Below are positions 1 to 64,000 of a stretch of 64,000 nucleotides of DNA, one piece after another. This DNA is from Halorussus salinus (GTDB lineage: Archaea > Halobacteriota > Halobacteria > Halobacteriales > Haladaptataceae): contig NZ_SBIS02000007.1 of the NCBI RefSeq assembly GCF_004765815.2, positions 124,001 through 188,000 on the forward strand. Reading direction: 5' to 3'. The notes under the pieces were generated by a model. The model saw only the letters and a list, made by a program, of their open reading frames with translations, was not told the origin of the DNA and searched no databases. The position numbers were made by a program, and so were the translations under genes. Within the stretch, counting starts at the first letter, position 1; each line of letters opens with the position of its first letter.

Positions 1-27
1 AATCGCGCTGGAGTAGAACAGAACTGT

Positions 28-1104
28 TCAGAGATTCCGGACGACGGCAACCGCGTCCTCTAGCGCCGGAGCGTCGAACAGTTCGCGGCCGACGTAGGCG
101 TTGGTCCCCGCGGCGTAGAGGTCCCGCGCGGCCGCGACGACCTCGCCGTCCAGCGGTTCGGGCGACGCCTCGCAGAGCGATTTCCAGTCGGCCACGTTCC
201 GTGCCTTCGCCTCCTGTTTGGCCGCCTCGACAGCCTCGACCCACTCGGGTTGGGTGCGCTTGTGGTACTGGCGGACGAACTCCTTGCTGACTTGCTGGCC
301 GTGGAAGGTGAAGCGGTTCTCGTCGAAGGTGCCCACCACGTCGGCGACCCGGACCTCGCCGTCGAAGTAGCAACACTCGATTTTGCCGTCCTCGTGGACC
401 AGTTCGGCCTCGGCGGCCCGCTCGGTCACGACGCGGTTGACCTCGCGGGCGACCGATTCGAGTTCCTCGATGTCGGCCAGTCCCGCGATGCGGTCGGCCT
501 CCCGCCGGGTGAGATAGCGGTCGCCCTCCTCGTACTTCGTGGAGAACTCCACGATTGGCTCCTCCAACTGGACGACGCCCTCGGGCCACTCCTCGAAGTC
601 GAGGCCGTGGTCGGCGGGGTCGGTGCGCCGCCGGAGGCTCGACCCCACGGGGACGCTGTTCCGGAAGACGACTTCGAGCGGAATCAGGTAGTTGTCGCCC
701 GCCTCGTCGTGGTAGGCGTCGTAGTCGTAGTCCCGGCCCTCGTGGGGCAGGTCGGGGACTTGGGTCAACTCGATGGCCATCTCCGTCGGCGGAGCGTCGG
801 CCTCGGCGAGGGGGACGACCTCGCCGGTGTCGGAGTCGTCTCGCGGCTCCGCCGCTCGACTGTCCGAGGCGCGACGCGCCTCGCTATTTACGACTCCTCG
901 GTAGTGGGTCGGGACGCCTTCGTCTTCCAGCAACTCGAAGTTGAACGCGCCCATCGCGCAGAGACTCGCGCCCTTGTCCGGAATCTCGTCGGGCATCTTC
1001 CCCCAGTCGAACACCGAGTAGTCGTCGGTGAAGACGAACGACCCGCGCCCGAGCGTCGTCGCGGTCGGTTCGCGCTCGACGCGGAACTCCTTGACGCTGG
1101 TCAC
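28..1104 (-). CDS. purC: Phosphoribosylaminoimidazole-succinocarboxamide synthase (SAICAR synthetase)
   Basis: Cytosolic purine biosynthesis enzyme joining CAIR and aspartate with ATP to give SAICAR. The N-terminus reads [20 protein letters not shown] followed by a [15 protein letters not shown] stretch, typical of the haloarchaeal form. An ATG 55 codons upstream (1269) is open, but that extension is Arg-rich low complexity and foreign to the family. I therefore chose the GTG at 1104, which has a GAGGTG Shine-Dalgarno-like match just before it, giving 358 residues. An acidic insert around residues 75-110 ([11 protein letters not shown]) is common in halophilic proteins. It is divergent from cofH, with about 300 bp between them. 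Function is confident, the start less so. Confidence 0.9.
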
Positions 1105-1380
1105 CGTAACCACCTCGCGCTCGACGCTCGACTCGCGGTCCCTGAATCGCTCGCCCCTGTCTCGCCGTCCCCGTCGCTGTCCGTCATGTGCGAGGGGTGG
1201 CCGCGACCGGACTAAGGCGTTTCCATTCCCGTGCGTACTTTCCGACACTTCGACGCCGGAATTGTGCATCTTCGCGCATTGGTTCGTCGGGTACGTCGTC
1301 GCCGGTCGCGGGCCGTCGCTCCTTCGACGGCGAGACGACGTTCGGACGCCGAGACCAACCGCTCTGCCGTAACCCGTCAG

Positions 1381-1388
1381 TTTTTACC
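1381..1388 (+). promoter_or_regulatory. TATA box of cofH
   Basis: TTTTTACC lies about 28 bases before the cofH ATG at 1412. This spacing implies a transcript that starts at or next to the start codon (leaderless), which is common in haloarchaea. No Shine-Dalgarno is visible between them. Confidence 0.55.
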
Positions 1389-1411
1389 ACTCGCAACCCT
1401 CGTAGCGCGTG

Positions 1412-2803
1412 ATGGTAGACGCGGCCCGGACGAACGTTCCGCGAGGAGAGTTCGACTTCCAGTACGTGCCCGAGACCGACCAGTCGTTCGAGAACGCACT
1501 GGCGAAGGCCAGCGACGGCGAGCGCCTGACGGTCGCCGACGGCATCGAACTCATGACCACCGGTACCGACCGGGAGGGCATCGACCTCGCGCGCAAAGAG
1601 GAGGTACTGGAGGCGGCCGACCGACGCCGGGCCGAGGAGGTCGGCGACGAGGTCACGTTCGTCGCCAACCTGAACAACAACGTCACGACCGCGTGCAACA
1701 CCGGCTGTCTGTTCTGCAACTTCAAGAACACCGCCCAGAACTTCGAGGAGAACGCCGACGAGGAACACGGCGGGTTCACCAAGACGCCCGCCGAGTCGCG
1801 CGAAATCGTGGAGCTGGCCCGCGAAACCGGCATCTACGAGGTCACGTCGGTCAGCGGATTGCACCCCGGTCTCGCGCTGGACGACGAACATCTCGAACGC
1901 CTCGAATCGAGCGACAGGGGCGACCTGAACTACAAGTCCCCCGAGGCGTACGAGACCGACCCCGGCACCTACGTCGAGCAGATGGAGGCGATGAACGTCG
2001 AGGGAATCCACCTCCACTCGATGACGCCCGAGGAGGCCTACCACGCCAGACGAGGCACCGACTGGTCGTACGAAGAAGTGTACCGCCGCCTCAAGGACGC
2101 CGGACTCGACAGCGTGCCGGGCACCGCGGCCGAGATTCTGGTGGACGAGGTGCGGTCGGTCATCTGCCCCGGCAAAATCGGGAGCGACGAGTGGGTCGAG
2201 GCGATGGAGGCCGCCGCGGCGGTCGGTCTCGACACGACCGCGACCATAATGTACGGTCACGTCGAGAACGAGGCCCATCGCGTGATGCACCTGAAACGCA
2301 TCCGAGACCTACAGGACCGGACCGACAACATCACCGAGTTCGTGCCATTGTCGTTCGTCCACCCGAACACGCCCCTCGCCGAGCGCGGGATTATCGACTC
2401 GGGCGCGACGACCCACGAGGACGAACTGATGATAGCGGTCTCCAGACTCTTCCTCGACAACATCGAGAACATCCAGTCGTCGTGGGTCAAGTACGGCGAC
2501 GAGCAGGGACTCAAGATGCTCTCCTGCGGCGCGAACGACTTCATGGGCACGATTCTCTCGGAAGAAATCACGAAGCGCGCGGGCGGCGAGTTCGGCGAGG
2601 CCCGGTCGTTCGCGGAGTACGTCGAGATGATAACCGCCGTCGGTCGGACGCCCGTGGAGCGTTCGACCGACTACCGCCAGCGGCGGGAGATAGACCCCGA
2701 GGACCCGCCGTTCGGTCCGGAGTTGGGTCCGGCCGCCGACGGGACGCCGCTGGTGTCGGACGACGACCGCCCCACTACGACCGAGACGGTCGCGGACGAC
2801 TGA
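1412..2803 (+). CDS. cofH: FO synthase subunit 2, radical SAM (CofH)
   Basis: One of two radical SAM enzymes that build FO, the deazaflavin chromophore of coenzyme F420; the CofH half joins 4-hydroxyphenylpyruvate- or tyrosine-derived material to the ribityl-diaminouracil. The [4Fe-4S]-SAM motif is visible as C95-x3-C99-x2-C102 (CNTGCLFC). A barrel with GLHPGL and HLHSMTPEEA segments and the C-terminal HPNTPLAERG and SCGANDFMGT motifs of the CofH/MqnC group follow. It has 463 residues. GTG at 1409 is also open, but ATG at 1412 fits the TATA spacing better. Its partners cofG (6.6 kb) and cofC (10.7 kb) are in the same window. The C-terminal 45 residues are acidic and probably disordered. Confidence 0.95.
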   Translation: MVDAARTNVPRGEFDFQYVPETDQSFENALAKASDGERLTVADGIELMTTGTDREGIDLARKEEVLEAADRRRAEEVGDEVTFVANLNNNVTTACNTGCLFCNFKNTAQNFEENADEEHGGFTKTPAESREIVELARETGIYEVTSVSGLHPGLALDDEHLERLESSDRGDLNYKSPEAYETDPGTYVEQMEAMNVEGIHLHSMTPEEAYHARRGTDWSYEEVYRRLKDAGLDSVPGTAAEILVDEVRSVICPGKIGSDEWVEAMEAAAAVGLDTTATIMYGHVENEAHRVMHLKRIRDLQDRTDNITEFVPLSFVHPNTPLAERGIIDSGATTHEDELMIAVSRLFLDNIENIQSSWVKYGDEQGLKMLSCGANDFMGTILSEEITKRAGGEFGEARSFAEYVEMITAVGRTPVERSTDYRQRREIDPEDPPFGPELGPAADGTPLVSDDDRPTTTETVADD

Positions 2804-2851
2804 GGGGAACGAGAGCGTGACGGCAACGAGACCGACGCGAGGAGTCCGACC

Positions 2852-3409
2852 ATGATGAACACGACTCACGCCGCGATGGGGGTCACGCTGGCGGCCCCGC
2901 TCGCGGTCGTCGCGCCCGAGTTCGCGCCCGCGGCCGCGCTGGCCGGACTCGCCGGGGGCGTCTTCCCGGACCTCGACCTGCTGTCGGGCCAGCACCGCCG
3001 GACGCTCCACTTTCCGGTGTACTACGGCGTCGCCGGACTCGCGGCGGGCGGCGTCGCGCTCGTCGCTCCGACGACGTGGACGATTGCGGTGGCGTTCTTC
3101 CTGCTGTCGGCCGCGCTCCACTGCGTGACCGACGCGGCGGGCGGCGGCCTCGAACTCCGGCCGTGGGAGGCCACCGACGACCGGGGCGTCTACGTCCACC
3201 CCGCGGGTCGGTGGACGCCGCCGCGGCGCTGGATTCGCTACGACGGCGCGCCCGAGGACCTCCTGTTGGCGGGACTCCTCTCGTTGCCGGGCCTGTTAGT
3301 CTTCGACGGCACGATTCGCGCGCTGACGGTCCTCGGCCTCGCGGTGTCGGTCGTGTACGTCGCGGTCAGGAAACGTCTGCCGGACGTTGAGACCCGATTC
3401 CTGCGATGA
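2852..3409 (+). CDS. YdjM/DUF457-type membrane metal-dependent hydrolase
   Basis: A 185-residue protein with about four hydrophobic segments. Residues seen in this family of membrane-bound predicted metal-dependent hydrolases are present: H6 near the N-terminus, FPDLD at about 38, the HRRTLHF histidine pair at about 49, and LHCVTD at about 90. The substrate is unknown. A GAGGAG Shine-Dalgarno-like sequence precedes the ATG at 2852 (a second ATG follows at once). It starts about 50 bp after cofH and could be read through from it, but nothing ties it to F420. The family assignment is good, the chemistry is inference. Confidence 0.75.
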   Translation: MMNTTHAAMGVTLAAPLAVVAPEFAPAAALAGLAGGVFPDLDLLSGQHRRTLHFPVYYGVAGLAAGGVALVAPTTWTIAVAFFLLSAALHCVTDAAGGGLELRPWEATDDRGVYVHPAGRWTPPRRWIRYDGAPEDLLLAGLLSLPGLLVFDGTIRALTVLGLAVSVVYVAVRKRLPDVETRFLR

Positions 3410-3457
3410 AAATCCGCCGACAGTTCGGGCGAAACGAACGGCGGCTACTTCATCACA

Positions 3458-3464
3458 TTTATGA
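3458..3464 (+). promoter_or_regulatory. TATA box of the sensor-kinase operon
   Basis: TTTATGA lies about 29 bases before the ATG at 3490, the expected distance for a leaderless transcript. It lies inside an in-frame upstream extension of the kinase ORF (from 3406), which argues against that longer start. Confidence 0.55.
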
Positions 3465-3489
3465 CATCAGGTGGGATTGGACGACACAC

Positions 3490-4941
3490 ATGGACACCGC
3501 TATCAGGGTGTTGGTCGTAGACGACAGCAACTTCTACGCGCAACTCGTCGCCGACACCCTCGCGACGGACTACGACATGGAGACGCTGACGGGCAACGAC
3601 GCCCGCGAGGGACTCGACCTCCTCGAAACGTCGGAAGTCGATTGCGTGGTGACGGACTACCAGATGCCGGAACTCGACGGCATCGAGTTTCTGGAGGCGG
3701 CCCGCGAGCGCGGCTTCGAGCAACCGTTCATCCTCCTGACCGGGACCGGGAGCGAGACGGTGGCCAGCGAGGCGGTCGCGGCGGGCGTCACCCACTACTT
3801 CCAGAAGGACGAGGGCGACCAGCAGTTCGAGAAACTGGCGAACCAGATAGACAACGCCGTCGAGCAACGCCGGACCGAGAGGAAGTACGAGTTGCTGGTG
3901 GACAACTCCCCGGACCTCATCGCGCAGGTGAACGCCGACGGGGAGTTCGTCATGACCAACGAGGCGATGGCCGACTCCTTCGACGCGACGCCGGGCGCGC
4001 TGACCGGCACGTCGCTGTTCGACCTGATGCCCGAGGAGATAGCGGCCGAACGCCTCGAAGTCGGTCGGGAGGTCATCGAGACCGGCGAGACCCGACGGTT
4101 CGAGGACGGCTACGACGGCCAGTACTTCCACAACGTCTTCGTCCCGGTGGACCTGCCCGGCGAGCGCGAGACGTTTCAGGTCATCGCTCGGGACATCACC
4201 GACCGCAAGGAGACCGAGATAGAGCTGAAAGAGACCGTCGAGAAGTTAGAGGAGTCCAACGCCCAGTTGGAGCAGTTCGCCTACGTCGCTTCTCACGACC
4301 TACAGGAACCCCTTCGGATGGTGTCGAGCTACATGCAACTGCTCGAACGCCAGTACGCCGACGAGTTAGACGACGACGCGCAGGAGTTCATCGAGTACGC
4401 CGTGGACGGAGCCGACCGGATGAAACAGATGATAAACGACCTCCTCCAGTACTCGCGGGTGGACACCCGAGGAGGCGACTTCGAGGAGACCGACTTCGAG
4501 GCGGTCTTCGAGCAGGCCCGCGACAACCTCCAAGTCGCCATCGCCGAGAGCGACGCCGAGATAACCCGCGACTCGCTTCCGACCGTGGTCTGTGACGAGA
4601 GCCAGATGGTGATGTTGCTCCAGAACTTCGTGAGCAACGCCATCAAGTACTGCGACGAGGGGTCGCCCCGCGTCCACGTCAGCGCCGAGCGCGACGGCGA
4701 CGAGTACGTCTTCGGGGTCAGCGACAACGGTATCGGGATTCCCGAGGACCAACTCGACGAGGTGTTCCGCATCTTCGGGCGACTCCACGGCAAAGACGAG
4801 TACTCGGGCACCGGCATCGGACTGGCGATGTGCCAGAAGATAGTGGACCGCCACGAGGGCGACGTGTGGGTCGAGTCCGAAGTCGGTGAGGGTTCGACCT
4901 TCTACTTCTCGCTCCCCGCGGGAGGTGTCGCGGATGACTGA
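3490..4941 (+). CDS. Hybrid response regulator-PAS-histidine kinase
   Basis: A soluble signalling protein of 483 residues. Order of domains: receiver domain (residues 1-125; acidic pocket D11/D12, phospho-acceptor D56 in [12 protein letters not shown], Lys in HYFQKDE); PAS domain (about 135-250, [17 protein letters not shown]); coiled linker; HisKA with H269 in [20 protein letters not shown]; HATPase with NAIKY (N box), DNGIGIP (G1) and GTGIGLA (G2). There are no membrane segments, so any stimulus is intracellular or comes through a partner. ATG at 3490 was chosen because a TATA box sits 29 bases upstream. Its stop codon overlaps the start of the next gene by 8 bases. Confidence 0.9.
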
Positions 4942-5386
4942 GGGTTTCGCGGGCGAGCCGATAGAGATTCTGCTGGTCGAGGACAACCCCGGCGACGTGC
5001 GACTGACCGAGGAGGCGCTGGAACGCGGCGACGTGCTGAACAACCTCCACGTCGTCGGCGACGGGGTGGAGGCGATGAAGTTCCTCGAATGCGAGGGTGA
5101 GTACGCCGACACCCCGCAACCGGACCTCGTGTTGCTGGACCTCAATCTGCCCCGGAAGGACGGCACGGAGGTGCTGAAGGAGATAGACGAGGACCGGGAA
5201 CTCCGGCGCATCCCGGTGGTCGTGCTGACCAGTTCCGAGGCCGAGGAGGACATCGCCCGGAGCTACGAACTCCACGCCAACGCCTACATCACCAAGCCCG
5301 TGGACATCGACCAGTTCATCGAGGTGGCACAGAACTTAGAGCAGTTCTGGCTGTCCATCGTCAAACTCCCGCCCAACGATGAGTGA
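4934..5386 (+). CDS. Stand-alone receiver-domain response regulator
   Basis: A 150-residue single REC domain of the Rcp1-like type often paired with HisKA kinases. It has D19/E18 in [12 protein letters not shown], phospho-acceptor D69 in [12 protein letters not shown], the switch Thr/Ser in [12 protein letters not shown] and the Lys in AYITKPVD. There is no output domain, so it probably relays phosphate or signals by protein contact. A strong Shine-Dalgarno, GGAGGTG at 4921-4927, lies 6 bases before the ATG and fixes this start. The gene overlaps both neighbours by 8 bases (ATGACTGA at 4934-4941), which implies translational coupling. Confidence 0.92.
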
Positions 5387-6539
5387 GCAATCGCCCGACG
5401 GGACCGCCGAGACGGTCGGCGACCACGCCGACGACGAGGCGTCGAGCGACGCGCCCGACGAGACGACGATTCTCCTCGTGGAGGACAACGACGGCGACGC
5501 CCGCCTCATCGAGGAGATGATTCAGATGAAGAGCAACATGCTCGACGACAGCAGCAGTTTCCCCAACGTCTCGCTCGTCCGGGAGGACTGTCTCGAAGAC
5601 GGACTGGACCGACTCGCCGCCGAGCCCATCGACATCGTTCTGCTTGACCTGATGCTCCCCGACAGCAGCGGCAAGGGGACCCTCGACGCGGTCCTCGACC
5701 AGACCCGCGAGGTGCCCATCGTCCTGCTGACCGGCCTCAACGACCGGGAGTTCGGGGTCGAAGCGGTCCAGCGCGGCGCGCAGGACTACCTCGTCAAGGG
5801 CGAGATAGACGGCGAACTCCTCGTCCGGACGATGCGCTACGCGATGGAGCGCAAGAAGAACGAGCGCGAACTCGCCCGGCGAAACGAGCAGTTGGCCATC
5901 CTGAACCAGATTCTCGAACACGACATCCGCAACGACATGAACGTCGTCTGCGGGACCGCCGAACTCCTGCGCGACAGGGTCGAGGAGGGCGACCACGCGA
6001 CGCTCCTCGACCGGATGTTGGAGAACAGCGAACACGTCGTGGAACTCACCGAGACCGTCTCGACCCTGCTGGAGACCATCACCGGCGAGCAGGACCCCGA
6101 CCTCGAACCGGTGGACGCGGGCCGGATGCTCGAATCCGAACTCCGGAAGGCCCGGACCTCTCACGAGGGCGCGACCTTCGCCGTGGACGGCGAGATTCCG
6201 AGCGTGTCGGTCCGGGCGAACAACATGCTCTCGTCGGTGTTCAGCAACCTGTTGAACAACGCGGTCCAGCACAACGACACCGACGACCCGCGAGTCGAGG
6301 TCGGCGTCGAGGTCGGCGACGAGCGCGTCGAGATTCGAATCGCGGACGACGGGCCGGGCATCGCGCCCGACCGCCGCGACGAAATCTTCGGCCGAGGAGA
6401 GCAGGGCATCGACAGTTCCGGCACCGGCATCGGTCTCTATCTGGTGGACACGCTGGTCGAGCAGTACGGCGGGTCGGTTCGCGTCGAGGACAACGACCCC
6501 CGCGGCGCGGTGTTCGTGGTCGAGTTGGTCGCGCTGTAG
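5379..6539 (+). CDS. Response regulator-histidine kinase hybrid
   Basis: Third gene of the signalling operon, 386 residues. An acidic N-terminal tail (1-28) precedes a receiver domain with [12 protein letters not shown] and D90 in [12 protein letters not shown], and the YLVKGEID lysine. A coiled segment leads to a haloarchaeal-type H box around H181 ([11 protein letters not shown]), then a HATPase with [18 protein letters not shown] and GTGIGLYLV. There is no membrane span or PAS. The start overlaps the previous stop by 8 bases (ATGAGTGA), the same arrangement as the upstream junction. Together the three genes look like a phosphorelay: REC-PAS-kinase, REC shuttle, REC-kinase. Confidence 0.9.
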
Positions 6540-6566
6540 GCGGCGAGCGCGGTCGCACCGCAGTTT

Positions 6567-7694
6567 TCAGAGGAGATTTCGATACCGCTCGCCCGCCTCG
6601 TCGTCGGCCGCGATAGCGTCCCGAATCGTCCCGGAGACCCACTCGTCGCGTCTCACGTCGCGGTCTTCGCCACCCGACGCCGCCGGAAGGTAGCGCCGAT
6701 ACACCGGCAGTCGCTCGCGGAGGGGCACCCCGGCCTCGTCGGCGATGTCCTCTAACTCCCGCAGGGCGGGCCACTCGTACTCGGGATTGATGTGGTCGTC
6801 GGTCACGGGCGAGACGCCGCCCAAGTCGTCCACGCCGCAGTCCAGCAACTCGCGGGTCGGCGAGAGGTTGGGCGGGACCTGCACCGACACCTCGTCGGGG
6901 AGACAGTCGCGGGCCATCGCCACGACCCGGCGCATCGTCTCGACGGAGGGTTGCTCGTACGACGACCGCTCGTTCGGGACGACGTTCTGGACGATGACCT
7001 CTTGGACGTGGCCGTACCGCTCGTGCAACTCCCGGATTGCCAGCAGGCTCTCGGCCCGGTCGCGCCACTCCTCGCCGATTCCCACGAGGAGGCCGGTGGT
7101 GAACGGCACGCCCAACTCGCCCGCATTGCGGATGGTGTTGAGGCGCTGGCCGGGGTTCTTCACGCGCGGCCCGGCGTGGGCGTCCACGTCGGCGGTAGTT
7201 TCGAGCATCACGCCCATCGAGGCGTTCGCGTCCGCGACCGTCGCCATCTGCTCGCGGGTCTGGTCGCCGGGGTTGCTGTGGGGGAGCAGGCCCTCGTCCA
7301 GCGCGATTTCACAGACCTCTCGGAGGTACTCGTGGATGGAGTCGTGGCCCCAGTCGGCGAGTTGGGCGTGAATCCGGTCGTAGCGGTCGTCGGGGTCGTC
7401 CCCGAAGGTGAACAGGGCCTCCGTACACCCGGCGTCCGCGCCAGTTTGAACGATGTCCCGGACCTCCTCGGGCGATAGCAGGGAGGCCTCGCCCGGCGGG
7501 TCGAAGTAGGTGCAGTAGGTGCAGGTGTACCGACACGCGGTCGTGAGCGGGACGAAGACGTTCTTCGCGAAGGTGAGTTCGTCCGCCGCGTCCACGTCGT
7601 CGGGGGTGACTTCGAGGAGTCGCGCGACCTCCTCGTCGGAGATGGAGAGGTCGATGTCGTACTCGTCTGCGCCCGGAATCTCGGCACCAGCCAT
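6567..7694 (-). CDS. cofG: FO synthase subunit 1, radical SAM (CofG)
   Basis: Partner of CofH in FO synthesis for coenzyme F420; CofG carries out the second radical SAM step that closes the deazaflavin ring. It has 375 residues. The cluster motif is C54-x3-C58-x2-C61 (CRYTCTYC), followed by SLLSPEEVRDI, the conserved HSNPGD and LETTADVD segments and NLSPTRELLDCGVDDLGGVSP near residue 270, all typical of CofG. It is convergent with the kinase operon (27 bp apart). Directly upstream (to its right) is the ATPase-TOPRIM cassette, which separates it from cofC. Confidence 0.95.
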   Translation of the reverse strand: MAGAEIPGADEYDIDLSISDEEVARLLEVTPDDVDAADELTFAKNVFVPLTTACRYTCTYCTYFDPPGEASLLSPEEVRDIVQTGADAGCTEALFTFGDDPDDRYDRIHAQLADWGHDSIHEYLREVCEIALDEGLLPHSNPGDQTREQMATVADANASMGVMLETTADVDAHAGPRVKNPGQRLNTIRNAGELGVPFTTGLLVGIGEEWRDRAESLLAIRELHERYGHVQEVIVQNVVPNERSSYEQPSVETMRRVVAMARDCLPDEVSVQVPPNLSPTRELLDCGVDDLGGVSPVTDDHINPEYEWPALRELEDIADEAGVPLRERLPVYRRYLPAASGGEDRDVRRDEWVSGTIRDAIAADDEAGERYRNLL

Positions 7695-7749
7695 CCTCGG
7701 GAACTACGCTACCGCGAGGAAAAGGGTTTGGAAGTTCCGTCAGCGCGGT

Positions 7750-8358
7750 TCAAAGAAGCGTTCGCCGGAGCAGTCTGTCGAACGACCCGCCGTCAAGCAA
7801 CGACGCCAGTTTCTGGGCCTGTGTTTCCGGGCCGTCTTCGTCCTTGTCGATGCCTGCGGCCGTTTCGAGGTCGTCGCGGAACGCGAGAATCGTGAAACCG
7901 GTTCGGGGGTCGTTACCACGTTCGTTTTCGAGCGTGACCTCCCGAGCAACCATCTCGCGGCACCGACCGAGACGTTCCGTCTCACCGATTCGAAGTCCCG
8001 CCCCTCGATGGCGCTGTCGGACGCGCTCTCGAATGTCGCTCACGAAGTCGCCGATTTCGGTCGTATCGAGGTCCACGAGAACGTACTTTTCGACCGGTTT
8101 CGTCGCCAAGTCGCGGATGACGACCGAGAATCCAGTCTTGAGGTTCGGTTTCCCGTTCTCAGACTTGACGAGGAGGTTGTGGTCGTTCCACCCACCCAAG
8201 AACGACCGTATCTTGTCGGACTCTTTGTGGGGAAGGTCGTCCCGCGAGACGTTTCCGATTACGAGGTCGTCAAGTCGTGGATTATCGTGATACTTATCGA
8301 AGAACTTACGCATGAAACGCACGTCGCGCTCACCCTCGCTGAAGACGATTTTCGACAT
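7750..8358 (-). CDS. Small TOPRIM-like protein paired with an ATPase
   Basis: A 202-residue protein not assigned to a named family here. The N-terminus SKIVFSEGERDVRFMRKFF matches the TOPRIM first strand and catalytic Glu (E8). VLVDLD at about 93-98 supplies the DxD pair (D96, D98) expected in that fold. A nuclease or nucleotidyl-transfer activity is therefore plausible but inferred. It starts 5 bases after the stop of the upstream ATPase gene, so both are surely one transcript. OLD, Gabija and PARIS-type antiviral systems combine an ABC/OLD ATPase with a TOPRIM nuclease, either fused or as two genes. The protein is shorter than a DUF4435 (AriB) partner. Confidence 0.7.
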   Translation of the reverse strand: MSKIVFSEGERDVRFMRKFFDKYHDNPRLDDLVIGNVSRDDLPHKESDKIRSFLGGWNDHNLLVKSENGKPNLKTGFSVVIRDLATKPVEKYVLVDLDTTEIGDFVSDIRERVRQRHRGAGLRIGETERLGRCREMVAREVTLENERGNDPRTGFTILAFRDDLETAAGIDKDEDGPETQAQKLASLLDGGSFDRLLRRTLL

Positions 8359-8363
8359 CGGCG

Positions 8364-9614
8364 CTAAATCCCTCGCAGATCTAAATGAAGGTCTTTGAGT
8401 TGGTGTTCGGCCTCCTCGTAGGTCGAAACGTCCGCGCCGAAGTCGTCCATCTTGACGAGCGAGAACTCGTCTTCGAGGTAGTCGCGCTTCTCCTCGGGCA
8501 TATCGGTGAAGAAGTCCCGGATGAAGTCGTGGTCGTGTGTAGTGATGAAAAATTGGATGTCTTCGTCGCGGGCGAGGTCGATGAGGAAGTGGACGAGTTC
8601 AGTGACGTAGCCGGGATGCATGTGAGTCTCCGGTTCCTCGATGAGGACGATTTCGTTCTCCACGTCGTCGTCCATGAGTTCCCAGAGAAGGCCGACGATA
8701 GACTTGAAACCGTCGCCCATGAAGTCGTACGGTACCTGCTCTTTCTCTCCATTTTCGTCTTCGAATATCAGGCTTTCGAGCGTGAACGTCTTGAGGTCGT
8801 CCACGATTCCTTTTTCTTTGACAAAATCGCCGATGTCGTCTATTTTAATCGGCTCTCGGTCGTCGCCTTTCCTTTCGATACCCTCTGCGAGGTTGATAGA
8901 CTCGATAAAAGTCACCGAACCGCGATTCTCAGGGGAGACCAGGTGTAGTTTTCCAGTTTCGAGTCCAAGTTCTACGTCTTCAGAACCGAAGTCAAGATAT
9001 CCAACAAGTGCTTCATTGCTGATTACGAGAATGGAGTCGAGTTCTTCTCGCTGGCCGAGATTTTTACGGACTTCTTCCCAAGCAGTCTTCAGTATGGCCT
9101 TGCTCTGGTCACCGCCGAGTAAATAAGGGAATTTGCTCCCAGAGATGGAAAGCACCAGTATCTCTTCTCGAAGTTCAGCGATAGATTCTTGAGTCAATTG
9201 CTTTTCTACGCTCCGCTGTACTATCTCGTCAATCTCGTCTTTAAGACCAGTTTCTTCGGCATCGTCGAACGGAGGACTGTTGAACTGTAAATTGTACTCT
9301 ACTTTTTCCAAAACCACCTCTGAGAAATACTTTCTCGCCTCAGACGGGGACGGATGTTCGAGACTGATTTCGATATCTGACGCTCTTGTTTCAGCACCGA
9401 GGTTACCTGTTTCGTACCTGTTATTGATTACATGGCCCAGATTGTCCCCAAAATCGGTTATTCTCTTGGGAGTAAATAGCAAATCCACAGCCTCCAAAAA
9501 CGAAGTCTTCCCCGTATTGTTCCGTCCAGTAATCAGATTGATGTCGGTAGGCTCGAATTCGACGTACTCCAACCCCTTGAACCCCTCAATCTCGACGTAT
9601 TCGAGTTCCGTCAT
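8364..9614 (-). CDS. OLD/AAA15-type ABC ATPase of a candidate defence pair
   Basis: A 416-residue SMC/RecF-like ATPase. N-terminal strand LEYVEIEGFKGLEYVEF; Walker A GRNNTGKTS at 30-38; signature-like MGDGFKS near 300; Walker B VLIEEPETHMHP near 325; H-loop FITTHDHDF near 355. The middle (about 90-280) is a variable helical insert. There is no C-terminal TOPRIM domain; that role seems to lie in the next gene, 5 bases downstream. The base composition is clearly more AT-rich than in the flanking F420 genes, with many A/T third positions, suggesting acquisition by transfer. Known relatives act in phage defence (OLD, PARIS AriA); a function here is inferred. Confidence 0.8.
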   Translation of the reverse strand: MTELEYVEIEGFKGLEYVEFEPTDINLITGRNNTGKTSFLEAVDLLFTPKRITDFGDNLGHVINNRYETGNLGAETRASDIEISLEHPSPSEARKYFSEVVLEKVEYNLQFNSPPFDDAEETGLKDEIDEIVQRSVEKQLTQESIAELREEILVLSISGSKFPYLLGGDQSKAILKTAWEEVRKNLGQREELDSILVISNEALVGYLDFGSEDVELGLETGKLHLVSPENRGSVTFIESINLAEGIERKGDDREPIKIDDIGDFVKEKGIVDDLKTFTLESLIFEDENGEKEQVPYDFMGDGFKSIVGLLWELMDDDVENEIVLIEEPETHMHPGYVTELVHFLIDLARDEDIQFFITTHDHDFIRDFFTDMPEEKRDYLEDEFSLVKMDDFGADVSTYEEAEHQLKDLHLDLRGI

Positions 9615-9646
9615 CGGTAGTCGCTCGCCCGAAGGTTGGCCGTCAT

Positions 9647-9656
9647 GATATAAAAA
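9647..9656 (-). promoter_or_regulatory. TATA box of the ATPase-TOPRIM cassette
   Basis: Read on the minus strand this is TTTTTATATC, centred about 37 bases before the ATPase ATG at 9614. Transcription would start near 9625, leaving a leader of roughly ten bases. It faces the + strand promoter at 9733 across a 150-bp divergent gap. Confidence 0.5.
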
Positions 9657-9732
9657 CGATAGCCTTCAGATGTGCCGAACTGATTTTTCACTGTCTTCGT
9701 AAAGTCGCATTTTGTCTGAACAAGTAAACCGG

Positions 9733-9741
9733 CCTTTTATG
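9733..9741 (+). promoter_or_regulatory. TATA box before a micro-ORF
   Basis: CCTTTTATG lies about 27 bases before the ATG at 9765, the spacing of a leaderless haloarchaeal gene. This spacing is the main support for the 25-codon ORF. Confidence 0.45.
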
Positions 9742-9764
9742 AACCGCATCCTTCGATACAAGTA

Positions 9765-9842
9765 ATGTCACCTCCCGACGGTCTCGAATCGAAGTTCCGG
9801 ACTCTCCGGCCCGAAGCGTCCGCCGAGGAGAACCCGCCGTGA
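9765..9842 (+). CDS. Possible 25-residue leaderless micro-protein
   Basis: The ORF starts MSPPDGLESKFRTLRPEA and ends after ENPP, 25 residues. It is too short for homology by eye. It is reported because a well-placed TATA box lies 27 bases upstream, the ATG would be at the transcript start, and it sits just before a TrmB-like regulator gene (49 bp to that ATG). It could be a real small protein, a leader peptide of the regulator transcript, or chance. Confidence 0.3.
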   Translation: MSPPDGLESKFRTLRPEASAEENPP

Positions 9843-9891
9843 CGAGATATCGCAACTTTTTGGCCAGCGGAGGCCCTTTACCTGACGCTTC

Positions 9892-10683
9892 ATGGCCCGA
9901 GAGATAGACGACCTGCCCGGCAAACGGGCCGCCGAGACGTTGCAGGAACTCGGTCTGACCGAGTACCAGTCGCGGTGCTTCGTCGCGCTCGTTCGCGTCC
10001 CGAGCGCGACGGCCAAGGACGTGAGTCGCATCGCCGACGTACCGTACACCCGCGTCTACAACACGGTCGAGGACCTACAGGCGAAGGGGTTGGTGGAGGC
10101 CCAAGAGACCGACCCCCGCGAGTTCCGGGCGATTCCCGTGGACGACGCCGTCCGGGCGCTCCGCGAGGAGTACGAGTCGCGGCTCGAAACTGCCGAGAAG
10201 ACCCTGACCGCGCTCGAAACCACGGGCGACACCCGCCACTCGGGGTCGTGGGAGATATCCGACCACGAGCAGGTCACGCGCCGCGCGACCGAAATCGTCG
10301 CCGAGGCCGACGACGAGGTCATCCTCGTCGGGACTGACGAGCGCCTGTTCGAGACGCAGGTCCTGCGGCGACTCGACGGCGCGGCCGACGACGCCTCGGT
10401 CGTGGTCGGCGTGCCGGGGCGAGACGCCCACGAGCAGGTCGAGGAGCGCGTACCCAAGGCCGACATCATCGAGTGGGACACCATCCCGGACAACGACTGG
10501 TCGCTCGGGCGCATCCTGATGGTGGACCGCTCGACGGTCCTGCTGAGTTCGCTCCGCGGGACCGACCTGCCGGGCGTCCCCAACGAGTCGGCGGTCTGGG
10601 CGCGGGGGTTGGACCACGGCCTCGTGATGGGAGTCAGCGACCTCCTCGTGACGCTGATGAATGCACGCGGTATCTACGAGTAG
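9892..10683 (+). CDS. TrmB-family transcriptional regulator
   Basis: A DNA-binding regulator of 263 residues. The N-terminal winged helix-turn-helix (about 15-80) reads LQELGLTEYQSRCFVALV then SATAKDVSRIADVPYTRVYN, the classic TrmB recognition region. A short coiled segment (residues 85-110) follows, then an effector domain with EADDEVILVGTDERLF that resembles the phospholipase D-like C-terminal domain of TrmB-like proteins. The effector is unknown; it lacks the long sugar-binding domain of sugar-specific TrmB. It ends 8 bp from the convergent cofC. Regulation of the neighbouring cassette or of F420 genes is possible but only inferred from position. Confidence 0.85.
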   Translation: MAREIDDLPGKRAAETLQELGLTEYQSRCFVALVRVPSATAKDVSRIADVPYTRVYNTVEDLQAKGLVEAQETDPREFRAIPVDDAVRALREEYESRLETAEKTLTALETTGDTRHSGSWEISDHEQVTRRATEIVAEADDEVILVGTDERLFETQVLRRLDGAADDASVVVGVPGRDAHEQVEERVPKADIIEWDTIPDNDWSLGRILMVDRSTVLLSSLRGTDLPGVPNESAVWARGLDHGLVMGVSDLLVTLMNARGIYE

Positions 10684-10691
10684 TCGGACGA

Positions 10692-11381
10692 TTACCGCCG
10701 GGCGGACTCGTCGGCGCGCTCGACGGTCGTCCGGCCCTCGTCGGCCGCGAGGTCGAACCCGGCGCGCCGGAGCCACGACCGGGCGCGACTCGTCCGGCGA
10801 GGGTCCGTTTCGGCGTTGTCCCGCTCCGACTCGGTGTTTCCGGGCGCGCTGCCGCCGTGAATCAGTATCTCGGCCAAGTCCGCGCGCTCGTCCACGTCGG
10901 TCGCCAGCCGATGAGAGTCCACCACCGTCGGGTCCGCGCCGACCGCCCGTGCGGCCCGACGGTGGTCCAGATACGAGGAGCCGTGATAGTCCACCCGGAA
11001 GTCGTCGTCGCGCGCCACCAGCGCGTTCGTCCCGCCGCCCCGGCCCGGCGCGAGAACGACCGCGCCCTCGGCGTCGAAGAGTCGGGCGAGCGCGTCGGGG
11101 GTCGCCAGCGCGAGGTCGGCCATCACGACCGCGACCGGGCCGTCGGTCTCGGCGAGGACGGCGTTGACCGCCTCGGTGAGCGGTCGCCGGTCCACGGTCA
11201 CGGACGCGTCGGTCTCGACCGGTTCGGTGGCCAGCAGTTCCGGGTCGCGGCCGGTCGCGCGAATCGCCGCGAGGAGATCGGCCAGCATCTCGTCGGCGAA
11301 CGCCGACCGCTCGGCGGGCGACAGCGCGTCGGCTAACCGGGTCTTCGGCTCCGCGGCGGCGTACGGGACGACGACTCGCAT
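10692..11381 (-). CDS. cofC: 2-phospho-L-lactate guanylyltransferase (CofC)
   Basis: Activates 2-phospholactate (or phosphoenolpyruvate) with GTP to give the guanylylated precursor used by CofD in F420 synthesis. It has 229 residues. The nucleotidyltransferase start [20 protein letters not shown] with [14 protein letters not shown] is typical of CofC, followed by VVMADLAL, the [11 protein letters not shown] loop and the SYLDHRRAA segment. The C-terminal 40 residues (from about 190) are Arg/Asp-rich and probably not part of the core. A TTAAG element about 30 bases upstream may be its promoter. It belongs functionally with cofG and cofH in this window. Confidence 0.93.
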
Positions 11382-11544
11382 GCTCGATTGCCAACTCGCG
11401 CGCGCTTCCTTAAGAGGCTACGGAATGGCGGTCGGAGCGGCGTCGCCGAGCCAGAACGACGCCGGTCCCGCCGCTCGAACGGAAGAATGTGTTCGAGGAG
11501 TCGCTACAGATTGCTAAAACGAAGATGACGATTGCTTTCGGACA

Positions 11545-11570
11545 GCGGGCGTTCGTCGGTGAACGCCCGC
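11545..11570. terminator. Strong hairpin in the 282-bp gap between cofC and the cetZ operon end
   Basis: Perfect 10-bp inverted repeat GCGGGCGTTC / GAACGCCCGC with a 6-base loop. It lies about 95 bases past the stop of the minus-strand secreted-protein gene and upstream of cofC. It could end or stabilise the cetZ-operon transcript. No gene was found in the rest of 11382-11663. Confidence 0.4.
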
Positions 11571-11663
11571 CGTCAGTTCACTCGGCGACCGGTGGGCCGA
11601 CGGTTTCGAGTCCCCCGAAACCACCCCGTCGAACGCGAACGACGGTCCGAAAGCGAGTTCGCG

Positions 11664-12452
11664 TCAGCGAAGCTTGTCGTAGTCGTCCTGTTGGTTCGAG
11701 CGATACCAGAGCGCACCGCCCACGATGACGACCAGCGCGAGGAGTCCCGCGCCGCCGTACAGTAGCATCTGGGTCTGTTGGCTCGACTGCTGGGAACTCT
11801 CGGCCTTCGACTGGGCCTCGTCGGCGAGGTCCACCGCGTTGCCGAAGTTCTCGGCGTCGAACGCCGAGACGGCGTTGTCGAGCGTGTCCTCTGCGCCCGA
11901 GACGCCCGCGCCGGAACTCTCCGCGGTGTCGATGGCGTCCCGAGCCGAGTCGATGGCGTCGCGGGCCTCTTGGCTATCCGCGGTGTACGGCCGGAAGCTC
12001 CACGAGTCGATGGGGTCGCTACTGCCGCCCTCGCGGACTTGGTTCAGGTCGGCCAGCGTCAGTTGCTGGGCGGGGTCGTAGGTGAAGTTCGACACTTCGG
12101 GCACGGTCCCCTTGACGACGACCTTGACCTCGTACGCGTCGCTCTTCTCTAAGGCGTGGTCGAACGACTGGCCGTCGTAGGACTTCTGGTCTATCTTCGA
12201 CCCGCCTTGGTCGAACAGTTGGACGGTCCACGTCACGTCCTGTAGCTCGGTCGTGCCGTTGAGCGTCCACGTGTCGTACTCGCTGAACGGCTTGGTGATG
12301 GTGAACGTCGAGTTCACGTCCGTGCCGACTTCCTTCTCGTCGGGCGCGCCGCTGGCCGACGCCGACATCGCCGCGGCGGGTCCGACCGCCGAGACGACCA
12401 GCGTGGTGGCGAGCAACAGCGCCAGTAGTTTAGAACAGTGGTTCGAGTTCAT
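11664..12452 (-). CDS. Secreted, membrane-anchored hypothetical protein
   Basis: No family recognised. 262 residues: Sec signal peptide (about 1-28, LLALLLATTLVVSAVGPAAA); an extracellular domain rich in Thr/Ser/Asp (30-150); an Ala/Asp-rich helical stretch (about 160-215, many DSA and DTA units); and a C-terminal membrane helix (MLLYGGAGLLALVVIVGGAL) with a short basic-acidic tail. Its start lies 23 bases inside the end of cetZ on the same strand, so the two are translated from one message. This suggests a surface partner for the CetZ cytoskeletal protein, which is inference. Confidence 0.75.
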   Translation of the reverse strand: MNSNHCSKLLALLLATTLVVSAVGPAAAMSASASGAPDEKEVGTDVNSTFTITKPFSEYDTWTLNGTTELQDVTWTVQLFDQGGSKIDQKSYDGQSFDHALEKSDAYEVKVVVKGTVPEVSNFTYDPAQQLTLADLNQVREGGSSDPIDSWSFRPYTADSQEARDAIDSARDAIDTAESSGAGVSGAEDTLDNAVSAFDAENFGNAVDLADEAQSKAESSQQSSQQTQMLLYGGAGLLALVVIVGGALWYRSNQQDDYDKLR

Positions 12453-13611
12453 CGTCGTCGTCCTCTACGAGTTCTTCCAAGTTCTCCTCGCTCTCCTCCT
12501 GAATCTCGTCGATGTTGTCCTGCGCCTCGATGGCGACCTCCTGTAGCTCCTTGATTCGCGGGACGTTGTTCACGCCCGAGAGGAGGACGACGCTGGCGAC
12601 GTACTGGGAGTCGGCGACGGGGTAGTCGCCGCCCCGGACTTCCATCGAACCGGTCTGCTCTTCGAGCCACTTCCGCCCGCGCTCTATGCCTTTCCGGTTG
12701 AGATGCCGGGGCGGACCGCTCAGCACGAGGAGGGCGCGTTCGGTCCCCTCGATTTCGCAGGGCAGGGTGAGGCGACCGAGCGCCGCCTTCCGGACGAGGC
12801 TGGTGATGCGGTTGGTGGTGTTGGCGGTGTCGGTCTGGGTGTCCTCCTCGCCGCCGGTGAACCGCGAGAGGAGACCGCTAGACGACTGCTCGTTCTCGAC
12901 CTCCTCGGCGGCGTAGCCGATGGTCGAGACGCCGCCGCCAGCGAGCGTGTTGATGATCTCGCTGGAGTCGACGACGCTTTCGGCCACCTCGTCGTCGCCG
13001 GTGACTTCGCCCGCGCCGAAGAGGATGCCGAACCGCCGGACTATCTCCTCGTTTATCTCGGCGTAACCGCCCTCGATGGACTCGCCGGACTGTCGCCACG
13101 CGTCGTTGTCGAACACCATCAGATTGTCCACTTCGCGGACGAACGTCTGGAACGACCGCGCGGCGTTCAGGGTGTAGATGCCGCCCTCGTCGCTACCGGG
13201 CAGGATACCGAGACCGTACACCGGTTCGGTGTAGATGCGCTTGAGGTGCTTGGCCAGCACCGGGGCACCGCCCGACCCGGTGCCGCCGCCCATCCCCGCG
13301 ACGATGAGGAACGCGTCGACTTCGTGGACGGGGATGTTGTCGATGGCCCCCTGCACCTCGTCGATGTCCTCCTCGGCGATTTCCGCGCCGAGTTCGTTGT
13401 CCGCTCCGACTCCGTGACCTTTCACTCGGGATTGACCAATGAGGACGCGATTGTCCTTGGGGACCTCACTGAGGCCCATCAGGTCGGCCTTCGCAGAGTT
13501 AACTGCGACCGCCGACCGGACGATGTCGCTTCCAGTTCGCTGGTCGTATTCCAGGAACTTGTCCACGATTTTCCCACCGGCCTGCCCGAAACCAATCATT
13601 GCAAGCTTCAT
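12430..13611 (-). CDS. cetZ: CetZ1-type tubulin/FtsZ-superfamily GTPase
   Basis: Archaeal tubulin-like cytoskeletal GTPase; in Haloferax CetZ1 controls cell shape and motility. 393 residues. It begins MKLAMIGFGQAGGKIVDKF, has the phosphate-binding T4 loop GMGGGTGSGGAP near residue 110, the NAARSFQTF segment and the catalytic-loop region near NRITSLVRKAALGRL. The tail (from about 365) is very acidic, as in tubulins. A longer in-frame start at 13731 was rejected because ATG at 13611 gives the exact CetZ N-terminus. The gene shares 23 bases with the following secreted-protein gene. A second, closely similar copy lies at 53.1 kb. Confidence 0.95.
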   Translation of the reverse strand: MKLAMIGFGQAGGKIVDKFLEYDQRTGSDIVRSAVAVNSAKADLMGLSEVPKDNRVLIGQSRVKGHGVGADNELGAEIAEEDIDEVQGAIDNIPVHEVDAFLIVAGMGGGTGSGGAPVLAKHLKRIYTEPVYGLGILPGSDEGGIYTLNAARSFQTFVREVDNLMVFDNDAWRQSGESIEGGYAEINEEIVRRFGILFGAGEVTGDDEVAESVVDSSEIINTLAGGGVSTIGYAAEEVENEQSSSGLLSRFTGGEEDTQTDTANTTNRITSLVRKAALGRLTLPCEIEGTERALLVLSGPPRHLNRKGIERGRKWLEEQTGSMEVRGGDYPVADSQYVASVVLLSGVNNVPRIKELQEVAIEAQDNIDEIQEESEENLEELVEDDDDELEPLF

Positions 13612-13768
13612 TTTCCGGACCGTGCTCCGTTGGGAGAAACACAACCACGAAGGGGTGATAATCCTTTTGGTCCGCACCACGATACCCGGAAATGGCGGGT
13701 TACACCGAATCGCGCCACGATAATCGGGCATTTACCGGTCGCTCGAACCGCCACCAAATCCCGAACAT

Positions 13769-13824
13769 GTCCTTTTAAGTTTATACCGAATCGGAGATGT
13801 GGTTCAACTAACCAGTCGAACCAC
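13769..13824 (+). promoter_or_regulatory. Plus-strand TATA box plus inverted repeat in the 311-bp cetZ-SDR gap
   Basis: CTTTTAAGTTTATACC (13771-13786) is followed by the 7-bp inverted repeat GTGGTTC / GAACCAC (13799-13805 and 13818-13824). No plus-strand gene follows; the SDR gene comes from the other strand. It may start a small RNA or antisense transcript, or be an operator for the divergent cetZ promoter. The remaining part of 13612-13922 shows no ORF of note. Confidence 0.3.
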
Positions 13825-13922
13825 GTCTGACGGCCGTCTGCCCGGTGTCAGACGTGCGTTTCTCCGACGCCTGCCGAGACCGTCGGGCGAAGCCTCGAAA
13901 CCCCCGGCCCGAACCCTCGGGA

Positions 13923-14810
13923 CTACCGACCGGCGATACCGAGGTACTCCGCGAGCGTCGTCAAATCAGCCTCCTCGACGCCGAACGCGTCGATGTCGTT
14001 GCGCGAGACGGTGTTGTCGAACTTCAGCGAGCGGTACTGGTCGCTCCCGAACGGGACGAACGGCACCGGGTCGGCCATCGTCAGGCCGACGCGCGCGAGC
14101 GGCATCGGCAGGGGCAGGACGGTCACGGACTTGCCCTCCGCGCGGTAGGCGAGGCGGGTCACGTCCGCGAGCGTCAGCACCTCCGGGCCGCCGATTTCGT
14201 AGGTCTCTCCGTCGTGGGTCTCCTCGACGCTCGCGGCCAGCATCGGCGCGAGGTCGCCGACCCAAATCGGTTGGAAGCGCGTGCGACCGCCGCCGGGCAG
14301 GGCCGTGACGTAGGGCGTCGTCAGGACCTTCGTGAACGAGACGAACTCCCCGCCCTCGCCGAAGACGACGGAAGGCCGGAAGACGGTCGCGGCCAGTTCC
14401 GAGTCCGCGACGACCTCCTCGGCTTGGCCCTTCGAGCGCAGGTACTCGGTCGTCGCGTTGGCGTCCGCGCCGAGCGCGCTCATCTGGACTATCTTCCGGA
14501 CGCCGTGTTCCTCGGCAGCCTCCACGACGTTCCGGGTCCCGCCGAGGTGGACCTCGGTGTGGGTGGTGCCGCCCGAGGGCTTGAACAGCGGCGAGAGCGC
14601 GACGAGGTTTATCACCACGTCTTGCTCCTCGAACGCGCCCTCGATGGAGTCGTACGCGGTCACGTCGCCCCGGACCGCTTCGACGCCCGGCGGAAGGTCG
14701 GCCTCCTCGGGGTCGCGTGCCAGCGCGGTCACGTCGTGACCCTCGTCGTCCAGTTCGCCCACGAGATTCGTCCCGATGAACCCGGTTCCTCCCGCTACGA
14801 GAATGTTCAT
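13923..14810 (-). CDS. NAD(P)-binding atypical SDR (NDUFA9/complex I-associated type)
   Basis: A 295-residue Rossmann protein. It starts MNILVAGGTGFIGTNLV, the GGxGFIG dinucleotide loop. DVVINLVALSPLF, the GTRNVVEAA helix and VFRPSVVFGEG follow. The Tyr-x3-Lys catalytic pair appears only as YLRSKG, which fits the atypical SDR-a5 group. Members are often annotated as NADH dehydrogenase-like or NAD-dependent epimerase; the substrate is not known. The promoter would lie in the 136-bp divergent space shared with tmk. Confidence 0.82.
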   Translation of the reverse strand: MNILVAGGTGFIGTNLVGELDDEGHDVTALARDPEEADLPPGVEAVRGDVTAYDSIEGAFEEQDVVINLVALSPLFKPSGGTTHTEVHLGGTRNVVEAAEEHGVRKIVQMSALGADANATTEYLRSKGQAEEVVADSELAATVFRPSVVFGEGGEFVSFTKVLTTPYVTALPGGGRTRFQPIWVGDLAPMLAASVEETHDGETYEIGGPEVLTLADVTRLAYRAEGKSVTVLPLPMPLARVGLTMADPVPFVPFGSDQYRSLKFDNTVSRNDIDAFGVEEADLTTLAEYLGIAGR

Positions 14811-14916
14811 ATCCGGGATAAGTACCGTCGGAAAGTAAAACTAACTGCCGCGACGGGCGTTTCCGGGACTCCGCGCCGACTCCCGACCGGCGGCGTCGGC
14901 GTCCCGACCCGCAGGT

Positions 14917-14925
14917 CTTTATACC
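14917..14925 (+). promoter_or_regulatory. TATA box of tmk
   Basis: CTTTATACC lies about 27 bases before the tmk ATG at 14947, implying a leaderless message. Confidence 0.6.
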
Positions 14926-14946
14926 GAGCCGAAACCACCACCGAGT

Positions 14947-15540
14947 ATGCTTATCACCTTGGAGGGTCTCGACGGGAGCGGCAAGACGACCGTCTGGGAG
15001 GTCCTGCGCGAGGAGTTCCCCGAGTTCGTCTTCACTCACGAACCGACCGACACGTGGTACGGCGAGGCGGTCAACCGCTCCATGGAGGACGACGATACCG
15101 ACCCGCTAGCCGAGTTGTTCCTCTTCACCGCCGACCACGCGGCCCACCTCTCGGAGACGGTCCGGCCCGCGCTCGACGAGGGGAAGGTCGTCGTCTCCGA
15201 CCGCTACTCGGACTCGCGGTACGCCTATCAGGCCGTCAGCATCGAGGGAGCGGTCAAGCGCCCGCTGGAGTACATCCGAGGAGTCCACCAGCCGTGGACG
15301 CGGCCGCCGGACGCGACGCTGTACTTCGACGTGGACCCCGAGACGGGCGCGGCCCGGAGCGGCGCGACCAACAAGTTCGAGCAGGCCGCGTTCCTGAGTC
15401 AGGTCGAGTCCAATTACGAGCGACTGCGCAACGCCGAACCCGAGCGGTTCGTCCGCATCGACGCCTCCCGGTCGCCCGAGGAGGTCATCGACTCGGCGGT
15501 GGACGTGGTAGAGCGCCTGCTCTCGGAGCGCGACGAATAG
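14947..15540 (+). CDS. tmk: Thymidylate kinase
   Basis: Converts dTMP to dTDP with ATP for DNA synthesis. 197 residues, usual family length. Walker [10 protein letters not shown] at 7-15; [11 protein letters not shown], the conserved DRY/Tmk signature, near 90; the lid region contains [13 protein letters not shown]. All catalytic parts look intact. A small membrane protein gene follows 30 bp downstream on the same strand. Confidence 0.95.
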
Positions 15541-15570
15541 CCTTTGACCCTCGGTGGCGTAGCACACGCC

Positions 15571-16023
15571 ATGGCAGACGAGGACGCCGGTCGGAGTCGA
15601 GCCAGCGAGCGCGGCCGACGCGACCGCGACCGACGCGACCGCGACGACGAGACGGGGTTTCGCTTCTCGCTCCCGCCGGTGGTCCTCCCGGAGATGCGAC
15701 TTCCCGAGCGCATCCGCCTCGTCTTTCCGATTCCCGACCCGCCCGAGAAGGTCTCGCGGCCGACGAAGGTCCGGGTCTCGTGGGTTCTGCTCGCGGTCGT
15801 CCTCGCGGACGCGCTGGACGCCGCCGTCGTCCTCGCGGCGGGTCCCGAGACGCTGACGTGGGCGCGAGCGGCGGTCGGCCTCGTCGCCGCGGCGTTCCTC
15901 GTCGGCGGGCCGGGACTCCTCTACGCGTGGGAACTGCTGGCGGTGCTGGGCGGTCTCGGGTGGCTCTCGGTCGCGCCGACGCTGACGGTGCTGGTGTTGG
16001 CCCGAATCGTGCTGTCACAGTAA
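15571..16023 (+). CDS. Haloarchaeal small membrane protein of unknown function
   Basis: Not recognised. 150 residues: a strongly charged N-terminus (1-30, alternating Arg and Asp/Glu), a proline-rich conserved-looking stretch (LPPVVLPEMRLPERIRLVF, 34-55), and three hydrophobic segments from about 70 to the end. The start at 15571 was chosen over 15544, which would only add nine non-conserved residues. It is probably co-transcribed with tmk (30-bp gap). No catalytic residues stand out. Confidence 0.65.
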   Translation: MADEDAGRSRASERGRRDRDRRDRDDETGFRFSLPPVVLPEMRLPERIRLVFPIPDPPEKVSRPTKVRVSWVLLAVVLADALDAAVVLAAGPETLTWARAAVGLVAAAFLVGGPGLLYAWELLAVLGGLGWLSVAPTLTVLVLARIVLSQ

Positions 16024-16054
16024 TTCGGCGGGGTTTCTGGGTGGATTTCGGACG

Positions 16055-16113
16055 CTCCTCGGCGCGCGGCGGCGGTGCGGTGCTGTGCGGCGTGACCGGA
16101 GTCGGCAGTAGTC
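16055..16113 (+). repeat. Shortened copy of the dispersed intergenic repeat
   Basis: Holds CTCCTCGGCGCGCGG followed directly by GCGGTGCTGTGCGG and GAGTCGGCAGTAG. Both ends match the copy at 31.3 kb, while the central GCGAGGGACGAG and GGTTGGGGAGG blocks are missing. It looks like an internally deleted member of the family described at 31285, 45367 and 49278. Confidence 0.5.
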
Positions 16114-16184
16114 CGGTTCGACTCGCCTCACATCGACTTCTTCACCCTTCGTTCGAGTACAGTCGAGACTCCACAGATAATCGC

Positions 16185-16193
16185 CTTTTTACC
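16185..16193 (+). promoter_or_regulatory. TATA box of deoC
   Basis: CTTTTTACC lies about 28 bases before the deoC ATG at 16216; a leaderless start is expected. Confidence 0.55.
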
Positions 16194-16215
16194 GTCACGG
16201 CGTCTCGTCCCGAGC

Positions 16216-16857
16216 ATGAACGACGCGGAACTCGCCGCGAAGATAGACCACACCGTCCTCGGACCGGAGACGACCCTCGCCGACGTGGAGGAACTCCTCG
16301 ACGCGGCCGCGGAGTACGGCATGAACGCCTGCATCCCGCCGTGCTACGTCGCCGAGGCCGACGAGTACGCACCGGACGTGACCCTCGCCACGGTAATCGG
16401 CTTCCCGCACGGTCAGCACGCCACCGCGGCCAAGCGCGAGGAGGCCGTCCTCGCCTACGAAGACGGCGCGGACGAGTTGGATATGGTCATCAACGTCGGC
16501 CGTCTGAAGGCCGGAGACCACGAGACGGTTCGCGAGGACATCGAGGAGGTCGTCGCCGCGGTCCCGATTCCGGTGAAGGTCATCATCGAGACGGCGCTGC
16601 TCACCGACGACGAGAAACACGCCGCCTGCGAGGCCGCCGAGGAGGCCGACGCGGCGTTCGTCAAGACCTCGACCGGGTTCGCCGACGGCGGTGCCGAAGT
16701 CGCGGACGTGGAACTGATGAGCGAGTACCTGCCGGTGAAAGCCAGCGGCGGCGTCGGCAACTACGAGCAGGCGAAGGCGATGTTCGACGCGGGGGCCGAG
16801 CGCATCGGCGCGAGTTCGGGCGTCGAAATCGTCGAAGACTTCCGGAACAACTACTGA
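16216..16857 (+). CDS. deoC: Deoxyribose-phosphate aldolase
   Basis: Cleaves 2-deoxyribose 5-phosphate to glyceraldehyde 3-phosphate and acetaldehyde in nucleoside breakdown. 213 residues, a typical length. [11 protein letters not shown] at the N-terminus, [18 protein letters not shown], the Schiff-base lysine region [10 protein letters not shown], and FVKTSTGF with the second lysine near 153, then KASGGV. All are class I DeoC landmarks. It is transcribed from its own promoter and followed by an inverted-repeat region. Confidence 0.95.
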
Positions 16858-16862
16858 TAGGG

Positions 16863-16961
16863 ATTATCGTAGCAAGCTATAGATTCGTGCGACCATTCTC
16901 TGCGTAATCGAGCGACGGCACCCGCAGTCAGCGTAGTGAATCTCCGCAGTTCTACGATAAT
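16863..16961. repeat. Widely spaced 9-bp inverted repeat after deoC
   Basis: ATTATCGTA (16863-16871) and its exact complement TACGATAAT (16953-16961) flank 81 bases in the convergent gap between deoC and the next gene. The arms are AT-rich against a GC-rich background. It could be the ends of a tiny element, a bidirectional terminator part, or chance. Confidence 0.3.
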
Positions 16962-17018
16962 ACCTATGAGCGCCAGCGACCGGGTGTCAACGACCGAGTG
17001 TCCGCGACCGGGCGGCGT

Positions 17019-17789
17019 TCAGTCGTCGTCACCCGACGGCGACCCTTGGCTTTGCTGGGACGACATGCTCGATGCGCCGCTCCGGGCGGTGCCCGCCCAG
17101 CGGTTCATGTTGTTGGCGATGTAGTCTTTACTCCCCCAGCCGAAGCCGACGCCGATGGCGAGCGCGAGGCCCGCGGCGAGTCCCCACGCGAGGGCTTGGG
17201 CGAAGATGTACAGCAGTTCCACGTCGATGCCCATCGTGTCCAGACCGATGACGACCGCGGTGAAGTACAGGAACATCCGGACGCCGTTGGCGAAGTACTT
17301 CGCGTAGGCGGTCTGGGTGGCCGCGCGCGTTCGTTCGATGGCGTCACCGATGAAGTCCGAGACGATGAACCCGCCGATGATGACCAGCAGTCCGGCGACG
17401 AACGCCGGGAGGTACGACACCGCGGTCGCTATCCACTCCGAGAGAATCGGGATGGCGAGCGTGTTCGCGGCCGCGAGGACGGCCAGCGCGTAGACGAACC
17501 ACGCGGTGACCTTCCCGAGGAAGTTCGACAGCGCGTCGCGTGAGTCGCCCATCATCCGGCCGATGGGCGTGCCGCGGGCGCTCCGGTCGAGTCCGGCCTT
17601 GTCGGCGACGCCAGCGACGACCTTCCCGAGGGCTTTCCCGACGACCCATCCGATGAGCAGGATGACGATAGCGCCGACGAGTCTCGGGAGCGCCGCGATA
17701 ATTTCCGAGAAGGCGTTTCCGAGCCAGTCGGGGACGTTTCCGAACAGTTCTCCGCCGTCCGCTTGCAGTAGTACGTTTGGTCCGTTCAT
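17019..17789 (-). CDS. Mechanosensitive-channel-like conserved TM-helix protein
   Basis: 256-residue membrane protein with about five hydrophobic helices, four of them in repeated units of the PF05552-type (conserved TM helix) seen in small MscS-like proteins of archaea. ALPRLVGAIVILLIGWVVGKALGKV and GWGLAAGLALAIGVGFGWGSKDY carry the Gly/Ala-rich pore-helix character. The C-terminus (about 225-256) is Ser/Gln-rich and likely cytoplasmic. It probably releases osmolytes or stabilises the membrane under stress (inference). A 7-bp inverted repeat sits in the leader just before its ATG. Confidence 0.75.
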   Translation of the reverse strand: MNGPNVLLQADGGELFGNVPDWLGNAFSEIIAALPRLVGAIVILLIGWVVGKALGKVVAGVADKAGLDRSARGTPIGRMMGDSRDALSNFLGKVTAWFVYALAVLAAANTLAIPILSEWIATAVSYLPAFVAGLLVIIGGFIVSDFIGDAIERTRAATQTAYAKYFANGVRMFLYFTAVVIGLDTMGIDVELLYIFAQALAWGLAAGLALAIGVGFGWGSKDYIANNMNRWAGTARSGASSMSSQQSQGSPSGDDD

Positions 17790-18240
17790 GTGTTCTCACC
17801 GGAATCGCTCCGGTGTCAGAGCGAGGGTCCCGGCGTAGTTTGTTCTTGGCCGCATACCGATTTCGGACGCTCGGGCGGGGCGAGTCGGTTTTCAGAGCCT
17901 GAGCGCCGTAGTCGCGAGCTAGTGTAAGATTTCGGCCTATTCGGCCGGGCGGGCGAGACGCGACGTGAAACGAGACGAAACGAACGCGTGATTGAAAATT
18001 CGACGGAATAAATCGACCGGTGAGCGTGCGACCGCCGGGAAACTGACCGACGCGACGGCGGTCGGACCGACGTAGCCACGACCGGTTGACTCGTCTCCGC
18101 TCCGGAACGAAACCCGACCGCGTGCCGCGCCGCCGCGACCGTCGGCGGTCCCGGCCAACGTGTTTCGATTGGGGCAGGTGAAATCGACGTTTTCTACGAC
18201 GCCGAAAGACCGAGAGAATGCGGGCCGGACCCGAGGAGAC
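17790..18240. other. 451-bp gene-free stretch with leader hairpin
   Basis: No convincing ORF or structured RNA was recognised. CACCGGA / TCCGGTG (17797-17803 and 17809-17815, 5-base loop) would form a stem 8 bases before the start codon of the minus-strand gene and could affect its translation. The AT-richer patch at 17990-18015 may hold promoter elements. The rest is GC-rich with many CGAC/GTCG words. Confidence 0.4.
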
Positions 18241-19260
18241 TCATCCGATGAGCGTCGTCACGCCCGCGGTTTCGAGCAGGAGCCACCCGACGAACGCGGC
18301 GTAGGCGACCAACAGCGCGTAGGCCTCGCCGGGCGTGAGTTCGAGGTCGGTCCGAGCGAGCGCGAAGAACAGGACCGTCGCGGCGACCAGCGCGGCCATC
18401 ATCGGGACCGCGACGCCGAAGTTCACCGTGGTCGCGCCTGCGACGAGGACGCCCGCGGGGAGCGCCACCAACAGGTCGAAGACGTTGCTCCCGAGGACGT
18501 TCGCGAGGCTGGTGACGCCCTCGCCCTTCTGCGAGGAGCGCACGCTGACGAACGTGTCGGGCAGGCTGGTGACGATGGCGACGACCGTCAGCCCCCAGAA
18601 GAAGCTCGGGATGCCGAGTATCTCCTCGAATTCGAGGACGGCATCGACCAGTCCCTCGACGCCGACCACGATGACGACGAGGCTCACCGCGAGCGTCGCC
18701 CAGAGGCGGAGCGGGTTCGCGTCCACGGTGCGCTCCTCGCGCAGGTCTCGCGTGTCGAGGTACTGGATGAAGACGTAGAGGACGTAGAGCGCGACCAGCA
18801 GGAGCGCGAGCGGTCGATTGAGCGTCCCGCTGAGCGTCCCGTCGGAACTCGGGAAGTAGATGACCGCAAAGGAGAACACGACCAGCGTGGCCGCGACCGA
18901 GACCATGTAGAACTGCGTCTCCTTGAACACGACCGCCCGGTCGGCTTCGAGGTTCTCCGTGCCAGCGAGCGTCGAGACGGCCGGAATGACGAGGATATTG
19001 AACACCGCCGAACCGACGATGGCCGCCGCGCCGAGTTCGAAGTCGCCGTGGACGAACGTGGCGATGACCGTACTCGACAGCTCCGGGAAGCTAGAGCCGA
19101 CCGCGGCGACGACCGCGCCTTGGATGATGGCGGGCAGGCCGTAGTAGGCCGCTAACTCCTCGGCGGCCTCCTCGAGCCAGACGCTTCCCTTCCAGATGAC
19201 GGCGGTCGAGACGACAGCGATGCCGAGCGAGAGCGCGAGGGACACGGCGGAGAGATGCAC
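18241..19260 (-). CDS. CaCA-family sodium/calcium exchanger-type transporter
   Basis: Integral membrane cation antiporter with the two inverted alpha repeats of the family: VVAAVGSSFPELSSTVIA with GSAVFNILVIPA, and VTSLPDTFVSVRSS with GSNVFDLLVALPAG. Ten or so membrane helices, about 339 residues. The start is uncertain: the frame opens with TTG at 19335, but that stretch (Arg/Ser-rich) is not hydrophobic, so GTG at 19260 was chosen. It probably exports Ca2+ or another cation in exchange for Na+. Divergent from a tiny membrane protein gene. Confidence 0.85.
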   Translation of the reverse strand: MHLSAVSLALSLGIAVVSTAVIWKGSVWLEEAAEELAAYYGLPAIIQGAVVAAVGSSFPELSSTVIATFVHGDFELGAAAIVGSAVFNILVIPAVSTLAGTENLEADRAVVFKETQFYMVSVAATLVVFSFAVIYFPSSDGTLSGTLNRPLALLLVALYVLYVFIQYLDTRDLREERTVDANPLRLWATLAVSLVVIVVGVEGLVDAVLEFEEILGIPSFFWGLTVVAIVTSLPDTFVSVRSSQKGEGVTSLANVLGSNVFDLLVALPAGVLVAGATTVNFGVAVPMMAALVAATVLFFALARTDLELTPGEAYALLVAYAAFVGWLLLETAGVTTLIG

Positions 19261-19344
19261 CTCGGCGGACAAGTCGGTTGTGGAGTCCGACTGGCGACGA
19301 ACGCGACCAGAAACGTTAACTCCTCGTTCGGCCAATCGAGTGAT

Positions 19345-19563
19345 ATGTCAGACATCCCGGTCGGCGGTGCAGTTGGCGCGGTACGGGAGTTCGACGACGC
19401 GTCCGGCGTCTCGCTGGTCGCGGTGGCGGTGGCGTTCCTCGCGGTCGGCTACGCTGGCGGGAGCGTACTCGCTGGCGAACCGGTCGAGTCCCAGACGTGG
19501 CTGATCGCGGCGATTCTCCCCTGTCTGGTGGCGGTACTCGCGTTGCACGCCAGCGAGTCGTAG
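19345..19563 (+). CDS. Small two-helix membrane protein
   Basis: 72 residues starting MSDIPVGGAVGAVREFDDAS, with two hydrophobic helices (about 22-38 and 48-65). Not recognised. The ATG at 19345 sits in the divergent promoter region of the CaCA transporter. It is short but has haloarchaeal codon use and a clear topology, so it is probably real. Confidence 0.55.
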   Translation: MSDIPVGGAVGAVREFDDASGVSLVAVAVAFLAVGYAGGSVLAGEPVESQTWLIAAILPCLVAVLALHASES

Positions 19564-19665
19564 CTGGCGAACCGGTTCACGGACCGCGAACGCCTCGATG
19601 CGGCGGGCGGCCGCGGGCCAATCCGTCGCGTTTTTGCCCGCGTAGTCGAAACGCTTCCATAGCGA

Positions 19666-20916
19666 ATGGCCCGGTATCACATCGAAACCTACGGTTGCAC
19701 GTCGAACCGGGGCGAGAGCCGCCAGATAGAGCGGCGGCTCCGCGACGCGGGCCACCACCGCGTCGAGGGCGCCCAGCAAGCCGACGTGGCCATCCTCAAC
19801 ACCTGCACGGTCGTCGAGAAGACCGAGCGCAACATGCTCCGGCGGGCCGAGGAGCTAGAGGACGAGACGGCCGACCTCATCGTCACCGGTTGCATGGCTT
19901 TGGCGCAGGGCGAGGAGTTCCGCGACGCGGGCGTGGACGCCGACGTACTCCACTGGGACGAGGTGCCCGAGGCGGTCACGAACGGCGAGTGTCCGACGAC
20001 GACGCCGGACGCCGAACCCGTGTTGGACGGCGTTATCGGCATTCTGCCCATCGCTCGGGGCTGTATGTCCGACTGCTCGTACTGCATCACGAAGAAGGCG
20101 ACCGGGAAGATAGATTCACCGCCCGTCGAGGAGAACGTCGAGAAGGCCCGCGCGCTGGTCCACGCCGGGGCGAAGGAGATTCGAATCACGGGACAGGACA
20201 CCGGCGTCTACGGCTGGGACGAGGGCGAGCGCAAGCTACACGAACTGCTGGACCGCATCTGCGACATCGAGGGCGACTTCCGCGTCCGGGTCGGAATGGC
20301 GAACCCGAAGGGCGTCCACGGCATCCGCGACGAGTTAGCCGAAGTCTTCGCCGAGAACGAGAAGCTGTACAACTTCATCCACGCGCCGGTCCAGTCCGGA
20401 AGCGACGACGTGCTGGGCGACATGCGCCGCCAGCACCAAGTCGAGGAGTACGTCGAAATCGTCGAGACCTTCGAGGAGCATCTGGACTACTGGACGCTCT
20501 CGACCGACTTCATCGTCGGCTTCCCCACCGAGGAGGACGAAGACCACGCCCAGAGCATGGCGCTGCTGCGCGAGACCCGCCCCGAGAAGATAAACGTCAC
20601 CAGATTCTCGAAGCGCCCCGGCACCGACGCCGCCGACATGAAGGGACTGGGCGGGCAGGTCAAGAAGGACCGCTCGAAGGAGATGACCGACGCGAAGATG
20701 GAGGTCGTCGCCGAGGCCTACGACGCGATGGTCGGCGAGACCCACGAGGTGCTGGCGGTCGAGGAGGGAACCGGCGACTCCGTGAAGTGCTACGACGAAG
20801 CCTACCGGCAGGTCATCGTCCAGAACGCGCCCGACCACGGCGTCGAGGTCGGTGACTTCGTGGACGTGGAAATCACGGGCCACCAGACGGTGTACGCGTT
20901 CGGCGAACCGGTCTGA
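19666..20916 (+). CDS. tRNA threonylcarbamoyladenosine methylthiotransferase (MtaB/CDKAL1-type)
   Basis: Radical SAM enzyme adding a methylthio group to t6A37 of tRNA. 416 residues. N-terminal MTTase domain with C11, C47 and C76 (ETYGCTSN, LNTCTVV, VTGCM); radical SAM cluster C133-x3-C137-x2-C140 (CMSDCSYC); ITGQDTGVYG; C-terminal TRAM domain (about 350-416, VLAVEEGTGDSVKCYDEAYRQ). This is the archaeal/eukaryotic e-MtaB type rather than MiaB. Followed at once by a GC-rich hairpin. Confidence 0.92.
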   Translation: MARYHIETYGCTSNRGESRQIERRLRDAGHHRVEGAQQADVAILNTCTVVEKTERNMLRRAEELEDETADLIVTGCMALAQGEEFRDAGVDADVLHWDEVPEAVTNGECPTTTPDAEPVLDGVIGILPIARGCMSDCSYCITKKATGKIDSPPVEENVEKARALVHAGAKEIRITGQDTGVYGWDEGERKLHELLDRICDIEGDFRVRVGMANPKGVHGIRDELAEVFAENEKLYNFIHAPVQSGSDDVLGDMRRQHQVEEYVEIVETFEEHLDYWTLSTDFIVGFPTEEDEDHAQSMALLRETRPEKINVTRFSKRPGTDAADMKGLGGQVKKDRSKEMTDAKMEVVAEAYDAMVGETHEVLAVEEGTGDSVKCYDEAYRQVIVQNAPDHGVEVGDFVDVEITGHQTVYAFGEPV

Positions 20917-20940
20917 CGGGCCGCCGCGCGGACGCCCGTC
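20915..20940 (+). terminator. GC hairpin after the methylthiotransferase gene
   Basis: GACGGGC / GCCCGTC, 7-bp stem with a 12-base GC-rich loop, starting on the stop codon. It is a possible transcript-end or processing structure in the short convergent gap; there is no long T tract. Confidence 0.35.
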
Positions 20941-20954
20941 TCCGGAGTTCTACG

Positions 20955-21785
20955 CTACTCGTCTTCGACGACGATAGTGGCGACCATGCCCGCCGAGCGG
21001 TGGGCCTGACAGTAGAACCGATAGGTCCCGGCCGTCTCGAAGGTGTGGCTGTACTCGTGGCCCTCGTCGTAGAGGGTCGTGGCGTCGCCCGCAGTCCCTT
21101 CCCAGTCGGCGTCGTCGGGTTGGCTCTCGACCACGACGTTGTGGTCGTCGGACTTCCAGACGAACGGTACCTCGGTCCCGGTGGCCACCGACAGCGGCCG
21201 GTCGGTGCCGGGCGAGAACGTCAGTTCGTCGTTCGGCCCGACTTCCACGGGGAGGTCGTCGGCCGTGGCGAACTCGGCGGTCGCGTCCTCGGGCGTGACG
21301 AATATGGTGCCCCTCATGCCGATGGACTCGTGGGGCGCGCAGTGGAACGCGTATCGCCCCGGCTCCTCGAACGTGTGCGACAGGGAGTAGCCCCGCTCGT
21401 AGACGGTTCCGGGGCCGTCGGGCGTTCCCTCCCAATCGGCGTCGTCCGGTTGGTCGTCCACGACGACGTTGTGGTTGTCGGACTTCCAGACGAACTCGAC
21501 GGTCGTTCCGGGGGCGACGACGAGCGGCCGGTCGCCGGAGGGCGCGAAGGTGAACTCTCCGCCGGGACCCACCTCCACCGTAGCGGTCGAGCCGTCCGAA
21601 TCGGTCGTCGTCTCGGAATCGGTCGTCGCCGAATCCGACGGCGTTGGGGTCTCCTCGGTGTCGGTCGCGGAACCGTCGGGACTGCCCTGCCCTCCGGCGA
21701 GACACCCGGAGAGCGCGCCGGTCGCGAGGACCACGCCGCTGGTTTTCAGCACGGTTCGGCGGTCGGGGCGGCGATTACGTGACAT
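20955..21785 (-). CDS. Halocyanin-like lipoprotein with two blue-copper domains
   Basis: Extracytoplasmic electron carrier. Twin-arginine signal (RR at 9-10, RRTVLK) and lipobox LSGC with C28, then a Thr/Ser/Asp-rich linker (35-68). Two plastocyanin-like domains follow, each with a full type I copper set: H105, C149, H152, M157 and H215, C259, H262, M267. The domains are nearly identical around DHNVVV and QPDDADWEGT, so this is a recent tandem duplication. Most halocyanins have one domain. ATG at 21785 was preferred to 21794 because it places the Tat motif normally. Confidence 0.92.
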   Translation of the reverse strand: MSRNRRPDRRTVLKTSGVVLATGALSGCLAGGQGSPDGSATDTEETPTPSDSATTDSETTTDSDGSTATVEVGPGGEFTFAPSGDRPLVVAPGTTVEFVWKSDNHNVVVDDQPDDADWEGTPDGPGTVYERGYSLSHTFEEPGRYAFHCAPHESIGMRGTIFVTPEDATAEFATADDLPVEVGPNDELTFSPGTDRPLSVATGTEVPFVWKSDDHNVVVESQPDDADWEGTAGDATTLYDEGHEYSHTFETAGTYRFYCQAHRSAGMVATIVVEDE

Positions 21786-21916
21786 AGGGACCACACACGA
21801 ACTTGTTCGGCAAAAATCATAACAATGGCGCGCGATTCCTAGAACGTGAAAACCGGGTAACTATTTCGAGGGCGGGTGGGTCGGGGCGAGTGACGGTCCA
21901 CCGGAGTTCCGCGCGC

Positions 21917-22843
21917 TCACGGTCTCGACGCGCCGTCCTCGACCAACTCGTCTATCGTCTCGTCGTCTTTCCACTCGCCCAACTCTTTCGGGTCCACGTG
22001 GACGAACACGTCGTCTACCTCGTCCAACTCGCGGATGGACTCCACGATGTCGGTCTCGATGTCGTGGGCCTCGAACAGCGTCCGGTCGCCCTCGACCTCG
22101 ATGTGGAGGCTCACGTCTATCTCCGGGCCGACGTAGTGGGCGATAACGTCGTGGGCACCCTCCACGTCGGGGTGGTCCAGCGCCCGGCGGATAATCTCGA
22201 CGCGCAGGTCCTCGGGCGGCGCGCTCCCGACGAGGTAGTCCACGTTGTCCTGCACGATTTCGTAGCCCGTGTAGAGGATGCCGACCGAGACGACGGCCGC
22301 CGCGATGGGGTCCAACACCGGCAAACCGACGGTCCCGCCCAGCACGCCGACCAGCGCCGCGCTCGCGGTCAGGATGTCGTTGCGGTTGTCGAGCGCGGTG
22401 GCGGTCAGCGCGGGCGAGCGGGTCTCCTCGGCGACTCGCAGACAGTAGCGGTAGAGACCGAACTTCACCGCGGCGGTGCCGACCAGCACGCCCACCGCGG
22501 CCGGGGAAGTGACGGCGGCCCCGACCTGCCCCGAAAGCACGGAGGAGGTCGCCCGCCAGAGGACGCCCGCGCCCGCCGCGAACACGCCGACAGCGATGAA
22601 CAGCGAGACGAACGGCTCGATGCGCTCGTGGCCGTGCGGGTGGCTGAAGTCGGGCGGTTGGGTCGTCAGATAGAGTCCCGCGAGGATGACGATGCTGTAC
22701 GCCGAGTCGGCGAGGCTGTTGACCGCCTCGGAGCCGACCGCGAGGCTCCCGGTCGTCCACCAGACCAGCCCCTTGGCGACGACCAGCAGGACGTTGACTC
22801 CGAGGACGATTGCGCCGACGCGGCGCATGCTCCGCTCGCTCAT
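21917..22843 (-). CDS. Cation diffusion facilitator (CDF) metal transporter
   Basis: Membrane efflux transporter for Zn2+, Fe2+ or related ions, 308 residues. Six hydrophobic segments; HPHGHERIEPFVSL (His-rich motif between helices II and III), DNRNDILTA in helix V and a cytoplasmic C-terminal domain (from about 205) with VSLHIEVEGDRTLFEAHDIE. SLADSAYSIVIL replaces the usual HSxxD with a similar S-D arrangement. The start at 22843 (MSERSMRR) fits the family. It ends about 60 bases before the HIT gene lying upstream on the same strand. Confidence 0.88.
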   Translation of the reverse strand: MSERSMRRVGAIVLGVNVLLVVAKGLVWWTTGSLAVGSEAVNSLADSAYSIVILAGLYLTTQPPDFSHPHGHERIEPFVSLFIAVGVFAAGAGVLWRATSSVLSGQVGAAVTSPAAVGVLVGTAAVKFGLYRYCLRVAEETRSPALTATALDNRNDILTASAALVGVLGGTVGLPVLDPIAAAVVSVGILYTGYEIVQDNVDYLVGSAPPEDLRVEIIRRALDHPDVEGAHDVIAHYVGPEIDVSLHIEVEGDRTLFEAHDIETDIVESIRELDEVDDVFVHVDPKELGEWKDDETIDELVEDGASRP

Positions 22844-22899
22844 CGGAGGTGTCTTCGGACTCCCGAACAAAGGGCGTATCGTTCTGGCTTCCTGCCCCT

Positions 22900-23442
22900 T
22901 CAGAACCGAAAGCGAATCGCGCGCTCGTCGTCGTCGGGGACCTCCGCGCCGTCCTGCTCGGCGAACGCCTCGCGCACCCGGTCGTAGGTCTCGTCTATCG
23001 CTTCCACGATGACTTTCGTGTCCGAGACGACGGGCATGAAGTTAGTGTCGCCCTCCCACCGCGGGACGACGTGGGTGTGGAGGTGGTCGTCGATGGAGCC
23101 GCCCGCGCCCTGCCCGAGATTGAGACCCGCGTTGAACCCCGTCGGCGAGAGCGCCGCCTCCAAGGCGTCGAAGGTCCGTTGCTTGAGGCGAGCGTGGTCC
23201 AGCAGGGCCTCCTCGGAGAGGTCTCGGTAGTCGCCGGTGTGGTCGCGGGGGATGACCATCGCGTGGCCCGGATTGTAGGGGTAGTTGTTGAACAGCACGA
23301 AGGCGTGGTCGCTCCGGGCGACGACGAGGTTCTCGCGGTCGTCGTCCCGGTCGGCGAACGTACAGAAGACACAACCCTCGATGTCCTCGTCATCGTCTCG
23401 CTCCACCCACTCGATGCGCCACGGTGCGAAGACCTGTTCCAT
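22900..23442 (-). CDS. HIT-family nucleotide hydrolase/transferase
   Basis: 180-residue histidine-triad protein. The active-site motif HLHTHVVPRW (HxHxHxx) is near residue 118-127. N-terminal C24-x2-C27 (GCVFC) is typical of Ap4A phosphorylase/diadenosine hydrolase-like HIT proteins and may bind zinc. FNNYPYNPGHAMVIPRDH is the conserved substrate-side strand. It acts on dinucleoside polyphosphates or AMP conjugates in the cytosol; the exact substrate is unknown. The gene precedes the CDF gene and may share its transcript. Confidence 0.9.
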   Translation of the reverse strand: MEQVFAPWRIEWVERDDDEDIEGCVFCTFADRDDDRENLVVARSDHAFVLFNNYPYNPGHAMVIPRDHTGDYRDLSEEALLDHARLKQRTFDALEAALSPTGFNAGLNLGQGAGGSIDDHLHTHVVPRWEGDTNFMPVVSDTKVIVEAIDETYDRVREAFAEQDGAEVPDDDERAIRFRF

Positions 23443-23656
23443 ACGGCTTCGAAGGGCGACGAGGGTTTAGGCTCCGGCGGTTCGCGGCCAGCTCCCGCGT
23501 CGAGTCAGTCGGGGGCTCCTCGACCAGCGCACCGCTCCGGGGTCCCCCAGTGCTACGAGTGAATGGCCCGGCTTAACAGGTGGATAGAACGGCTCGAATC
23601 CGAACTGATGCTGGTGTTTTTGCGGTTTGCGATGTGCGGTCTCGACAGCCGAAACG

Positions 23657-23723
23657 AATATATAAAACCTCCGGCCGTTGCACGGAGTTTTTGTTTCATT
23701 ACTCGCTCTAACGAGAGTATAAA
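23657..23723 (+). promoter_or_regulatory. Two strong plus-strand TATA boxes in a 416-bp gene-free gap
   Basis: AATATATAAAACC (23657-23669) and GAGTATAAAC (23714-23723) stand out in the space between the HIT gene and a zinc-finger gene. Predicted starts would be near 23690 and 23745. No annotated-quality ORF begins within 50 bases of either. AACGAGAG/CTCTAACG-type symmetry sits between them. The 5' part of the gap (23443-23650) shows nothing clear. Confidence 0.45.
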
Positions 23724-23816
23724 CTGTTTCGGCCGTTCTCGCTCTACGCCACGGGTGAATCGACAGACTGCGGCGGAATGAACGGTTCGAACGCCCCCCA
23801 ACGGAAGGGGGTTTTT
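23690..23816 (+). ncRNA. Candidate small RNA ending in a C/G hairpin and T run
   Basis: Inferred transcript from the TATA box at 23657 to a terminator-like element: CCCCC (23795-23799), a 7-base loop, GGGGG (23807-23811), TTTTT (23812-23816). About 125 bases. No known RNA family was recognised (not 7S, not RNase P). The T run also overlaps a TATA-like TTTTTATG suited to the next gene, so the hairpin could instead be an operator of that promoter. Confidence 0.25.
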
Positions 23817-23858
23817 ATGCTCCTATCAGCGCAAGAAGAGACCGAGAGGAAGGTCACG

Positions 23859-24059
23859 ATGGCTACACAAAATCACAACTTCCAAGCGATAACGGAATCG
23901 TGCGACCAGTGCGGACGCGAGACGCCACACGAGGTCTCCGTCCAAATTCGGACCGAGAGCCAGAAGCGCGAGAACGCCGAGTTCTCGCGGGAACCCTACC
24001 GCGTCACCGAGTGCGAAGTCTGTGGCGCGGAGTCCAGCCAGCGGATGAACAACGCGTAA
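23859..24059 (+). CDS. Small double-CxxC zinc-finger protein
   Basis: 66 residues from MATQNHNF. Two zinc knuckles, C19-x2-C22 (CDQCGRETPHEV) and C54-x2-C57 (CEVCGAESS), as in the haloarchaeal families of tiny zinc-binding proteins. ATG at 23859 was chosen because GAGGAAGG (23846-23853) precedes it as a Shine-Dalgarno and TTTTTATG (23812-23819) is a suitable TATA box giving a leader of about 17 bases. Function unknown; such proteins often have regulatory roles. Confidence 0.8.
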   Translation: MATQNHNFQAITESCDQCGRETPHEVSVQIRTESQKRENAEFSREPYRVTECEVCGAESSQRMNNA

Positions 24060-24317
24060 CGCCGCCACATCCCCTGCTGCCCGGCCCCATGGGGTGGGGT
24101 TCTGTTCCTGCTTTCGAGTTGCGTCGAGGAGGTACCATCCCTGCCGTACAGTCGATGCCGAGGAGTTCCGCCACTGCGCTCCGGTATGGCTCCCGTGCTG
24201 AAAATAAAACACGTCGCCGCGAAAGGTATCGTCTTTTCCAATGGTATCAACGGGCTGGAAATCGGGAGCGCAGAGAGGTTCCCCGAGGCCCGCTCCTCTC
24301 TCGGGAGCGTCGCGGGA

Positions 24318-25214
24318 CTACTCGGTCGTGACTTCACACCCGTCTTCGGTGACGATGAGGGTGTGTTCCTTCTGGCTGACCAGCTTCCCGTCGTCCTCCT
24401 TCAGAACCGGGTAGCCGTGGACGATGTCGTTCATCTTGAGGCGGCGCAGCGCCATCTCGGCGCGGGGCACGTCGAGCCACCGCTGGGCGAACGGGAGCGT
24501 CCGGAACTCGTCGGTGATCTGTTCGAGCGCCTTCCGGGCCTGTCGGTCGCGGACCGACCCCTCGCGTTCGAGGGCGAAGATCTCCTCGTCGTTGCCCTCC
24601 GTCACCTTGCCGGTGCCGTCGGTGGCGAACGGTTCGATAGCCACCACGTCGCCGACCTCCAACTCGACGCCTTGGGAGACGGCGCGGTTGGGGATGTTCG
24701 GCGCGACGTGTTGCTGGTACTGGTCGAGGCCGTGACCGGTGAGGTTGACGACGGGGTTGAACCCGTAGCCGTCGATGACCGACCCGATTTCGGCACCGAT
24801 GTCACCGGTCTCGACGCCGGGTTCCACCATGTCGAGGGCCGCTTCGAGGGCCTCCTCGCTGGCCTCCTTCAGCTCGGGGTTGCCCGACAGGTCCACCGTA
24901 ATCGCGGTGTCGGCTATCCAACCGTCCACGTGGACGCCGATGTCGAGGTTGATCATCTCCTCGCCGAACTCGGTGTCGTCGTCGGCACCCGGCGTGGCGT
25001 GGGCGGCCTCCTCGTCCACGCTGATGTTGACCGGGAACGCGGGTTCGCCGCCGAGTTCGCGGATGCGCTCCTCGGCGTACTCGGCGACCGCCAACTGCTC
25101 GGTGCCGACTTCCACGCGGTCGGCGGCCTCCTCGCGGACCTGTGCGAGGATTTCTCCGGCCTCGCGGTGCTTCTCGTACTTCTCGGCTTCGAGGTCCACC
25201 TCGGTTTCGCTCAT
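24318..25214 (-). CDS. map: Methionine aminopeptidase, type II
   Basis: Removes the initiator methionine from nascent proteins. 298 residues, the archaeal type IIa length. Metal ligands occur in MINLDIGVHVDGWIADTAITV (D-x10-D), LTGHGLDQY (His), VAIEPFATDG (Glu) and the final SQKEHTLIV (Glu). The type II helical insert lies around 190-255. It has its own start at 25214; a 258-bp gap with CCCCATGGGG palindrome but no gene follows at its 3' end. Confidence 0.95.
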   Translation of the reverse strand: MSETEVDLEAEKYEKHREAGEILAQVREEAADRVEVGTEQLAVAEYAEERIRELGGEPAFPVNISVDEEAAHATPGADDDTEFGEEMINLDIGVHVDGWIADTAITVDLSGNPELKEASEEALEAALDMVEPGVETGDIGAEIGSVIDGYGFNPVVNLTGHGLDQYQQHVAPNIPNRAVSQGVELEVGDVVAIEPFATDGTGKVTEGNDEEIFALEREGSVRDRQARKALEQITDEFRTLPFAQRWLDVPRAEMALRRLKMNDIVHGYPVLKEDDGKLVSQKEHTLIVTEDGCEVTTE

Positions 25215-25480
25215 GGATCTACGTTGTCCTGAGTCCCGGAAAGAGTTTCCGTCTCGGAGAGGCCCGAACCGAAGTCGGCGACGACGGGCGAGGAGGCCGT
25301 CGGGGAGTCTCGACCGGCGAGGAAAGGCCGTTCACGCGGGAACGCACCGCAAAGTGGTTAGGGCCGTCGTACCAGCGGGATAATTCCGCTGTAACGGCAG
25401 TAATAGCCCGTCAAAACCCCAAACGGAACGAAACGGTTGGTCCCGTTTATTGGCGGTTCCGGCGATATGACTGCCTGCAT

Positions 25481-27040
25481 ATGCAACGAGAAACCGGCGC
25501 AGTGCTGATGGTGACGGCCCTCGTTCTCGCCAGCGTCCCGCTGGCGGCCCTCGGAGGGACCGCATCGTCGCCTGCCGCGCAATCGGAGAACGTTACCTTG
25601 CAGAACGTGCAGGTCGAACAGTTACAGTTAGCGAACGCGACAGTCGAAGACGCGACGATTCAGAATCTACAGGTGAACACGGTCGAGATTACTAGACAGA
25701 ACCAGACACTGGAGAACGCGACGCTCCAGAACGTCCGACTACAGAGCCTCTCGGTCCAGAACGTCTCGATGGAGAGCCTCCAGACAGAAGACCAGACGCT
25801 CTCGCAGGCGCTGAGCGGGAACACGTCGGTCCAGTCGGCCACGGTGCAGGACCTGACCATCGAGCAGATGAACGTCTCGCAGTTGACCGTCCAGAGCCTC
25901 CGCGTCGAGAGCGGTCAACAGATGGGCGGCGAGACGACTCAAGAGACGACGACCCAAGAAGGCGCGCTCCAAGACGAGACCACCACCGCGATGGGTCAGG
26001 AGACGACCCAAGAAGGTGAGGAGACCACCACGGAGGCGGCCGAGGAGACCACCGTGATGGACGAGGAGACGACGATGGCCGAAGAGACGACGATGGCCGA
26101 GCAGGAGACCACGACCGAAGCGGGTGGCGAGGCCCAACTCGGTAGCGTCACGGTCGAGAGCGCGACCATCGAGAACTTCCAAGTGGACCAGATGAACGTC
26201 GGGACGATGGTTCTCATGGACATCGGTGCCCAAGCGGGCCAGATGACCGCCGAGGAGACCACCACCGCCGCGGAAGAGACCACGACCGAAGAGGAGACCA
26301 CGGAAGCCGCTGAGGAGACCACCGCGGCTGACGAAGAGACCACGATGGCGGCCGAGGAGACGACCGCGGCCGCCGAGGAGACCACCGAAGCCGCGCTCCA
26401 AGACGAGACCACCACGGAAGGCGAGACGACCGAAGCCGGTGGCGAGACCGGCCAAGCAGGGGACACGACTATCAGTAGCGTCTCGGCCCAGAGCGTGAGC
26501 GTCGAGCGCGCCGTCGTCGGCTCGGCCGCGGCGAGTTCGGTCAACGTCGGAAGCGGGCAGGTCGCGCTCATCTCCATCCAGAACCTGAACGCCCCCGACG
26601 CGGTCGAGCAGGGCGAGTCCTACACCGTCGAGGCGGTCCTCGTCAACGTCGGTAACGACCAAGTGGCCAAGCAGGTGTCCTACCGCATCGCGGGTAACGT
26701 CATCGACTCCGAACTCGTGCAGGTGCCCGCGGGTGGCTCGGCGACCGTCACGTTCAACGCGAGCATCGGTCAGTTCCCGTCCGGGACTTACACGCACGGC
26801 GTCTACACCGACGCCGCGCGCTCGACCGCGCAACTCGACGTGACCGCGGCCAACGACACCGACGGCGAGGAGATAAACGTGGACGACGAGACGACGACCG
26901 AAGCCGAGGAGACGACCACGATGGCAGAAGAGACGACGACCGAAGCCGAGGAGACGACCACGATGGCAGAAGAGACGACCACGATGATGGACGGCGAGAC
27001 GACCACCGCGGCCGAGGAGACCACCACCGCCGAAGCCTGA
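25481..27040 (+). CDS. Secreted pentapeptide-type solenoid protein with Thr/Glu linkers
   Basis: 519 residues, no named family. Signal peptide 1-30. Three blocks (about 38-145, 219-250, 330-371) follow a five-residue period, hydrophobic-x-hydrophobic-x-x (for example TLQNV QVEQL QLANA), as in pentapeptide-repeat beta-helices. They are separated by long EETTT/ETTMAE low-complexity linkers (150-215, 255-325). A CARDB-like beta-sandwich (about 372-455, VEAVLVNVGNDQVAKQVSY) follows, then an EETTT tail (468-519). There is no C-terminal anchor or lipobox, so it may be released or bound by charge. TATA-like CGTTTATTGG is about 33 bases upstream. Probably glycosylated on Thr/Asn (many NxS/T). Confidence 0.8.
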   Translation: MQRETGAVLMVTALVLASVPLAALGGTASSPAAQSENVTLQNVQVEQLQLANATVEDATIQNLQVNTVEITRQNQTLENATLQNVRLQSLSVQNVSMESLQTEDQTLSQALSGNTSVQSATVQDLTIEQMNVSQLTVQSLRVESGQQMGGETTQETTTQEGALQDETTTAMGQETTQEGEETTTEAAEETTVMDEETTMAEETTMAEQETTTEAGGEAQLGSVTVESATIENFQVDQMNVGTMVLMDIGAQAGQMTAEETTTAAEETTTEEETTEAAEETTAADEETTMAAEETTAAAEETTEAALQDETTTEGETTEAGGETGQAGDTTISSVSAQSVSVERAVVGSAAASSVNVGSGQVALISIQNLNAPDAVEQGESYTVEAVLVNVGNDQVAKQVSYRIAGNVIDSELVQVPAGGSATVTFNASIGQFPSGTYTHGVYTDAARSTAQLDVTAANDTDGEEINVDDETTTEAEETTTMAEETTTEAEETTTMAEETTTMMDGETTTAAEETTTAEA

Positions 27041-27070
27041 CGACGCCCGGTTTCGACTCTTTTTTCGACC

Positions 27071-28009
27071 TCACTCGGTCGGCGAGCGACCGGCGACCGC
27101 GGTCTGCATCGCCTCGGAGTTGAACGCGCTTCCCGCGTTCCCGCCGCCATCTAGCAGGATGACGCCCGCCGACGAGCCGGTGAGTTCCGCGAACTCCTCG
27201 ATGGCGCGGTCGGCCGCGGCTTGGGCCTCGTGGCCCGATTCGAGGTGGCGGACCGCCCGCCGGGTGAGCGTCGTCTTGGCGATGTCCTCGCCAGCGCCCG
27301 TCGCACTGGCCGCGCCCGCGGGGGCCGCGAAGAAGCCGCTCCCGATTTGGGGCACGTCGCCGACCCGGCCCGCCAGCGCGAGCCACCGGCCGCCGGTCGA
27401 GGTCGCGGCCGCGAACTCGTCGCTCGCGGGGTCGTAGGCGACCGCGCCCACGGTGTCGTGGTCCTTCGGGTCGCGGTCGGTCGGGTCCTCGTTCGCCGAA
27501 TCGTCGCCCTCCGCGTCGTCCGGACTCCCGCCGAACTTCTCGGTCAGCCAGTCGAGGTGTTCGCGGGGGGTGCCCTCCGGCGTCGAGTCGAGGTCGGCCC
27601 ACTTCTCGCGGGTCTCCTCGGACCAGAGGTCCACGCCGGTCTCGACCCCGAAGTCGGCGGCGAGTTCGACCGCGCGGTCGCCCGAGACGAGGACGTGAGG
27701 GGTCTCGTCCATGACGACGCGCGCGGCACTGACGGCGTGTTCGACACCGGGCATCGAGCAGGCCGCACCCGCCTCGCGGTCGTCGGTCATCAGGCCCGCG
27801 TCGGTCCGAATCGCGCCGTCGCTCTGGACCGCACCCCCGACTCCGGCGTTGAATCGCGGCGAGGATTCGAGGACTCGGGTGGCCTCCTCGACCGCATCGA
27901 CGACCGACGACTCGGCCGCGCCGGTCTCGGCCGCGTCGTTTAGCACTGCCTGTCGGGGTTCGGGTTCGTCCGGGGCGCTTCCGGCCCCGCCGTGTACGAT
28001 GACGTGCAT
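27071..28009 (-). CDS. Isoaspartyl peptidase/L-asparaginase (Ntn hydrolase)
   Basis: Plant-type asparaginase family, autocleaved into two chains at the nucleophilic Thr. 312 residues. MHVIVHGGAG at the N-terminus, RFNAGVGG, the cleavage site HDTVGAVAYD near 185 (Thr nucleophile), STGG and the GDVPQIGSGFFA loop, ATGAGEDI. A long acidic linker (about 160-182) precedes the cleavage point, as often in halophiles. Start at MHVIVHGG (28009) matches the family exactly. It degrades asparagine or repairs isoaspartyl peptides. Convergent with the pentapeptide gene; T6 at 27060-27065 lies between. Confidence 0.92.
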   Translation of the reverse strand: MHVIVHGGAGSAPDEPEPRQAVLNDAAETGAAESSVVDAVEEATRVLESSPRFNAGVGGAVQSDGAIRTDAGLMTDDREAGAACSMPGVEHAVSAARVVMDETPHVLVSGDRAVELAADFGVETGVDLWSEETREKWADLDSTPEGTPREHLDWLTEKFGGSPDDAEGDDSANEDPTDRDPKDHDTVGAVAYDPASDEFAAATSTGGRWLALAGRVGDVPQIGSGFFAAPAGAASATGAGEDIAKTTLTRRAVRHLESGHEAQAAADRAIEEFAELTGSSAGVILLDGGGNAGSAFNSEAMQTAVAGRSPTE

Positions 28010-28123
28010 GCGATGGAGTGGTTCGCCATCGGCCTTAAAATCGGGCTCCTCGGCAAGCCACCTCGCTCGCACCCTCCTCCAGAACCCAAACAGCTACGTG
28101 CGCCGACCAATCACTAACCAGAC

Positions 28124-28831
28124 ATGCCGACCTATCTCAGAGACGACGCCACGGACCTCCGGGTAATCGACCGCTGGGACGACGGCGTTGGCTGGCTCGC
28201 CGCGCCCGCCGAGGAGACCCGCCGTGCCAGCCACGCGGTTCGAGGCGACGAGGGTGGCGTCTGGCTGTTCGACCCCATCGACGCGCCGGGCGTGGACGAC
28301 CTCGTGGCCGAGTTGGGCGAGGTCGCGGGGGTCGCGGTGCTGTCGAACTACCACGCCCGCGACGCCGGCGCTATCGCCCGACGACACGACGTGCCCGTCT
28401 CCCTCCCGGCGTCGATGACCCGCGTCGAGGAGCGCGTCGATGCGCCGGTCGAACGCTTCAGCGGGACGCTCGGCGACTCCGGGTTCCGAGTCCGGACGCG
28501 GACGCCGCTACCGGGGTGGCGCGAGTCGGTCGCCTACCGGCCCGACGACGGGACCCTCTACGCGCCGGACATGCTCGGGACCGCGCCGCTGTACCGCGTC
28601 GGCGACGAACGACTCGGCGTCTACCTCTTCCGGCGACCCGTCCCTCCTCGGGAACTGTTCGAGGGATTCGACGTGGCCCGAATCGTAGTCGGTCACGGCG
28701 AGGGCGTCTTCGAGCGTCCCGACGAAGCACTGGAAGACGCGCTGTCGGGAGCGCGCGAGCGGTTCCCGCGGGCGCTGGTCGAGAACGGCGCGAGTCAGCT
28801 CCGGGCGCTGGCCGGGGCGATGTGGGAATGA
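28124..28831 (+). CDS. Hypothetical protein with degenerate metallo-beta-lactamase-like layout
   Basis: 235 residues. VWLFDPIDAPGVDDLV, VAVLSNYHARDAGAIARRHDVPV, LYAPDMLGTAPLY and IVVGHGEGVF follow the strand/loop order of metallo-beta-lactamase fold proteins. The HxHxDH zinc motif is reduced to YHARDAGA, so catalysis is doubtful. Function unknown. It is divergent from the asparaginase gene and precedes icd by about 95 bp. Confidence 0.7.
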   Translation: MPTYLRDDATDLRVIDRWDDGVGWLAAPAEETRRASHAVRGDEGGVWLFDPIDAPGVDDLVAELGEVAGVAVLSNYHARDAGAIARRHDVPVSLPASMTRVEERVDAPVERFSGTLGDSGFRVRTRTPLPGWRESVAYRPDDGTLYAPDMLGTAPLYRVGDERLGVYLFRRPVPPRELFEGFDVARIVVGHGEGVFERPDEALEDALSGARERFPRALVENGASQLRALAGAMWE

Positions 28832-28893
28832 GTCACGTCCACGAACTAGGAATATTAGGACGTATGGAGGGCTCGCAGGACTAAACGGTAGCC

Positions 28894-28901
28894 CTTTTAT
28901 T
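28894..28901 (+). promoter_or_regulatory. TATA box of icd
   Basis: CTTTTATT lies about 29 bases before the icd ATG at 28927, in an otherwise GC-rich gap. Confidence 0.6.
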
Positions 28902-28926
28902 CCTCTCGCTCGCAGATTCGAGTGTC

Positions 28927-30204
28927 ATGAGCTACGACAAGGTGGAAGTCCCCGAAGGCGGGGAGCCGGTTACCGTCGCGGAGGAAGGCGAAGACGGACT
29001 CGACGTACCCGAGAATCCGATCATCCCCATCATCCACGGGGACGGAATCGGGCAGGACGTGGGTCCTGCCGCCCAGAAGGTCCTCAGCAAGGCCGCAGAG
29101 GAGACAGGCCGCGAGGTCCACTGGATGCGACTCTACGCCGGTGAGAGCGCACGACAGAAGTACGGCGAGGACGTGAACCTCCCCGACGAGACCGTCGAGG
29201 CCATCCGCGAACATCGCGTCGCCATCAAGGGGCCGCTCACGACCCCCGTCGGCGCTGGCTTCCGGTCGCTGAACGTCGCCCTGCGCCAGACGCTCGACCT
29301 CTACGCGAACGTCCGACCGACCTACTACCTCGACGGCGTTCCCTCCCCGATGAAAGCGCCCGAGGAGATGGACATGGTGACGTTCCGGGAGAACACCGAG
29401 GACGTGTACGCCGGTATCGAGTGGGAAGCCGGAACCGACGAGGCCGAGAAGGTCCGGAACTTCGTCGAGGACGAGATGGACTTCGACGGCGTCATGCACG
29501 ACGGCCCCATCGGTCTCGGTCTCAAGCCCATCTCCGAGAAGGGTAGCAAGCGCCTCGTCCGCGAGGCCATCGACTACGCCATCGAGAACGACCGCGACAA
29601 GGTCACGCTCGTCCACAAGGGCAACATCATGAAGTTCACCGAGGGCCAGTTCGGCGACTGGGGTATGGAAGTCGCCGACGAGGAGTACCCCGACGACGAG
29701 GTCTTCGCCGCGCCCGACTCCCTCTGGGAGGAGCAAGACGAAGTGGACATCCCCGAAGACGCCGTGATGGTCGAGGAGCGCCTCGCCGACGCGATGCTCC
29801 AGTGGATGCAGCTTCGCACCGACGAGTTCGACGTGCTGGCGATGCCGAACCTCAACGGCGACTACCTCAGCGACGCCGCGGGTGCCCAAATCGGCGGTCT
29901 GGGCATCGCGCCCGGCGCGAACTTCGGTGACAACCGCTGTCTCGCCGAACCGGTCCACGGCTCCGCGCCCAAGCGAGCGGGTCAGGACAAGGCCAACCCG
30001 AGCGCGCTCATCCTCTCGGGTCGGCTCCTGTTCGAGTACCTCGGCTGGGAGGACACCGGCCAGCTCATCCGCGACGCCGTCGAGGAGACCATCTCGTCGG
30101 GCAAGGTCACGTACGACCTCGAACGGCAGATCGAGGGCGGCGAGAAGCTCTCGACCACCGAGTACGCCGAGGCCATCTGCGAGAACATCGAAGACCTCGC
30201 GTAG
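28927..30204 (+). CDS. icd: Isocitrate dehydrogenase (NADP+)
   Basis: TCA-cycle oxidative decarboxylation of isocitrate to 2-oxoglutarate. 425 residues. IHGDGIGQDVGPA, GPLTTPVGAGFRSLNVALRQ (substrate-binding Ser and Arg residues), YANVRPTYYLDGVPSP, FRENTEDVYAGIEW, LVHKGNIMKFTEG (Lys), NLNGDYLSDAAGAQIGG (Asp metal ligands) and EPVHGSAPKRAG near the coenzyme site. All catalytic elements are intact. It is similar in layout to Haloferax Icd. A 17-bp tandem duplication follows its stop. Confidence 0.97.
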   Translation: MSYDKVEVPEGGEPVTVAEEGEDGLDVPENPIIPIIHGDGIGQDVGPAAQKVLSKAAEETGREVHWMRLYAGESARQKYGEDVNLPDETVEAIREHRVAIKGPLTTPVGAGFRSLNVALRQTLDLYANVRPTYYLDGVPSPMKAPEEMDMVTFRENTEDVYAGIEWEAGTDEAEKVRNFVEDEMDFDGVMHDGPIGLGLKPISEKGSKRLVREAIDYAIENDRDKVTLVHKGNIMKFTEGQFGDWGMEVADEEYPDDEVFAAPDSLWEEQDEVDIPEDAVMVEERLADAMLQWMQLRTDEFDVLAMPNLNGDYLSDAAGAQIGGLGIAPGANFGDNRCLAEPVHGSAPKRAGQDKANPSALILSGRLLFEYLGWEDTGQLIRDAVEETISSGKVTYDLERQIEGGEKLSTTEYAEAICENIEDLA

Positions 30205-30215
30205 AGTCGCCGCGC

Positions 30216-30249
30216 TTTCGACCGCATCCCGTTTTCGACCGCATCCCGT
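30216..30249. repeat. Exact 17-bp tandem duplication after icd
   Basis: TTTCGACCGCATCCCGT occurs twice back to back (30216-30232 and 30233-30249), followed by CTTTCTTTT. The repeated T-rich starts and the trailing T tract suggest a duplicated transcription-end signal for icd. Confidence 0.6.
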
Positions 30250-30330
30250 CTTTCTTTTCGCACGTCCACCGTCGCCTGCCAGTCGATACGGTAACCGAAT
30301 CGGCTTCATAAATTTAAATTCAACGAGGGA

Positions 30331-30347
30331 GAGATTTATAAAATCTC
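30331..30347 (+). promoter_or_regulatory. Palindrome overlapping the TATA box of the helical-repeat gene
   Basis: GAGATTT-ATA-AAATCTC, a 7-bp perfect inverted repeat whose centre is the TATA box TTTATAAAA. It is centred 26 bases before the ATG at 30365, so the transcript is probably leaderless. A dimeric repressor bound here would block TBP. A second AT-rich element, AAATTTAAATT, lies at 30311-30321. Confidence 0.5.
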
Positions 30348-30364
30348 GCGTGAGAGGATACCAT

Positions 30365-31255
30365 ATGAGTGCGCCGCAAGCTCCGGGGACCGGAAGCCGA
30401 CTCGACAGGTGGCTGGAATCGAACCTCTCGGAACTCCTCCCGTGGAAGCACCGCGCCGAGGCGGTCTACCACGAGAAGCGCGCGGAATCGGCGCGCGGGA
30501 GCGACTACGAGACCGCCCGCGACCACTACGAGGAGGCCGTCAGCCTCCGCGGCCGCCTCGGCGACTCCGAGCGAGCGATGGCGCTCGGCACGGAGTTGGC
30601 CACCCTCGCCCGCGAGCGGGGCGACGACGCCACCGCGCTCGACCACTACGAGCGCGTGGTCGAACTCCGCGCCCGCCGGGAGGACGCCCGCGGGGCGCTC
30701 GACGCGCTCGAACCGATGCTCGACCTCCTCGAAGCGCGGGGGAGCGACGACGAACTCGCCGAGCGGTGGGGCCACGCGCTGATGATTCTCGGGAAGGCCG
30801 AGCCGGGCGAAATCGCCGACCAGCGCCGCGACGAGTTGATTCGGCGGTACGCCGACCAAATCCACAGCGAGGACAGCGCCGGACGCCTCTACGGGTTCGC
30901 GCTCACGCGCCTGCTGGCGGGCGAGGAGGACGAGGGCGCGGCGCTACTGGACGCGACGTGGGAGCGGCGCGACGTAGTGCGCGAGCAGGTCGGCCAGTTC
31001 CTCGTCGTCCTCGCGGCGGGCGTCGGCCGGGTCGCTCACGCCGACCTCACGGACCGCGAGGAGACCCTCGACTTCGTGGCCGACCACCGCGAGAAGCTTT
31101 CGGACCCCGCGAGGGCGCTGTTCGACCGACTCTACGAGGGCGAGACCGACGTGGACCCCGACGAACTGAAGACCGGCGTCGAGCCGAACGACGGCGCGGA
31201 ACTCCGCGCGGTCGAGGCCGAGGTGTTCGGGGACCTCCTCGAACGGCTGGACTGA
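30365..31255 (+). CDS. TPR-like helical-repeat protein
   Basis: 296 residues. At least three degenerate TPR-type helix pairs are visible (about 45-145): ARDHYEEAVSLRGRLGDSERA, then ALDHYERVVELRARREDARGA, with the usual Y/A positions. The C-terminal half (150-296) is helical with LLAGEEDEGAALLDATWERR and no known motif. No membrane span. It probably acts as a protein-interaction scaffold. Expression appears controllable through the palindromic TATA region. Downstream lies a copy of the dispersed repeat. Confidence 0.65.
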   Translation: MSAPQAPGTGSRLDRWLESNLSELLPWKHRAEAVYHEKRAESARGSDYETARDHYEEAVSLRGRLGDSERAMALGTELATLARERGDDATALDHYERVVELRARREDARGALDALEPMLDLLEARGSDDELAERWGHALMILGKAEPGEIADQRRDELIRRYADQIHSEDSAGRLYGFALTRLLAGEEDEGAALLDATWERRDVVREQVGQFLVVLAAGVGRVAHADLTDREETLDFVADHREKLSDPARALFDRLYEGETDVDPDELKTGVEPNDGAELRAVEAEVFGDLLERLD

Positions 31256-31284
31256 ACCGGCGCGAGCGACGGCGGAACTCCTGT

Positions 31285-31435
31285 CTCGGCGCGCGGGGCG
31301 CGGCGCGCTCGTGCGCCGCACCAACTGCGCGAGGGATGAGGACCGCAACGCAGTGAGGACCGCAATCGGTTGGGGAGGTGTGTGGCTGATGCGGTGCTGT
31401 GCGGTCGCGGTGACTCCTTTGAGTCGGCAGTAGCT
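31285..31435 (+). repeat. Dispersed intergenic repeat, copy A
   Basis: Blocks in order: CGGCGCGCGGGGCGCGGCG, GCGCGAGGGATGAG (31327-31340), CAACGCAG, CGGTTGGGGAGGTGTG (31367-31382), GCGGTGCTGTGCGGT (31391-31405), GACTCC and GAGTCGGCAGTAG. The same order occurs at 49.3 kb and, inverted, at 45.4 kb. It fills the convergent gap between the helical-repeat gene and the cupin gene. 31436-31572 shows a purine/pyrimidine pattern of repeated CGACTTCTG words but no gene. Confidence 0.65.
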
Positions 31436-31572
31436 AGCTTCGACTCGACTTCTGGTGCAGCAACTTGCTCCGATTCGACTTCTGCTGTGGCGACTCTTCG
31501 ATTCGACCTCCACTATCAACTCCGAGACCGGTCTCCGATAGCGACAATTGAAAATTCCACAGAAACCGCTTT

Positions 31573-31911
31573 TCAGTCCTTCCAGTCCGGGTTCTCCCGA
31601 GGAGGGCTGAACACGTCCACGCCCTCGACCGGCACGTCCCCGCGGTTCTCGGCGGCGTGGGGTTCCTCACCCGGAATGGCGTACGAATCGCCCTCGCTCA
31701 CGGCCAACTCGTCGCCGTCCACGAGGAAGGTGAGCGTCCCCTGCGTGATGTAGCCGGTCTGCTCGTGGGGGTGGCTGTGTTCGGGCACCGCCGCGCCGGG
31801 TTCGATTTCGAAGTGCTGGACGTTCATCTCGTCGGCTCCCGCGAGCAACGACAGGTGGACGCCATCGACGGCTTCGGTGGACTCCTCGGCGTCTGTGGGT
31901 ACGACTTCCAT
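31573..31911 (-). CDS. Small cupin-domain protein
   Basis: 112-residue single cupin barrel. Metal-site motifs PEHSHPHEQTGYITQG (H-x-H-x4-E pattern, 44-59) and the second motif GDSYAIPGEEPHAAENRG with His near 86. Small cupins of this kind are metal-binding enzymes or sensors of unknown substrate. ATG at 31911. Lies 80 bp downstream of the hmgA start-side? No: it follows hmgA on the other side of a divergent-free gap, both on the minus strand, with the cupin upstream of hmgA. Confidence 0.85.
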   Translation of the reverse strand: MEVVPTDAEESTEAVDGVHLSLLAGADEMNVQHFEIEPGAAVPEHSHPHEQTGYITQGTLTFLVDGDELAVSEGDSYAIPGEEPHAAENRGDVPVEGVDVFSPPRENPDWKD

Positions 31912-31991
31912 GGTCGCGTGTACCGAGGAGCGCAAGCGACGTAAAGGTTCGAGTACGGGAAAGCGACGAGCGCACCCTCCGCTCGCCCGTC

Positions 31992-33248
31992 TCAGCGCCC
32001 GAGGTCCTCGTGGGCGCTCGACAGGTTCCGGGAGGCCAGCGCCGCCAGCAGGGAGAGTTCTCCGGCGAGCGCGCCCACCGCGATGATTTCGGCGAGCGCG
32101 TCGGCGTTGCTTCCCGCGGGGTCGCCGCCGCCGCGCAGTCCGAGTACGTCGAGGGCTTCGGATTGGGTCCCGAGTTTCGTGCCGCCGCCGACCGTGCCGA
32201 CCTCCAGACTGGCGAGGCTCACGCTGGCGTAGAGCGCGTCGTCGCGCGCCTCGACGGTCGTGATGGCGTTGGACCCTTCCACGACCTGCGCGGCGTCCTG
32301 CCCGGTGGCGAGGAACGCCGCGGCGACGACGTTCGCGGCGTGGGCGTTGAACCCGAGGCTCCCCGCCTTGGCGGAGCCGACGAGATTCTTGCGCGTGTTG
32401 GCCTCCTCGATGGCCTCGGGCGTCGTGTGCAGGCGCTGTTCGACCGTCTCGCGCGGGATTTCCACGTCGGCGGTGACGCTCCGGCCGCGACCCTCGACGG
32501 CGTTGATTGCGGCCGGTTTCTTGTCGGTGCAGAGGTTGCCCGAGAGCGCGACGAGCGAGGCGGGCGTCTCGTCCTCCACGAGGTCGGCGGCCTCTCGGGT
32601 GGCGATAGTTACCATGTTCATCCCCATCGCGTCCTTGGTGTCGTAGACGAACCGGAGGAACACCGAGTCGCCGACGACGTAGGTGTCCACGTCCAGCAAC
32701 TCGCCGTGACTGGTGGTCGATTCCGCGGCTTCCCGGAGTCGGTCGGTGTTCTCGCCGACCCACGAGACGACCTCCTCGGCCTCCGCGATTCCGGCGACGC
32801 GGAACACCGGCGCGCGGGTCATCCCCGATTTCGTAACGCGGGCGTCCGCACCACCCGACCGGGCGATGACCGAGCAGCCACGGTTCACGCTCGCCACGAG
32901 CGCGCCCTCTGTCGTCGCCAGCGGAAGGTAGAACTGCCCGTCGGCCGCGCCGCCCGCGACCTCGACCGGGCCGACGACGCCCATCGGAATCTGAGCCGCG
33001 CCGAGCATGTTCTCGACGTTCGTATCGGCGACCTGCTCGGCGTCGAGCGCGTAGTCGCCGACGGTCTCCAAGTCGGCGTCGGTCTCGGCTTCGAGGAGCC
33101 TCCTGCGCGCCGTCGCGGCGGTCTCGGCGTCGGTGCGGTCGTCGAGTTCGTGGAGTCGCAGTTCGCCCTCGCGGACCAGTTCGGCGAGCGCGTCGGGGTC
33201 GCTCGCGGCGGTGGCGTCCCCGTCGTTCGCGCCGGAGTCGTCGGTCAT
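31992..33248 (-). CDS. hmgA: 3-hydroxy-3-methylglutaryl-CoA reductase, class I
   Basis: Makes mevalonate for archaeal isoprenoid lipids using NADPH; the target of statins. 418 residues. ENMLGAAQIPMGVVGP, the catalytic Glu in ATTEGALVASVNRG, DAMGMNMVTIATREA (NADPH side), NLCTDKKPAAIN with the catalytic Lys, GSLGFNAHAANVVAA with the catalytic His, and GTVGGGTKLGTQSEA. Everything is intact. ATG at 33248 starts an acidic N-terminus (MTDDSGANDGD); the frame stays open farther upstream but without family sequence. Confidence 0.96.
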   Translation of the reverse strand: MTDDSGANDGDATAASDPDALAELVREGELRLHELDDRTDAETAATARRRLLEAETDADLETVGDYALDAEQVADTNVENMLGAAQIPMGVVGPVEVAGGAADGQFYLPLATTEGALVASVNRGCSVIARSGGADARVTKSGMTRAPVFRVAGIAEAEEVVSWVGENTDRLREAAESTTSHGELLDVDTYVVGDSVFLRFVYDTKDAMGMNMVTIATREAADLVEDETPASLVALSGNLCTDKKPAAINAVEGRGRSVTADVEIPRETVEQRLHTTPEAIEEANTRKNLVGSAKAGSLGFNAHAANVVAAAFLATGQDAAQVVEGSNAITTVEARDDALYASVSLASLEVGTVGGGTKLGTQSEALDVLGLRGGGDPAGSNADALAEIIAVGALAGELSLLAALASRNLSSAHEDLGR

Positions 33249-33710
33249 GTCCGGGCGATGGCGCGCGCGGCCCCTAACAGTTCTCATTCGGGTTGGGCAC
33301 GCGAATCGGCGGCGACGATTCGCTCGGCCGACAGGCGACGACTCGCTCGGCCGACCGGCGACGCGGCCGACTTCGCCACGGGAGGCCGCGACCACTTTTA
33401 CTTTCACCGCGCACATGGATGAGGTATATGGCGGTCTCGGTCGTAGCCGTACTCGGTCCCGGCGTGGCCGACCGGAGCGGGTGAGTTCCTGCACCAGCGC
33501 CTCCTCGGTCGGGGTGCGACCCCAGCCAGTTCGATTCGGTCTCCACCCGACTGCTGTCATCCACCCCATCGCGCACCCCTGCCGCCACCGCGGGACCGCT
33601 CGCCGCGACCGCGACGAAATCCGAGAGGGAGGCGTCCCTCGCCGATTCGCGGTCCGTGTAGCTTTCTGAGACTGGTGAAACCCGTCTCGACCGTCCCGAC
33701 GCTGGCCGTC
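33249..33710. other. 462-bp gene-free stretch with a 23-bp tandem repeat
   Basis: No convincing gene. Tandem units of 23 bp, GGCGACGATTCGCTCGGCC.. at 33311-33333 and GGCGACGACTCGCTCGGCC.. at 33334-33356, with a truncated third unit (33357-33371). Farther right a minus-strand frame around 33430-33670 has an acidic, haloarchaea-like composition but no plausible start, and could be the remains of a gene. Confidence 0.45.
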
Positions 33711-34241
33711 TCAGAGCAACCGATAGTGCCCGCGACTCTCGCTGACCTCGCCGCGCCGGGTTAGTTTGTCGAGCGCGTCGCGGACGTACTCCGCCGGGAC
33801 GCCCTCGTCGCTCGCGTAGGCGACGACTTCCTCCTCGGTGGGCCGGTCGAGGTCCCGCAGAGCCGCCAGTACGGTGTCCTTGCGCGAGGAGCCCCGCGTG
33901 CTGGCCGACCGGTTCTCGACGCGCTCGGCGGCCGCCTCTACTTCGTCGCTGTCGATGCCCGACGCTTCGAGGTACTCGTCGTCGGCGACGACGGCCTCCT
34001 CGACCTGCGACTCCATCTCGGCGAACGAGTCCAGTTCCGCGAACGCCTCGCCCTCGCCCTGCCGGTTGGCGAGCATCGACGAGCGGACCTCGCGGGCGTG
34101 TTCCTCGTCGTCGGTCTCCACGAACGTCTTCAACTTCTCGAACTTCCGGCGCTTCCCACAGCGGGGACACTGCGTGGTCTCCGGGCGGCCCTCTACGATT
34201 GTGAGCGCCTGACAGTCGCTACAGCCGACGACGGCGTACAT
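33711..34241 (-). CDS. Zinc-ribbon plus winged-helix protein (DUF5817-like)
   Basis: 176 residues. An N-terminal zinc ribbon with C7-x2-C10 (VGCSDCQAL) and C25-x2-C28 (CPRCGKRRKF), a charged helical middle (40-115), then a C-terminal winged helix (about 120-176, DTVLAALRDLDRPTEEEVVAYA, YVRDALDKLTRRGEV). This layout suggests a nucleic-acid-binding regulator or replication/recombination accessory factor; the role is unknown. A CGAAAAAGCC TATA-like element is 28 bases upstream on the minus strand. Confidence 0.78.
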   Translation of the reverse strand: MYAVVGCSDCQALTIVEGRPETTQCPRCGKRRKFEKLKTFVETDDEEHAREVRSSMLANRQGEGEAFAELDSFAEMESQVEEAVVADDEYLEASGIDSDEVEAAAERVENRSASTRGSSRKDTVLAALRDLDRPTEEEVVAYASDEGVPAEYVRDALDKLTRRGEVSESRGHYRLL

Positions 34242-34490
34242 ACTCCTCGGTCGGGCTTTTTCGTACGTGAATCTTCGGACTCAGAGGGGTTGAGACGGCT
34301 TCGAGACGTGTGTAGATTTCTTTTGTACAGATTTTTCTTGCCCTTGGGATTCGACGGGCGACTCCTCGACTGCCGACACGGCGGGTCCCGCCCGAGACCC
34401 CGACCTGACTTCGACCTGACACCGACCCGACCGCGCCCCGTCGCGTATCCGGTAGCCACAAAAACGAGCGGTCCCAAGACCGACGTAGCA

Positions 34491-34814
34491 ATGGTCTCGG
34501 CCGCCACAGTCATCGGGTTCCTGCTCATCATGGTCGTCAACACCGTCCTCGCGGCGGTCTCCATCCGGTTTTTCAGGCTCCGCCTCTCGACGCAGTGGGG
34601 TGCCGTGGTGTACTCGGCGGTGTTCATCCCGCTGATGTACTTCGTCACCACCATCCTGCTGTCGGGGTTCATCGGTTTCGGCGGGAGCGGCGTCGAGGAC
34701 AGGGGGACGGCCCTCATCATGGTCTGGGTGATTCCGTTCACGCTGGCGGTGTCGCTCGAACTGTTCTGGATGCCCGCGCCCGACGAGGTCGAACTGCCCG
34801 AACAGACGGGGTAG
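34491..34814 (+). CDS. Three-helix membrane protein of unknown function
   Basis: 107 residues: helices at about 3-24, 38-62 and 76-93, with a Gly-rich loop (GFIGFGGSGVED). The ends are polar, the C-terminus acidic (DEVELPEQTG). Resembles small haloarchaeal membrane proteins of no known function. ATG at 34491 was chosen; the longer frame upstream reads as GC-rich non-coding sequence. Confidence 0.65.
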   Translation: MVSAATVIGFLLIMVVNTVLAAVSIRFFRLRLSTQWGAVVYSAVFIPLMYFVTTILLSGFIGFGGSGVEDRGTALIMVWVIPFTLAVSLELFWMPAPDEVELPEQTG

Positions 34815-35119
34815 AGTCGAGTCATTCGTCCCGCTGACGACTGGACGAGAGACGATATTTGGAGCGAAGACCAGTTACGAAGTCCCCATCCGGTCACTAC
34901 AGACCGAGTTATCGTGAGAATCTCGGCAACCACGGTCAGAGAGAACACTTCTGAAGCCTCCGCCCGCTCGCGGCCCCTTCACCCCACCCACGGTAGATTG
35001 ACGAGTCGAGTTCTTCCGGTGGACTGGTCAGGCGAAGATTGGGACGACCTGTCGGGTTAGGCGACGGGATTCCGAGGAGACCCCGTGGCTTTTCCCGCCG
35101 TGGCGCGTACCCCGCGGAC
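34815..35119. other. 305-bp intergenic region, nothing firm
   Basis: Between the three-helix membrane protein and ribose-1,5-bisphosphate isomerase. No RNA gene, strong hairpin or clear TATA box was found. A minus-strand frame (34936-35121) is open but Pro/Arg-rich and without a promoter. Confidence 0.4.
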
Positions 35120-36091
35120 ATGAACCCCGACCTTCACGAGAGCGTCGAGGAGGCCGCGTCCGACATCGCCAGCATGGAGATTCGGGGCGCGGCGACCATC
35201 GCCGACGCCGCGGCCGAGGCGCTCGCGGCGCAGGCCGAGGACAGCGCGGCCGACGACCCCGACGAGTTCCGCGCGGAGATGCGCACCGCGGCGCGGCGAC
35301 TCCGCGAGACCAGACCGACCGCGGTCAGCCTGCCGAACGCGCTCCGGTACGTCCTCCGAGGGATGGACGGCGAGACGGTGCCCGACCTCCGGGAGTCGGT
35401 CGTCGAGAGCGCCAGCGAGTTCCGGCGGGAACTCGACCAAGCCCAAGAGAATCTGGGCCGCATCGGCGCGAACCGCCTGCGCGACGGCGACACCGTGATG
35501 ACTCACTGCCACTCGACCGACGCGCTCTCCTGCGTCGAGGCCGCCCTCGAACAGGGCAAGGAAATCGAGGCCATCGTCAAGGAGACTCGGCCGCGCAAGC
35601 AGGGCCACATCACCGCCGAGCAGTTGCGGGAGTGGGACGTGCCGGTCACGCTCGTCGTGGACAACGCCGCGCGCCGGTATCTGGACGAGACCGACCACGT
35701 GCTGGTCGGTGCCGACTCCATCGCGGCGGACGGGTCGGTCATCAACAAAATCGGGACCTCCGGGCTGGCGGTCAACGCCCGCGAACGCGGCGTCCCCATC
35801 ATGGTCGCGGCCCAGACGCTCAAACTCCACCCCGACACGATGACGGGCCACACGGTCGAGATAGAGATGCGCGACGAGCGCGAGGTCCTGACCGAGGAGG
35901 AAGAGCGCGAAATCGACGGCGGGACCGGCGGCGACGAGTTCACCGTCGAGAACCCCGCGTTCGACGTGACGCCGCCGCGCTACGTGGACGCCATCGTGAC
36001 CGAGCGCGGGCAGTTCCCGCCCGAAAGCATCGTGACGCTGATGCGGGAACTGTTCGGCGACCAGCAGGGCGGCGAGCCGTGGGAGGAGTAG
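35120..36091 (+). CDS. Ribose-1,5-bisphosphate isomerase (eIF2B-like)
   Basis: Converts ribose 1,5-bisphosphate to ribulose 1,5-bisphosphate in the archaeal AMP degradation pathway that feeds type III RuBisCO. 323 residues. IRGAATIADAAAEAL, TVMTHCHSTDALSC with the catalytic Cys (near 133), ETRPRKQGH, the catalytic Asp in VLVGADSIAADG, INKIGTSGLAVNA and MVAAQTLKLHP place it with R15P isomerase rather than eIF2B or MtnA. With deoC it points to active nucleoside recycling, though AMP phosphorylase and RuBisCO are not in this window. Confidence 0.9.
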   Translation: MNPDLHESVEEAASDIASMEIRGAATIADAAAEALAAQAEDSAADDPDEFRAEMRTAARRLRETRPTAVSLPNALRYVLRGMDGETVPDLRESVVESASEFRRELDQAQENLGRIGANRLRDGDTVMTHCHSTDALSCVEAALEQGKEIEAIVKETRPRKQGHITAEQLREWDVPVTLVVDNAARRYLDETDHVLVGADSIAADGSVINKIGTSGLAVNARERGVPIMVAAQTLKLHPDTMTGHTVEIEMRDEREVLTEEEEREIDGGTGGDEFTVENPAFDVTPPRYVDAIVTERGQFPPESIVTLMRELFGDQQGGEPWEE

Positions 36092-36192
36092 TCGAAGGGT
36101 CGGATTGTCCGCCGAATCGCCCGCGAAACCCCGATTTCGCTCCGGAATCGACCGGATAACTTTCCGTCGGAGCGTCGTCTCCTCGGCGAGCC

Positions 36193-36780
36193 ATGAACGA
36201 GACAGAGCGACGCCAGTTCCTTCGGACCGCACTCGCAGGTGCGGGCCTCGCGGTCGCAGGCACGGCGGCCGGACAGGAGACGGCGACCGAAGGCGGCGAG
36301 ACGACCACCGAGGGCGGCGAAACGACGACGGCGGGCGAGGAGACCGCGGAAGGCGGAGCGACCGAGGACGAGACCACCGCCGCGCCGACGACCGACGAGG
36401 GACTCGTCACCGTCCCGAGCGACGAGAGCGTCGGCGCGACCGTCGAGCGAATCGAGGAGGACATCGAGGACGACGGCGACCTCATCCTCGTGACGACCAT
36501 CGACCACGCGCGAAACGCCGCGAACGCGGGACTCGACCTCCGACCGACGACGCTGGTCCTGTTCGGCAACCCGAACCTCGGCACGCAACTCATGCAGGCC
36601 AGCCAGACCGCGGGCATCGACCTACCCCAGAAGCTCCTCGTCTGGGAGGGCGCGGACGGGTCGGTCAACGTGACCTACAACGACCCCCAGTGGCTCGCCG
36701 AGCGCCACGATATCGAGGGACAGGAAGCGGTTCTGAACCAAATCTCGAACGCGCTCCGGACGCTGGCGACCGGCGGGTAG
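36193..36780 (+). CDS. Tat-exported DUF302 protein with Thr-rich linker
   Basis: 195 residues. Twin-arginine signal RRQFLRTALAGAGLAVAG (6-23), then an ETTTEGGETTTAGEE low-complexity linker (about 28-66), then a DUF302 domain (70-190: VPSDESVGATVERIEEDIED, PTTLVLFGNPNLGTQLMQA, KLLVWEGADGSVNVTYNDP). DUF302 proteins are small, widespread and of unknown function, possibly ligand-binding. The linker resembles the Thr/Glu tracts of the pentapeptide-type protein at 25.5 kb, so both may be glycosylated outside the cell. Confidence 0.85.
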   Translation: MNETERRQFLRTALAGAGLAVAGTAAGQETATEGGETTTEGGETTTAGEETAEGGATEDETTAAPTTDEGLVTVPSDESVGATVERIEEDIEDDGDLILVTTIDHARNAANAGLDLRPTTLVLFGNPNLGTQLMQASQTAGIDLPQKLLVWEGADGSVNVTYNDPQWLAERHDIEGQEAVLNQISNALRTLATGG

Positions 36781-36849
36781 GGTCGCCGAGGTCGGTCGCG
36801 GGATTTCCGGCATCCACACCTTCTTGCCGACACCTGCCGATGCCCCGCT

Positions 36850-38226
36850 ATGTCACGACTACCCGACGGCGTCGTCGGCGACGCCTACACCAGTCGATTC
36901 GCGTGGGAAACGCTCGAAGCCCTCGTGGAGGTCGGCAACCGGATGGCCGGACAGGAGGGCGAACGCGACGGAGCGGAAGTAATCGCCGACGCCTTCGCCG
37001 AGGCCGGACTGCGCGAGGTCGAAATCGACGAGTTCGAAATTCCCGGCTGGTGGCGCGGGTCCTCGGAGTTGACGCTCGCGGACCCCCACGACCGCACCTA
37101 CGACCAGTCCCACGAGGTCGTCGCGCTCCCCGGCACGCCCGCCGGAGACGCCGCGGGCGAGGTCGTGGACGTGGGCTACGGCACGCCCGCCGAGTTCGAG
37201 GAGGCCGACCTCGACGGCAAGATTGCGATGGCCTCCAGCGAGACGCCCGAGGACCACGGCCGCTGGATTCACCGGATGGAGAAGTACGTCGCGGCCGCCG
37301 AGGCCGGGGCCGAGGGGTTCGTCTTCCGGAACCACGTCGAGGGGTGTCTCCCGCCGACCGGCGAAATCGGCTATCACAACCGTCCCGGCCCGATTCCGGC
37401 GGTCGGGGTCTCGGCGGAGGTCGGCGCGCGACTCGCCCGCTACTGCGCCGACGACGAGGCGACCGCGACCCTCTCGGTCGAGTGTCGCAACGACGAGACC
37501 TCCTCGCGGAACGTCGAGGCCGTGGTCGGTCCCGACGAGACGGAGGCGGGCGACGTGCCGGAGGTCCTCCTCACGGCCCACGTGGACGCCCACGACATCG
37601 CGGAGGGGGCCAACGACAACGGCGCGGGGTCGGCGCTCGTCGCGGAGGTCGGCCGCCTGATCGCACAGGTCGAGGAGGACCTCGACGCGCGCGTCCGGTT
37701 GGTCACCTTCGGCTCCGAAGAAATCGGCCTCTGGGGCGCGTACCACTGGGCCGAGAGCAACGACCTCGATTCGGTCAAGGCGGTCGTCAACGTCGATGGC
37801 GCGGGCAACTCCCGGAACCTCGGCGTCGGCGCGAACCAGTTCGACGCGCTCGGCGAGGTGTTCGAGGAGGTAACCGACGAGTTGGACGCCCCGCTCTCGC
37901 GCCACGACACCATCAGCCCCCACGGCGACCAGTGGGCCTTCGTGCAGGAGGGCGTCCCCGCGGTCATGGCCTACACCGAGTCGGAGGGGTCGGGCCGCGG
38001 GTGGGGCCACACCCACGCCGACACGCTCGACAAACTCGACGTGCGCGACCTGCGCGCGACGGCGGTTCTCCTCGCGGAGTCGGTGCTTGCGGTGGCCGAC
38101 GACGAGCGCGAGATTCCGCAGAAGTCCCGCGAGGAGATACGGGACACCATCGACGAGGGCTACGTCGAGGAGCTGAAACGCGGCGGCCGCTGGCCCTACG
38201 AGGAGGGCGCGCGGAACGCGGAGTAG
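36850..38226 (+). CDS. M28-family metallopeptidase with PA-type insert
   Basis: 458 residues. Two-zinc aminopeptidase fold: TAHVDAHDIAEGANDNGAG (His, bridging Asp), TFGSEEIGLWGA (catalytic Glu-Glu), VNVDGAGNSRN (Asp) and HTHADTLDKLD (final His). Residues about 95-185 form a PA-like insert. No signal peptide, so it acts in the cytosol on peptides. An uncharged leader (MSRLPDGVVGDAY) begins at the ATG. Convergent with the ABC transporter genes; a strong hairpin separates them. Confidence 0.88.
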   Translation: MSRLPDGVVGDAYTSRFAWETLEALVEVGNRMAGQEGERDGAEVIADAFAEAGLREVEIDEFEIPGWWRGSSELTLADPHDRTYDQSHEVVALPGTPAGDAAGEVVDVGYGTPAEFEEADLDGKIAMASSETPEDHGRWIHRMEKYVAAAEAGAEGFVFRNHVEGCLPPTGEIGYHNRPGPIPAVGVSAEVGARLARYCADDEATATLSVECRNDETSSRNVEAVVGPDETEAGDVPEVLLTAHVDAHDIAEGANDNGAGSALVAEVGRLIAQVEEDLDARVRLVTFGSEEIGLWGAYHWAESNDLDSVKAVVNVDGAGNSRNLGVGANQFDALGEVFEEVTDELDAPLSRHDTISPHGDQWAFVQEGVPAVMAYTESEGSGRGWGHTHADTLDKLDVRDLRATAVLLAESVLAVADDEREIPQKSREEIRDTIDEGYVEELKRGGRWPYEEGARNAE

Positions 38227-38318
38227 GTTGGTCGTCTCTGGGTGGTCGTGGGGCTGTCGTGAAACCACCTGAAAAGTCGCCTAAGCTCGGCTTATCCGAC
38301 TTTGAAGCGAGAAACGAT

Positions 38319-38338
38319 GGATTTCCAGTCGGAAATCC
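38319..38338. terminator. Perfect hairpin between convergent genes
   Basis: GGATTTCC / GGAAATCC with a 4-base loop (AGTC), 8-bp stem, between the M28 peptidase gene and the ABC permease gene. A smaller stem, TAAGC-TCG-GCTTA, lies at 38282-38294. Suits a bidirectional transcript end. Confidence 0.45.
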
Positions 38339-38350
38339 GGCGTCGGGCGG

Positions 38351-39139
38351 TCAGTCCGTTAGCCCGTAGCCGCGCTTGAACAGCGCCACGTCGAGCGCGA
38401 CCAGCGCCGCGGTCAGCGCCGACAGCACCGCCAGCGACCAGTTGGGGTCCACCTCCGAGACCCCGAGGAAGCCGTACCGGACGCCGTTGACCATGTAGAC
38501 CATCGGATTCAGCATCGAGAGTTCCTGATACGGCGAGGGAAGCTCCCGAATCGCGTAGAACACCCCGCCGAAGAAGACCAGCGGGCGGACGATGAACTGG
38601 TTCATCATGGTGAGGTTGTCCCAGTCGTCGGCCCAGAGACCGACCACGACGCCGAAACTGGCGAACAGCAGGCTGACGACCAGTCCGAACGCCGCCAGAT
38701 AGAGCGGCCGGGCGACCCCGACCGAGGTGAAGAACGCGCCGATGACCGCGATGAGGGTGCCGACCAGCAGGCCGCGGGTCGCGCCCGCGACGATGTAGGC
38801 GACCACCATCCGCGAGTAGGACATCGGCGAGGTCAGGGTCTCCTCGATGTAGTCGTTCCAGCGCCCGTGGAAGATGGAAAAGGAGGCGTTCTCGAAGGCG
38901 TTTGAGATGGACCCCAGCACCACGAGACCGGGCAGGATGAACAGGATGTAGGGAATCGGCTCACCGCCGCTGATGCTAATCTGCCCTACGCGGTCGCCCA
39001 AGATGACCCCGAACACCGAGAAGTAGAGGACGTTCGTCACGAACGGCGGGACGAAGGTGTTTCGCGGCCGCCGGAGGAATCGCAGAATTTCGCGATGGAC
39101 GAGCGTCTTGAACCCCGTGAGACCGGAGACGAGGCTCAC
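38351..39139 (-). CDS. ABC-2 type exporter permease
   Basis: 262 residues, six hydrophobic segments, ABC2_membrane type: LVHREILRFLRRPRNTFVPPFVTNVLYF at the N-terminus, IEETLTSPMSYSRMVVAYI in the middle (the EAA-like cytoplasmic loop) and LSMLNPMVYMVNGVRYGFLG near the end. Start is GTG at 39139, whose bases overlap the stop of the ATPase gene (GTGA), so translation is coupled. Together they form a DrrAB-like drug, lipid or polysaccharide exporter. Confidence 0.9.
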   Translation of the reverse strand: MSLVSGLTGFKTLVHREILRFLRRPRNTFVPPFVTNVLYFSVFGVILGDRVGQISISGGEPIPYILFILPGLVVLGSISNAFENASFSIFHGRWNDYIEETLTSPMSYSRMVVAYIVAGATRGLLVGTLIAVIGAFFTSVGVARPLYLAAFGLVVSLLFASFGVVVGLWADDWDNLTMMNQFIVRPLVFFGGVFYAIRELPSPYQELSMLNPMVYMVNGVRYGFLGVSEVDPNWSLAVLSALTAALVALDVALFKRGYGLTD

Positions 39140-40239
39140 CGGCCGTCACCTCGTTCGTCTCGTTCGTCCGCCACCGTCTCCCCGCCACCGCTATCGACGC
39201 CACCGTCCGCGGCGACGGTCTCGCCTTCGGTCTCGGCCTCGCCCTGCTGGTCGCTCCCGCCCTCGCGGGTCATGTCCACGAACACCTCTTCGAGCGAGGT
39301 CCGCGAGATGTCGAAGTCCACGATTTCGAGGCCAGCGCGGTCGAGCGCCCGCACGAGGTCGGGCGCGACCAGTCCGCCCTGCGTGGCGGTGACGACCAGT
39401 TGGTCGCCGTCGAGTTCGACGCTCTCGACCCGGCCCTCGTCGGTCGTCCCGTCGGCATCCGGCGTCCCGTCAGCGCCCGTCGTTCCGCCAGCGCCAGCGA
39501 GCATGGGCAGGTCTGGCGCGCTCTCGGGGGCGTCCCGGAGCGTCACCCGAATCTTGTCCGGGCCGCGGTCCATCAACTCCTCGGGGGAGGCGACCGTGAG
39601 CAGATTGCCGGAGTCCAAGATTGCGACCTCGTCGCAGAGGCGCTCGGCCTCCTCGATGTAGTGAGTCGTGAGGAGAATCGTGGTCCCCGACTCGTTGAGT
39701 TCGGTGATGAGGTCCCAGAGGTCGTGGCGCAACTGCACGTCCACGCCCGCGGTCGGTTCGTCCAGAATCAGCAGGTCCGGGTCGGTGATGAGCGCCCGCG
39801 CCAGCATGAACCGGCGTTTCATCCCGCCCGAGAGCCAGTTGAATCGGGTGTCGCGCTTCTCGTGGATGCCGACCTTCTTCAGCACCTCGTCGGCGCGCTC
39901 CTCGGCCTCACTCGTTGGAATTCCGTGGTATCCTGCCTTGTGAGTCAATACCTCCCGAATAGGAAAGAACCGGTCCACGTTGAACTCCTGTGGCGCGAGG
40001 CCGATGGCGTCGCGGGCCTCCCGGTAGTCGCTCTCCACGTCGTGGCCGAACACCTCTGCGCGGCCGCCCGACCGCCGGACGAGTCCCACCAAGATGTTGA
40101 TGAACGTGGTCTTGCCCGCGCCGTTCGGCCCGAGGAGACCGAAGAAACTCCCCTCGGGCACCGACAGCGAGACGCCGTCGAGCGCCTGCACCCCGTCGTA
40201 CTGCTTGCGAAGCTCCTCGACTTCGATGGCGGCAGTCAT
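39136..40239 (-). CDS. ABC exporter ATP-binding protein (DrrA/CcmA-like)
   Basis: 367 residues. Walker A LGPNGAGKTTF at about 36-46, Q-loop APQEFNVD, signature LSGGMKRRFMLAR, Walker B LLILDEPTAGVDV, H-loop LTTHYIEEAE. The C-terminal part (about 225-367) holds an unusual long Gly/Ala/Asp-rich linker (GAGGTTGADGTPDADGTTDE) and ends in a further Gly/Asp-rich tail, longer than typical DrrA. Coupled by a 4-base overlap to the permease gene downstream. Confidence 0.92.
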   Translation of the reverse strand: MTAAIEVEELRKQYDGVQALDGVSLSVPEGSFFGLLGPNGAGKTTFINILVGLVRRSGGRAEVFGHDVESDYREARDAIGLAPQEFNVDRFFPIREVLTHKAGYHGIPTSEAEERADEVLKKVGIHEKRDTRFNWLSGGMKRRFMLARALITDPDLLILDEPTAGVDVQLRHDLWDLITELNESGTTILLTTHYIEEAERLCDEVAILDSGNLLTVASPEELMDRGPDKIRVTLRDAPESAPDLPMLAGAGGTTGADGTPDADGTTDEGRVESVELDGDQLVVTATQGGLVAPDLVRALDRAGLEIVDFDISRTSLEEVFVDMTREGGSDQQGEAETEGETVAADGGVDSGGGETVADERDERGDGR

Positions 40240-40327
40240 CGACGAGTCGTAGGAAGGTCGGCGCGAAAAGGGCGTTGGTGCGATTCCGACGGAGCGCGGT
40301 CGTCGTCTCTACTTCAAAATCAGAATA

Positions 40328-40337
40328 ATCTTAAACC
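40328..40337 (+). promoter_or_regulatory. TATA box of the AT-rich membrane-protein unit
   Basis: ATCTTAAACC is centred about 25 bases before the ATG at 40358, in an AT-rich patch that starts at about 40310. Confidence 0.5.
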
Positions 40338-40357
40338 TAGTGTGGGAAAATAGTCTC

Positions 40358-40915
40358 ATGAACGAACGGAGTGTGGGTCGTCTCCTCGCCGTTACGTTCG
40401 TCGTCAGCGCAGTTCTCCGGCTCACCGGTTTTATCGGACTTTTTTGGGAAGCGGTTACGTCGATTCGGGAAACTATCGACGGTGTCGCAACGTTTTGGCG
40501 ACCGTTGGTACTCACGTGGGTAATCCTGTCGTGCGTCGTGCTGGTCTCGACTTACGCTCGTCGACAGTGCCCCGACTCCGGAGATTCTAACCCTGAGACC
40601 AGCACGAAATCGGACGAAGAAGTCCGATTCGACCGGTTGGATATCGCCGAACATCCGAAGACGAAGGCCGAAGCTCTCGAACGGAGTTTAGACAGGGCGG
40701 AGTCAGTTCTAATGGAACAGTTGCGCATACTCGCGGATACTAACGACAAAGCCATCCGAACAGTACGCGTGGAAGTAATCTTGCTTGGGGCAGTAGCGTC
40801 CGCGACTCAGATCACGCAACAGACGCTTTCGGTCAATATCTGGATGAAGACGAGTGGTGTACTCATCGTCGGCTCTATCGTTGCCGGAATTTTCACGTAC
40901 AGAACTGCTATATGA
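40358..40915 (+). CDS. Membrane protein with N-terminal and C-terminal helix pairs, AT-richer than neighbours
   Basis: 185 residues, not recognised. Helices near 8-28 and 45-65, then a charged cytoplasmic part (RFDRLDIAEHPKTKAEALERSLDRAES, 90-115) and two closely spaced C-terminal helices (about 133-182). Hydrophobic pairs at both ends around a helical soluble middle resemble small sensing or effector membrane proteins. The codon use is less GC-rich than in neighbours (TTT, ATA, AAA), suggesting recent arrival. A 33-codon ORF and a T6 terminator follow. Confidence 0.65.
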   Translation: MNERSVGRLLAVTFVVSAVLRLTGFIGLFWEAVTSIRETIDGVATFWRPLVLTWVILSCVVLVSTYARRQCPDSGDSNPETSTKSDEEVRFDRLDIAEHPKTKAEALERSLDRAESVLMEQLRILADTNDKAIRTVRVEVILLGAVASATQITQQTLSVNIWMKTSGVLIVGSIVAGIFTYRTAI

Positions 40916-40945
40916 TGGCTCACCGAACTGTACGGCAGAACACCG

Positions 40946-41047
40946 ATGCCCGAAACTGAGCGCGTCCACAAAGGTCCGAAATGGCTCAGGCGCTACTTCA
41001 CCCGACGAGGGCGAGAAGAGGCCCGTGAGTCCGACGAGGAGAACTAA
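40946..41047 (+). CDS. Possible 33-residue charged micro-protein
   Basis: MPETERVHKGPKWLRRYFTR then RGREEARESDEEN: a basic middle and acidic end. It lies 30 bases after the membrane-protein stop and just before the T6 tract at 41094. Composition is protein-like, and similar short tails accompany small membrane proteins in haloarchaea. No Shine-Dalgarno; low certainty. Confidence 0.3.
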   Translation: MPETERVHKGPKWLRRYFTRRGREEARESDEEN

Positions 41048-41093
41048 TCGGACGAAGAACTAACTTGGTCGGTCTATCCGTTCGTTCGAGTAC

Positions 41094-41099
41094 TTTTTT
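41094..41099 (+). terminator. T6 tract ending the AT-rich unit
   Basis: TTTTTT after GAGTAC, typical of archaeal oligo-T termination, downstream of both plus-strand ORFs and in the convergent gap with the K+ channel gene. Confidence 0.4.
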
Positions 41100-41131
41100 C
41101 GAGGTCGGGTCGAGAATCCAGCACTCTACTC

Positions 41132-42799
41132 TCACGCGAACTGCCGCTCGAACTCCCGAATCGTCGCGTCGGTCCCGGCCACCACGAGGAGGTCGCCCGC
41201 TTCGATGGTCGTCTCCTCGTCGGTGACGAGCGCGCCGTCGCGCTCCACGCCGACGAAGACGCACTCCGCCCGCGTCTCGGCGCTGGCCTCCGCGAGCGTG
41301 CGCCCGACGAAGGCTCCGGCCTCGGTGCGGACGATACGCAACTGTTCGAGCGGAGTGAGAACGTCCTCGCCCCGGAGTTCCCGCGCGAGGAGGCGGGCGC
41401 TCACGCGCTGGGTCGAGAGGACGTAGTCCGCCCCGGCGTCGAACGCGGTCGGGGACTTCGCGGTGCCGTCCACCCGGACCAGAATCTCGATGTCGTCGGT
41501 GAGCGTGCGGGCGATGGCGACCGTGAGCATCGCCGTCGAGTCGTCTTCGACCGTCACGACGAGCGCGCTGGCCTCGTCGATGCCCGCGAGTTCCAGCGTC
41601 TCGGGATCGCGCACGTCGCCGACCACGTCCACGTGGCGGCCCTCCTGCTGGTCGATGGTCGTGGCGGTGACCTCCTCGGGGAGCGCGTCGTAGGCCGCCC
41701 GGCCGCCGACGCCCATCCCGGCGACGACGACGTTGGCGTGGCGGCGTGGCGGTCGGAGTCCGGCCGCGAACTCCTGCACGTCGTCGATGGCCGACTCGGT
41801 GCCCGCGACGATGAGGACCGAGTTGGGCGTGACGACCTCGCCGGGGTCTACCGGAAGTCGGAGGTCGCCGTCTATCCACGCGCCGACGAGCGAGAGTCCG
41901 GTCCGGCCCGCGAGCGCGGTGTCCTCGATGCGAACGCCGCACAGCGGACTGTTGCGCCGGACCAGTACCTCCCGGATGCGAACGTCGCCGACGGTGGCGT
42001 CGCCCATCGACTCGGGCGTGTCGGCCCACGCCGCGGTCTTCTGGCCGAGTCGCCGCCCGATGAGCGCGTCGGGCGACAGCACGGCGTCCGCGCCGACCTC
42101 CCGGAGCGCGGCGTCGTGGTCCGGCGTGTCGGTGAACGAAATCACGCGGAGGTCCGGGTTGTGTCGCAGGGCGGTCAGGACGACGCTCGCGTTGCGGTCG
42201 CCCGCGTCGGCGACGAGCGCGCTGGCGTCGCGTATCAGCGCGCGTTCGAGTTGCGCGCCGTCCTCGGGGTCACCGTGAATCGCCTGATACCCCTCGTCCG
42301 AGAGTCGCTTGGCTTCCTCCTCGTCGGATTCGAGCAGGACGTACTCGACGTTCAACCGCTCCAGTTCGTCCAGCAGGACGGCGGTGTCCCGGCGGTACTC
42401 GCAGACGACGACGTGGTCGTCCTTCGCGGTCAGGCGGTCGCTGAGGTCCAGCGGCGTGCGCTCGAACAGCGGGATGATGAGGACCCGGAGCGTGGCGAAC
42501 CCGATGACGATGCCGGTCAACTGCATGAAGACGACGAAGAGGTTCATCAGCGGGGACGACCACGGAGCGTCCGCGCCGTACCCAGTCGTCGTCATCGTCT
42601 CGGTGACGGTCGTGAACGACCGGAACAGCGAGTGGTCCCGTCCCTCCAGTGTCCGCATCCCGTAGTTGTATAGAAGTGTGTACAGCAGGACGACCGCGAC
42701 GACGACCGCGGCGTAGGCGACCACGAGGCGCTGGCGGCGGGTCAGCCACGGGAGCGGTGCATCCTTGTCCGCGAAGATATCTGTCCAGTCGCCGCTCAT
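41132..42799 (-). CDS. Potassium channel with two RCK (TrkA-N/TrkA-C) modules
   Basis: 555 residues. Two N-terminal membrane helices flank a pore loop with the selectivity filter TTTGYGAD (about 70-77). RCK1: VVVCEYRRDTAVLLDEL (about 130) with a TrkA-C part ending near 330. RCK2: VVVAGMGVGGRAAYDALPEEV (about 350) and a second TrkA-C part near the end. It conducts K+ under control of a nucleotide or ion bound by the RCK domains. In a high-salt archaeon that stores K+, this is central to ion balance. ATG at 42799. Confidence 0.92.
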   Translation of the reverse strand: MSGDWTDIFADKDAPLPWLTRRQRLVVAYAAVVVAVVLLYTLLYNYGMRTLEGRDHSLFRSFTTVTETMTTTGYGADAPWSSPLMNLFVVFMQLTGIVIGFATLRVLIIPLFERTPLDLSDRLTAKDDHVVVCEYRRDTAVLLDELERLNVEYVLLESDEEEAKRLSDEGYQAIHGDPEDGAQLERALIRDASALVADAGDRNASVVLTALRHNPDLRVISFTDTPDHDAALREVGADAVLSPDALIGRRLGQKTAAWADTPESMGDATVGDVRIREVLVRRNSPLCGVRIEDTALAGRTGLSLVGAWIDGDLRLPVDPGEVVTPNSVLIVAGTESAIDDVQEFAAGLRPPRRHANVVVAGMGVGGRAAYDALPEEVTATTIDQQEGRHVDVVGDVRDPETLELAGIDEASALVVTVEDDSTAMLTVAIARTLTDDIEILVRVDGTAKSPTAFDAGADYVLSTQRVSARLLARELRGEDVLTPLEQLRIVRTEAGAFVGRTLAEASAETRAECVFVGVERDGALVTDEETTIEAGDLLVVAGTDATIREFERQFA

Positions 42800-42911
42800 G
42801 GCCAATTCGCGGGGAGACGAGGAGACGAGTCGGTCGAGCGCGTGTCCATCACGTCACGATTCGCGTTCGAGCGCCAAGAGTGTACGCCCGTGAGACGAGG
42901 GTTCTCGGACC

Positions 42912-43730
42912 TCACCGTCGCTTGCGGTAGTCCGGCGTCCGGAGTTCGTCGCGGGCGTGCCACGTCCGCGGGCGGAGCGCGACTCCGACCGCGGCAGTGT
43001 ACGCGACGAACACGACCGCGGTCACGACGAGTCCAGATAGCTGGCCGACGGCGGCGCTCGCGGGCCACGGTCGGGGGTCGAACGGGCCGACCCGGATGGT
43101 CCACGCCCCGAGGAGAACCGTGAACAGCGGCAGATACACGCGCCGGAGTCGGTGGGCCAGCGCCTCCTCGGTGGTAATCTTGACCGTCGGCGTCCGGTAG
43201 TCGTCGGCGAGGTGAGCGCGCCAGTTCTCGTCCGCGAGTCCCTTCGAGGAGTCCAGTCCGTACGCCCAGACGTTCTCCTGTAGGCACCGGACGCGCGAGC
43301 GCCACACGTCGTAGGCCCGGTAGCGCCGGGCTTCGACCACCAGAAAGAGGCCGGTCGCGGCCGCCCCGACCAGTAGGACGTAGTGGGGGTTGCCCGCGCT
43401 GGAGAACGCCCACGTCAGGACGCCAGCCATGACGAGGACGGCCCAGTTGGTGGTCTTGTCGAGGCGCTCGCGCCAGAGCTTCATCCGGTGTATCTCGCCG
43501 CGGTAGAGGTGGGCCATCGCGGAACTCGGCCCCATCTCGGCGTCCAGTAGCCCCCGACCCACGTCGGCCTCCTCGGGGGACGGGCGGTCGTCTCCGGACG
43601 CGGCGTCGTCACGCGGCGAATCCGCGCCGGAGTCGGGCCGGTCGGTGTCGGGGGAGTGGGCGTCGGGCCGGTCGGCGTCGGACGATTCGGTGCCGCCGTC
43701 CAGCGAGGAGTCGGGTGAGTCCTCGTTCAT
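42912..43730 (-). CDS. DUF2270 membrane protein
   Basis: 272 residues. A long acidic Ser/Asp/Pro-rich N-terminus (1-60), then MAHLYRGEIHRMKLWRERLD, two helices (about 93-130), a conserved loop (WRSRVRCLQENVWAYGLDSS, AHLADDYRTPTVKITTEEAL) and two C-terminal helices. This layout is the DUF2270 family, of unknown function, common in haloarchaea. It lies upstream of the K+ channel gene (112-bp gap), on the same strand. Confidence 0.82.
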   Translation of the reverse strand: MNEDSPDSSLDGGTESSDADRPDAHSPDTDRPDSGADSPRDDAASGDDRPSPEEADVGRGLLDAEMGPSSAMAHLYRGEIHRMKLWRERLDKTTNWAVLVMAGVLTWAFSSAGNPHYVLLVGAAATGLFLVVEARRYRAYDVWRSRVRCLQENVWAYGLDSSKGLADENWRAHLADDYRTPTVKITTEEALAHRLRRVYLPLFTVLLGAWTIRVGPFDPRPWPASAAVGQLSGLVVTAVVFVAYTAAVGVALRPRTWHARDELRTPDYRKRR

Positions 43731-43846
43731 CGTCTCGGACCTCCTCGGAGCATTTGATATTGTACGATAATCGCTTTACTATACAAAACAGTTCCGACGG
43801 CTGGGCGGTCGGTGACGCCCTCGATTTTGTCCGTTCCAGTGGAGGG

Positions 43847-43856
43847 GAATTATAGG
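43847..43856 (+). promoter_or_regulatory. TATA box of the four-helix membrane protein gene
   Basis: GAATTATAGG, centred about 31 bases before the ATG at 43882. Confidence 0.45.
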
Positions 43857-43881
43857 AAATCGTGAAAATACTACGACCAGT

Positions 43882-44388
43882 ATGAGAGCGGAAACGCTCG
43901 GAGAGTGGGTAGACACCTCCCGTTCCGGACTGGAATCACTGCTACGGCACCGACTTCTCGAACCACCCTACGGCTACCTAATCGGTGTCGTTCTCTGGCC
44001 GAGTTATATATCGCTTCTCTCCGTGTGGGCCCTGTTGCTGTCTGGTCTCCCCTCGACCGTCGGCACTCTCGGTGGCCTCATCCTCGGTATCGGCGGCTTC
44101 GTGGTGGCGAGTCTGGGTTCAGCACTCGTGATGGGTATCACCGCTTGGAACACTCCGGACGAGCGTGTCCGGCGGCAGTTCGCGCTCCTCGTTCCGTGGC
44201 TTCTCATCACGGTACCGCTGTTTGGTCTGTATTTCCGTCGGCCGATGATTCCCTACGGCGACGAACTGGGGTTGAGCGTCTTCGTCGCACACGAACTATT
44301 GAAAATCGTCTTTCTGGGTCCGGCGATTGGATTCGCGTTCGTGGCCTCCCCGCTGGTGGTACTGGGGTACAGGTCTCGTCTCGAATGA
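43882..44388 (+). CDS. Membrane protein of unknown function, four helices
   Basis: 168 residues. Hydrophobic helices at about 33-55, 60-88, 105-122 and 138-160. N-terminal 30 residues are soluble (ETLGEWVDTSRSGLESLLRH). No family recognised and no charged residues that look catalytic. Codon use is somewhat AT-richer than neighbours. Confidence 0.6.
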   Translation: MRAETLGEWVDTSRSGLESLLRHRLLEPPYGYLIGVVLWPSYISLLSVWALLLSGLPSTVGTLGGLILGIGGFVVASLGSALVMGITAWNTPDERVRRQFALLVPWLLITVPLFGLYFRRPMIPYGDELGLSVFVAHELLKIVFLGPAIGFAFVASPLVVLGYRSRLE

Positions 44389-44444
44389 CCGTGTGACTTC
44401 CTCGTCTGTCAGTGCCGACTCACTGCTCTCGTCGGGCGCTCGAT

Positions 44445-45236
44445 TCAGAAATCGGTCAGTTTCGCCTCGGTCGCGCCCCTCGCGTCGGTGTCGAACTCCG
44501 CGAGTTCCGCGAACTCCAGTCCCTCGTCGCGGAGCGCGCGCCGGACGCGCTCGGAGGCGTCGGGCGCGACCAGCATCCCCCGTACCTCCTCGTTCTCTCC
44601 GGCGGTTACGCCGCCTCCGTGAGGAGACGCCTCTCCCTCGTCGTAGAGCGAGACGTACCGCTGTAACTGGTCGAAGTGGTTCAGCGTGGCCTGAATCCGC
44701 TTGACCTCTACGACGACCGGGGTGCCCGACTCGTCGCGTGCGAAGAAGTCGATGAAGCCGTACTTGCTCTCGCGCTCGTGTTCCACGATGCGGAGGCCGT
44801 CCTCCAGCACTTCGGGATTCTGCTCGATGTACTCGTGCATCTCGGCCTCGGTGCCGGACTCCTCGTAGGTCGCGCCGTCGGTCGCGTCGAAGCGCGTCAG
44901 TCCGTGGGCGTCGAGAATCCGGACCTCGACGCGCTCGGTCGGGTTGGTCCGGCGCGCCAGCAGGACCGCCTCGCCGTCGCTCTCGCGCGCGGAGACGGTC
45001 CCTCCTCCGGGCATCCAGTTGACCGGTTTGTGGCCGGTCGGTTGGTGGACCAGAAAGGTTCCGTCGGGCTTGGCGACGAGGAGGCGGTCCCCCGGTCCCA
45101 AGTACCCCGCAGTCCGGCCGTCGTACTCGACTTCACAGCGGGCCTGCACGGACAGGACGGCACCGTCCCGAAACGCGGCCTTCGCCTCGCTGACGAGGGT
45201 TTCGGGGTCGGGCGCGTCGATTTGCTCGGCGACCAT
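44445..45236 (-). CDS. nucS: Endonuclease NucS
   Basis: Mismatch-directed or branched-DNA endonuclease (EndoMS) of archaea. 263 residues. N-terminal DNA-binding half (RCEVEYDGRTAGYLGPGDRLL), then a RecB-like nuclease domain with GFIDFFARDESGTPVVVEVKRIQA giving D, E and K of the active site, and QLQRYVSLYDE. The conserved C-terminal PCNA-interacting tail is weak: the end is TEAKLTDF. ATG at 45236. It helps in mismatch repair where MutSL may be absent or additional. Confidence 0.94.
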   Translation of the reverse strand: MVAEQIDAPDPETLVSEAKAAFRDGAVLSVQARCEVEYDGRTAGYLGPGDRLLVAKPDGTFLVHQPTGHKPVNWMPGGGTVSARESDGEAVLLARRTNPTERVEVRILDAHGLTRFDATDGATYEESGTEAEMHEYIEQNPEVLEDGLRIVEHERESKYGFIDFFARDESGTPVVVEVKRIQATLNHFDQLQRYVSLYDEGEASPHGGGVTAGENEEVRGMLVAPDASERVRRALRDEGLEFAELAEFDTDARGATEAKLTDF

Positions 45237-45366
45237 TCTCTTTTCCCGGTGGTCAGCGCCGGACGAAAAATGTGGGGGATTCGCGGTAGGTGATGTCGAG
45301 AGGGAACTCGCTACTTCTGTCCGCTCCCGGACTACGACCACGAACCGCACTATTGCCGACGCCAAG

Positions 45367-45496
45367 GAGTGACCGCACCGCCCCGCAACGGCAGGCCACA
45401 CCCTCCCCAACCGACTGCGTTGCTCCCTGCGGTGCGCTACTCGTCCCTCGCGCGACGATGGCGCGAGATGGACTCGCGCCAGCACGCGCCGAGGAG
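45367..45496 (-). repeat. Dispersed intergenic repeat, copy B (inverted)
   Basis: On the minus strand it carries, in order, CTCCTCGGCGCGTG, GCGCGAGGGACGAG (45440-45453), CAACGCAGTCGG, GGTTGGGGAGGGTGTGG (45397-45413 region), GCGGGGCGGTGCGGT and CACTCC. Matches copies A and C block by block. It occupies the 323-bp gap between nucS and the P-loop kinase gene; nothing else is seen in 45237-45559. Confidence 0.65.
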
Positions 45497-45559
45497 TCGG
45501 TGGTAGATGGCGCGCGCTACTCGAAGGTCCGAGGTCACTGCTATCGAAGAATCGGCGAT

Positions 45560-46087
45560 TCAGAACTGCTCGGCGACCTGTCGGCGCGTCTCGGCCGCGC
45601 TCTCGGAGTTGTCCACGGTCACGTGGTCGGTCGAGACGGCGTCGAACTGCTCGCGGTACATCGCGTGAATCTCGAAGTCGGCGTCGCTGGCGTCGTCCTC
45701 GCGGGCGGCGATGCGGTCGCGCACGACCGACTCGTCGCACTCGACTTTGACCAGTCGGAACGGCGCGTCTAGCGACTCGGCGAGTTCGACCGCGCGCTCG
45801 CGGTCGGCGGCGTCCTTGAACGTCCCGTCGAGGACGACGCTCCGACCGCCCTCGACGGTGGCGCTCGCGCGCTCGAACAGTTCCCGGTAGACCATCCGGG
45901 CCTCCTCGTCGGTGTACTCGGGGTCGTCGAGGATGTCCTTGCGAACCACGTCGGTCCGGAGGAGTCGCCCGTCGAGTCGGTCGGCGACCTCCTCGGCGAC
46001 GGTGGTCTTGCCGACGCCCGGCAGGCCACAGACCACGACGAACTGAGGCGTCTCCTGTCTCGCGTCGAGCGATTCCGTCTCAGCCAT
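45560..46087 (-). CDS. P-loop kinase-like AAA_33 ATPase
   Basis: 175 residues. Walker A GLPGVGKTT at about 21-29, VLDGTFKDAADRERA (Walker B-like Asp), and the nucleotide-kinase-like lid VRDRIAAREDDAS. Family members phosphorylate small substrates (gluconate-, shikimate- or zeta-toxin-like kinases); the substrate here is unknown. It is not paired with an obvious antitoxin, so a toxin role is unlikely. Confidence 0.8.
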   Translation of the reverse strand: MAETESLDARQETPQFVVVCGLPGVGKTTVAEEVADRLDGRLLRTDVVRKDILDDPEYTDEEARMVYRELFERASATVEGGRSVVLDGTFKDAADRERAVELAESLDAPFRLVKVECDESVVRDRIAAREDDASDADFEIHAMYREQFDAVSTDHVTVDNSESAAETRRQVAEQF

Positions 46088-46253
46088 CGTCGCCGCCCCC
46101 CGGTCGGTGCGTTTCCGCGCAGGTCGCGCTCATCTTCGGTATCGTATCAACGACACCAATCCCTTATCAAAATATGGAAACGCGCCAGCGACGAGCGAGT
46201 CGGACGGCCGCCACCGCGACTTTCCGACTCGTCGTCGTACCAGCGTGACCCAC

Positions 46254-47174
46254 ATGCCACACGATTCCGACGCGGACGGCCTCGTCTCGGTCGTCGTGCC
46301 GACACACTACCGCAACGACCGCCTGCGCGGCGCGCTCGAAAGCGTCGCCTCGCAGGCCTACGACCCGATAGAGACCGTCGTCGTGGACGGGAGCGACGAC
46401 GAACACGCCCGGCCGGTCGCCGACGAGTTCGGCGCGACTTACCTCGCCCAAGAGCGCGACGAAGGGCCGCAGGCCGCCAGAAGCGAGGGCGCGGAGCGCG
46501 CGGACGGCGAGTACGTCCAGTTGCTGGACGACGACGACCGACTCCACCCCGCGAAGATTCGCGAGCAGGTGGACCTCCTCGACTCGAAGGCGGGGGTCGG
46601 CGTCGCGTACTGCGGGATGGACGACGAGGAGCGCGGCGAAATCCTGCCGAACCCGGTCGTCCGCGGCGACGTACTCGGCCGCGCGCTCGAAATGCGGACG
46701 TTCCCCTGCATCAACTCCACGATGCTGATCGACCGCGAGGTGTTGGAGCGAGTCCTGCCGCTTCGCCACCGCCACGGGGCCGACGACACGGGGCTGAAGA
46801 TCGACCTCGCGCTCCAGACGCAGTTCGACTTCGTGGCCGACCCGCTCGTCGTCCGCGGGCGGACCGGCGACTCGCTGTCGGAATCGTGGCGCTACCTCGA
46901 CGGCCGGATGGAAGTCATCGCGACCTACGACCGACTCTACCGGCGGTTCCCCGACCGCATCCGCCAGCGTGCGCTCCGGGAGACCTACTATCAGGTCGGT
47001 CGGAAGATACTGGCCGACGACGGCTGGTCGCCCCGCGCGACGGCGGCGTTCGCACGTGCGGCGTGGGAGACGCCCGGCGACTACGCCTACCACGCCGGGG
47101 CGACGCTCGGGTCGCTCGCCGGGCGACCGGGACTGGCGGCCGTGGACCGTCTGTTCGACCGCACCGGTCACTGA
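46254..47174 (+). CDS. Family 2 glycosyltransferase
   Basis: 306 residues. GT-A start SVVVPTHYRNDRLRGALESV, VVVDGSDDEHARPVA, and the metal-binding DDDDR (QLLDDDDRLHP, about 89-99). C-terminal part (200-306) is helical with aromatic residues. No membrane helices. It transfers a sugar from a nucleotide donor, probably for surface glycans or glycolipids; acceptor unknown. ATG at 46254 gives the GT-A start after ten residues. Confidence 0.88.
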   Translation: MPHDSDADGLVSVVVPTHYRNDRLRGALESVASQAYDPIETVVVDGSDDEHARPVADEFGATYLAQERDEGPQAARSEGAERADGEYVQLLDDDDRLHPAKIREQVDLLDSKAGVGVAYCGMDDEERGEILPNPVVRGDVLGRALEMRTFPCINSTMLIDREVLERVLPLRHRHGADDTGLKIDLALQTQFDFVADPLVVRGRTGDSLSESWRYLDGRMEVIATYDRLYRRFPDRIRQRALRETYYQVGRKILADDGWSPRATAAFARAAWETPGDYAYHAGATLGSLAGRPGLAAVDRLFDRTGH

Positions 47175-47254
47175 CCGGTCGAGCGCGCGGGCTATTGACG
47201 AACCCTCCGCGACCCGAGAGATTAACGCGTTGGCGTCCGAAAGGCGTCACGACG

Positions 47255-48460
47255 ATGTCCCCACACGACGAACTCGCCGACCTCGCGGCCGACCTCGTGG
47301 CGATTCCGACCGAGAACCCGCCGGGCGACGAGCGGCCCTGCGCCGAGTTCGTCGTGGACTGGTTCGAGGAGCGCGACATCGAGGCGCGACTCGTGGAGAA
47401 ACCGAGCGCCGAGCGCGCCCAAGCGGTCGCGTGGGTCGGCGACGACCCGCGAGCGGAGTCGAGGAGCGAAGACTCGACCGAAACTGACGGCGCGCCCACG
47501 CTCGTCCTGAACGGCCACCTCGACGTGGTGCCCGCGGGCGACCCCGACGAGTGGACTCACGACCCCTTCGCCGGAGTCGTCGAGGAGGGCCGCCTCTACG
47601 GCCGGGGGAGCGCCGACACGAAGACCAACGTCGCGGCCGCGATGCTCGCGCTCCGGGACCTCCAACAGGAAATCGAGACCGGGAACCTCGACGGGACGCT
47701 CCTGTTCCACGGCGCGATGGGCGAGGAGACCGGCCACCCCGGCACCCGGACGCTCATCGAGGAGGGCTACGGCGGCGATTTGGCGGTCGCGCTGGAACCG
47801 ACCGACTTCCGGGTCGGCACGAGCGCGAAGGGGGTCGCGACCTACCGCGTCGGGGTCTCGGGGTCGGCGTCCCACGCGAGTCGCCCCGACCAAGGCACCA
47901 ACGCCGTGGACGCCGCGCGGCCCCTCCTCAACGCGATAGATGACTACGACCGTCGCGTGCGCGAGCGCACGGACCCACTGGTCGGCCGGGCGTACGCGAC
48001 CGTCACCGAGTTCGTCGCGGGAACCGACTCGAACATGGCGGTCCTGCCCGGTCGCGCGGAGTTGCTGTTAGACCGGCGTATCCTGCCCGACGAGAGCTAC
48101 GACGAGGTAGTGAGCGAAATCGAGGAGTTGCTCGCGGAGGTCGAACGCGAGGAGAACGTCGAGACCGACCTGTCGCTAGTCAAGCACTACGCGTCCGCGG
48201 GGATTCCGACCGACCACCTCCTCGCCGAGCGATTTCGCGACCGCTCGGCGGAACTGGCCGACGCGCCCCGAGAGCCGTGGGGACTGGAGGCCGCGACCGA
48301 CGCCCGCGAGTTCGTGGCCGCCGGGATTCCGGCCATCATCTGGGGCGCGGGCGACCTCGGGCAGGCCCACACCGTGGACGAGTCGGTAGACCTCGCGGAC
48401 GCCGCGACCGGACTGGAGATTCTGAAGGAAAGCGTGCGTCTGACCCTGCGCGATTCTTAG
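47255..48460 (+). CDS. M20-family metallopeptidase/deacylase
   Basis: 401 residues, ArgE/DapE/carboxypeptidase type. VLNGHLDVVPAGD (His-x-Asp), GRGSADTKTNVAA (bridging Asp), GAMGEETGHPGT (Glu-Glu), ALEPT and a final His in GAGDLGQAHTVDE. The dimerisation domain spans about 190-300. The reaction could be N-acyl amino acid hydrolysis or a similar step. It is convergent with and overlaps the next gene by 4 bases at 48457-48460. Confidence 0.9.
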   Translation: MSPHDELADLAADLVAIPTENPPGDERPCAEFVVDWFEERDIEARLVEKPSAERAQAVAWVGDDPRAESRSEDSTETDGAPTLVLNGHLDVVPAGDPDEWTHDPFAGVVEEGRLYGRGSADTKTNVAAAMLALRDLQQEIETGNLDGTLLFHGAMGEETGHPGTRTLIEEGYGGDLAVALEPTDFRVGTSAKGVATYRVGVSGSASHASRPDQGTNAVDAARPLLNAIDDYDRRVRERTDPLVGRAYATVTEFVAGTDSNMAVLPGRAELLLDRRILPDESYDEVVSEIEELLAEVEREENVETDLSLVKHYASAGIPTDHLLAERFRDRSAELADAPREPWGLEAATDAREFVAAGIPAIIWGAGDLGQAHTVDESVDLADAATGLEILKESVRLTLRDS

Positions 48461-49176
48461 AGCGCCACGCCGTCGAGGCTCGCGTCGAGGTCTTCGACGT
48501 ACTCGTTGAACGCTTCGACGAACGCGGGCACGTCCTCGGCGAGTCGGCGCACGTCGTGGGCCGAGGGCGGTTGGTACTGCGAGAGGAGATAGATGCCGCC
48601 CTCGCCGCCGACCCGGAGGTACGACGCGCCGCCTTCGTCCCACTTGAGTTCCCAGCGGTTGCCCGCGACGCGGGTCCCCCACGTGCCGTACTCGCCGCCC
48701 TCGTACCGGGCGAGTTGGTGGGCCATCCGGTCTGCGACCTCGCGGACGCGCCCGAGGACGCGCTCGCGCTCGGCGACGACCGACTCGGTGGAGGCCACCT
48801 CGGGGAACTCGGCGGGCACCTCGTCTAACACGCCGTCGAGCGACCGGACGTACTCGTTGAACGACGCCACGAAGTTCCCGTAGTCGGTCATCGCGTCGGC
48901 GAGGGCTTCGGGGTCGGGCGGTTGGTGGGTCGAGACGACGTAGGTCTCGGCTCTGCGGCCCTCGAACAGGAGGAACTGCAACTCGCCCGCCTCGTACTTC
49001 ACGGTCCACTCGCCGCGGTCGGTCTCGAAGGTGCGCTTGCCGTAGTCGCCGCCCTGAAGCAGGGCGAGTTCGCGGGCGATGGTTCCGGCGTGGTCCCGGA
49101 CCCGCGCGACCACCTCGTCGCGGCGCTCGGCGGCCTCGTCGGTCGATTCGGCGGGCACGTTGAACTCCTCTGTCAT
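48457..49176 (-). CDS. Internally duplicated protein of unknown function
   Basis: 239 residues made of two similar halves of about 100 residues (about 18-122 and 133-239). Both read RDxVxxRVRD, LxxxxGGxYG, a W-x-x-K strand, then QPP...FVxxFNEYVxxLDxxLD. No named family recognised. The conserved Trp/Lys strand and the FNEYV helix appear in both halves, so it is a gene-internal duplication. Acidic throughout, no membrane span. The first half starts right after the MTEEFNVPAES leader. Confidence 0.7.
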   Translation of the reverse strand: MTEEFNVPAESTDEAAERRDEVVARVRDHAGTIARELALLQGGDYGKRTFETDRGEWTVKYEAGELQFLLFEGRRAETYVVSTHQPPDPEALADAMTDYGNFVASFNEYVRSLDGVLDEVPAEFPEVASTESVVAERERVLGRVREVADRMAHQLARYEGGEYGTWGTRVAGNRWELKWDEGGASYLRVGGEGGIYLLSQYQPPSAHDVRRLAEDVPAFVEAFNEYVEDLDASLDGVAL

Positions 49177-49277
49177 CGGTCGAACTCGGGGCGGCACGGA
49201 TAAAAGGGTCGTGTCCGACGAGCGAAGCGGACGCGGGAGGTCGGATTTTCGGGTCCGAGACGTTCGTCTTTTCACCC

Positions 49278-49412
49278 CGGCGCGTGGGGGCGCGGCGCTC
49301 GTGGGCCGCGCCCATTCCGCGCGAGGGACGAGCAACGCAGGCCGCAGGCCGAGTAGCACAGGCGGTTGGGGAGGTGTGAGGCCCTCGCGATGCGGAGCGG
49401 TGCCGTGCGGTA
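49278..49412 (+). repeat. Dispersed intergenic repeat, copy C
   Basis: Order of blocks: CGGCGCGTGGGGGCGCGGCG, GCGCGAGGGACGAG (49319-49332), CAACGCAG, CGGTTGGGGAGGTGTG (49363-49378), GCGGAGCGGTGCCGTGCGGT. Same order as copies A (31.3 kb) and B (45.4 kb, inverted). It fills most of the 336-bp gap 49177-49512; 49413-49512 shows no gene. Confidence 0.65.
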
Positions 49413-49512
49413 TGATAGGCTCAAGCCTGAAGCCAGCTCTGTCGAGTCGGTTCCACTTTCGTCTCCCTACTCCATCCACCGTCCGGAGTCACGGAAGAAC
49501 CGACAAAACGCG

Positions 49513-49980
49513 CTACTCCCGAAACTCGCGGTGAAGCGCCATCCCCTCGTCGGCCAGCACGTCGCCGACGACCGGAATCTCCCGGCCGCGGCGCTCGAAT
49601 ATCTCCCCGCAGGGGACGCTCTCGGGACCGCCGAACTCCTCGGCCAGTCGCGCCGCCGAGACGCTGTAGACGACCCCGCCCAGTCCCGCGATGGCGATGC
49701 CGCCCGCGCACATTGGGCACGGTTCGGTGCTGGTGTACATCACCGTCTCGGCGCGCTCCTCGGAAGAGAACTCGCGGGCCGCGCGGCGCGCGAGCGTGAG
49801 TTCCGGGTGGAGCGCGATATCGTCGTCGGTGTTCTCGCGGTTGGTCTCGTCCATCACGACCTCGCCGTCGCGGACCAGCACCGAGCCGTACGGCCCGTCG
49901 CCGCGCTCGCCCGCCTCGCGGGCGAGGTCGATTGCGCGTCGGACGTGGGTCGGGTGGTCGAGCGCGTCGAGTTCGGCCAT
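49513..49980 (-). CDS. Nucleoside/nucleobase deaminase (CDA fold)
   Basis: 155 residues. Zinc site HPE (LHPELTLARRA, about 57-66) and PCPMCAGG (about 87-94) give H, C, C with the catalytic Glu. This is the TadA/GuaD-type cytidine deaminase-like fold. It probably deaminates guanine, adenine or cytosine derivatives; the lack of a tRNA-binding tail argues for free bases. Convergent with nothing nearby; the tRNA-Pro gene lies 146 bp to the right. Confidence 0.85.
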   Translation of the reverse strand: MAELDALDHPTHVRRAIDLAREAGERGDGPYGSVLVRDGEVVMDETNRENTDDDIALHPELTLARRAAREFSSEERAETVMYTSTEPCPMCAGGIAIAGLGGVVYSVSAARLAEEFGGPESVPCGEIFERRGREIPVVGDVLADEGMALHREFRE

Positions 49981-50125
49981 AGGTGTAAGCGTCTCGCGCC
50001 GCGGACAGAAGAGTTGCGGTCCGGGAACTGAGGTCCAGAGTAGGTCGCTCGGAACTCTCAGCGGCCGACCGAATTTGGGTGCGAGACGAGTGTCGCCGCT
50101 AACGAATAACAGGTTGCGGGAAAAG

Positions 50126-50198
50126 TGGGCCGGCGCGAATTCGAATCGCGGTTACGGCCACCCGAAGGCCGAAGGATACCAAGCTACCCCACCGGCCC
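50126..50198 (-). tRNA. tRNA-Pro (anticodon CGG)
   Basis: Complete cloverleaf on the minus strand: acceptor GGGCCGG/CCGGCCC, D arm GGGTAGCTTGGTATCC, anticodon stem CGGCC/GGCCG with loop TTCGGGT (anticodon CGG, reading CCG), T arm CGCGA-TTCGAAT-TCGCG, discriminator A. CCA is not encoded. CTTTT follows as a terminator. No intron is seen. Confidence 0.95.
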
Positions 50199-50301
50199 GC
50201 AGATGGACAAAAGTGGGTCGGAAGTTTAATCCTTCCGGATTCCGCCGACCGCCCGAGGAGAATCGCATTCCCGGACGCCGAGAGTCGCCCGACGGGACCC
50301 C

Positions 50302-50607
50302 CTACGTCGCGCGGTAGAACTCGACGCGCTCGCCGTCGTCCATCGCGGTGCGCTTCTCCAGTTCGCCAGCGTGAACCAGATACTCGAACGCCCACCGGTA
50401 CCGGTCTTCGGCCGACTGCTCGCCGAGGAGCGCCCCCACGTCCTCCCACGTCGAGTTCGAGTCCTGCTGAACGTTCGCCTCCGCCTGCCGGAATATCTCC
50501 TCGATGGAGTAGGCGGTCGGCTTCTCGGCGTCGAGGAAGCCGTAGACGAGTTCGACGACGCTCCGGTCCGGTTCGGCCTGCGCCCACTGCTCGTCGGAGA
50601 GTGGCAT
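50302..50607 (-). CDS. Haloarchaeal hypothetical protein, possible winged helix
   Basis: 101 residues. Helical N-terminus (SVVELVYGFLDAEK), IEEIFRQAEANVQ, FEYLVHAGELEKR and a final strand VEFYRAT resemble a small winged helix without clear DNA-contact residues. ATG at 50607. Function unknown. Confidence 0.65.
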   Translation of the reverse strand: MPLSDEQWAQAEPDRSVVELVYGFLDAEKPTAYSIEEIFRQAEANVQQDSNSTWEDVGALLGEQSAEDRYRWAFEYLVHAGELEKRTAMDDGERVEFYRAT

Positions 50608-50807
50608 TGGCTCCCGTAGCGGACGCGCGGCCTTCAGCGTTGTTGCAGGTTCGGGCGGTCGCCCCGGTTGCCGTGACGGTCGCCGGAGTCGTCGGCCGTG
50701 CTGTCGGTGCTGTCGTCGTCGGAGTCGGACTCACCCCGCGGTCGGTCGAGACCGCGCAAAAATCCAGATGTTTATAAAAGCAATACGAAGATACGGATTC
50801 CGATTTT

Positions 50808-51272
50808 TTATACGTCCGTTTCCCCGCGCGATTCGACGGTCTCCTCGACGTACGTCACCGCCTCAGCGGCCGAGCCGACGGGTTCGACCCCCGGCGCGTC
50901 GTGGGTGCCGATGCCCGCTATCGGGCGGTCGAACACGCCAGCGTAGCCCACCTCCGAGAGCGTGCCGACGCCGCCGTCCACCGCGATAACGGCGTCGCCG
51001 TTCATCACGACCAGCGCGTTCCGGGCGTGGCCGAGTCCGGTAGCGATGGGCACGTCCACGTGGGGGTTCGCCGCGGCGCGCTCCTCGCCGGGCAAGATGC
51101 CGATGGTCCGCCCGTCGGTCTCGCTCGCGCCGCGACAGGCCGCCTCCATGACTCCGCCCAACCCGCCACAGACGACGGTGTGGCCCCGCTGGGCGAGGCG
51201 GCGGCCGACGCGTTCGGCGGACTTGGCTTGCGATTCGGTAACAGTGCTACCGCCGATGACGCTGACTCGCAT
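50808..51272 (-). CDS. LOG/TIGR00725-type Rossmann protein
   Basis: 154 residues. MRVSVIGGSTVTE, GLGGVMEAACRGASE and VDGGVGTLSEVGYA match the lysine decarboxylase-like (LOG/YpsA) fold, including the PGGxGT-like motif. Such proteins bind nucleotides and may act as phosphoribohydrolases or carriers. Start at 51272 matches the family; an upstream extension to 51377 is unsupported. A TATA-like TTTATAAAA (50771-50779) lies beyond its 3' end on the plus strand, with no gene after it. Confidence 0.82.
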   Translation of the reverse strand: MRVSVIGGSTVTESQAKSAERVGRRLAQRGHTVVCGGLGGVMEAACRGASETDGRTIGILPGEERAAANPHVDVPIATGLGHARNALVVMNGDAVIAVDGGVGTLSEVGYAGVFDRPIAGIGTHDAPGVEPVGSAAEAVTYVEETVESRGETDV

Positions 51273-51407
51273 AGGCGGAGATGGCGTGTGTGGAACCGTA
51301 GTGGTATCGCTCGACGGACGGGAAACGACCCGGCGCGCGCCGGGTGACCGGTATCGGTTCGCGCCCATCGCAGTCACCGCGCCGCGACGAAACGCTCGGA
51401 GTCGGCG

Positions 51408-52004
51408 TCAGTACTGCTCGAATCCCTCGGTGTCGAGGTAGTTGTGCGCGACCGTGATGGCGTGGTCGGCGTGGAGGAGTTCCGGTCCGAGGCGCACCCG
51501 GCGGTCGGCCGTGTCCCCGAGGAGTCCCGCTTCCTCCTCGCCGAAGTCGTGGTGGTCCGAGAGGACGAAGACCGGGTTCTCGGGGGGTTCCACGTACACG
51601 ACAGGGTCGCCCTCCTCGTGGAGTTGGACGACGGTGCCCTTGCGGGCGGCCTCCTCCAGTACCGGTTCGAAACCGCGCGTCGAGACGTAGACGCCGGGCG
51701 AACTCTCCGCTTCCATGTGGCCGATGGCCTCGCTCTTTTCTTCGAGGGCACCGCGAATCAGGGCCGCCGTGCTTCGCTCGTCGGGGTTGAGCCGACGCAA
51801 CTCCGACCCCTCGAACCGAACCGTCACCTCGTCCTGCAGGACGAGGAGGACCCGGACCTCCTCGCGAATCGCGTGCGAGAGGAAGAACGCGGAGTTGACG
51901 CACCGACACAGCACGTCGAGGCGGCCCGCGCCGCCCGCGAGGTCGTCTAACGAAAAGTCGGGGGTCGTCGGGGCGTCGTGACCGAGAACGATGAACTGGC
52001 GCAT
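51408..52004 (-). CDS. trmY: tRNA (pseudouridine54-N1)-methyltransferase TrmY
   Basis: 198 residues, SPOUT methyltransferase of archaea that makes m1-pseudouridine at position 54. [40 protein letters not shown], and the knot region [14 protein letters not shown] with [16 protein letters not shown]. Length and motifs fit. The tRNA-Pro gene lies 1.2 kb away. Preceded by VapBC on the same strand. Confidence 0.93.
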
Positions 52005-52049
52005 GGGAGTTGGTTTTCCGGCGGGCGTAATACGCGCGTCGGAAGCAAA

Positions 52050-52451
52050 TTACTCGTCGTCGGCCGCGACGCGACCGTCGGCGGTCGTCGTTTCGGGTTC
52101 GAGTTGCACGCGGTCGATGGCAACACCGTCGAATGCCTTGTCGCTAGAGAGGATTTCTTCCCCCGCCAGCGCCGCGTGGAAGGCGTCGAAGACGTTCAGC
52201 CCCTCGTCGATGTACTCCGACGCTTGAAACACGGCCTCCTCGTCGATGTCGGCGTCGGTCATCTCTAAGATACTGATTGCGGCCCGTTCTCGGTCGAACG
52301 GGAACTGTTCCTCTATGAGAAACAGTTCCACGAAGGTCGTCATAGACACTTCGAGGTCGTCTCCGTACTCGTCGTACAGCTTTTCGGCTCTCTCGGTCAA
52401 CCAGTCGTCGTCTTTCAGGAGTGCGACCCAGAAATCCGTGTCAGCGTACAT
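52050..52451 (-). CDS. vapC: VapC-type PIN-domain toxin
   Basis: 133 residues. PIN active-site acids D4 (MYADTDFW), E43 (TTFVELFLIEE), D91-type in NVFDAFHAALA and D in ILSSDKAFD. It cleaves RNA, classically tRNA. Starts inside the end of the VapB gene (11-base overlap), a typical antitoxin-first operon. The frame extends upstream, but ATG at 52451 gives the exact PIN start. Confidence 0.88.
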   Translation of the reverse strand: MYADTDFWVALLKDDDWLTERAEKLYDEYGDDLEVSMTTFVELFLIEEQFPFDRERAAISILEMTDADIDEEAVFQASEYIDEGLNVFDAFHAALAGEEILSSDKAFDGVAIDRVQLEPETTTADGRVAADDE

Positions 52452-52686
52452 GTTCCTCCGCCTCCTCGCGACCGCGTTCGAGACCCGCTTCGCGTAGTTC
52501 TTCGGTAGAAGCCGACTTGAACTCGTCACTGGCGGCCGAGCGAAGGGCTTCGAGTGGGTCTTCCGGAATCGGAATTAGTTTGATTCCACTTCGAAGTTCG
52601 ACGAGTCGATACTCGTCACCGTATCTATCGCGCGTCTCTCGCGGAATCGTGATACGTCCGCGCTCGTCTGTCGATACCTTAGACAT
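52441..52686 (-). CDS. vapB: VapB-type AbrB/SpoVT antitoxin
   Basis: 81 residues. N-terminal swapped-hairpin DNA-binding domain (VSTDERGRITIPRETRDRYG, LVELRSGIKLIPI) followed by an acidic helical tail that would bind VapC. It neutralises the toxin and represses the operon. A minus-strand TATA box (TACTAATAAG, 52713-52722) is about 30 bases upstream, giving a leaderless start. Confidence 0.88.
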   Translation of the reverse strand: MSKVSTDERGRITIPRETRDRYGDEYRLVELRSGIKLIPIPEDPLEALRSAASDEFKSASTEELREAGLERGREEAEEHVR

Positions 52687-53129
52687 ACTTACCGAATCTT
52701 CGTCGTGGGTTTACTTATTAGTATCCCCACGCTACAACTATGAAATGGGATTTTGGAATCCGTAGTCCCATTCTGGCACATCCACTCGATAGCCAGCGAA
52801 AGAAGAAACCCAGCAGTTCCGAGAATCGACCGTTCAGGCGGCGCTTACAACCCTCCCGAACGGGAAAATCGCCGGACTCCGCCGACCCCCGACCGACCCG
52901 ACCAAACCTCGTAATCATCGGTTAGCAGAGCCACGCCCGGAGAATCCGCCACGGCGAACCCGACCGTCCGCCGACCGCGAACTTCGTGTGGCACCGCCTG
53001 AAACCTCGTATGTCGCTGTATAACTATGGGTAAGACGCCCGACCTGTCGAAGTACAGCCGATAAGCCCGCCGCGACTCGCGGTCAGTGGCGGAGTAACGG
53101 ACGGCTATCGGCGTTAGGGACACCAAACT
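52687..53129. other. 443-bp gap between VapBC and the second cetZ
   Basis: Divergent space holding the vapB promoter at its left. A plus-strand ORF at 52740-52925 (MKWDFGIRSPILAHPL...) and a minus-strand one are Arg/Pro-rich and probably chance. GTATAACTATGG near 53022 and GCCGATAAGCCC near 53060 are candidate cetZ promoter parts. No repeat or RNA gene was recognised. Confidence 0.4.
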
Positions 53130-54296
53130 ATGAAGCTCGCAATGATAGGCTTCGGGCAGGCCGGAGGGAAGATAGTGGACAAGTTCGTCGAGTACGACCG
53201 GGGGACGGGCGCTAACGTCGTCCGGTCGGCTATCGCGGTCAACACCGCGAAAGCGGACCTCGCGGGACTCGAACACGTCCCCGAGCGAAACCGCGTCCTC
53301 ATCGGACAGGCCCGCGTGAAGGGCCACGGCGTCGGCGCGGACAACGAACTGGGCGCGGAGATAGCCGAGGAGGACATCGACGAGATTCAGGGCGCGCTGG
53401 ACGACGTGGCGGTCCACGAGATAGACGCGTTCCTCGTGGTCGCTGGCATGGGCGGGGGCACCGGGTCGGGCGGCGCGCCCGTCCTCGCCAGTCACCTCAA
53501 GCGCATCTACACCGAACCCGTCTACGGACTGGGCGTCCTGCCCGCCGAGGACGAGGGCGGCATCTACACGCTGAACGCCGCGCGGTCGTTCAAGACCTTC
53601 GTGGACGAGGTGGACAACCTGTTGGTCTTCGACAACGACGCGTGGCGAGAGACCGGCGAGTCGGTTCGGGGCGGCTACGACCGCATCAACGACGAGATAG
53701 TCCGACGCTTCGGCATCCTCTTCTCGGCGGGCGAGGTCCGGGAAGGCGAGGCCGTCGGCGAGAGCGTCGTGGACTCCAGCGAGATAATCAACACCCTGTC
53801 GTGCGGCGGTATCTCGACGGTCGGCTACGCCACCGAGGAGGTCGAGACGGCGGGCGGCGGCGGACTCCTCGGCCGGTTCTCGGAGGACGACCTCGACGCG
53901 ACGGAGACGACCAACCGCATCACGAGTCTCGTCCGGAAGGCCGCGCTCGGGCGGCTCACGCTCCCCTGCGAGGTCCGAAGCACCGACCGCTCGCTCGTGG
54001 TCGTCAGCGGTCCGCAGGACCACCTCAACCGGAAGGGCATCGAGCGCGGCCGCCAGTGGCTCGAAAACGAGACCGCCAGCATGGAGGTCCGTGGCGGCGA
54101 CTACCCGCTGGACGACACCGACCACGTCGCGGCGGTGACGCTCCTCTCGGGCGTCACGGACGTGCCGCGCGTCGAGGAGCTACAGGATGTCGCCGTCGAG
54201 GCCCAAGACAACATCGCGGACATCGAGGACGAGAGCGACGAGAATCTGGAGAGCCTGATTCGAGACGACGGCGACGAACTGGAAGCGCTGTTCTGA
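53130..54296 (+). CDS. cetZ: CetZ-type tubulin-like GTPase, second copy
   Basis: 388 residues, starting MKLAMIGFGQAGGKIVDKF exactly as the copy at 12.4-13.6 kb. It shares the T4 loop GMGGGTGSGGAP, the KRIYTEPVYGLGVLP segment and the NRITSLVRKAALGRLTLPCE region. It differs mainly in a shorter loop near 245-265 and a slightly shorter acidic tail. Standing alone, it lacks the overlapping secreted-protein partner of the first copy. Two near-identical CetZ proteins suggest paralogues with split roles in cell shape. Confidence 0.94.
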   Translation: MKLAMIGFGQAGGKIVDKFVEYDRGTGANVVRSAIAVNTAKADLAGLEHVPERNRVLIGQARVKGHGVGADNELGAEIAEEDIDEIQGALDDVAVHEIDAFLVVAGMGGGTGSGGAPVLASHLKRIYTEPVYGLGVLPAEDEGGIYTLNAARSFKTFVDEVDNLLVFDNDAWRETGESVRGGYDRINDEIVRRFGILFSAGEVREGEAVGESVVDSSEIINTLSCGGISTVGYATEEVETAGGGGLLGRFSEDDLDATETTNRITSLVRKAALGRLTLPCEVRSTDRSLVVVSGPQDHLNRKGIERGRQWLENETASMEVRGGDYPLDDTDHVAAVTLLSGVTDVPRVEELQDVAVEAQDNIADIEDESDENLESLIRDDGDELEALF

Positions 54297-54522
54297 GGCT
54301 TCGGCGACGACCGGAGTAGTCGATTGGTTTGGGTTGGAGTGCGATACCGTTCTCGCGGCCGTCTTTCGTCGGGACTCGTCCGAACAGTCCCGTGACCGGT
54401 CCGCTCGCGCGTGCAGTCACACGGCCGCGACCTGCTACTGTGGGACCGAAAACTCCCGTGGAAAACGAGCGGCGGTCGAGCGACTCGCGTTCGGAGAGTC
54501 GTCGTGGAGGGCGAAACTCGGC

Positions 54523-54687
54523 CTACCAGACGCGGGCTGCGGGCGTACCGCACTCCTCGCAGACGACCGCGGCGTCGCCCTTGAACTCCTCGCGGGCCAG
54601 CGCGCCCGTCGCACACCAACTACAGTCGTCGCCGACGAGCGCGGCGAGGACCGCGTCCGACGTGTCTTGCGAAGTTACCTGTTGCAT
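54523..54687 (-). CDS. 54-residue zinc-finger micro-protein
   Basis: MQQVTSQDTSDAVLAALVGD, then C22-x2-C25 (DCSWCATG) and C45-x2-C48 (CEECGTPA). Four cysteines make one zinc site. ATG at 54687 avoids a hydrophobic upstream extension that has no support. Such tiny zinc proteins are common in haloarchaea and some affect stress or swarming; function here unknown. Confidence 0.75.
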   Translation of the reverse strand: MQQVTSQDTSDAVLAALVGDDCSWCATGALAREEFKGDAAVVCEECGTPAARVW

Positions 54688-54795
54688 CGTTCGGAACAGA
54701 ACGGCACCGATATTTGAAACTACCGGAACTATCACGATGACTGACACGGTTCTAACGCGACCGAACCACAATTTTCAGCAATCCCAATGTAGTTC

Positions 54796-55533
54796 TCAGT
54801 CGCGCTCGCCGAGGAGTGCCGCCGCGGCGTCGCGGTCGGCGGGCGTGTTGACGTTCACGCGCTCGGCGTCCAGCGCCATTGCTTCGACGTGCGCCCCCGC
54901 TCGAAGCAGGACGCCGAGCGCGTCGGCGAGTTCGTACTCGCCGCGGTCGGACGGCCGGACGAGCGAGAGGGCGTCGAAAATCTCGGCGGGCAGGACGTAC
55001 GCGCCGGTCGTCGCCAGCGTCGAGGACGGGTCGGCCGGTTTCTCCTCGATTTCGGTGACGCGGTGGCGCTCGCCGGGGTCGTCGGAACCCGAATCGACGC
55101 GGACCACGCCGGTCTCGCGCGCCGCGGCGAGGTCCACTTCTTCGACGGCGAGTACCGCATCTACGTCGTCGGCCCGCTGGCGGGCGATATGCGGGCGCAA
55201 GTCGCCCGCGACCACGTTGTCACCGTTCAGGACGACGACGGGACCATCGACGTACGACTCGGCCTGTAAGACGGCGTGGCCGAGACCCAACCGCTCGTCC
55301 TGTTCGACGTACGAGAGCGCGACTCCGGCGGCGCTGTCGCCGAAGCGGTCCCGAATCGCGTCGCCCTCGTAGCCCACTACGACGACGATTTCGTCCACGC
55401 CGCTGTCCGCCAGCGTCTCGAACACGTGCCCGAGGAGCGGCCGTCCGGCGACCTCGACCAGTCCCTTCGGCTTCTCGTCGGTCAGCGGCCGGAGGCGGGT
55501 CCCCTCACCCGCGGCCGGAACGACTCCGAGCAT
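54796..55533 (-). CDS. aglF: Sugar-phosphate nucleotidyltransferase (AglF/glucose-1-P uridylyltransferase-like)
   Basis: 245 residues. MLGVVPAAGEGTRLRPLTDEKPKGLVEV is the signature GxGTRLxPxT...KP; VVLNGDNVVAG and the EEKPADPSS loop follow. It makes UDP- or dTDP-sugar for glycan assembly; AglF of Haloferax has this role in S-layer N-glycosylation. ATG at 55533 was chosen over 55644. The glycan genes that begin at 57 kb and this gene are in the same region but not one operon. Confidence 0.85.
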   Translation of the reverse strand: MLGVVPAAGEGTRLRPLTDEKPKGLVEVAGRPLLGHVFETLADSGVDEIVVVVGYEGDAIRDRFGDSAAGVALSYVEQDERLGLGHAVLQAESYVDGPVVVLNGDNVVAGDLRPHIARQRADDVDAVLAVEEVDLAAARETGVVRVDSGSDDPGERHRVTEIEEKPADPSSTLATTGAYVLPAEIFDALSLVRPSDRGEYELADALGVLLRAGAHVEAMALDAERVNVNTPADRDAAAALLGERD

Positions 55534-55652
55534 GCCTCCGGGTTGGACGCCGAGCGACCTGTACCTGCCGACCGTCCGGGACCGCCGACCCCAAACCGCT
55601 GACCCGAAACCGCCGACCGAGTATTCTTGACGGTGGCACGCCACGCTTCCGC

Positions 55653-56483
55653 ATGGACCTCACGCTCGACCACGTTCCGTTCGCGTACCACGACTTGGAC
55701 GAGATTACCGCGGAGTTCGACCGCCTCGGCCTGTCGCCCGACTACGGCGGCGTCCACGACAACGGCGTCACCCACATGGCCGTGCTGGGGTTCGACGACC
55801 GGTCGTACGTCGAACTCATCGCCGAGCGAGGAGACGGCGACCACGACTTCTGGCCCGAGTACATCCGCGCCGACGCCGGGCCCGCCGACTGGTGCGTCCG
55901 GGTCCCCGACATCGTCGCGGAGTGCAAACGCTATCTGGACGCGGGCTACGCCGTCCGGGGACCGCTGTACGGTTCCCGCGAGCGCGACGACGGGCGGCTC
56001 GTGGAGTGGGACCGCGCCGAGTTCGGGGGCGACGACGGCCTCCTCCCGTTCGCCATCGAGGACCGGACGCCGCTCTCGGCTCGCGTCGCGCCGAGCGAGA
56101 GCGTCGCGGGCGGACCGCTGACTGGGTTGGGGCAAGTGGTGCTGGGCGTCGCGGACCTCGACGCCGCCGTCCGGCGATTCCGCGAGCATCACCGGTTTCC
56201 CGAACCGGTCGAGGAGACCGTTCCCCGGTTCGGCACGGTGGCGTCGTTCCCCGGTCGGCCGGTGGCGCTCGCCGCGCCCGAGGGCGAGGGGTGGCTCGCC
56301 GACAGAATCGCCGCGTTCGGCGACGGTCCCTGCGCGTGCCTGCTGGCGACCGACGATTTGGACGCGGCGCGCGACGCCTACCCCCTGCGAGAACCCGAAT
56401 CGTGGCCCGACGGAGAAGTAGCCACCTTCGACAGCGACCTGTTGGGTTCCCGACTCGGCGTGGTCGAGCGAGAGGAAACGTAG
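55653..56483 (+). CDS. VOC-superfamily protein (Glyoxalase_3-like), two modules
   Basis: 276 residues. Two vicinal-oxygen-chelate halves (about 1-130 and 150-270): LDHVPFAYHDLDEITAEFDRLG then TGLGQVVLGVADLDAAVRRF. H7 and E54-type positions in the first half may bind metal; the second looks degenerate. Enzyme or resistance-type binding protein, substrate unknown. Divergent from the aglF-like gene. Confidence 0.8.
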   Translation: MDLTLDHVPFAYHDLDEITAEFDRLGLSPDYGGVHDNGVTHMAVLGFDDRSYVELIAERGDGDHDFWPEYIRADAGPADWCVRVPDIVAECKRYLDAGYAVRGPLYGSRERDDGRLVEWDRAEFGGDDGLLPFAIEDRTPLSARVAPSESVAGGPLTGLGQVVLGVADLDAAVRRFREHHRFPEPVEETVPRFGTVASFPGRPVALAAPEGEGWLADRIAAFGDGPCACLLATDDLDAARDAYPLREPESWPDGEVATFDSDLLGSRLGVVEREET

Positions 56484-56504
56484 CTCGTCGGGAGCCGCGG
56501 CGGA

Positions 56505-56930
56505 CTACGCTTCCAGAATCTCCACGAGGTTGCCCTCCGGGTCGCGGACGAACAGGATTTTCGTCCCGCTGGCGGTCGTCCGCGGTTCGCTCAGCGTCTC
56601 GACCTCGGGCGGGAGTTCTGCGTAGAAGCTATCGAGGTCCTCGACCGCGAGTCCGAGGTGCTTCGCTCCGGGCTGGTTGACTGTCTCTGCGTGGGACTCC
56701 TCGCCCTCGGGGTCGTAGGCCACGAGTTCGACGCGGGCCGACCCCGCGTCGAGGTGTGCGAACTCGCCGGTCGCACCCGGTACGCCGACGCCCTCGGCGA
56801 ACTCCTCGCCCGACACGGAGAACCTGTCCAGCACGTCGAGACCCAGCACGTCGCGGTAGAACGCGACCGCGCGGTCGAGGTCCGTCACCGTCACGCCAGT
56901 GTGGTGTGCAGTTAGCTCTGTCGTCGTCAC
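56505..56930 (-). CDS. VOC/glyoxalase I-like protein
   Basis: 141 residues. HHTGVTVTDLDRAVAFYRDVLGL with metal His near 9-10, HLGLAVEDLD with a second His, and FVRDPEGNLVEILEA with the final Glu: a full VOC metal set (H, H, E). It isomerises or cleaves a small electrophile such as methylglyoxal adduct; substrate unknown. Convergent with the two-module VOC gene, 20 bp apart. Confidence 0.88.
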   Translation of the reverse strand: MTTTELTAHHTGVTVTDLDRAVAFYRDVLGLDVLDRFSVSGEEFAEGVGVPGATGEFAHLDAGSARVELVAYDPEGEESHAETVNQPGAKHLGLAVEDLDSFYAELPPEVETLSEPRTTASGTKILFVRDPEGNLVEILEA

Positions 56931-57012
56931 ACCGAGGAGGTGGGCCAGACGGGCAAAGTCCTGTCCGTTCGGTTTGCCGAGCGAACCTGTTTCCTCGTCG
57001 GACCTTCGTAGC

Positions 57013-57020
57013 GTTTATAC
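57013..57020 (+). promoter_or_regulatory. TATA box of the STT3-like gene
   Basis: GTTTATAC about 28 bases before the ATG at 57044; leaderless start expected. Confidence 0.6.
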
Positions 57021-57043
57021 CCTACTCACGACATTCGCCCACC

Positions 57044-59419
57044 ATGAGTACTGTACGCGAGGCGACCGACGCCCTCCTCGAGGAGAAACCCGGCCTCGAA
57101 TCGGACCTCCGCGAGGTCCTCGCGGTGGACGAGCGCGCCGACGGCTGGACCTTCGACGACGTGCCCGTGGACTCGGGCACCTTCGGCGAACTCGTCTCCC
57201 GCGACATCGTCGCCGAGAACGGCGACGGGTACGAAGTCGCCGACCCCGACGCCGTCCGCGCGGGTCTCGATGGAGATTCGGAAACCGCGGACGACGCGGG
57301 CAAGAGCGGTGGCCCGTCGCTCTCGTCGCTCTCGCTCGGATCGCTCCCCTCGCTTTCGCGGCTCGAAGCGGGCGCGCTCACTGGCGCGCTGGCGTTCCTT
57401 GTCCTGATGAGAACCTACATCTTCCCGAGCGTCTTCCGGGGCGAGTACGTCGTCCTGCCCTCGAACGACCCCTACTACTACCGCTACTGGGTCGAACAGC
57501 TCTCCGCGGAGGCGACCGGCGTCTTCGACTTCAGCGTCCTCTCGGGACTCCCCGATGCCGTGGCGAAGGGCGAACCGCTGATGGTCGGGACGCTCTGGTG
57601 GTTCACGAACCTCCTCGGCGGAGCCGACGCCGCTGGGTGGGTACTGGCGTGGTACCCCGTGGTCTCTGCGCTCGTCGTCGGACTCCTCGTCTACGCGCTG
57701 GCGGTCCGGGTCACCGACGACCGCCGGGTCGCGCTCGCCTCCGTCGTATTCCTCGCGGTAATTCCCGCGTTCGCCTACCGGACCGGCCTCGGGTTCGCCG
57801 ACCACCACGCCTTCGACTACCCGTGGCTCGCGCTGACCGCGCTCGCGCTGGTCTGGCTCTCGGGCGTCGAGCGCGAGGAGCTTTCGTCTCCGAAGCCGTG
57901 GCTCGCCGCCGCCGCCCTCGGCGTCGCAGTCGCCGGGCAGGTGATGGCGTGGGAGGCCGGATCGCTCCTCGTCGGCGCTATCGGCGTCTTCGCCGCGGTC
58001 CGAGCGGCCGCCGACGTTCGCGCCGACCGGTCGCCGCTCGTCGCGAGCGCGCCGCTCCTCGGCGGACTGGCGGTTGCCGCCTTGCTTTCGCATTTCGCAC
58101 ACACCGGGTTCGGGTGGCACACCGACGTAGTGGCCTACTCTCCGGCGCTGTTGCTCGTCGGCGTGCTGGGCGTCTCGCTTGCGGGCGAGGCAGTGCGTCG
58201 GGCCGGGATGCCCGCGTTCGTCCTCGGAGGTGCCGAAGTCGCAGGTGGGTTGAGTGCGCTGGCCCTCCTCCAGTTCGTCCTGCCGACGTACGCGAGCCGC
58301 CTGTACAGTCAACTTGACGTTCTCCTTTTCAACTCCGGTCCCGCCGAGACGCAATCTCTCTTCTCGGGCGGCCCCCAAGGGTTCCTCCTCGGTCCGATTC
58401 TGGAACTCGGCTTCGCGTGGCTGCTCGCCGTCCCGATGCTGGCGCTAGTCGGGTGGCGGGCCTACCGGCGCGAGAACGTCCTGTGGCTAGTCGTCTGCAC
58501 TTACGCCGGGTACTTCCTCGTGCTAGCGACGTTTCAGCGCCGGTTCGTCGGCGAGTTCGCCCCCTTCGCGGCCGTACTGGCGGGCTACGGCTTCGTCGCG
58601 TTCGCGGCGAAACTTGACGTAATCTCGGCGCTCGATTTCGGCGACGACGACCCGCGAGGAGAGGAGGACTCCCAGCCCTCGCTCGCCCTGCCTGACAGGG
58701 GGACCGCCGCGACCCTCGCGGTACTCCTCGTGTTCGTCGTTAGCGCGGGCGGGGTCCAAACCGCGGTCCGCCACCAACAGGTGAAAATCGTAGACAATAA
58801 GTTTGAGGCGGCGACTTGGATGGACGGCTACGCGACGGAGCAGGACTGGGAGTACCCCGAGAACTATGTCCTGAGCAAGTGGGGCCGCAACCGGATGTAC
58901 AACTACTTCGTGAACGGTCATTCCAGTGCGTACGGCTTCGCCAGAGACCACTACGAGGCTTTTCTCTCGTCGTCGGATCCCGAAGCACAATATCTACAAT
59001 TACGTGAGAGAGTCGGCTTCGTCGTGACGAAGAACGTTGATTTGAACGGGCAAGTTGCACCGAGGACCAACTACGCACGACTCCACAAGCGGTTCGGGAG
59101 TGCCGGACCGAACGGTGCGAGCGGCGCGGGTCACTACCGGGCGCTCTACGCGAGCGACGACGGATCGGTGAAGGTGTTCTCGCTAGTTCCGGGTGCGAAT
59201 CTTACGGGAACCGTCAAGAGCAACGAGACCGTGACCGTCTCGAAGCAAATCCAAGTCGAGGGCGCGTCGTTCACGTACCGGCGGAACGTTCGAGCCGGTC
59301 CCGATGGAAAGCTCGCTGTAACGGTTCCCTACGCGGGGTCATACTCAGTCGGGAACTCGACAGTCGAGGTGCCCGAGAGCGCCGTCGAGAACGGCGGTAA
59401 CATCACGGTCGGCGCGTAA
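57044..59419 (+). CDS. STT3/AglB-like membrane protein with N-terminal winged helix and atypical catalytic motif
   Basis: 791 residues. A winged-helix-like N-terminus (about 1-78), then 11-13 membrane helices. The first external loop has SNDPYYYRYW (N141-D142-P143), the metal-binding Asp region of oligosaccharyltransferases, and GFADHHAFDYP (about 247) matches the DHH motif. The C-terminal soluble domain (from about 580) has YVLSKWGRNRMYNYFVNGHS where STT3 has WWDYG; the motif Asp is missing. It is therefore either a divergent oligosaccharyltransferase or a related polymer-type glycosyltransferase. It starts the right-hand glycan cluster. Confidence 0.82.
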   Translation: MSTVREATDALLEEKPGLESDLREVLAVDERADGWTFDDVPVDSGTFGELVSRDIVAENGDGYEVADPDAVRAGLDGDSETADDAGKSGGPSLSSLSLGSLPSLSRLEAGALTGALAFLVLMRTYIFPSVFRGEYVVLPSNDPYYYRYWVEQLSAEATGVFDFSVLSGLPDAVAKGEPLMVGTLWWFTNLLGGADAAGWVLAWYPVVSALVVGLLVYALAVRVTDDRRVALASVVFLAVIPAFAYRTGLGFADHHAFDYPWLALTALALVWLSGVEREELSSPKPWLAAAALGVAVAGQVMAWEAGSLLVGAIGVFAAVRAAADVRADRSPLVASAPLLGGLAVAALLSHFAHTGFGWHTDVVAYSPALLLVGVLGVSLAGEAVRRAGMPAFVLGGAEVAGGLSALALLQFVLPTYASRLYSQLDVLLFNSGPAETQSLFSGGPQGFLLGPILELGFAWLLAVPMLALVGWRAYRRENVLWLVVCTYAGYFLVLATFQRRFVGEFAPFAAVLAGYGFVAFAAKLDVISALDFGDDDPRGEEDSQPSLALPDRGTAATLAVLLVFVVSAGGVQTAVRHQQVKIVDNKFEAATWMDGYATEQDWEYPENYVLSKWGRNRMYNYFVNGHSSAYGFARDHYEAFLSSSDPEAQYLQLRERVGFVVTKNVDLNGQVAPRTNYARLHKRFGSAGPNGASGAGHYRALYASDDGSVKVFSLVPGANLTGTVKSNETVTVSKQIQVEGASFTYRRNVRAGPDGKLAVTVPYAGSYSVGNSTVEVPESAVENGGNITVGA

Positions 59420-59523
59420 GAGTCAGCACGGACTGTCAACGCTGCCACAACGAGGACTCGGACGAGGCCGAACCCGAATCTGCCCCAGTGGCTTTTTCTT
59501 AATCGACGTTGCCATCCGTCGTA

Positions 59524-60510
59524 ATGCGAATACTCGTTACCGGAGGAGCGGGCTTCATCGGCGGCCACCTCGCCGAGGAGTTCGCCCGCGACGGCCACGA
59601 CGTGGTCGCGCTCGACAACTTCGAACCGTTCTACGACACGGGAATCAAGGAACACAACGTCGAGGCCGCGCGCGAGGCGGCCGCGGAGAGCGATGGCTCC
59701 TACGAACTGGTCGAGGGCGACGTGCGCGACGAGGAGGCCGTCTCCAAACAGGTCGCCGACGCGGACTACGTCTTCCATCAGGCCGCCCAAGCCGGAGTCC
59801 GAACGAGCGTCGAGGAGCCCCAGAAGGTCAACGACATCAACGTCTCGGGGACGCTCAACGTCCTCGAAGCGGCGCGGGACTCCGACACCGAGCGCGTCGT
59901 CGTCGCCTCCTCGTCGTCGGTGTACGGCAAGCCCGAGTACCTCCCCTACGACGAGGAGCATCCGAACACGCCCGTCAGCCCCTACGGTGCCTCCAAAGTC
60001 GCCCAAGAGCAGTACGCCAGAGTCTACAACGAAGTGTACGGCCTGCCGACGGTCTCCCTGCGGTACTTCACGGTGTACGGCCCGCGGATGCGGCCGAACA
60101 TGGCCATCAGCAACTTCGTCTCGCGCTGTATGAACGGCGAGCCGCCAGTCATCTACGGCGACGGCACCCAGACGCGGGACTTCACCTTCGTCGGCGACGT
60201 GGTCGAGGCGAATCGCACCCTGCTGGAGACCGACGCCGCGGACGGCGAGGCGATGAACATCGGGAGTACCGACAACATCGAGATTCGGGTGTTGGCCGAG
60301 GAGATACGCGACCAACTCGCGCCCGACCTCGAACTGGAGTTCGGCGAGCGCAACGACGCCGACGCCGAACACACTCACGCCGACATCTCGAAGGCGAGCG
60401 ACCTCCTCGGCTACGAGCCGACTACGACCATCCGGGAGGGCGTCGAGGAGTTCACCGAGTGGTACCGGGCGAATCGGGAGTGGTACGAACCGCTCGTTCG
60501 GAACTCCTGA
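59524..60510 (+). CDS. Extended SDR NAD-dependent sugar epimerase
   Basis: 328 residues. MRILVTGGAGFIGGHLAEEF, VFHQAAQAGVRTSV, catalytic Ser in VASSSSVYG with YGASKVAQEQY (Tyr-x3-Lys), LRYFTVYGPRMRPNMAI and the TRDFTFVGDVVEA segment. It resembles UDP-glucose/UDP-glucuronate 4-epimerases and so supplies nucleotide sugars to the glycan cluster. ATG at 59524 was chosen over 59509. Same strand as the STT3-like gene, 104-bp gap. Confidence 0.9.
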   Translation: MRILVTGGAGFIGGHLAEEFARDGHDVVALDNFEPFYDTGIKEHNVEAAREAAAESDGSYELVEGDVRDEEAVSKQVADADYVFHQAAQAGVRTSVEEPQKVNDINVSGTLNVLEAARDSDTERVVVASSSSVYGKPEYLPYDEEHPNTPVSPYGASKVAQEQYARVYNEVYGLPTVSLRYFTVYGPRMRPNMAISNFVSRCMNGEPPVIYGDGTQTRDFTFVGDVVEANRTLLETDAADGEAMNIGSTDNIEIRVLAEEIRDQLAPDLELEFGERNDADAEHTHADISKASDLLGYEPTTTIREGVEEFTEWYRANREWYEPLVRNS

Positions 60511-60544
60511 AGTGTCAGCCCGTCACACAGATAGGGGACTCCAT

Positions 60545-60556
60545 AGCTTTTAAGCT
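60545..60556 (+). promoter_or_regulatory. Palindromic TATA element of the sugar-transferase gene
   Basis: AGCTT-TT-AAGCT, an inverted repeat around TTTTAAG, about 29 bases before the ATG at 60580. It supports that start over GTG at 60565. Confidence 0.45.
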
Positions 60557-60579
60557 AACTGACTGTGCGAGATAGCGTG

Positions 60580-62016
60580 ATGGTGTCGGGACATCAGTAT
60601 CGAGTCGTGAGCGTCGTCGGGACCCTGCTGGGGACAGTGGCGGCCGTGGTCGTCACCAACCACCCCGCGGCGCAGTGGCTGACGACGGTCGTTCCGGTGT
60701 TCCGGCGACTCCCGGCGAACGTATTGACGGGCGACAAGTTGACGCTCGCGGCGGTGACGAGCGCGCTCATCGTCCTCGGGTGTCTCCTCCCGCTGTTCAA
60801 ACCTCGTCCTCGGCGCATCCTCGACACGATTCTGCTGACCCAGAAGCGCGTGGTCGTCGCCGGGTTCGCCATGGCGACGGTCGGCTACTTCGACTGGAGC
60901 TATCCGCTTCCGCGCTCGACGCTCGCGCTGACGGTCGTCGTCATGCTGGTCGCGTTCCCGGTGTGGTTCGTCGCCATCGGTTACCGGCCCGGCCGCGAGG
61001 AGCGAGCGGTCGTCGTCGGCGACGACCCCGAGGAGATTCGGGACGTTCTCGACGCGACCGACGTACCGGTGGTCGGCTACGTCTCGCCGCCGAGCCCCTA
61101 CTACGAAGGCGAGCGCGGCGTCGCCACCCCGGCCGTCGCCGACGGGAGCGGCGAGGGGGCACTCGACGACCTCGACTGTCTGGGCGGTCTCTCGCGGCTG
61201 GACGAGGTGCTGGTCGAGTACGACGTGGACACCGCAGTACTGGCGTTCGCCCATCCCGACCGCGCGGAGTTCTTCGGTGCGCTCGACGCCTGCTACGAAC
61301 GCGGCGTGGACGCGAAGGTCCACCGCGACCATGCCGACGACGTGCTGACCGCCACGACGGCGACGGGCAACGAGACGATAGTGGACATCGAACTCGAACC
61401 GTGGGACTGGCAGGACTACGTGTTCAAGCGGGTCTTCGACGTGGCGTTCGCGGCGGTAGGCTTGCTGGCGTTCGCTCCTCTTATCGCGGTCATCGCTGTG
61501 GCTATCAAGCTCGACAGCCCCGGCCCGGTGTTCTACAGTCAAGAGCGCACCGCGGAACTAGGCGAGACCTTCGAGGTGTACAAGTTTCGGAGCATGGTGA
61601 CCGACGCCGAGGCCGAGACCGGCGCGACCATCAGCGACGAGGACGCTGGCGGCGTGGACCCGCGAGTCACGCGCGTCGGGCGATTCCTCCGCCAGACGCA
61701 TCTGGACGAAGTTCCGCAACTCTGGTCGATTCTGGTCGGCGACATGAGCGTCGTGGGACCGCGACCCGAACGCCCCGAGTTGGACGCCGACATCCGGTCG
61801 GGCGTCGTCGAGTGGCGCAAGCGATGGTTCATCAAGCCAGGGCTGACTGGGTTGGCGCAGATTAACGGCGCGACGGGCCACAAACCCGAGAAGAAGTTGC
61901 GCTACGACGTAGAGTACGTCCGCAAGCAGTCGTTCTGGTTCGACCTGAAGATTGTTATTCGGCAGGTGTGGGGCGTGCTGGAAGACGTGAAACGGTCACT
62001 GCGCAAGCGGGAATAG
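60580..62016 (+). CDS. Polyprenyl-phosphate sugar-phosphate transferase (WcaJ/WbaP type)
   Basis: 478 residues. N-terminal four membrane helices (to about 140), a Rossmann-like CoA_binding_3 domain (145-275), then the bacterial sugar transferase domain: KRVFDVAFAAVGLLAFAPLI, LDSPGPVFYSQERT, FRSMVTDAE, DEVPQLWSILVGDMSVVGPRPER and KPGLTGLAQINGATG. It moves a hexose phosphate onto a lipid carrier, the first step of a glycan chain. It probably serves the STT3-like gene and the glycosyltransferases to the right. Confidence 0.92.
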   Translation: MVSGHQYRVVSVVGTLLGTVAAVVVTNHPAAQWLTTVVPVFRRLPANVLTGDKLTLAAVTSALIVLGCLLPLFKPRPRRILDTILLTQKRVVVAGFAMATVGYFDWSYPLPRSTLALTVVVMLVAFPVWFVAIGYRPGREERAVVVGDDPEEIRDVLDATDVPVVGYVSPPSPYYEGERGVATPAVADGSGEGALDDLDCLGGLSRLDEVLVEYDVDTAVLAFAHPDRAEFFGALDACYERGVDAKVHRDHADDVLTATTATGNETIVDIELEPWDWQDYVFKRVFDVAFAAVGLLAFAPLIAVIAVAIKLDSPGPVFYSQERTAELGETFEVYKFRSMVTDAEAETGATISDEDAGGVDPRVTRVGRFLRQTHLDEVPQLWSILVGDMSVVGPRPERPELDADIRSGVVEWRKRWFIKPGLTGLAQINGATGHKPEKKLRYDVEYVRKQSFWFDLKIVIRQVWGVLEDVKRSLRKRE

Positions 62017-62085
62017 ACTCCGGCACCTCTCCGAAACGGTTGGTCGTCGCTGAAGAACAGAAGTTAGCCAGTTGGAGGATAGAGA

Positions 62086-62829
62086 TCACTTGGGGCGACA
62101 AAACCACGGATAACCGCGCTCAGTCACTTCGTAGTCGAGTTGCTCGAAGAACGAACGAAGTTTTCCGTCACGTGTCTCGCCGTCGGAGATTTCGTGACGT
62201 TCGAAGTAGATATTCGGTTCGTAGTTCTGAATGACCTGTTCGGCACCTCGTAGGACTTCGAGACCTAGACCTTCTACGTCGATTTTCAGATAGTCCGGTG
62301 GTTCGATTTCACCGTCGGCAACGAGACCGTCGAGCGTCTCGACCGAGACGGTAGTGGTCCCGATTATCTCCTCGTCGCCGTACTTGGCGTTATACCTATT
62401 GAACGAGCTTCGTCCCGACTGAGACGACATGTAGAAAGTCGACTCGTCGGAGGCGCTGGACAGGCCGAGATTCATCGGTTCGATTCGGTCTGGGCTTGCA
62501 GAGGCCGCGACGTTTTTCCGGAATTTCTCGAACGTCTGGGGATTCGGTTCGAACGCGTAAACGCGACACCCCTTTTCGGCTAGCGGTAGAGAGTAATCGC
62601 CTACGTTTGCACCGATGTCAAGGACTACGTCGCCCGCAGAAGCCTCCGCGAGTATCGTTTCGAGCATCGGTTCGGACCCCGGCGGTTCGAGATTGTAACT
62701 CTTGTATCGGACCCCGTCGATTTCCTTTCCGAGTGGCCAAATCTCATACTCGTAGTTTGCCTCTTCGATTTTCCTCCCTATCGTTATCAGACTGTCTGGG
62801 AGATTGGACAATAGCTGTCTACTGGTCAT
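62086..62829 (-). CDS. FkbM-family SAM methyltransferase
   Basis: 247 residues. SAM motif I VLDIGANVGDYSLPLA, FEPNPQTFEKF, IEPMNLGLSSASDE, VSVETLDGL and KIDVEGLGLEVLRGA identify the FkbM family, which methylates hydroxyl groups of sugars or polyketides. Composition is more AT-rich than in the centre of the window. Placed among glycan genes on the opposite strand, it probably methylates a surface sugar. Confidence 0.9.
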   Translation of the reverse strand: MTSRQLLSNLPDSLITIGRKIEEANYEYEIWPLGKEIDGVRYKSYNLEPPGSEPMLETILAEASAGDVVLDIGANVGDYSLPLAEKGCRVYAFEPNPQTFEKFRKNVAASASPDRIEPMNLGLSSASDESTFYMSSQSGRSSFNRYNAKYGDEEIIGTTTVSVETLDGLVADGEIEPPDYLKIDVEGLGLEVLRGAEQVIQNYEPNIYFERHEISDGETRDGKLRSFFEQLDYEVTERGYPWFCRPK

Positions 62830-62955
62830 TCGGTGTGAACCTCGTAGCGTGTAGTATAAAAATAGGGGTTAAGTCGATTGCGGTATCCCTACCCGTGAAA
62901 TCACACCGACGCGACGAGCAACGCCGATACACGAAACTGTCGTCGTTCCGTATCG

Positions 62956-64000
62956 CTACTTTGTCAGTAATTCCTTATAGAGGGCTTCCGTGTCGTCGAG
63001 AAACCGTTCCTCGCTGAACCGAGTTTCCGCCCGTAGTCGGGCGTTTCGGCCGTATTGACGTCGGCGATCTGTCTCCGAAAGGAGTTCGTTGATAGCGTTC
63101 GCTAGTGCGGTCGAGTCCCGAGGAGGGACCGTCAGTCCGGTCTCACCGTCCTGACTCACCCACGGTACGCCGGACGGCAGGTCGGTGTTGACCACCGGCG
63201 TGCCATGAGCCATCGCCTCCAACTGGACGATGCCGAACGCTTCGCTCGGGACCGACGACGGGAGGACGAACACGTCGGCCCTGTTGTACAGGCGGTGGAG
63301 CTGTTCGTCGGTTACGTAGCCAAGGAACCGAACTCGCTCCTCAATACCAAGCGATCCGACATGGGCTTCGAGGGCCTCCCGCCGATCACCGTCGCCCGCT
63401 ATCAGAAGCGTAGCATCGACATCAACCATCGCCTCGACGAGATACTCTAATCCCTTGTAGTAGATGAGTCGCCCAGCGAACAGCAGGACCGGTTGCGAGT
63501 CATCCACCTCGGAGACAGCGGTCGAGTCGTCTTCGAAGCGATTTGCGTTGGAGCTGTCACTATCGAGGTCGGAAACGGGATACTCGTCGAGGTCCACGGC
63601 GAGGGGAATCACCTCGCACTTGTCCTCGTACTGTGGGAGAACCTGTGAGTGTTCAACCAGCGCGGGCGAGGTGGCGAGGATGCGGTCGGCGCGATCAAGG
63701 AAGCGTTCGAGAAACGGACGGTAAGCGCGGGCGATAGCCGCTTGTCGCACGATGTCGCTATGATAGGTCACGACGACAGTGACATCTGTCGGGGCAGTAG
63801 CGAGATGCGAAATCGCGGCGAGTGGGTGTGGAAGATGATAGTGAACCACATCGTGCGTACGAACGAGTCGTCGGATGTGGAGCGGGAGCGTCGGTGCGAG
63901 CGGTACCGAGAGAAGTTTACCGATACTGCCCACCCTATGAACCTGAACACTATTGACGCGGTCGCGTCTGCCGGTCCCCTGCGGGACGGCCGAGAGGACC
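62956..64000 (-). CDS. Family 4 (GT-B) glycosyltransferase, N-terminus beyond the right edge
   Basis: The reading frame stays open through position 64000, so the N-terminal Rossmann half is cut. Visible: THDVVHYHLPHPLAAISHLA, VVVTYHSDIVRQ, PLAVDLDEYP, VLLFAGRLIYYKGLEYLVEA (donor-site start), FLGYVTDEQLHRLY, VFVLPSSVPSEAFGIVQLEAMA with the E-x7-E motif, and NTDLPSG. It retains a GDP/UDP-sugar. The GTG at 63933 is not the true start; residues before it continue the family pattern. Confidence 0.9.
   Translation of the reverse strand, partial: VLSAVPQGTGRRDRVNSVQVHRVGSIGKLLSVPLAPTLPLHIRRLVRTHDVVHYHLPHPLAAISHLATAPTDVTVVVTYHSDIVRQAAIARAYRPFLERFLDRADRILATSPALVEHSQVLPQYEDKCEVIPLAVDLDEYPVSDLDSDSSNANRFEDDSTAVSEVDDSQPVLLFAGRLIYYKGLEYLVEAMVDVDATLLIAGDGDRREALEAHVGSLGIEERVRFLGYVTDEQLHRLYNRADVFVLPSSVPSEAFGIVQLEAMAHGTPVVNTDLPSGVPWVSQDGETGLTVPPRDSTALANAINELLSETDRRRQYGRNARLRAETRFSEERFLDDTEALYKELLTK

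Follow-up and report, generated by a model that had tools for sequence, protein, structure and literature searches.

The window, that is, the whole 64,000-nucleotide stretch of the Halorussus salinus genome (4.75 Mb; G000) analysed here, carries between cofC and cofG a two-gene cassette encoding an ABC ATPase and a small protein with TOPRIM features (Table 1). The open reading frames confirmed the first-pass annotation, which had described an OLD/AAA15-type ATPase with Walker A, Walker B and H-loop motifs followed, after 5 bases (8359-8363), by a 202-residue protein. The pair had also been called AT-rich, and its GC content is indeed lower than that of cofG (68%), but unevenly so, with 46% in the ATPase middle and 58% in the TOPRIM gene. 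Likewise, the pair does separate cofG from cofC as claimed, but a TrmB-type regulator, which had gone unmentioned, also lies between the pair and cofC. None of the other pair-bearing genomes showed this regulator at the site, and it is therefore probably no part of the system. Of the TrmB gene, an empty cofC-cofG junction in a related species (G009) retains only the 3' end, which, together with its lack elsewhere, points to the cofC-cofG spot itself as a place of gene turnover. The promoter-like leader of the pair (ACCGTTTTTATA, window 9640-9667) resembles the element preceding cofG in empty junctions (AACCGTTTTCC), a likeness that concerns window positions 9640-9667 and 7710-7730 and the junctions in L049, L050 and L092, and that may reflect microhomology or promoter duplication at insertion.

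Table 1. Features of the cofC-cofG site in the Halorussus salinus window.
Feature	Coordinates	Strand	Remark
cofG, fixed neighbour of the site, downstream of the pair	6567..7694	-	
Putative TOPRIM effector gene, 202 aa, type T1, exchangeable module	7750..8358	-	T2 in three other Halorussus
OLD/AAA_15-type ABC ATPase gene, 416 aa, C-terminal ...LDLRGI	8364..9614	-	
ATPase core (signature-like FMGDGFK, Walker B, H-loop) and C-terminal tail to DLRGI	8364..8849	-	
Middle of the ATPase (residues ~49-254), exchangeable and AT-rich; presumed to sense the trigger	8850..9468	-	
Conserved ATPase start, residues 1-48 including Walker A	9469..9614	-	81-89% DNA identity, leader included, to 6 other Halorussus pairs
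Conserved 5' leader with TATA-like GTTTTTATATC	9615..9667	-	Probable own promoter of the pair
TrmB-type regulator, between the pair and cofC	9892..10683	+	
cofC, fixed neighbour of the site, upstream of the pair	10692..11381	-	

The ATPase carries the motifs GRNNTGKTS (Walker A), VLIEEPETHMHP (Walker B) and TTHDHDF (H-loop), and it matched the AAA_15 profile with 94.1 bits (cut-off 32.1; E 1.9e-26) and AAA_21 with 93.3 bits (cut-off 27). Walker A, signature, Walker B and H-loop are near-invariant across 25 ATPase homologues, and by its profile matches the window protein is a member of the OLD/AAA_15 ABC ATPase superfamily. The PADLOC models that it matched are AriA, AbiLi, PDC-M38A, GajA and Old. 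Furthermore, the residues DLRG stand at the C-terminal end in all 25 aligned ATPases and likewise in the readable distant homologues, and we infer that this invariant tail may dock the TOPRIM nuclease. An AF2 model of the ATPase, built from few sequences, was poor (pLDDT 45).

The small protein itself had no Pfam or NCBIfam match. Nevertheless, several lines of evidence support its assignment as a TOPRIM protein. Nine residues (E8, G9, D12, K65, G69, D96, D98, F160 and E165) are invariant in 20 homologues, among them E8 and D96-x-D98, which had been singled out as TOPRIM landmarks, and the three TOPRIM motifs are found in order, with E in the first (E8), G in the second (G69) and DxD in the third (D96/D98). 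Weak Pfam matches were obtained among the 20 members to DUF3226 (5/20), OLD-like_TOPRIM (4/20) and DUF4435 (1/20). Additionally, hhalign placed the E, G and DxD of the small-protein profile in register with OLD-TOPRIM and DUF3226 profiles built from freshly collected sequences, scoring 35.5 and 36.7, respectively; the highest scores among 100 column shuffles were 16.6 and 20.5, so that none did as well. The AF2 model, made from 5 sequences, is of low confidence (pLDDT 55.8); its element order (strand-helix-(helix)-strand-helix-strand-helix-strand) is compatible with TOPRIM, and in it E8 follows strand 1 and D96/D98 end strand 3. Foldseek with this low-confidence model returned noise only, and a PDB profile search found no TOPRIM relative. 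On motifs and profile alignments, the TOPRIM identity proposed in the first-pass annotation is well supported; its argument from size is weak, as TOPRIM partners of similar length are known (208 positions in the DUF3226 model, 250 in PADLOC PDC-M38B).

A separate OLD-type ABC ATPase and a TOPRIM protein in a two-gene cassette, with a proposed sensor/effector logic, recall PARIS, in which AriA, the ATPase, keeps AriB, the TOPRIM nuclease, inactive and in which AriB cuts tRNA once a phage protein has bound (PMC12409363, PMC11455837); in PARIS, moreover, removal of the ATPase gene alone is tolerated (PMC9122126). The published PARIS detection rule asks for an AAA_15/AAA_21 ATPase gene, which the window pair has, and for a partner with DUF4435 (PF14491; score threshold 27), for which the window protein gave no match at E<=1; by that rule the window pair is not PARIS (PMC9122126). 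It is very unlikely that we are dealing with a canonical PARIS (AriAB) locus that has diverged in sequence only, because the window protein lacks DUF4435 and only 1/20 homologues matched it (E 0.016), even though gene order and ATPase family are the same and the best PADLOC matches are named AriA. We rejected that name as evidence for PARIS, since the PADLOC AriA models mirror the generic Pfam AAA_15/AAA_21 in length and span. Canonical PARIS is further characterised by an AriA hexamer on which three AriB copies dock, and by anti-restriction proteins as its trigger.

The closest catalogued system is PADLOC PDC-M38, a candidate that is likewise a two-gene unit (the ATPase PDC-M38A and PDC-M38B). 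All 25 ATPases matched PDC-M38A (best 4.3e-29; window 4.7e-25), whose models cover the C-terminal tail as far as residue 414, and 9/20 TOPRIM homologues matched PDC-M38B (best 4.8e-7); the window TOPRIM scored only E 0.06 against it. We found no paper naming PDC-M38 and, in the literature that we compared, no description of fixed-site module exchange for it. AbiL (AbiLi/AbiLii) and MADS (MAD3/MAD4) also combine an ABC ATPase with a separate partner, and the window ATPase matched the AbiLi model (E 4.8e-26); the mad4 model matched the window at E 0.0035 and the best homologue at 0.00065. However, the pair's family differs from AbiL/RloAB in that no RloB-like partner (PF13707, AbiLii) was among the listed Pfam or PADLOC matches (E<=1) of the 20 members, and from MADS in that no other MADS gene stands beside the window pair, its immediate neighbours being cofG, TrmB and cofC. 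OLD and Gabija GajA share the ATPase superfamily and, by hhalign, the TOPRIM motifs with the window pair, but there both parts are fused in one protein whereas the window has split genes; nor does a GajB-type helicase, the partner of the fused GajA in Gabija, lie beside them.

As judged from its homologues, the two-gene family is present in haloarchaea and in some other archaea of the phylum. In the true homologues with readable flank the ATPase lies directly upstream of the TOPRIM gene, the two being a few bases apart, abutting or slightly overlapping, and this recurrent order argues that the pairing is not due to chance. Remote homologues in other families of the phylum, L163 left aside, are arranged in the same way; one of them, L162, lacks a readable Walker A. 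Among non-haloarchaeal members (L157-L162) the pair consists of a DLRG-tailed ATPase and a small TOPRIM protein. The TOPRIM profile search gave matches in 18 of 391 Halobacteria genomes (about 5%) and in 10 of the 247 sampled from the phylum, an occurrence that marks the TOPRIM protein as accessory; a genome-contig scan using a closer alignment found only 4 loci. No homologue of the pair was found in viral, phage or plasmid contig collections, so that mobility can be read from chromosomes only. Other genera carry the pair at other sites; the flanks thus shift between genera as had been anticipated, but are fixed within Halorussus. The expected proximity to defence genes applies to some copies only, with a few such genes nearby (a type I methylase, HerA and a HamB-like helicase), while other copies lie mostly among ordinary metabolic genes. 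One haloarchaeal genus (G165, G209) carries the pair at least 4 times in each genome (L076-L078, L080-L082, L087 and L090); the copies occupy separate sites, with counterparts in both of the species compared, and in the G209 copy L090 the ATPase stretch reads with internal stops. On another contig of the window genome, two OLD-like TOPRIM matches lie 3 kb apart (G000:C7:65488-65688 and 68345-68563; L146, L150).

Within Halorussus, the pair was found in 7/18 species (G000, G001, G002, G005, G010, G014 and G015), always between cofC and cofG, and a short empty cofC-cofG junction in 9/18 (G003, G004, G007, G008, G009, G012, G013, G016 and G017). In the remaining two, cofC and cofG are 20 kb apart (G006) or on different contigs (G011). 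In a second genus of the family, one species (G019) has the pair at the same cofC-cofG site. On the cofG tree, pair presence needs 7 changes, and 337 of 500 label shuffles were as low; presence thus shows no clustering beyond that of shuffled labels. The pair does not belong to the core genome, and the possibility that it might be a fixed core locus in all close relatives can be dismissed. Furthermore, in G009, a close relative of the window genome, 130 bp from upstream of the pair (window 9684-9813, 75%, E 1.7e-17) survive, fused to the tail of the TrmB gene, a junction that is most simply the scar of a deletion by which the cassette was lost. The whole cassette appears to be often lost at this site.

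These observations bear on the idea that ATPase and TOPRIM protein act together in DNA repair, as a housekeeping pair comparable to RecF-RecR. RecR, too, has the TOPRIM domain, and the Walker A region of the ATPase gave a weak RecF match (TIGR00611, 8.3e-9, far under the 172-bit cut-off). Presence in about 5% of sampled Halobacteria (18/391) and in 7/18 Halorussus, and deletion in G009, are not housekeeping behaviour, however, and the hypervariable middle and swapped effector described below are equally unlike it, so we regard a repair role as highly improbable.

Comparison of the pairs at the site, sampled in eight genomes, revealed a mosaic. Between Halorussus genomes, ATPase residues 1-50 and ~270-375 form well conserved protein blocks, and protein identity of the middle between types is roughly 20-40%. 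The TOPRIM protein comes in two types, T1 (G000, G002, G014 and G015; 78-88%) and T2 (G001, G005 and G010; 61-71%), which are 30-34% alike. At the DNA level, the window is 83-84% homologous to the T1 genomes from cofG through TOPRIM into the ATPase core; homology ends at 8846-8885, restarts at 9469-9475 and goes on through the 5' leader. Against the T2 genomes, homology runs through cofG to the cofG start codon and is absent over TOPRIM; a second homologous stretch extends from the ATPase stop codon (8366; 8321 in G005) up to 8849-8912, and after another loss over the ATPase middle homology returns at 9469-9486. Over most of its length, the window's middle (8850..9468) has no significant DNA similarity to G014, G015, G002, G001, G010 or G005. 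Additionally, G015 (T1) aligns with the T2 genomes G001 and G010 without a break from cofC as far as the ATPase stop, and the alignment is then broken over TOPRIM. The breakpoints fall at nearly identical places in six comparisons, the flanking DNA remaining 74-89% identical.

The phylogenies of the two variable parts disagree. The middle tree groups G015, G002, G001 and G010 (100/100) and the TOPRIM tree groups G001, G010 and G005 (100/100). In AU tests each data set rejected the other's grouping (p 0.014 and 0.023) and the cofG data rejected T2 as a single clade (p 0.0009), all of these p values being indicative, because the groups were named after the trees had been seen, and the cofG reference being a single gene beside the locus that may itself recombine. 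The same type of middle was found combined with either TOPRIM type, and several middles share a single type of TOPRIM. The ATPase tail covaries with TOPRIM type, with 84-94% identity within T1, 90-96% within T2 and 49-63% between them. At fourfold sites, divergence of the conserved start (few sites) and of the T1 TOPRIM is broadly like that of cofG, and that of the middle between types (few sites) is much higher than cofG's. Furthermore, at corresponding sites in the unrelated genus (G165, G209) a hypervariable middle again lies between conserved ends. The window's variable middle had no homologue outside the cofC-cofG locus among the 391 Halobacteria genomes. We had considered the low GC3 of the middle as proof of import, and downgraded it to suggestive only since its contrast ranks 4th of 45 window genes, 3 of the 45 ORFs showing larger ones. 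The sharp breakpoints and the conflicting trees indicate that the ATPase middle (residues ~49-250) and the whole TOPRIM gene are replaced separately; the ATPase start with its promoter and the Walker B core are conserved.

It might be argued that the middle evolves fast in place and that the TOPRIM types are old alleles, with no exchange of modules. A faint similarity of the middle persists between most genomes (~30% identity, G000 to G015 and G010), and composition alone, as seen from the GC3 ranking, is not decisive. This view, however, leaves unexplained the conflict between middle and TOPRIM trees, with one middle type joined to two TOPRIM types in splits of 100/100, and it has to contend with breakpoints that nearly coincide in all six comparisons amid well conserved flanks; we consider it quite improbable. 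A toxin-antitoxin or addiction module without antiviral role, with the ATPase as antitoxin holding a TOPRIM toxin, would be in line with the two-gene architecture, the abutting genes and their own promoter, and a commentary describes PARIS itself as TA-like (PMC11455837). Yet what varies most is the ATPase middle and not the contact of ATPase and TOPRIM protein, as expected for recognition of an outside partner, and frequent loss speaks against strong addiction, which makes such a module unlikely.

The reading that we prefer, and think likely, is that the pair is a PARIS-like sensor-effector antiviral (abortive-infection) module, which diversifies through the exchange of its parts while its site is fixed. 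Such an immune module is in keeping with an engine that is conserved, an inserted domain that varies, a putative docking tail and a nuclease that can be swapped. The gene pair with its TOPRIM motifs, the patchy occurrence, the module borders and their reassortment, and the scar of loss are seen directly in the sequences; we infer the antiviral function, substrate, trigger and all of the biochemistry, and by analogy the middle would be the trigger sensor and TOPRIM the effector. In this scheme, the ABC ATPase would assemble via the Walker A, signature and Walker B of its conserved head and keep the small TOPRIM nuclease inactive, docked through the C-terminal DLRG tail. A virus product would bind the variable domain in the middle, which is inserted after Walker A and before the signature, and the resulting change of ATPase state would free or activate TOPRIM, which could then cut nucleic acid by E8/D12/D96/D98 metal chemistry, the target being either host tRNA, if the enzyme resembles AriB in this, or DNA, if it resembles OLD. 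Cleavage would stop infection, probably through cell arrest. Recombination would exchange the middle (trigger specificity) and TOPRIM (effector) separately, and the conserved parts would stay. The best reading of the sequence is a putative split ATPase/TOPRIM antiviral system, and the earlier interpretation is partly supported; modular exchange did not figure in it.

OLD-ABC/TOPRIM operons have been described as a class, which is thus already known (PMC12839542), and in the limited literature that we compared we found no description of fixed-site exchange of two modules, which appears to be new. The DLRG-tailed ATPase with a small TOPRIM protein provides a family signature for wider searches. 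Exchange of target domains is known from type I restriction HsdS, where a recognition module recombines in a conserved frame at one locus; in contrast, the window pair has no methylase or restriction subunits, and its effector is exchanged too. Split ATPase-TOPRIM systems are known in bacteria, and to our knowledge the virus-sensing part of the ATPase is known for very few of them; we also know of little testing of archaeal defences other than CRISPR. In this regard, the recombination cut sites mark a candidate sensor (residues ~49-250) and a candidate effector-docking tail, a testable map, and the natural chimeras, in which one middle is joined to T1 or to T2 and T1 to different middles, amount to domain swaps that archaea have already carried out. 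Modular exchange is the strongest evidence for an arms race. On balance we lean slightly towards a combinatorial archaeal immune locus, in which, at one fixed site, sensor middles and TOPRIM effectors are interchangeable and enter a conserved ATPase frame independently of each other; if so, one promoter would drive, from species to species of a genus, different combinations of sensor and effector.

Follow-up and report, generated by a model that had tools for sequence, protein, structure and literature searches.

The window analysed here, a 64,000-nucleotide stretch of the Halorussus salinus genome, encodes a transferase of the STT3/AglB fold, which we call STT3L, in which the WWDYG motif is replaced by another, conserved motif. 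Judging from its associations, we put at about even the chance that STT3L is a second oligosaccharyltransferase (OST), which glycosylates S-layer-type proteins at their N-terminal Asn from a dolichol-pyrophosphate (Dol-PP) donor, with no need of a sequon. The gene and its sites are given below; residue counts refer to 128 family sequences, that is, the query plus 127 unique full-length loci (148 of the 149 loci were full-length and the one partial locus was left out).

57044..59419, + strand: STT3L gene, 791 aa, STT3/AglB-fold transferase without WWDYG
57044..57274, + strand: N-terminal domain, modelled with a winged-helix-like arrangement and related by homology to the corresponding domain of the EMC3-like insertase in this genome
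57461..57490, + strand: SNDPYYYRYW, residues 140-149, with the loop-1 catalytic Asp D142 (128/128)
57800..57808, + strand: DHH, residues 253-255, metal site
58346..58348, + strand: E435, Glu of the TIXE motif (127/128)
58541..58543, + strand: R500 (128/128), which pairs with the Arg of GQNRF in A. fulgidus AglB (AfAglB)
58865..58903, + strand: WWDYG site with the signature W613-x-x-N616-R617-x-Y619-N620, placed by conservation and by alignment to WWDYG
59192..59395, + strand: AglB_L1-like C-terminal peripheral domain (PF18079, 37.7 bits)

STT3L scores 32.6 bits against PF02516, over the gathering threshold, and 149.6 bits against TIGR04154, far under that model's cut-off of 450 bits. We assumed translation to start at the ATG at 57044, the frame being open upstream to a GTG at 56756; since the starts of the other family members were picked near this Met, the conservation of Met1 is no independent evidence for it. 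In the AlphaFold model (pLDDT 89.6, pTM 0.82) an N-terminal domain of about 75 residues precedes the STT3 membrane domain and a short peripheral domain of the AglB_L1 type. The closest solved structure is AfAglB (3waj, Z 35.9, rmsd 3.7 over 594 aligned residues; Foldseek against 7e9s, also AfAglB, E 8.6e-24), and eukaryotic STT3 proteins are the next-best solved relatives. The fold is shared with Campylobacter PglB (Z 25.0), and the C-mannosyltransferase DPY19 and ArnT have a related membrane fold (Z 23.5 and 25.0) at lower similarity than AglB. By sequence, the family profile matched only AglB entries in the PDB (AfAglB chains, E 4.5e-34).

The initial annotation, made from the sequence alone, had stated that the first-loop Asp (in SNDPYYYRYW) and the DHH motif of OSTs are retained, and both are found, at residues 140-149 and 253-255. 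In the family profile alignment D142 pairs with the Asp of GGNDPWYYY in AfAglB, DHH with NDHH, and E435 with the Glu of TIAEV. Within the metal site H254 is invariant, D253 occurs in 105 of the 128 members (Glu in 23) and H255 in 103 (Arg in 23); the changes R246Y, D253E and H255R co-occur in 23 members, the window protein not among them. According to an excerpt of a review, the catalytic and metal residues of AglB are D47, R154, D161, H163 and E360, with D47 and E360 as the acidic pair that holds the acceptor Asn amide; the matching of STT3L residues to these numbers is our own, putative reading. The hallmarks of the STT3/AglB superfamily (membrane fold, loop-1 Asp, metal-site Asp/His, TIXE Glu) are thus all present, and STT3L shares with the A. 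fulgidus and haloarchaeal AglBs (TIGR04154, GT66) its fold, its loop-1 Asp, a D-x-H metal site, the TIXE Glu and the AglB_L1 domain. Unlike AglB, STT3L has no WWDYG, carries an extra N-terminal domain, and has genes for a polyprenyl glycosylphosphotransferase (PGT) and UppP among its neighbours; in the window genome it is also the smaller protein, 791 versus 1056 residues.

The extra N-terminal domain had been described as a winged helix. It is winged-helix-like in the model, although structure searches gave weak matches (best Z 7.5, and none by Foldseek with E < 0.001), which leaves the description plausible rather than shown. By sequence it matches the N-terminal domain of the EMC3-like insertase of the same genome (37.4 bits, 78 of 80 positions), a hint that STT3L may dock near the protein-insertion site through this common domain.

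That the protein is STT3-like and lacks WWDYG, the central statement of the initial annotation, holds throughout the family. The sequence found at the site, SKWGRNRMYNYFVNG, begins at residue 611. The alignment with AglB proteins that the annotation had called for was run with hhalign, using 40 STT3L members and 27 canonical haloarchaeal AglBs (prob 100, E 1.6e-40): YVLS-KW-GRN of STT3L faces GVMS-WW-DYG of AglB, x-W-G stands in place of WWD, and no shifted WWDYG was found in this profile-profile comparison. WW[DNE] occurs at the site in none of the 128 members, and the lone instance anywhere in them is in the membrane part of L073, near residue 266. The residues at the site are conserved: W613 and N620 in all 128 members, R617 in 127, Y619 in 112 and N616 in 111. 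The core W-x3-R-x2-N is present in 127 of 128 and the full W-x-x-N-R-x-Y-N in 98. Residues 613-624 form a single predicted helix in the AlphaFold model, and the spacing of W613, R617 and N620 fits one face of it; these three residues may line the former sequon pocket. Sequon OSTs also have a DK or MI motif next to the +2 pocket; past residue 633, where the AglB alignment ends, the near-invariant columns of STT3L contain no conserved D..K. Conservation of the replaced motif across 128 members, and an intact AglB elsewhere in the genome, led us to reject a decayed AglB or pseudogene.

This intact AglB, another point that had been raised for checking, is encoded on contig C3 of the window genome; it scores 932.7 bits against TIGR04154 and carries VMSWWDYGHWIT, a normal WWDYG, which rules out STT3L as the sole STT3 of the organism. 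Canonical AglB scored above the cut-off in all 26 genomes searched, 18 with and 8 without STT3L, and WWDYG is present in 27 of the 27 canonical AglBs read (those 26 genomes plus the window genome). STT3L is therefore an addition to AglB. A match to STT3L with E ≤1e-10 was obtained in 160 of 293 Halobacteriales genomes, with at most three candidates scored per genome, so that some members may be missed; about 156 were counted as true after dropping G004, G109, G163 and G178 (E > 1e-20), which may be AglB. The distribution is patchy (4 of 13 Halobacterium and 75 of 170 Haloferacaceae genomes), and outside Halobacteriales a phylum sample of 294 genomes gave weak, partial matches alone (best E 5e-18). 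Within the 170 Haloferacaceae, the 15 genomes of genus g51 all lacked a match to STT3L. This genus is probably Haloferax, judging from 81-87% DNA identity to a H. mediterranei plasmid stretch and from an S-layer N-terminus in G308 that resembles what we take to be that of H. volcanii. With no g51 genome among the 75 matching Haloferacaceae, a role for STT3L as the second OST of Haloferax (Asn-498) is unsupported.

Around STT3L, the window contains the following genes:

54796..55644, - strand: AglF-like sugar nucleotidyltransferase (289 bits, under the AglF cut-off of 400)
59509..60510, + strand: NAD-dependent sugar epimerase/dehydratase (PF01370/PF16363)
60565..62016, + strand: PGT, initiating enzyme (PF02397, 210.9 bits)
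62086..62829, - strand: FkbM methyltransferase
62956..63999, - strand: GT4 glycosyltransferase, extending beyond the end of the window

The PGT scores 293 bits against TIGR03025, barely below the cut-off of 295.55. Past the window, to about 207.7 kb on contig C4, the cluster encodes two further glycosyltransferases, a UDP-sugar dehydrogenase, an epimerase, a methyltransferase, a phosphodiesterase, a Wzx-type flippase, GlmS and GlmU homologues, UppP, and a weak Wzy_C-like membrane protein (22.7 bits, below the cut-off of 31.7); in its middle, about 3.5 kb (195.6-199.1 kb) yielded zero genes through the filter used. STT3L itself had no match to the Wzy_C domain (PF04932) at E 0.001. A comparison of neighbourhoods, in which contig ends cut some STT3L and AglB loci (e.g. 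the AglB controls L225 and L221), found a PGT within 9 kb at 62 of 114 unique STT3L loci (31 of them within 1.5 kb) versus 0 of 18 AglB loci (p 3.6e-6), and when the same 18 genomes were compared the counts were 8/18 versus 0/18 (p 0.003). UppP was near 16 of the 114 STT3L loci (11 within 1.5 kb) and GlmS near 17, each versus 0/18 (p 0.13 in both cases), while PGF-CTERM neighbours (9/114 vs 1/18) and GT4 neighbours (37/114 vs 7/18) did not differ significantly. PGTs produce sugars linked to polyprenyl-PP, and polyprenyl-PP is the substrate that UppP dephosphorylates. A Dol-PP donor follows naturally from this chemistry, and we infer that STT3L uses a dolichol-pyrophosphate-linked glycan. Such a pyrophosphate-type donor, together with the STT3 fold, would liken it to Campylobacter PglB; unlike STT3L, PglB keeps WWD and reads D/E-X-N-X-S/T, according to excerpts of reviews (including PMC2952790). 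In H. salinarum and Hfx. volcanii alike, the carrier of the AglB pathway is given in the literature as dolichol monophosphate (including PMC3871713).

An acceptor for such a donor is described in H. salinarum. Its S-layer protein bears a repeating-unit glycan on Asn-2, for which bacitracin inhibition indicated a Dol-PP carrier, as well as O-linked disaccharides on Thr (both from sections of PMC2952790). When Ser-4 of the Asn-Ala-Ser sequence was changed to Val, Leu or Asn, Asn-2 was still glycosylated, and the same sections offer no suitable explanation; this puzzle dates from 1998 (Zeitler 1998, as described in part of a review). They report one OST gene in H. salinarum, and state that WWDYG is present in all oligosaccharyltransferases (PMC2952790). 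A portion of PMC3871713 describes a further OST at work in Hfx. volcanii, its gene not named, and adds that the same may apply to H. salinarum, and whether AglB handles the Dol-PP glycan is called unclear in an extract of PMC6591318 (2019). Our search of open-licence PMC papers found none linking an STT3 paralogue to the H. salinarum Asn-2 glycan.

Among the best 80 of 104 relatives, an STT3L orthologue is found in Halobacterium salinarum DSM 3754 (L094). There the S-layer gene csg (TIGR04216, 1181 bits) lies 3.3 kb upstream of STT3L, separated from it by genes for a CARDB protein and an ABC exporter. After STT3L come GlmS, two Arch_glmU and a PGT, so that a pyrophosphate-type initiating enzyme and HexNAc genes stand beside the transferase. 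With this proximity to csg, these neighbours and no Ser/Thr pocket motif, STT3L resembles the OST expected for the Asn-2 Dol-PP glycan, a link by association and in DSM 3754 rather than the classical strain. Strains 63-R2 (the source of R1/NRC-1, on which the classical biochemistry was done) and 91-R6 (DSM 3754) are described, in an excerpt of their comparison, as 99.64% identical in common chromosomal segments, with large, glycosyltransferase-rich replacements. Part of an NRC-1-based table lists VNG0001H, VNG0002G (yvrO, ABC transporter ATP-binding protein) and VNG0003C together. That grouping fits DSM 3754, where a CARDB gene, an ABC ATPase and a permease come in this order. The csg gene, which we take to be VNG2679G, would be at the opposite end of the VNG numbering.

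Of 13 Halobacterium genomes, 4/4 with STT3L and 1/9 without it matched csg strongly (p 0.007), and G135 has a weak partial match. STT3L and csg are 3.3 kb apart in G064 (the DSM 3754 genome), 4.1 kb in G160 and 19.4 kb in G151, and in G095 fragments of STT3L lie between two csg copies with an intact STT3L about 47 kb off. S-layer or surface glycoprotein genes are also linked to STT3L on three of six plasmids: csg, STT3L and UppP lie together in Haloplanus GDY1, two PGF-CTERM proteins, STT3L, UppP and a sugar transferase in Salinigranum rubrum, and a surface glycoprotein is 7 kb from STT3L in Salinibaculum KK48. The records of the other three plasmids gave no csg-like match. As a general rule of the family csg proximity is weak, csg being within 9 kb in 5 of 114 loci.

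If cleaved as in the classical strain, the DSM 3754 Csg would begin ANADQV, with an Asn-2 that has no Ser/Thr at +2. Since Asn-2 is the Dol-PP glycan site in the literature, we compared the N-termini of surface glycoproteins (proteins with a TIGR04207 signal) between 35 genomes with and 35 without STT3L, a non-random sample chosen by family and STT3L status. After rows with E > 1e-8 were excluded, 103 proteins from 32 STT3L-positive and 33 STT3L-negative genomes remained. Under a strict rule, in which Asn directly follows an Ala (or Ala/Val) run at an inferred cleavage site, Ala-Asn N-termini were found in 29 of 53 proteins versus 3 of 50 (p 4e-8) and in 22 of 32 genomes versus 3 of 33 (p 6e-7). 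Stratified by family, the association had p 4e-5, and none of 20000 shuffles of the labels within families matched it; with the genomes collapsed by genus and STT3L state it stood at 14/20 versus 3/15 (p 0.006). A relaxed rule gave 28/32 versus 8/33 genomes and 18/20 versus 6/15 genera. The csg N-termini of Halobacteriaceae had suggested the hypothesis, so leaving that family out makes for a cleaner test; the counts then were 17/24 versus 1/20 genomes (stratified p 4e-4). Automatic re-extraction, with some parse errors (F rows), gave 26/53 versus 3/50 proteins; Asn alone was enriched after the Ala run in STT3L-positive genomes, and Ser was depleted (1 vs 9). In the Ala-Asn proteins of STT3L-positive genomes, 23 of the 29 N-terminal Asn lie outside N-X-S/T.

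The association has exceptions in both directions. Among the rows read, 10 of 32 STT3L-positive genomes have no strict Ala-Asn (G007, G024 and G071, three Natrialbaceae, and G160, G041, G049, G101, G147, G168 and G212), and 3 of 33 STT3L-negative genomes have it (G039, G135, G268). Halobacterium taken by itself is indecisive (strict 3/4 vs 1/8, relaxed 3/4 vs 3/8). In STT3L-positive Halobacterium, Csg begins QAGN in G160, one of the four genomes, and AGD in the second copy of G095. The csg homologue of the window genome begins ADVQRGG, and its Ala-Asn protein (AANHDT, C1:782383) is another surface glycoprotein. A universal Asn-2 in csg was therefore rejected, being absent from G160, from one G095 copy and from the window genome (L261 and L262 were left out).

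These data give good support to the initial annotation's suggestion of a divergent acceptor: the +2 pocket motif is exchanged for another conserved motif while the donor and metal site is kept, a canonical AglB exists elsewhere, and presence of the gene tracks an N-terminal Asn that mostly lies outside a sequon. In our proposal, the cluster-encoded PGT would begin the glycan on dolichol pyrophosphate, glycosyltransferases would lengthen it and the Wzx-type flippase flip it outward, with polymerisation possible, and STT3L, with its AglB-like metal centre, would pass it to a surface glycoprotein that has been exported; UppP would then recycle the dolichyl pyrophosphate. Within STT3L, activation of the acceptor amide and of the lipid-PP donor would fall, as it does in AglB, to the conserved metal site together with the loop-1 Asp and the TIXE Glu. 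Because W-x3-R-x2-N replaces the +2 Ser/Thr pocket (WWDYG), the acceptor Asn would need no N-X-S/T. The preferred acceptor would be an Asn at or beside the new N-terminus (Ala-Asn-...) of S-layer-type proteins, with specificity coming from position as that N-terminus threads past W613, R617 and N620. In all this, we infer a protein acceptor, an Asn linkage, the N-terminal site and the role of R617 and N620.

The same loss of WWD in 128 of 128 members could also be read differently. STT3L might be a second Dol-PP OST that targets Ser/Thr or many non-N-terminal sites, the N-terminal Asn being a by-product of S-layer type; the O-linked disaccharides on Thr of the H. salinarum S-layer protein and the surface-glycoprotein genes beside STT3L would suit such O- or multi-site glycosylation. 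We hold it to be unlikely, as the acidic pair expected to hold the Asn amide is kept (D142 in 128/128, E435 in 127/128) and Asn is the sole residue enriched after the Ala run in STT3L-positive genomes. An activity without a protein acceptor, ligating or polymerising exopolysaccharide or a lipid-linked glycan, was also considered, and the initial annotation had raised a non-N-glycosylation polymer reaction. Neighbours of exopolysaccharide type (PGT, Wzx, the weak Wzy-like protein) and the STT3-like membrane fold common to ArnT, Emb and DPY19 speak for it. Yet AglB is the closest in fold (Z 35.9 vs 25 for ArnT), the acceptor-amide Asp and Glu are kept, the cluster has a weak Wzy-like candidate of its own, and STT3L has genomic and phyletic ties to S-layer proteins, all of which makes this activity improbable. 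Most doubtful of the alternatives is that STT3L is an AglB paralogue with weak catalysis or a regulatory role, such as a competitor or donor-binding protein: the joint variation of the metal site (R246Y, D253E, H255R) in 23/128 members would fit it, whereas the loop-1 Asp, TIXE Glu and R500 are invariant or nearly so, and the AglB and STT3L clusters are separate, with different donor genes.

In its fullest form our reading of STT3L, to which we give somewhat less than an even chance, is that of a dedicated haloarchaeal N-terminal OST with a W-x3-R-x2-N pocket, perhaps with EMC3-type docking, which would transfer Dol-PP-linked (polymeric) glycans to Asn 1-2 of freshly cleaved S-layer proteins and would be the missing enzyme for H. 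salinarum Asn-2. A named, deletable gene beside csg makes the Asn-2 puzzle directly testable. If true, a glycosyltransferase that modifies N-termini free of a sequon would be useful for glycoengineering, and STT3L could settle the puzzle posed in 1998 by Asn-2 of H. salinarum.

The N-terminal domain of the STT3L protein (the haloarchaeal STT3/AglB-fold paralogue without WWDYG) is homologous to that of a haloarchaeal EMC3/TMCO1-like insertase, and in both proteins this shared domain had no match in Pfam. Some members of the family carry an additional Laminin_G_3/concanavalin-like domain at the C-terminus, which is perhaps a glycan-binding module. One Haladaptatus STT3L (L237) is annotated solely as a LamG-like protein.

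Domains of STT3L proteins and the neighbouring CetZ gene
Window 53130-54296: CetZ gene, upstream of STT3L
Window 57044-57274: STT3L N-terminal domain, homologous to the EMC3/TMCO1-like insertase (37.4 bits)
Genome G000, contig C2, about 42075-42227 (locus L003): N-terminal domain of the EMC3/TMCO1-like insertase, homologous to that of STT3L (37.4 bits)
STT3L locus L058, C-terminal ~150 aa: Laminin_G_3/concanavalin-like domain (95.9 bits)
STT3L locus L054, C-terminal ~150 aa: Laminin_G_3/concanavalin-like domain (36.9 bits)

In the family alignment, the metal site carries R246Y, D253E and H255R jointly in 23 of 128 members, several of them Natrialbaceae (Natrialba, Halobiforma, Natrarchaeobius and Halostagnicola), with Natronomonas and others also represented. 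CetZ matches were found at 8/121 loci, some of these Halorussus, and its proximity to STT3L is likely plain synteny.

The N-terminus of csg, the S-layer glycoprotein gene, reads ANADQV in Halobacterium salinarum DSM 3754 (L094:3145-5685); for the classical strain, a cited paper title gives Asn-Ala-Ser. This region may have recombined between H. salinarum strains. Another Halobacterium genome (G095:C1:205000-224900, L230) has a csg copy on either side of fragments of STT3L and pieces resembling GlmU, an arrangement that suggests S-layer cassette exchange.
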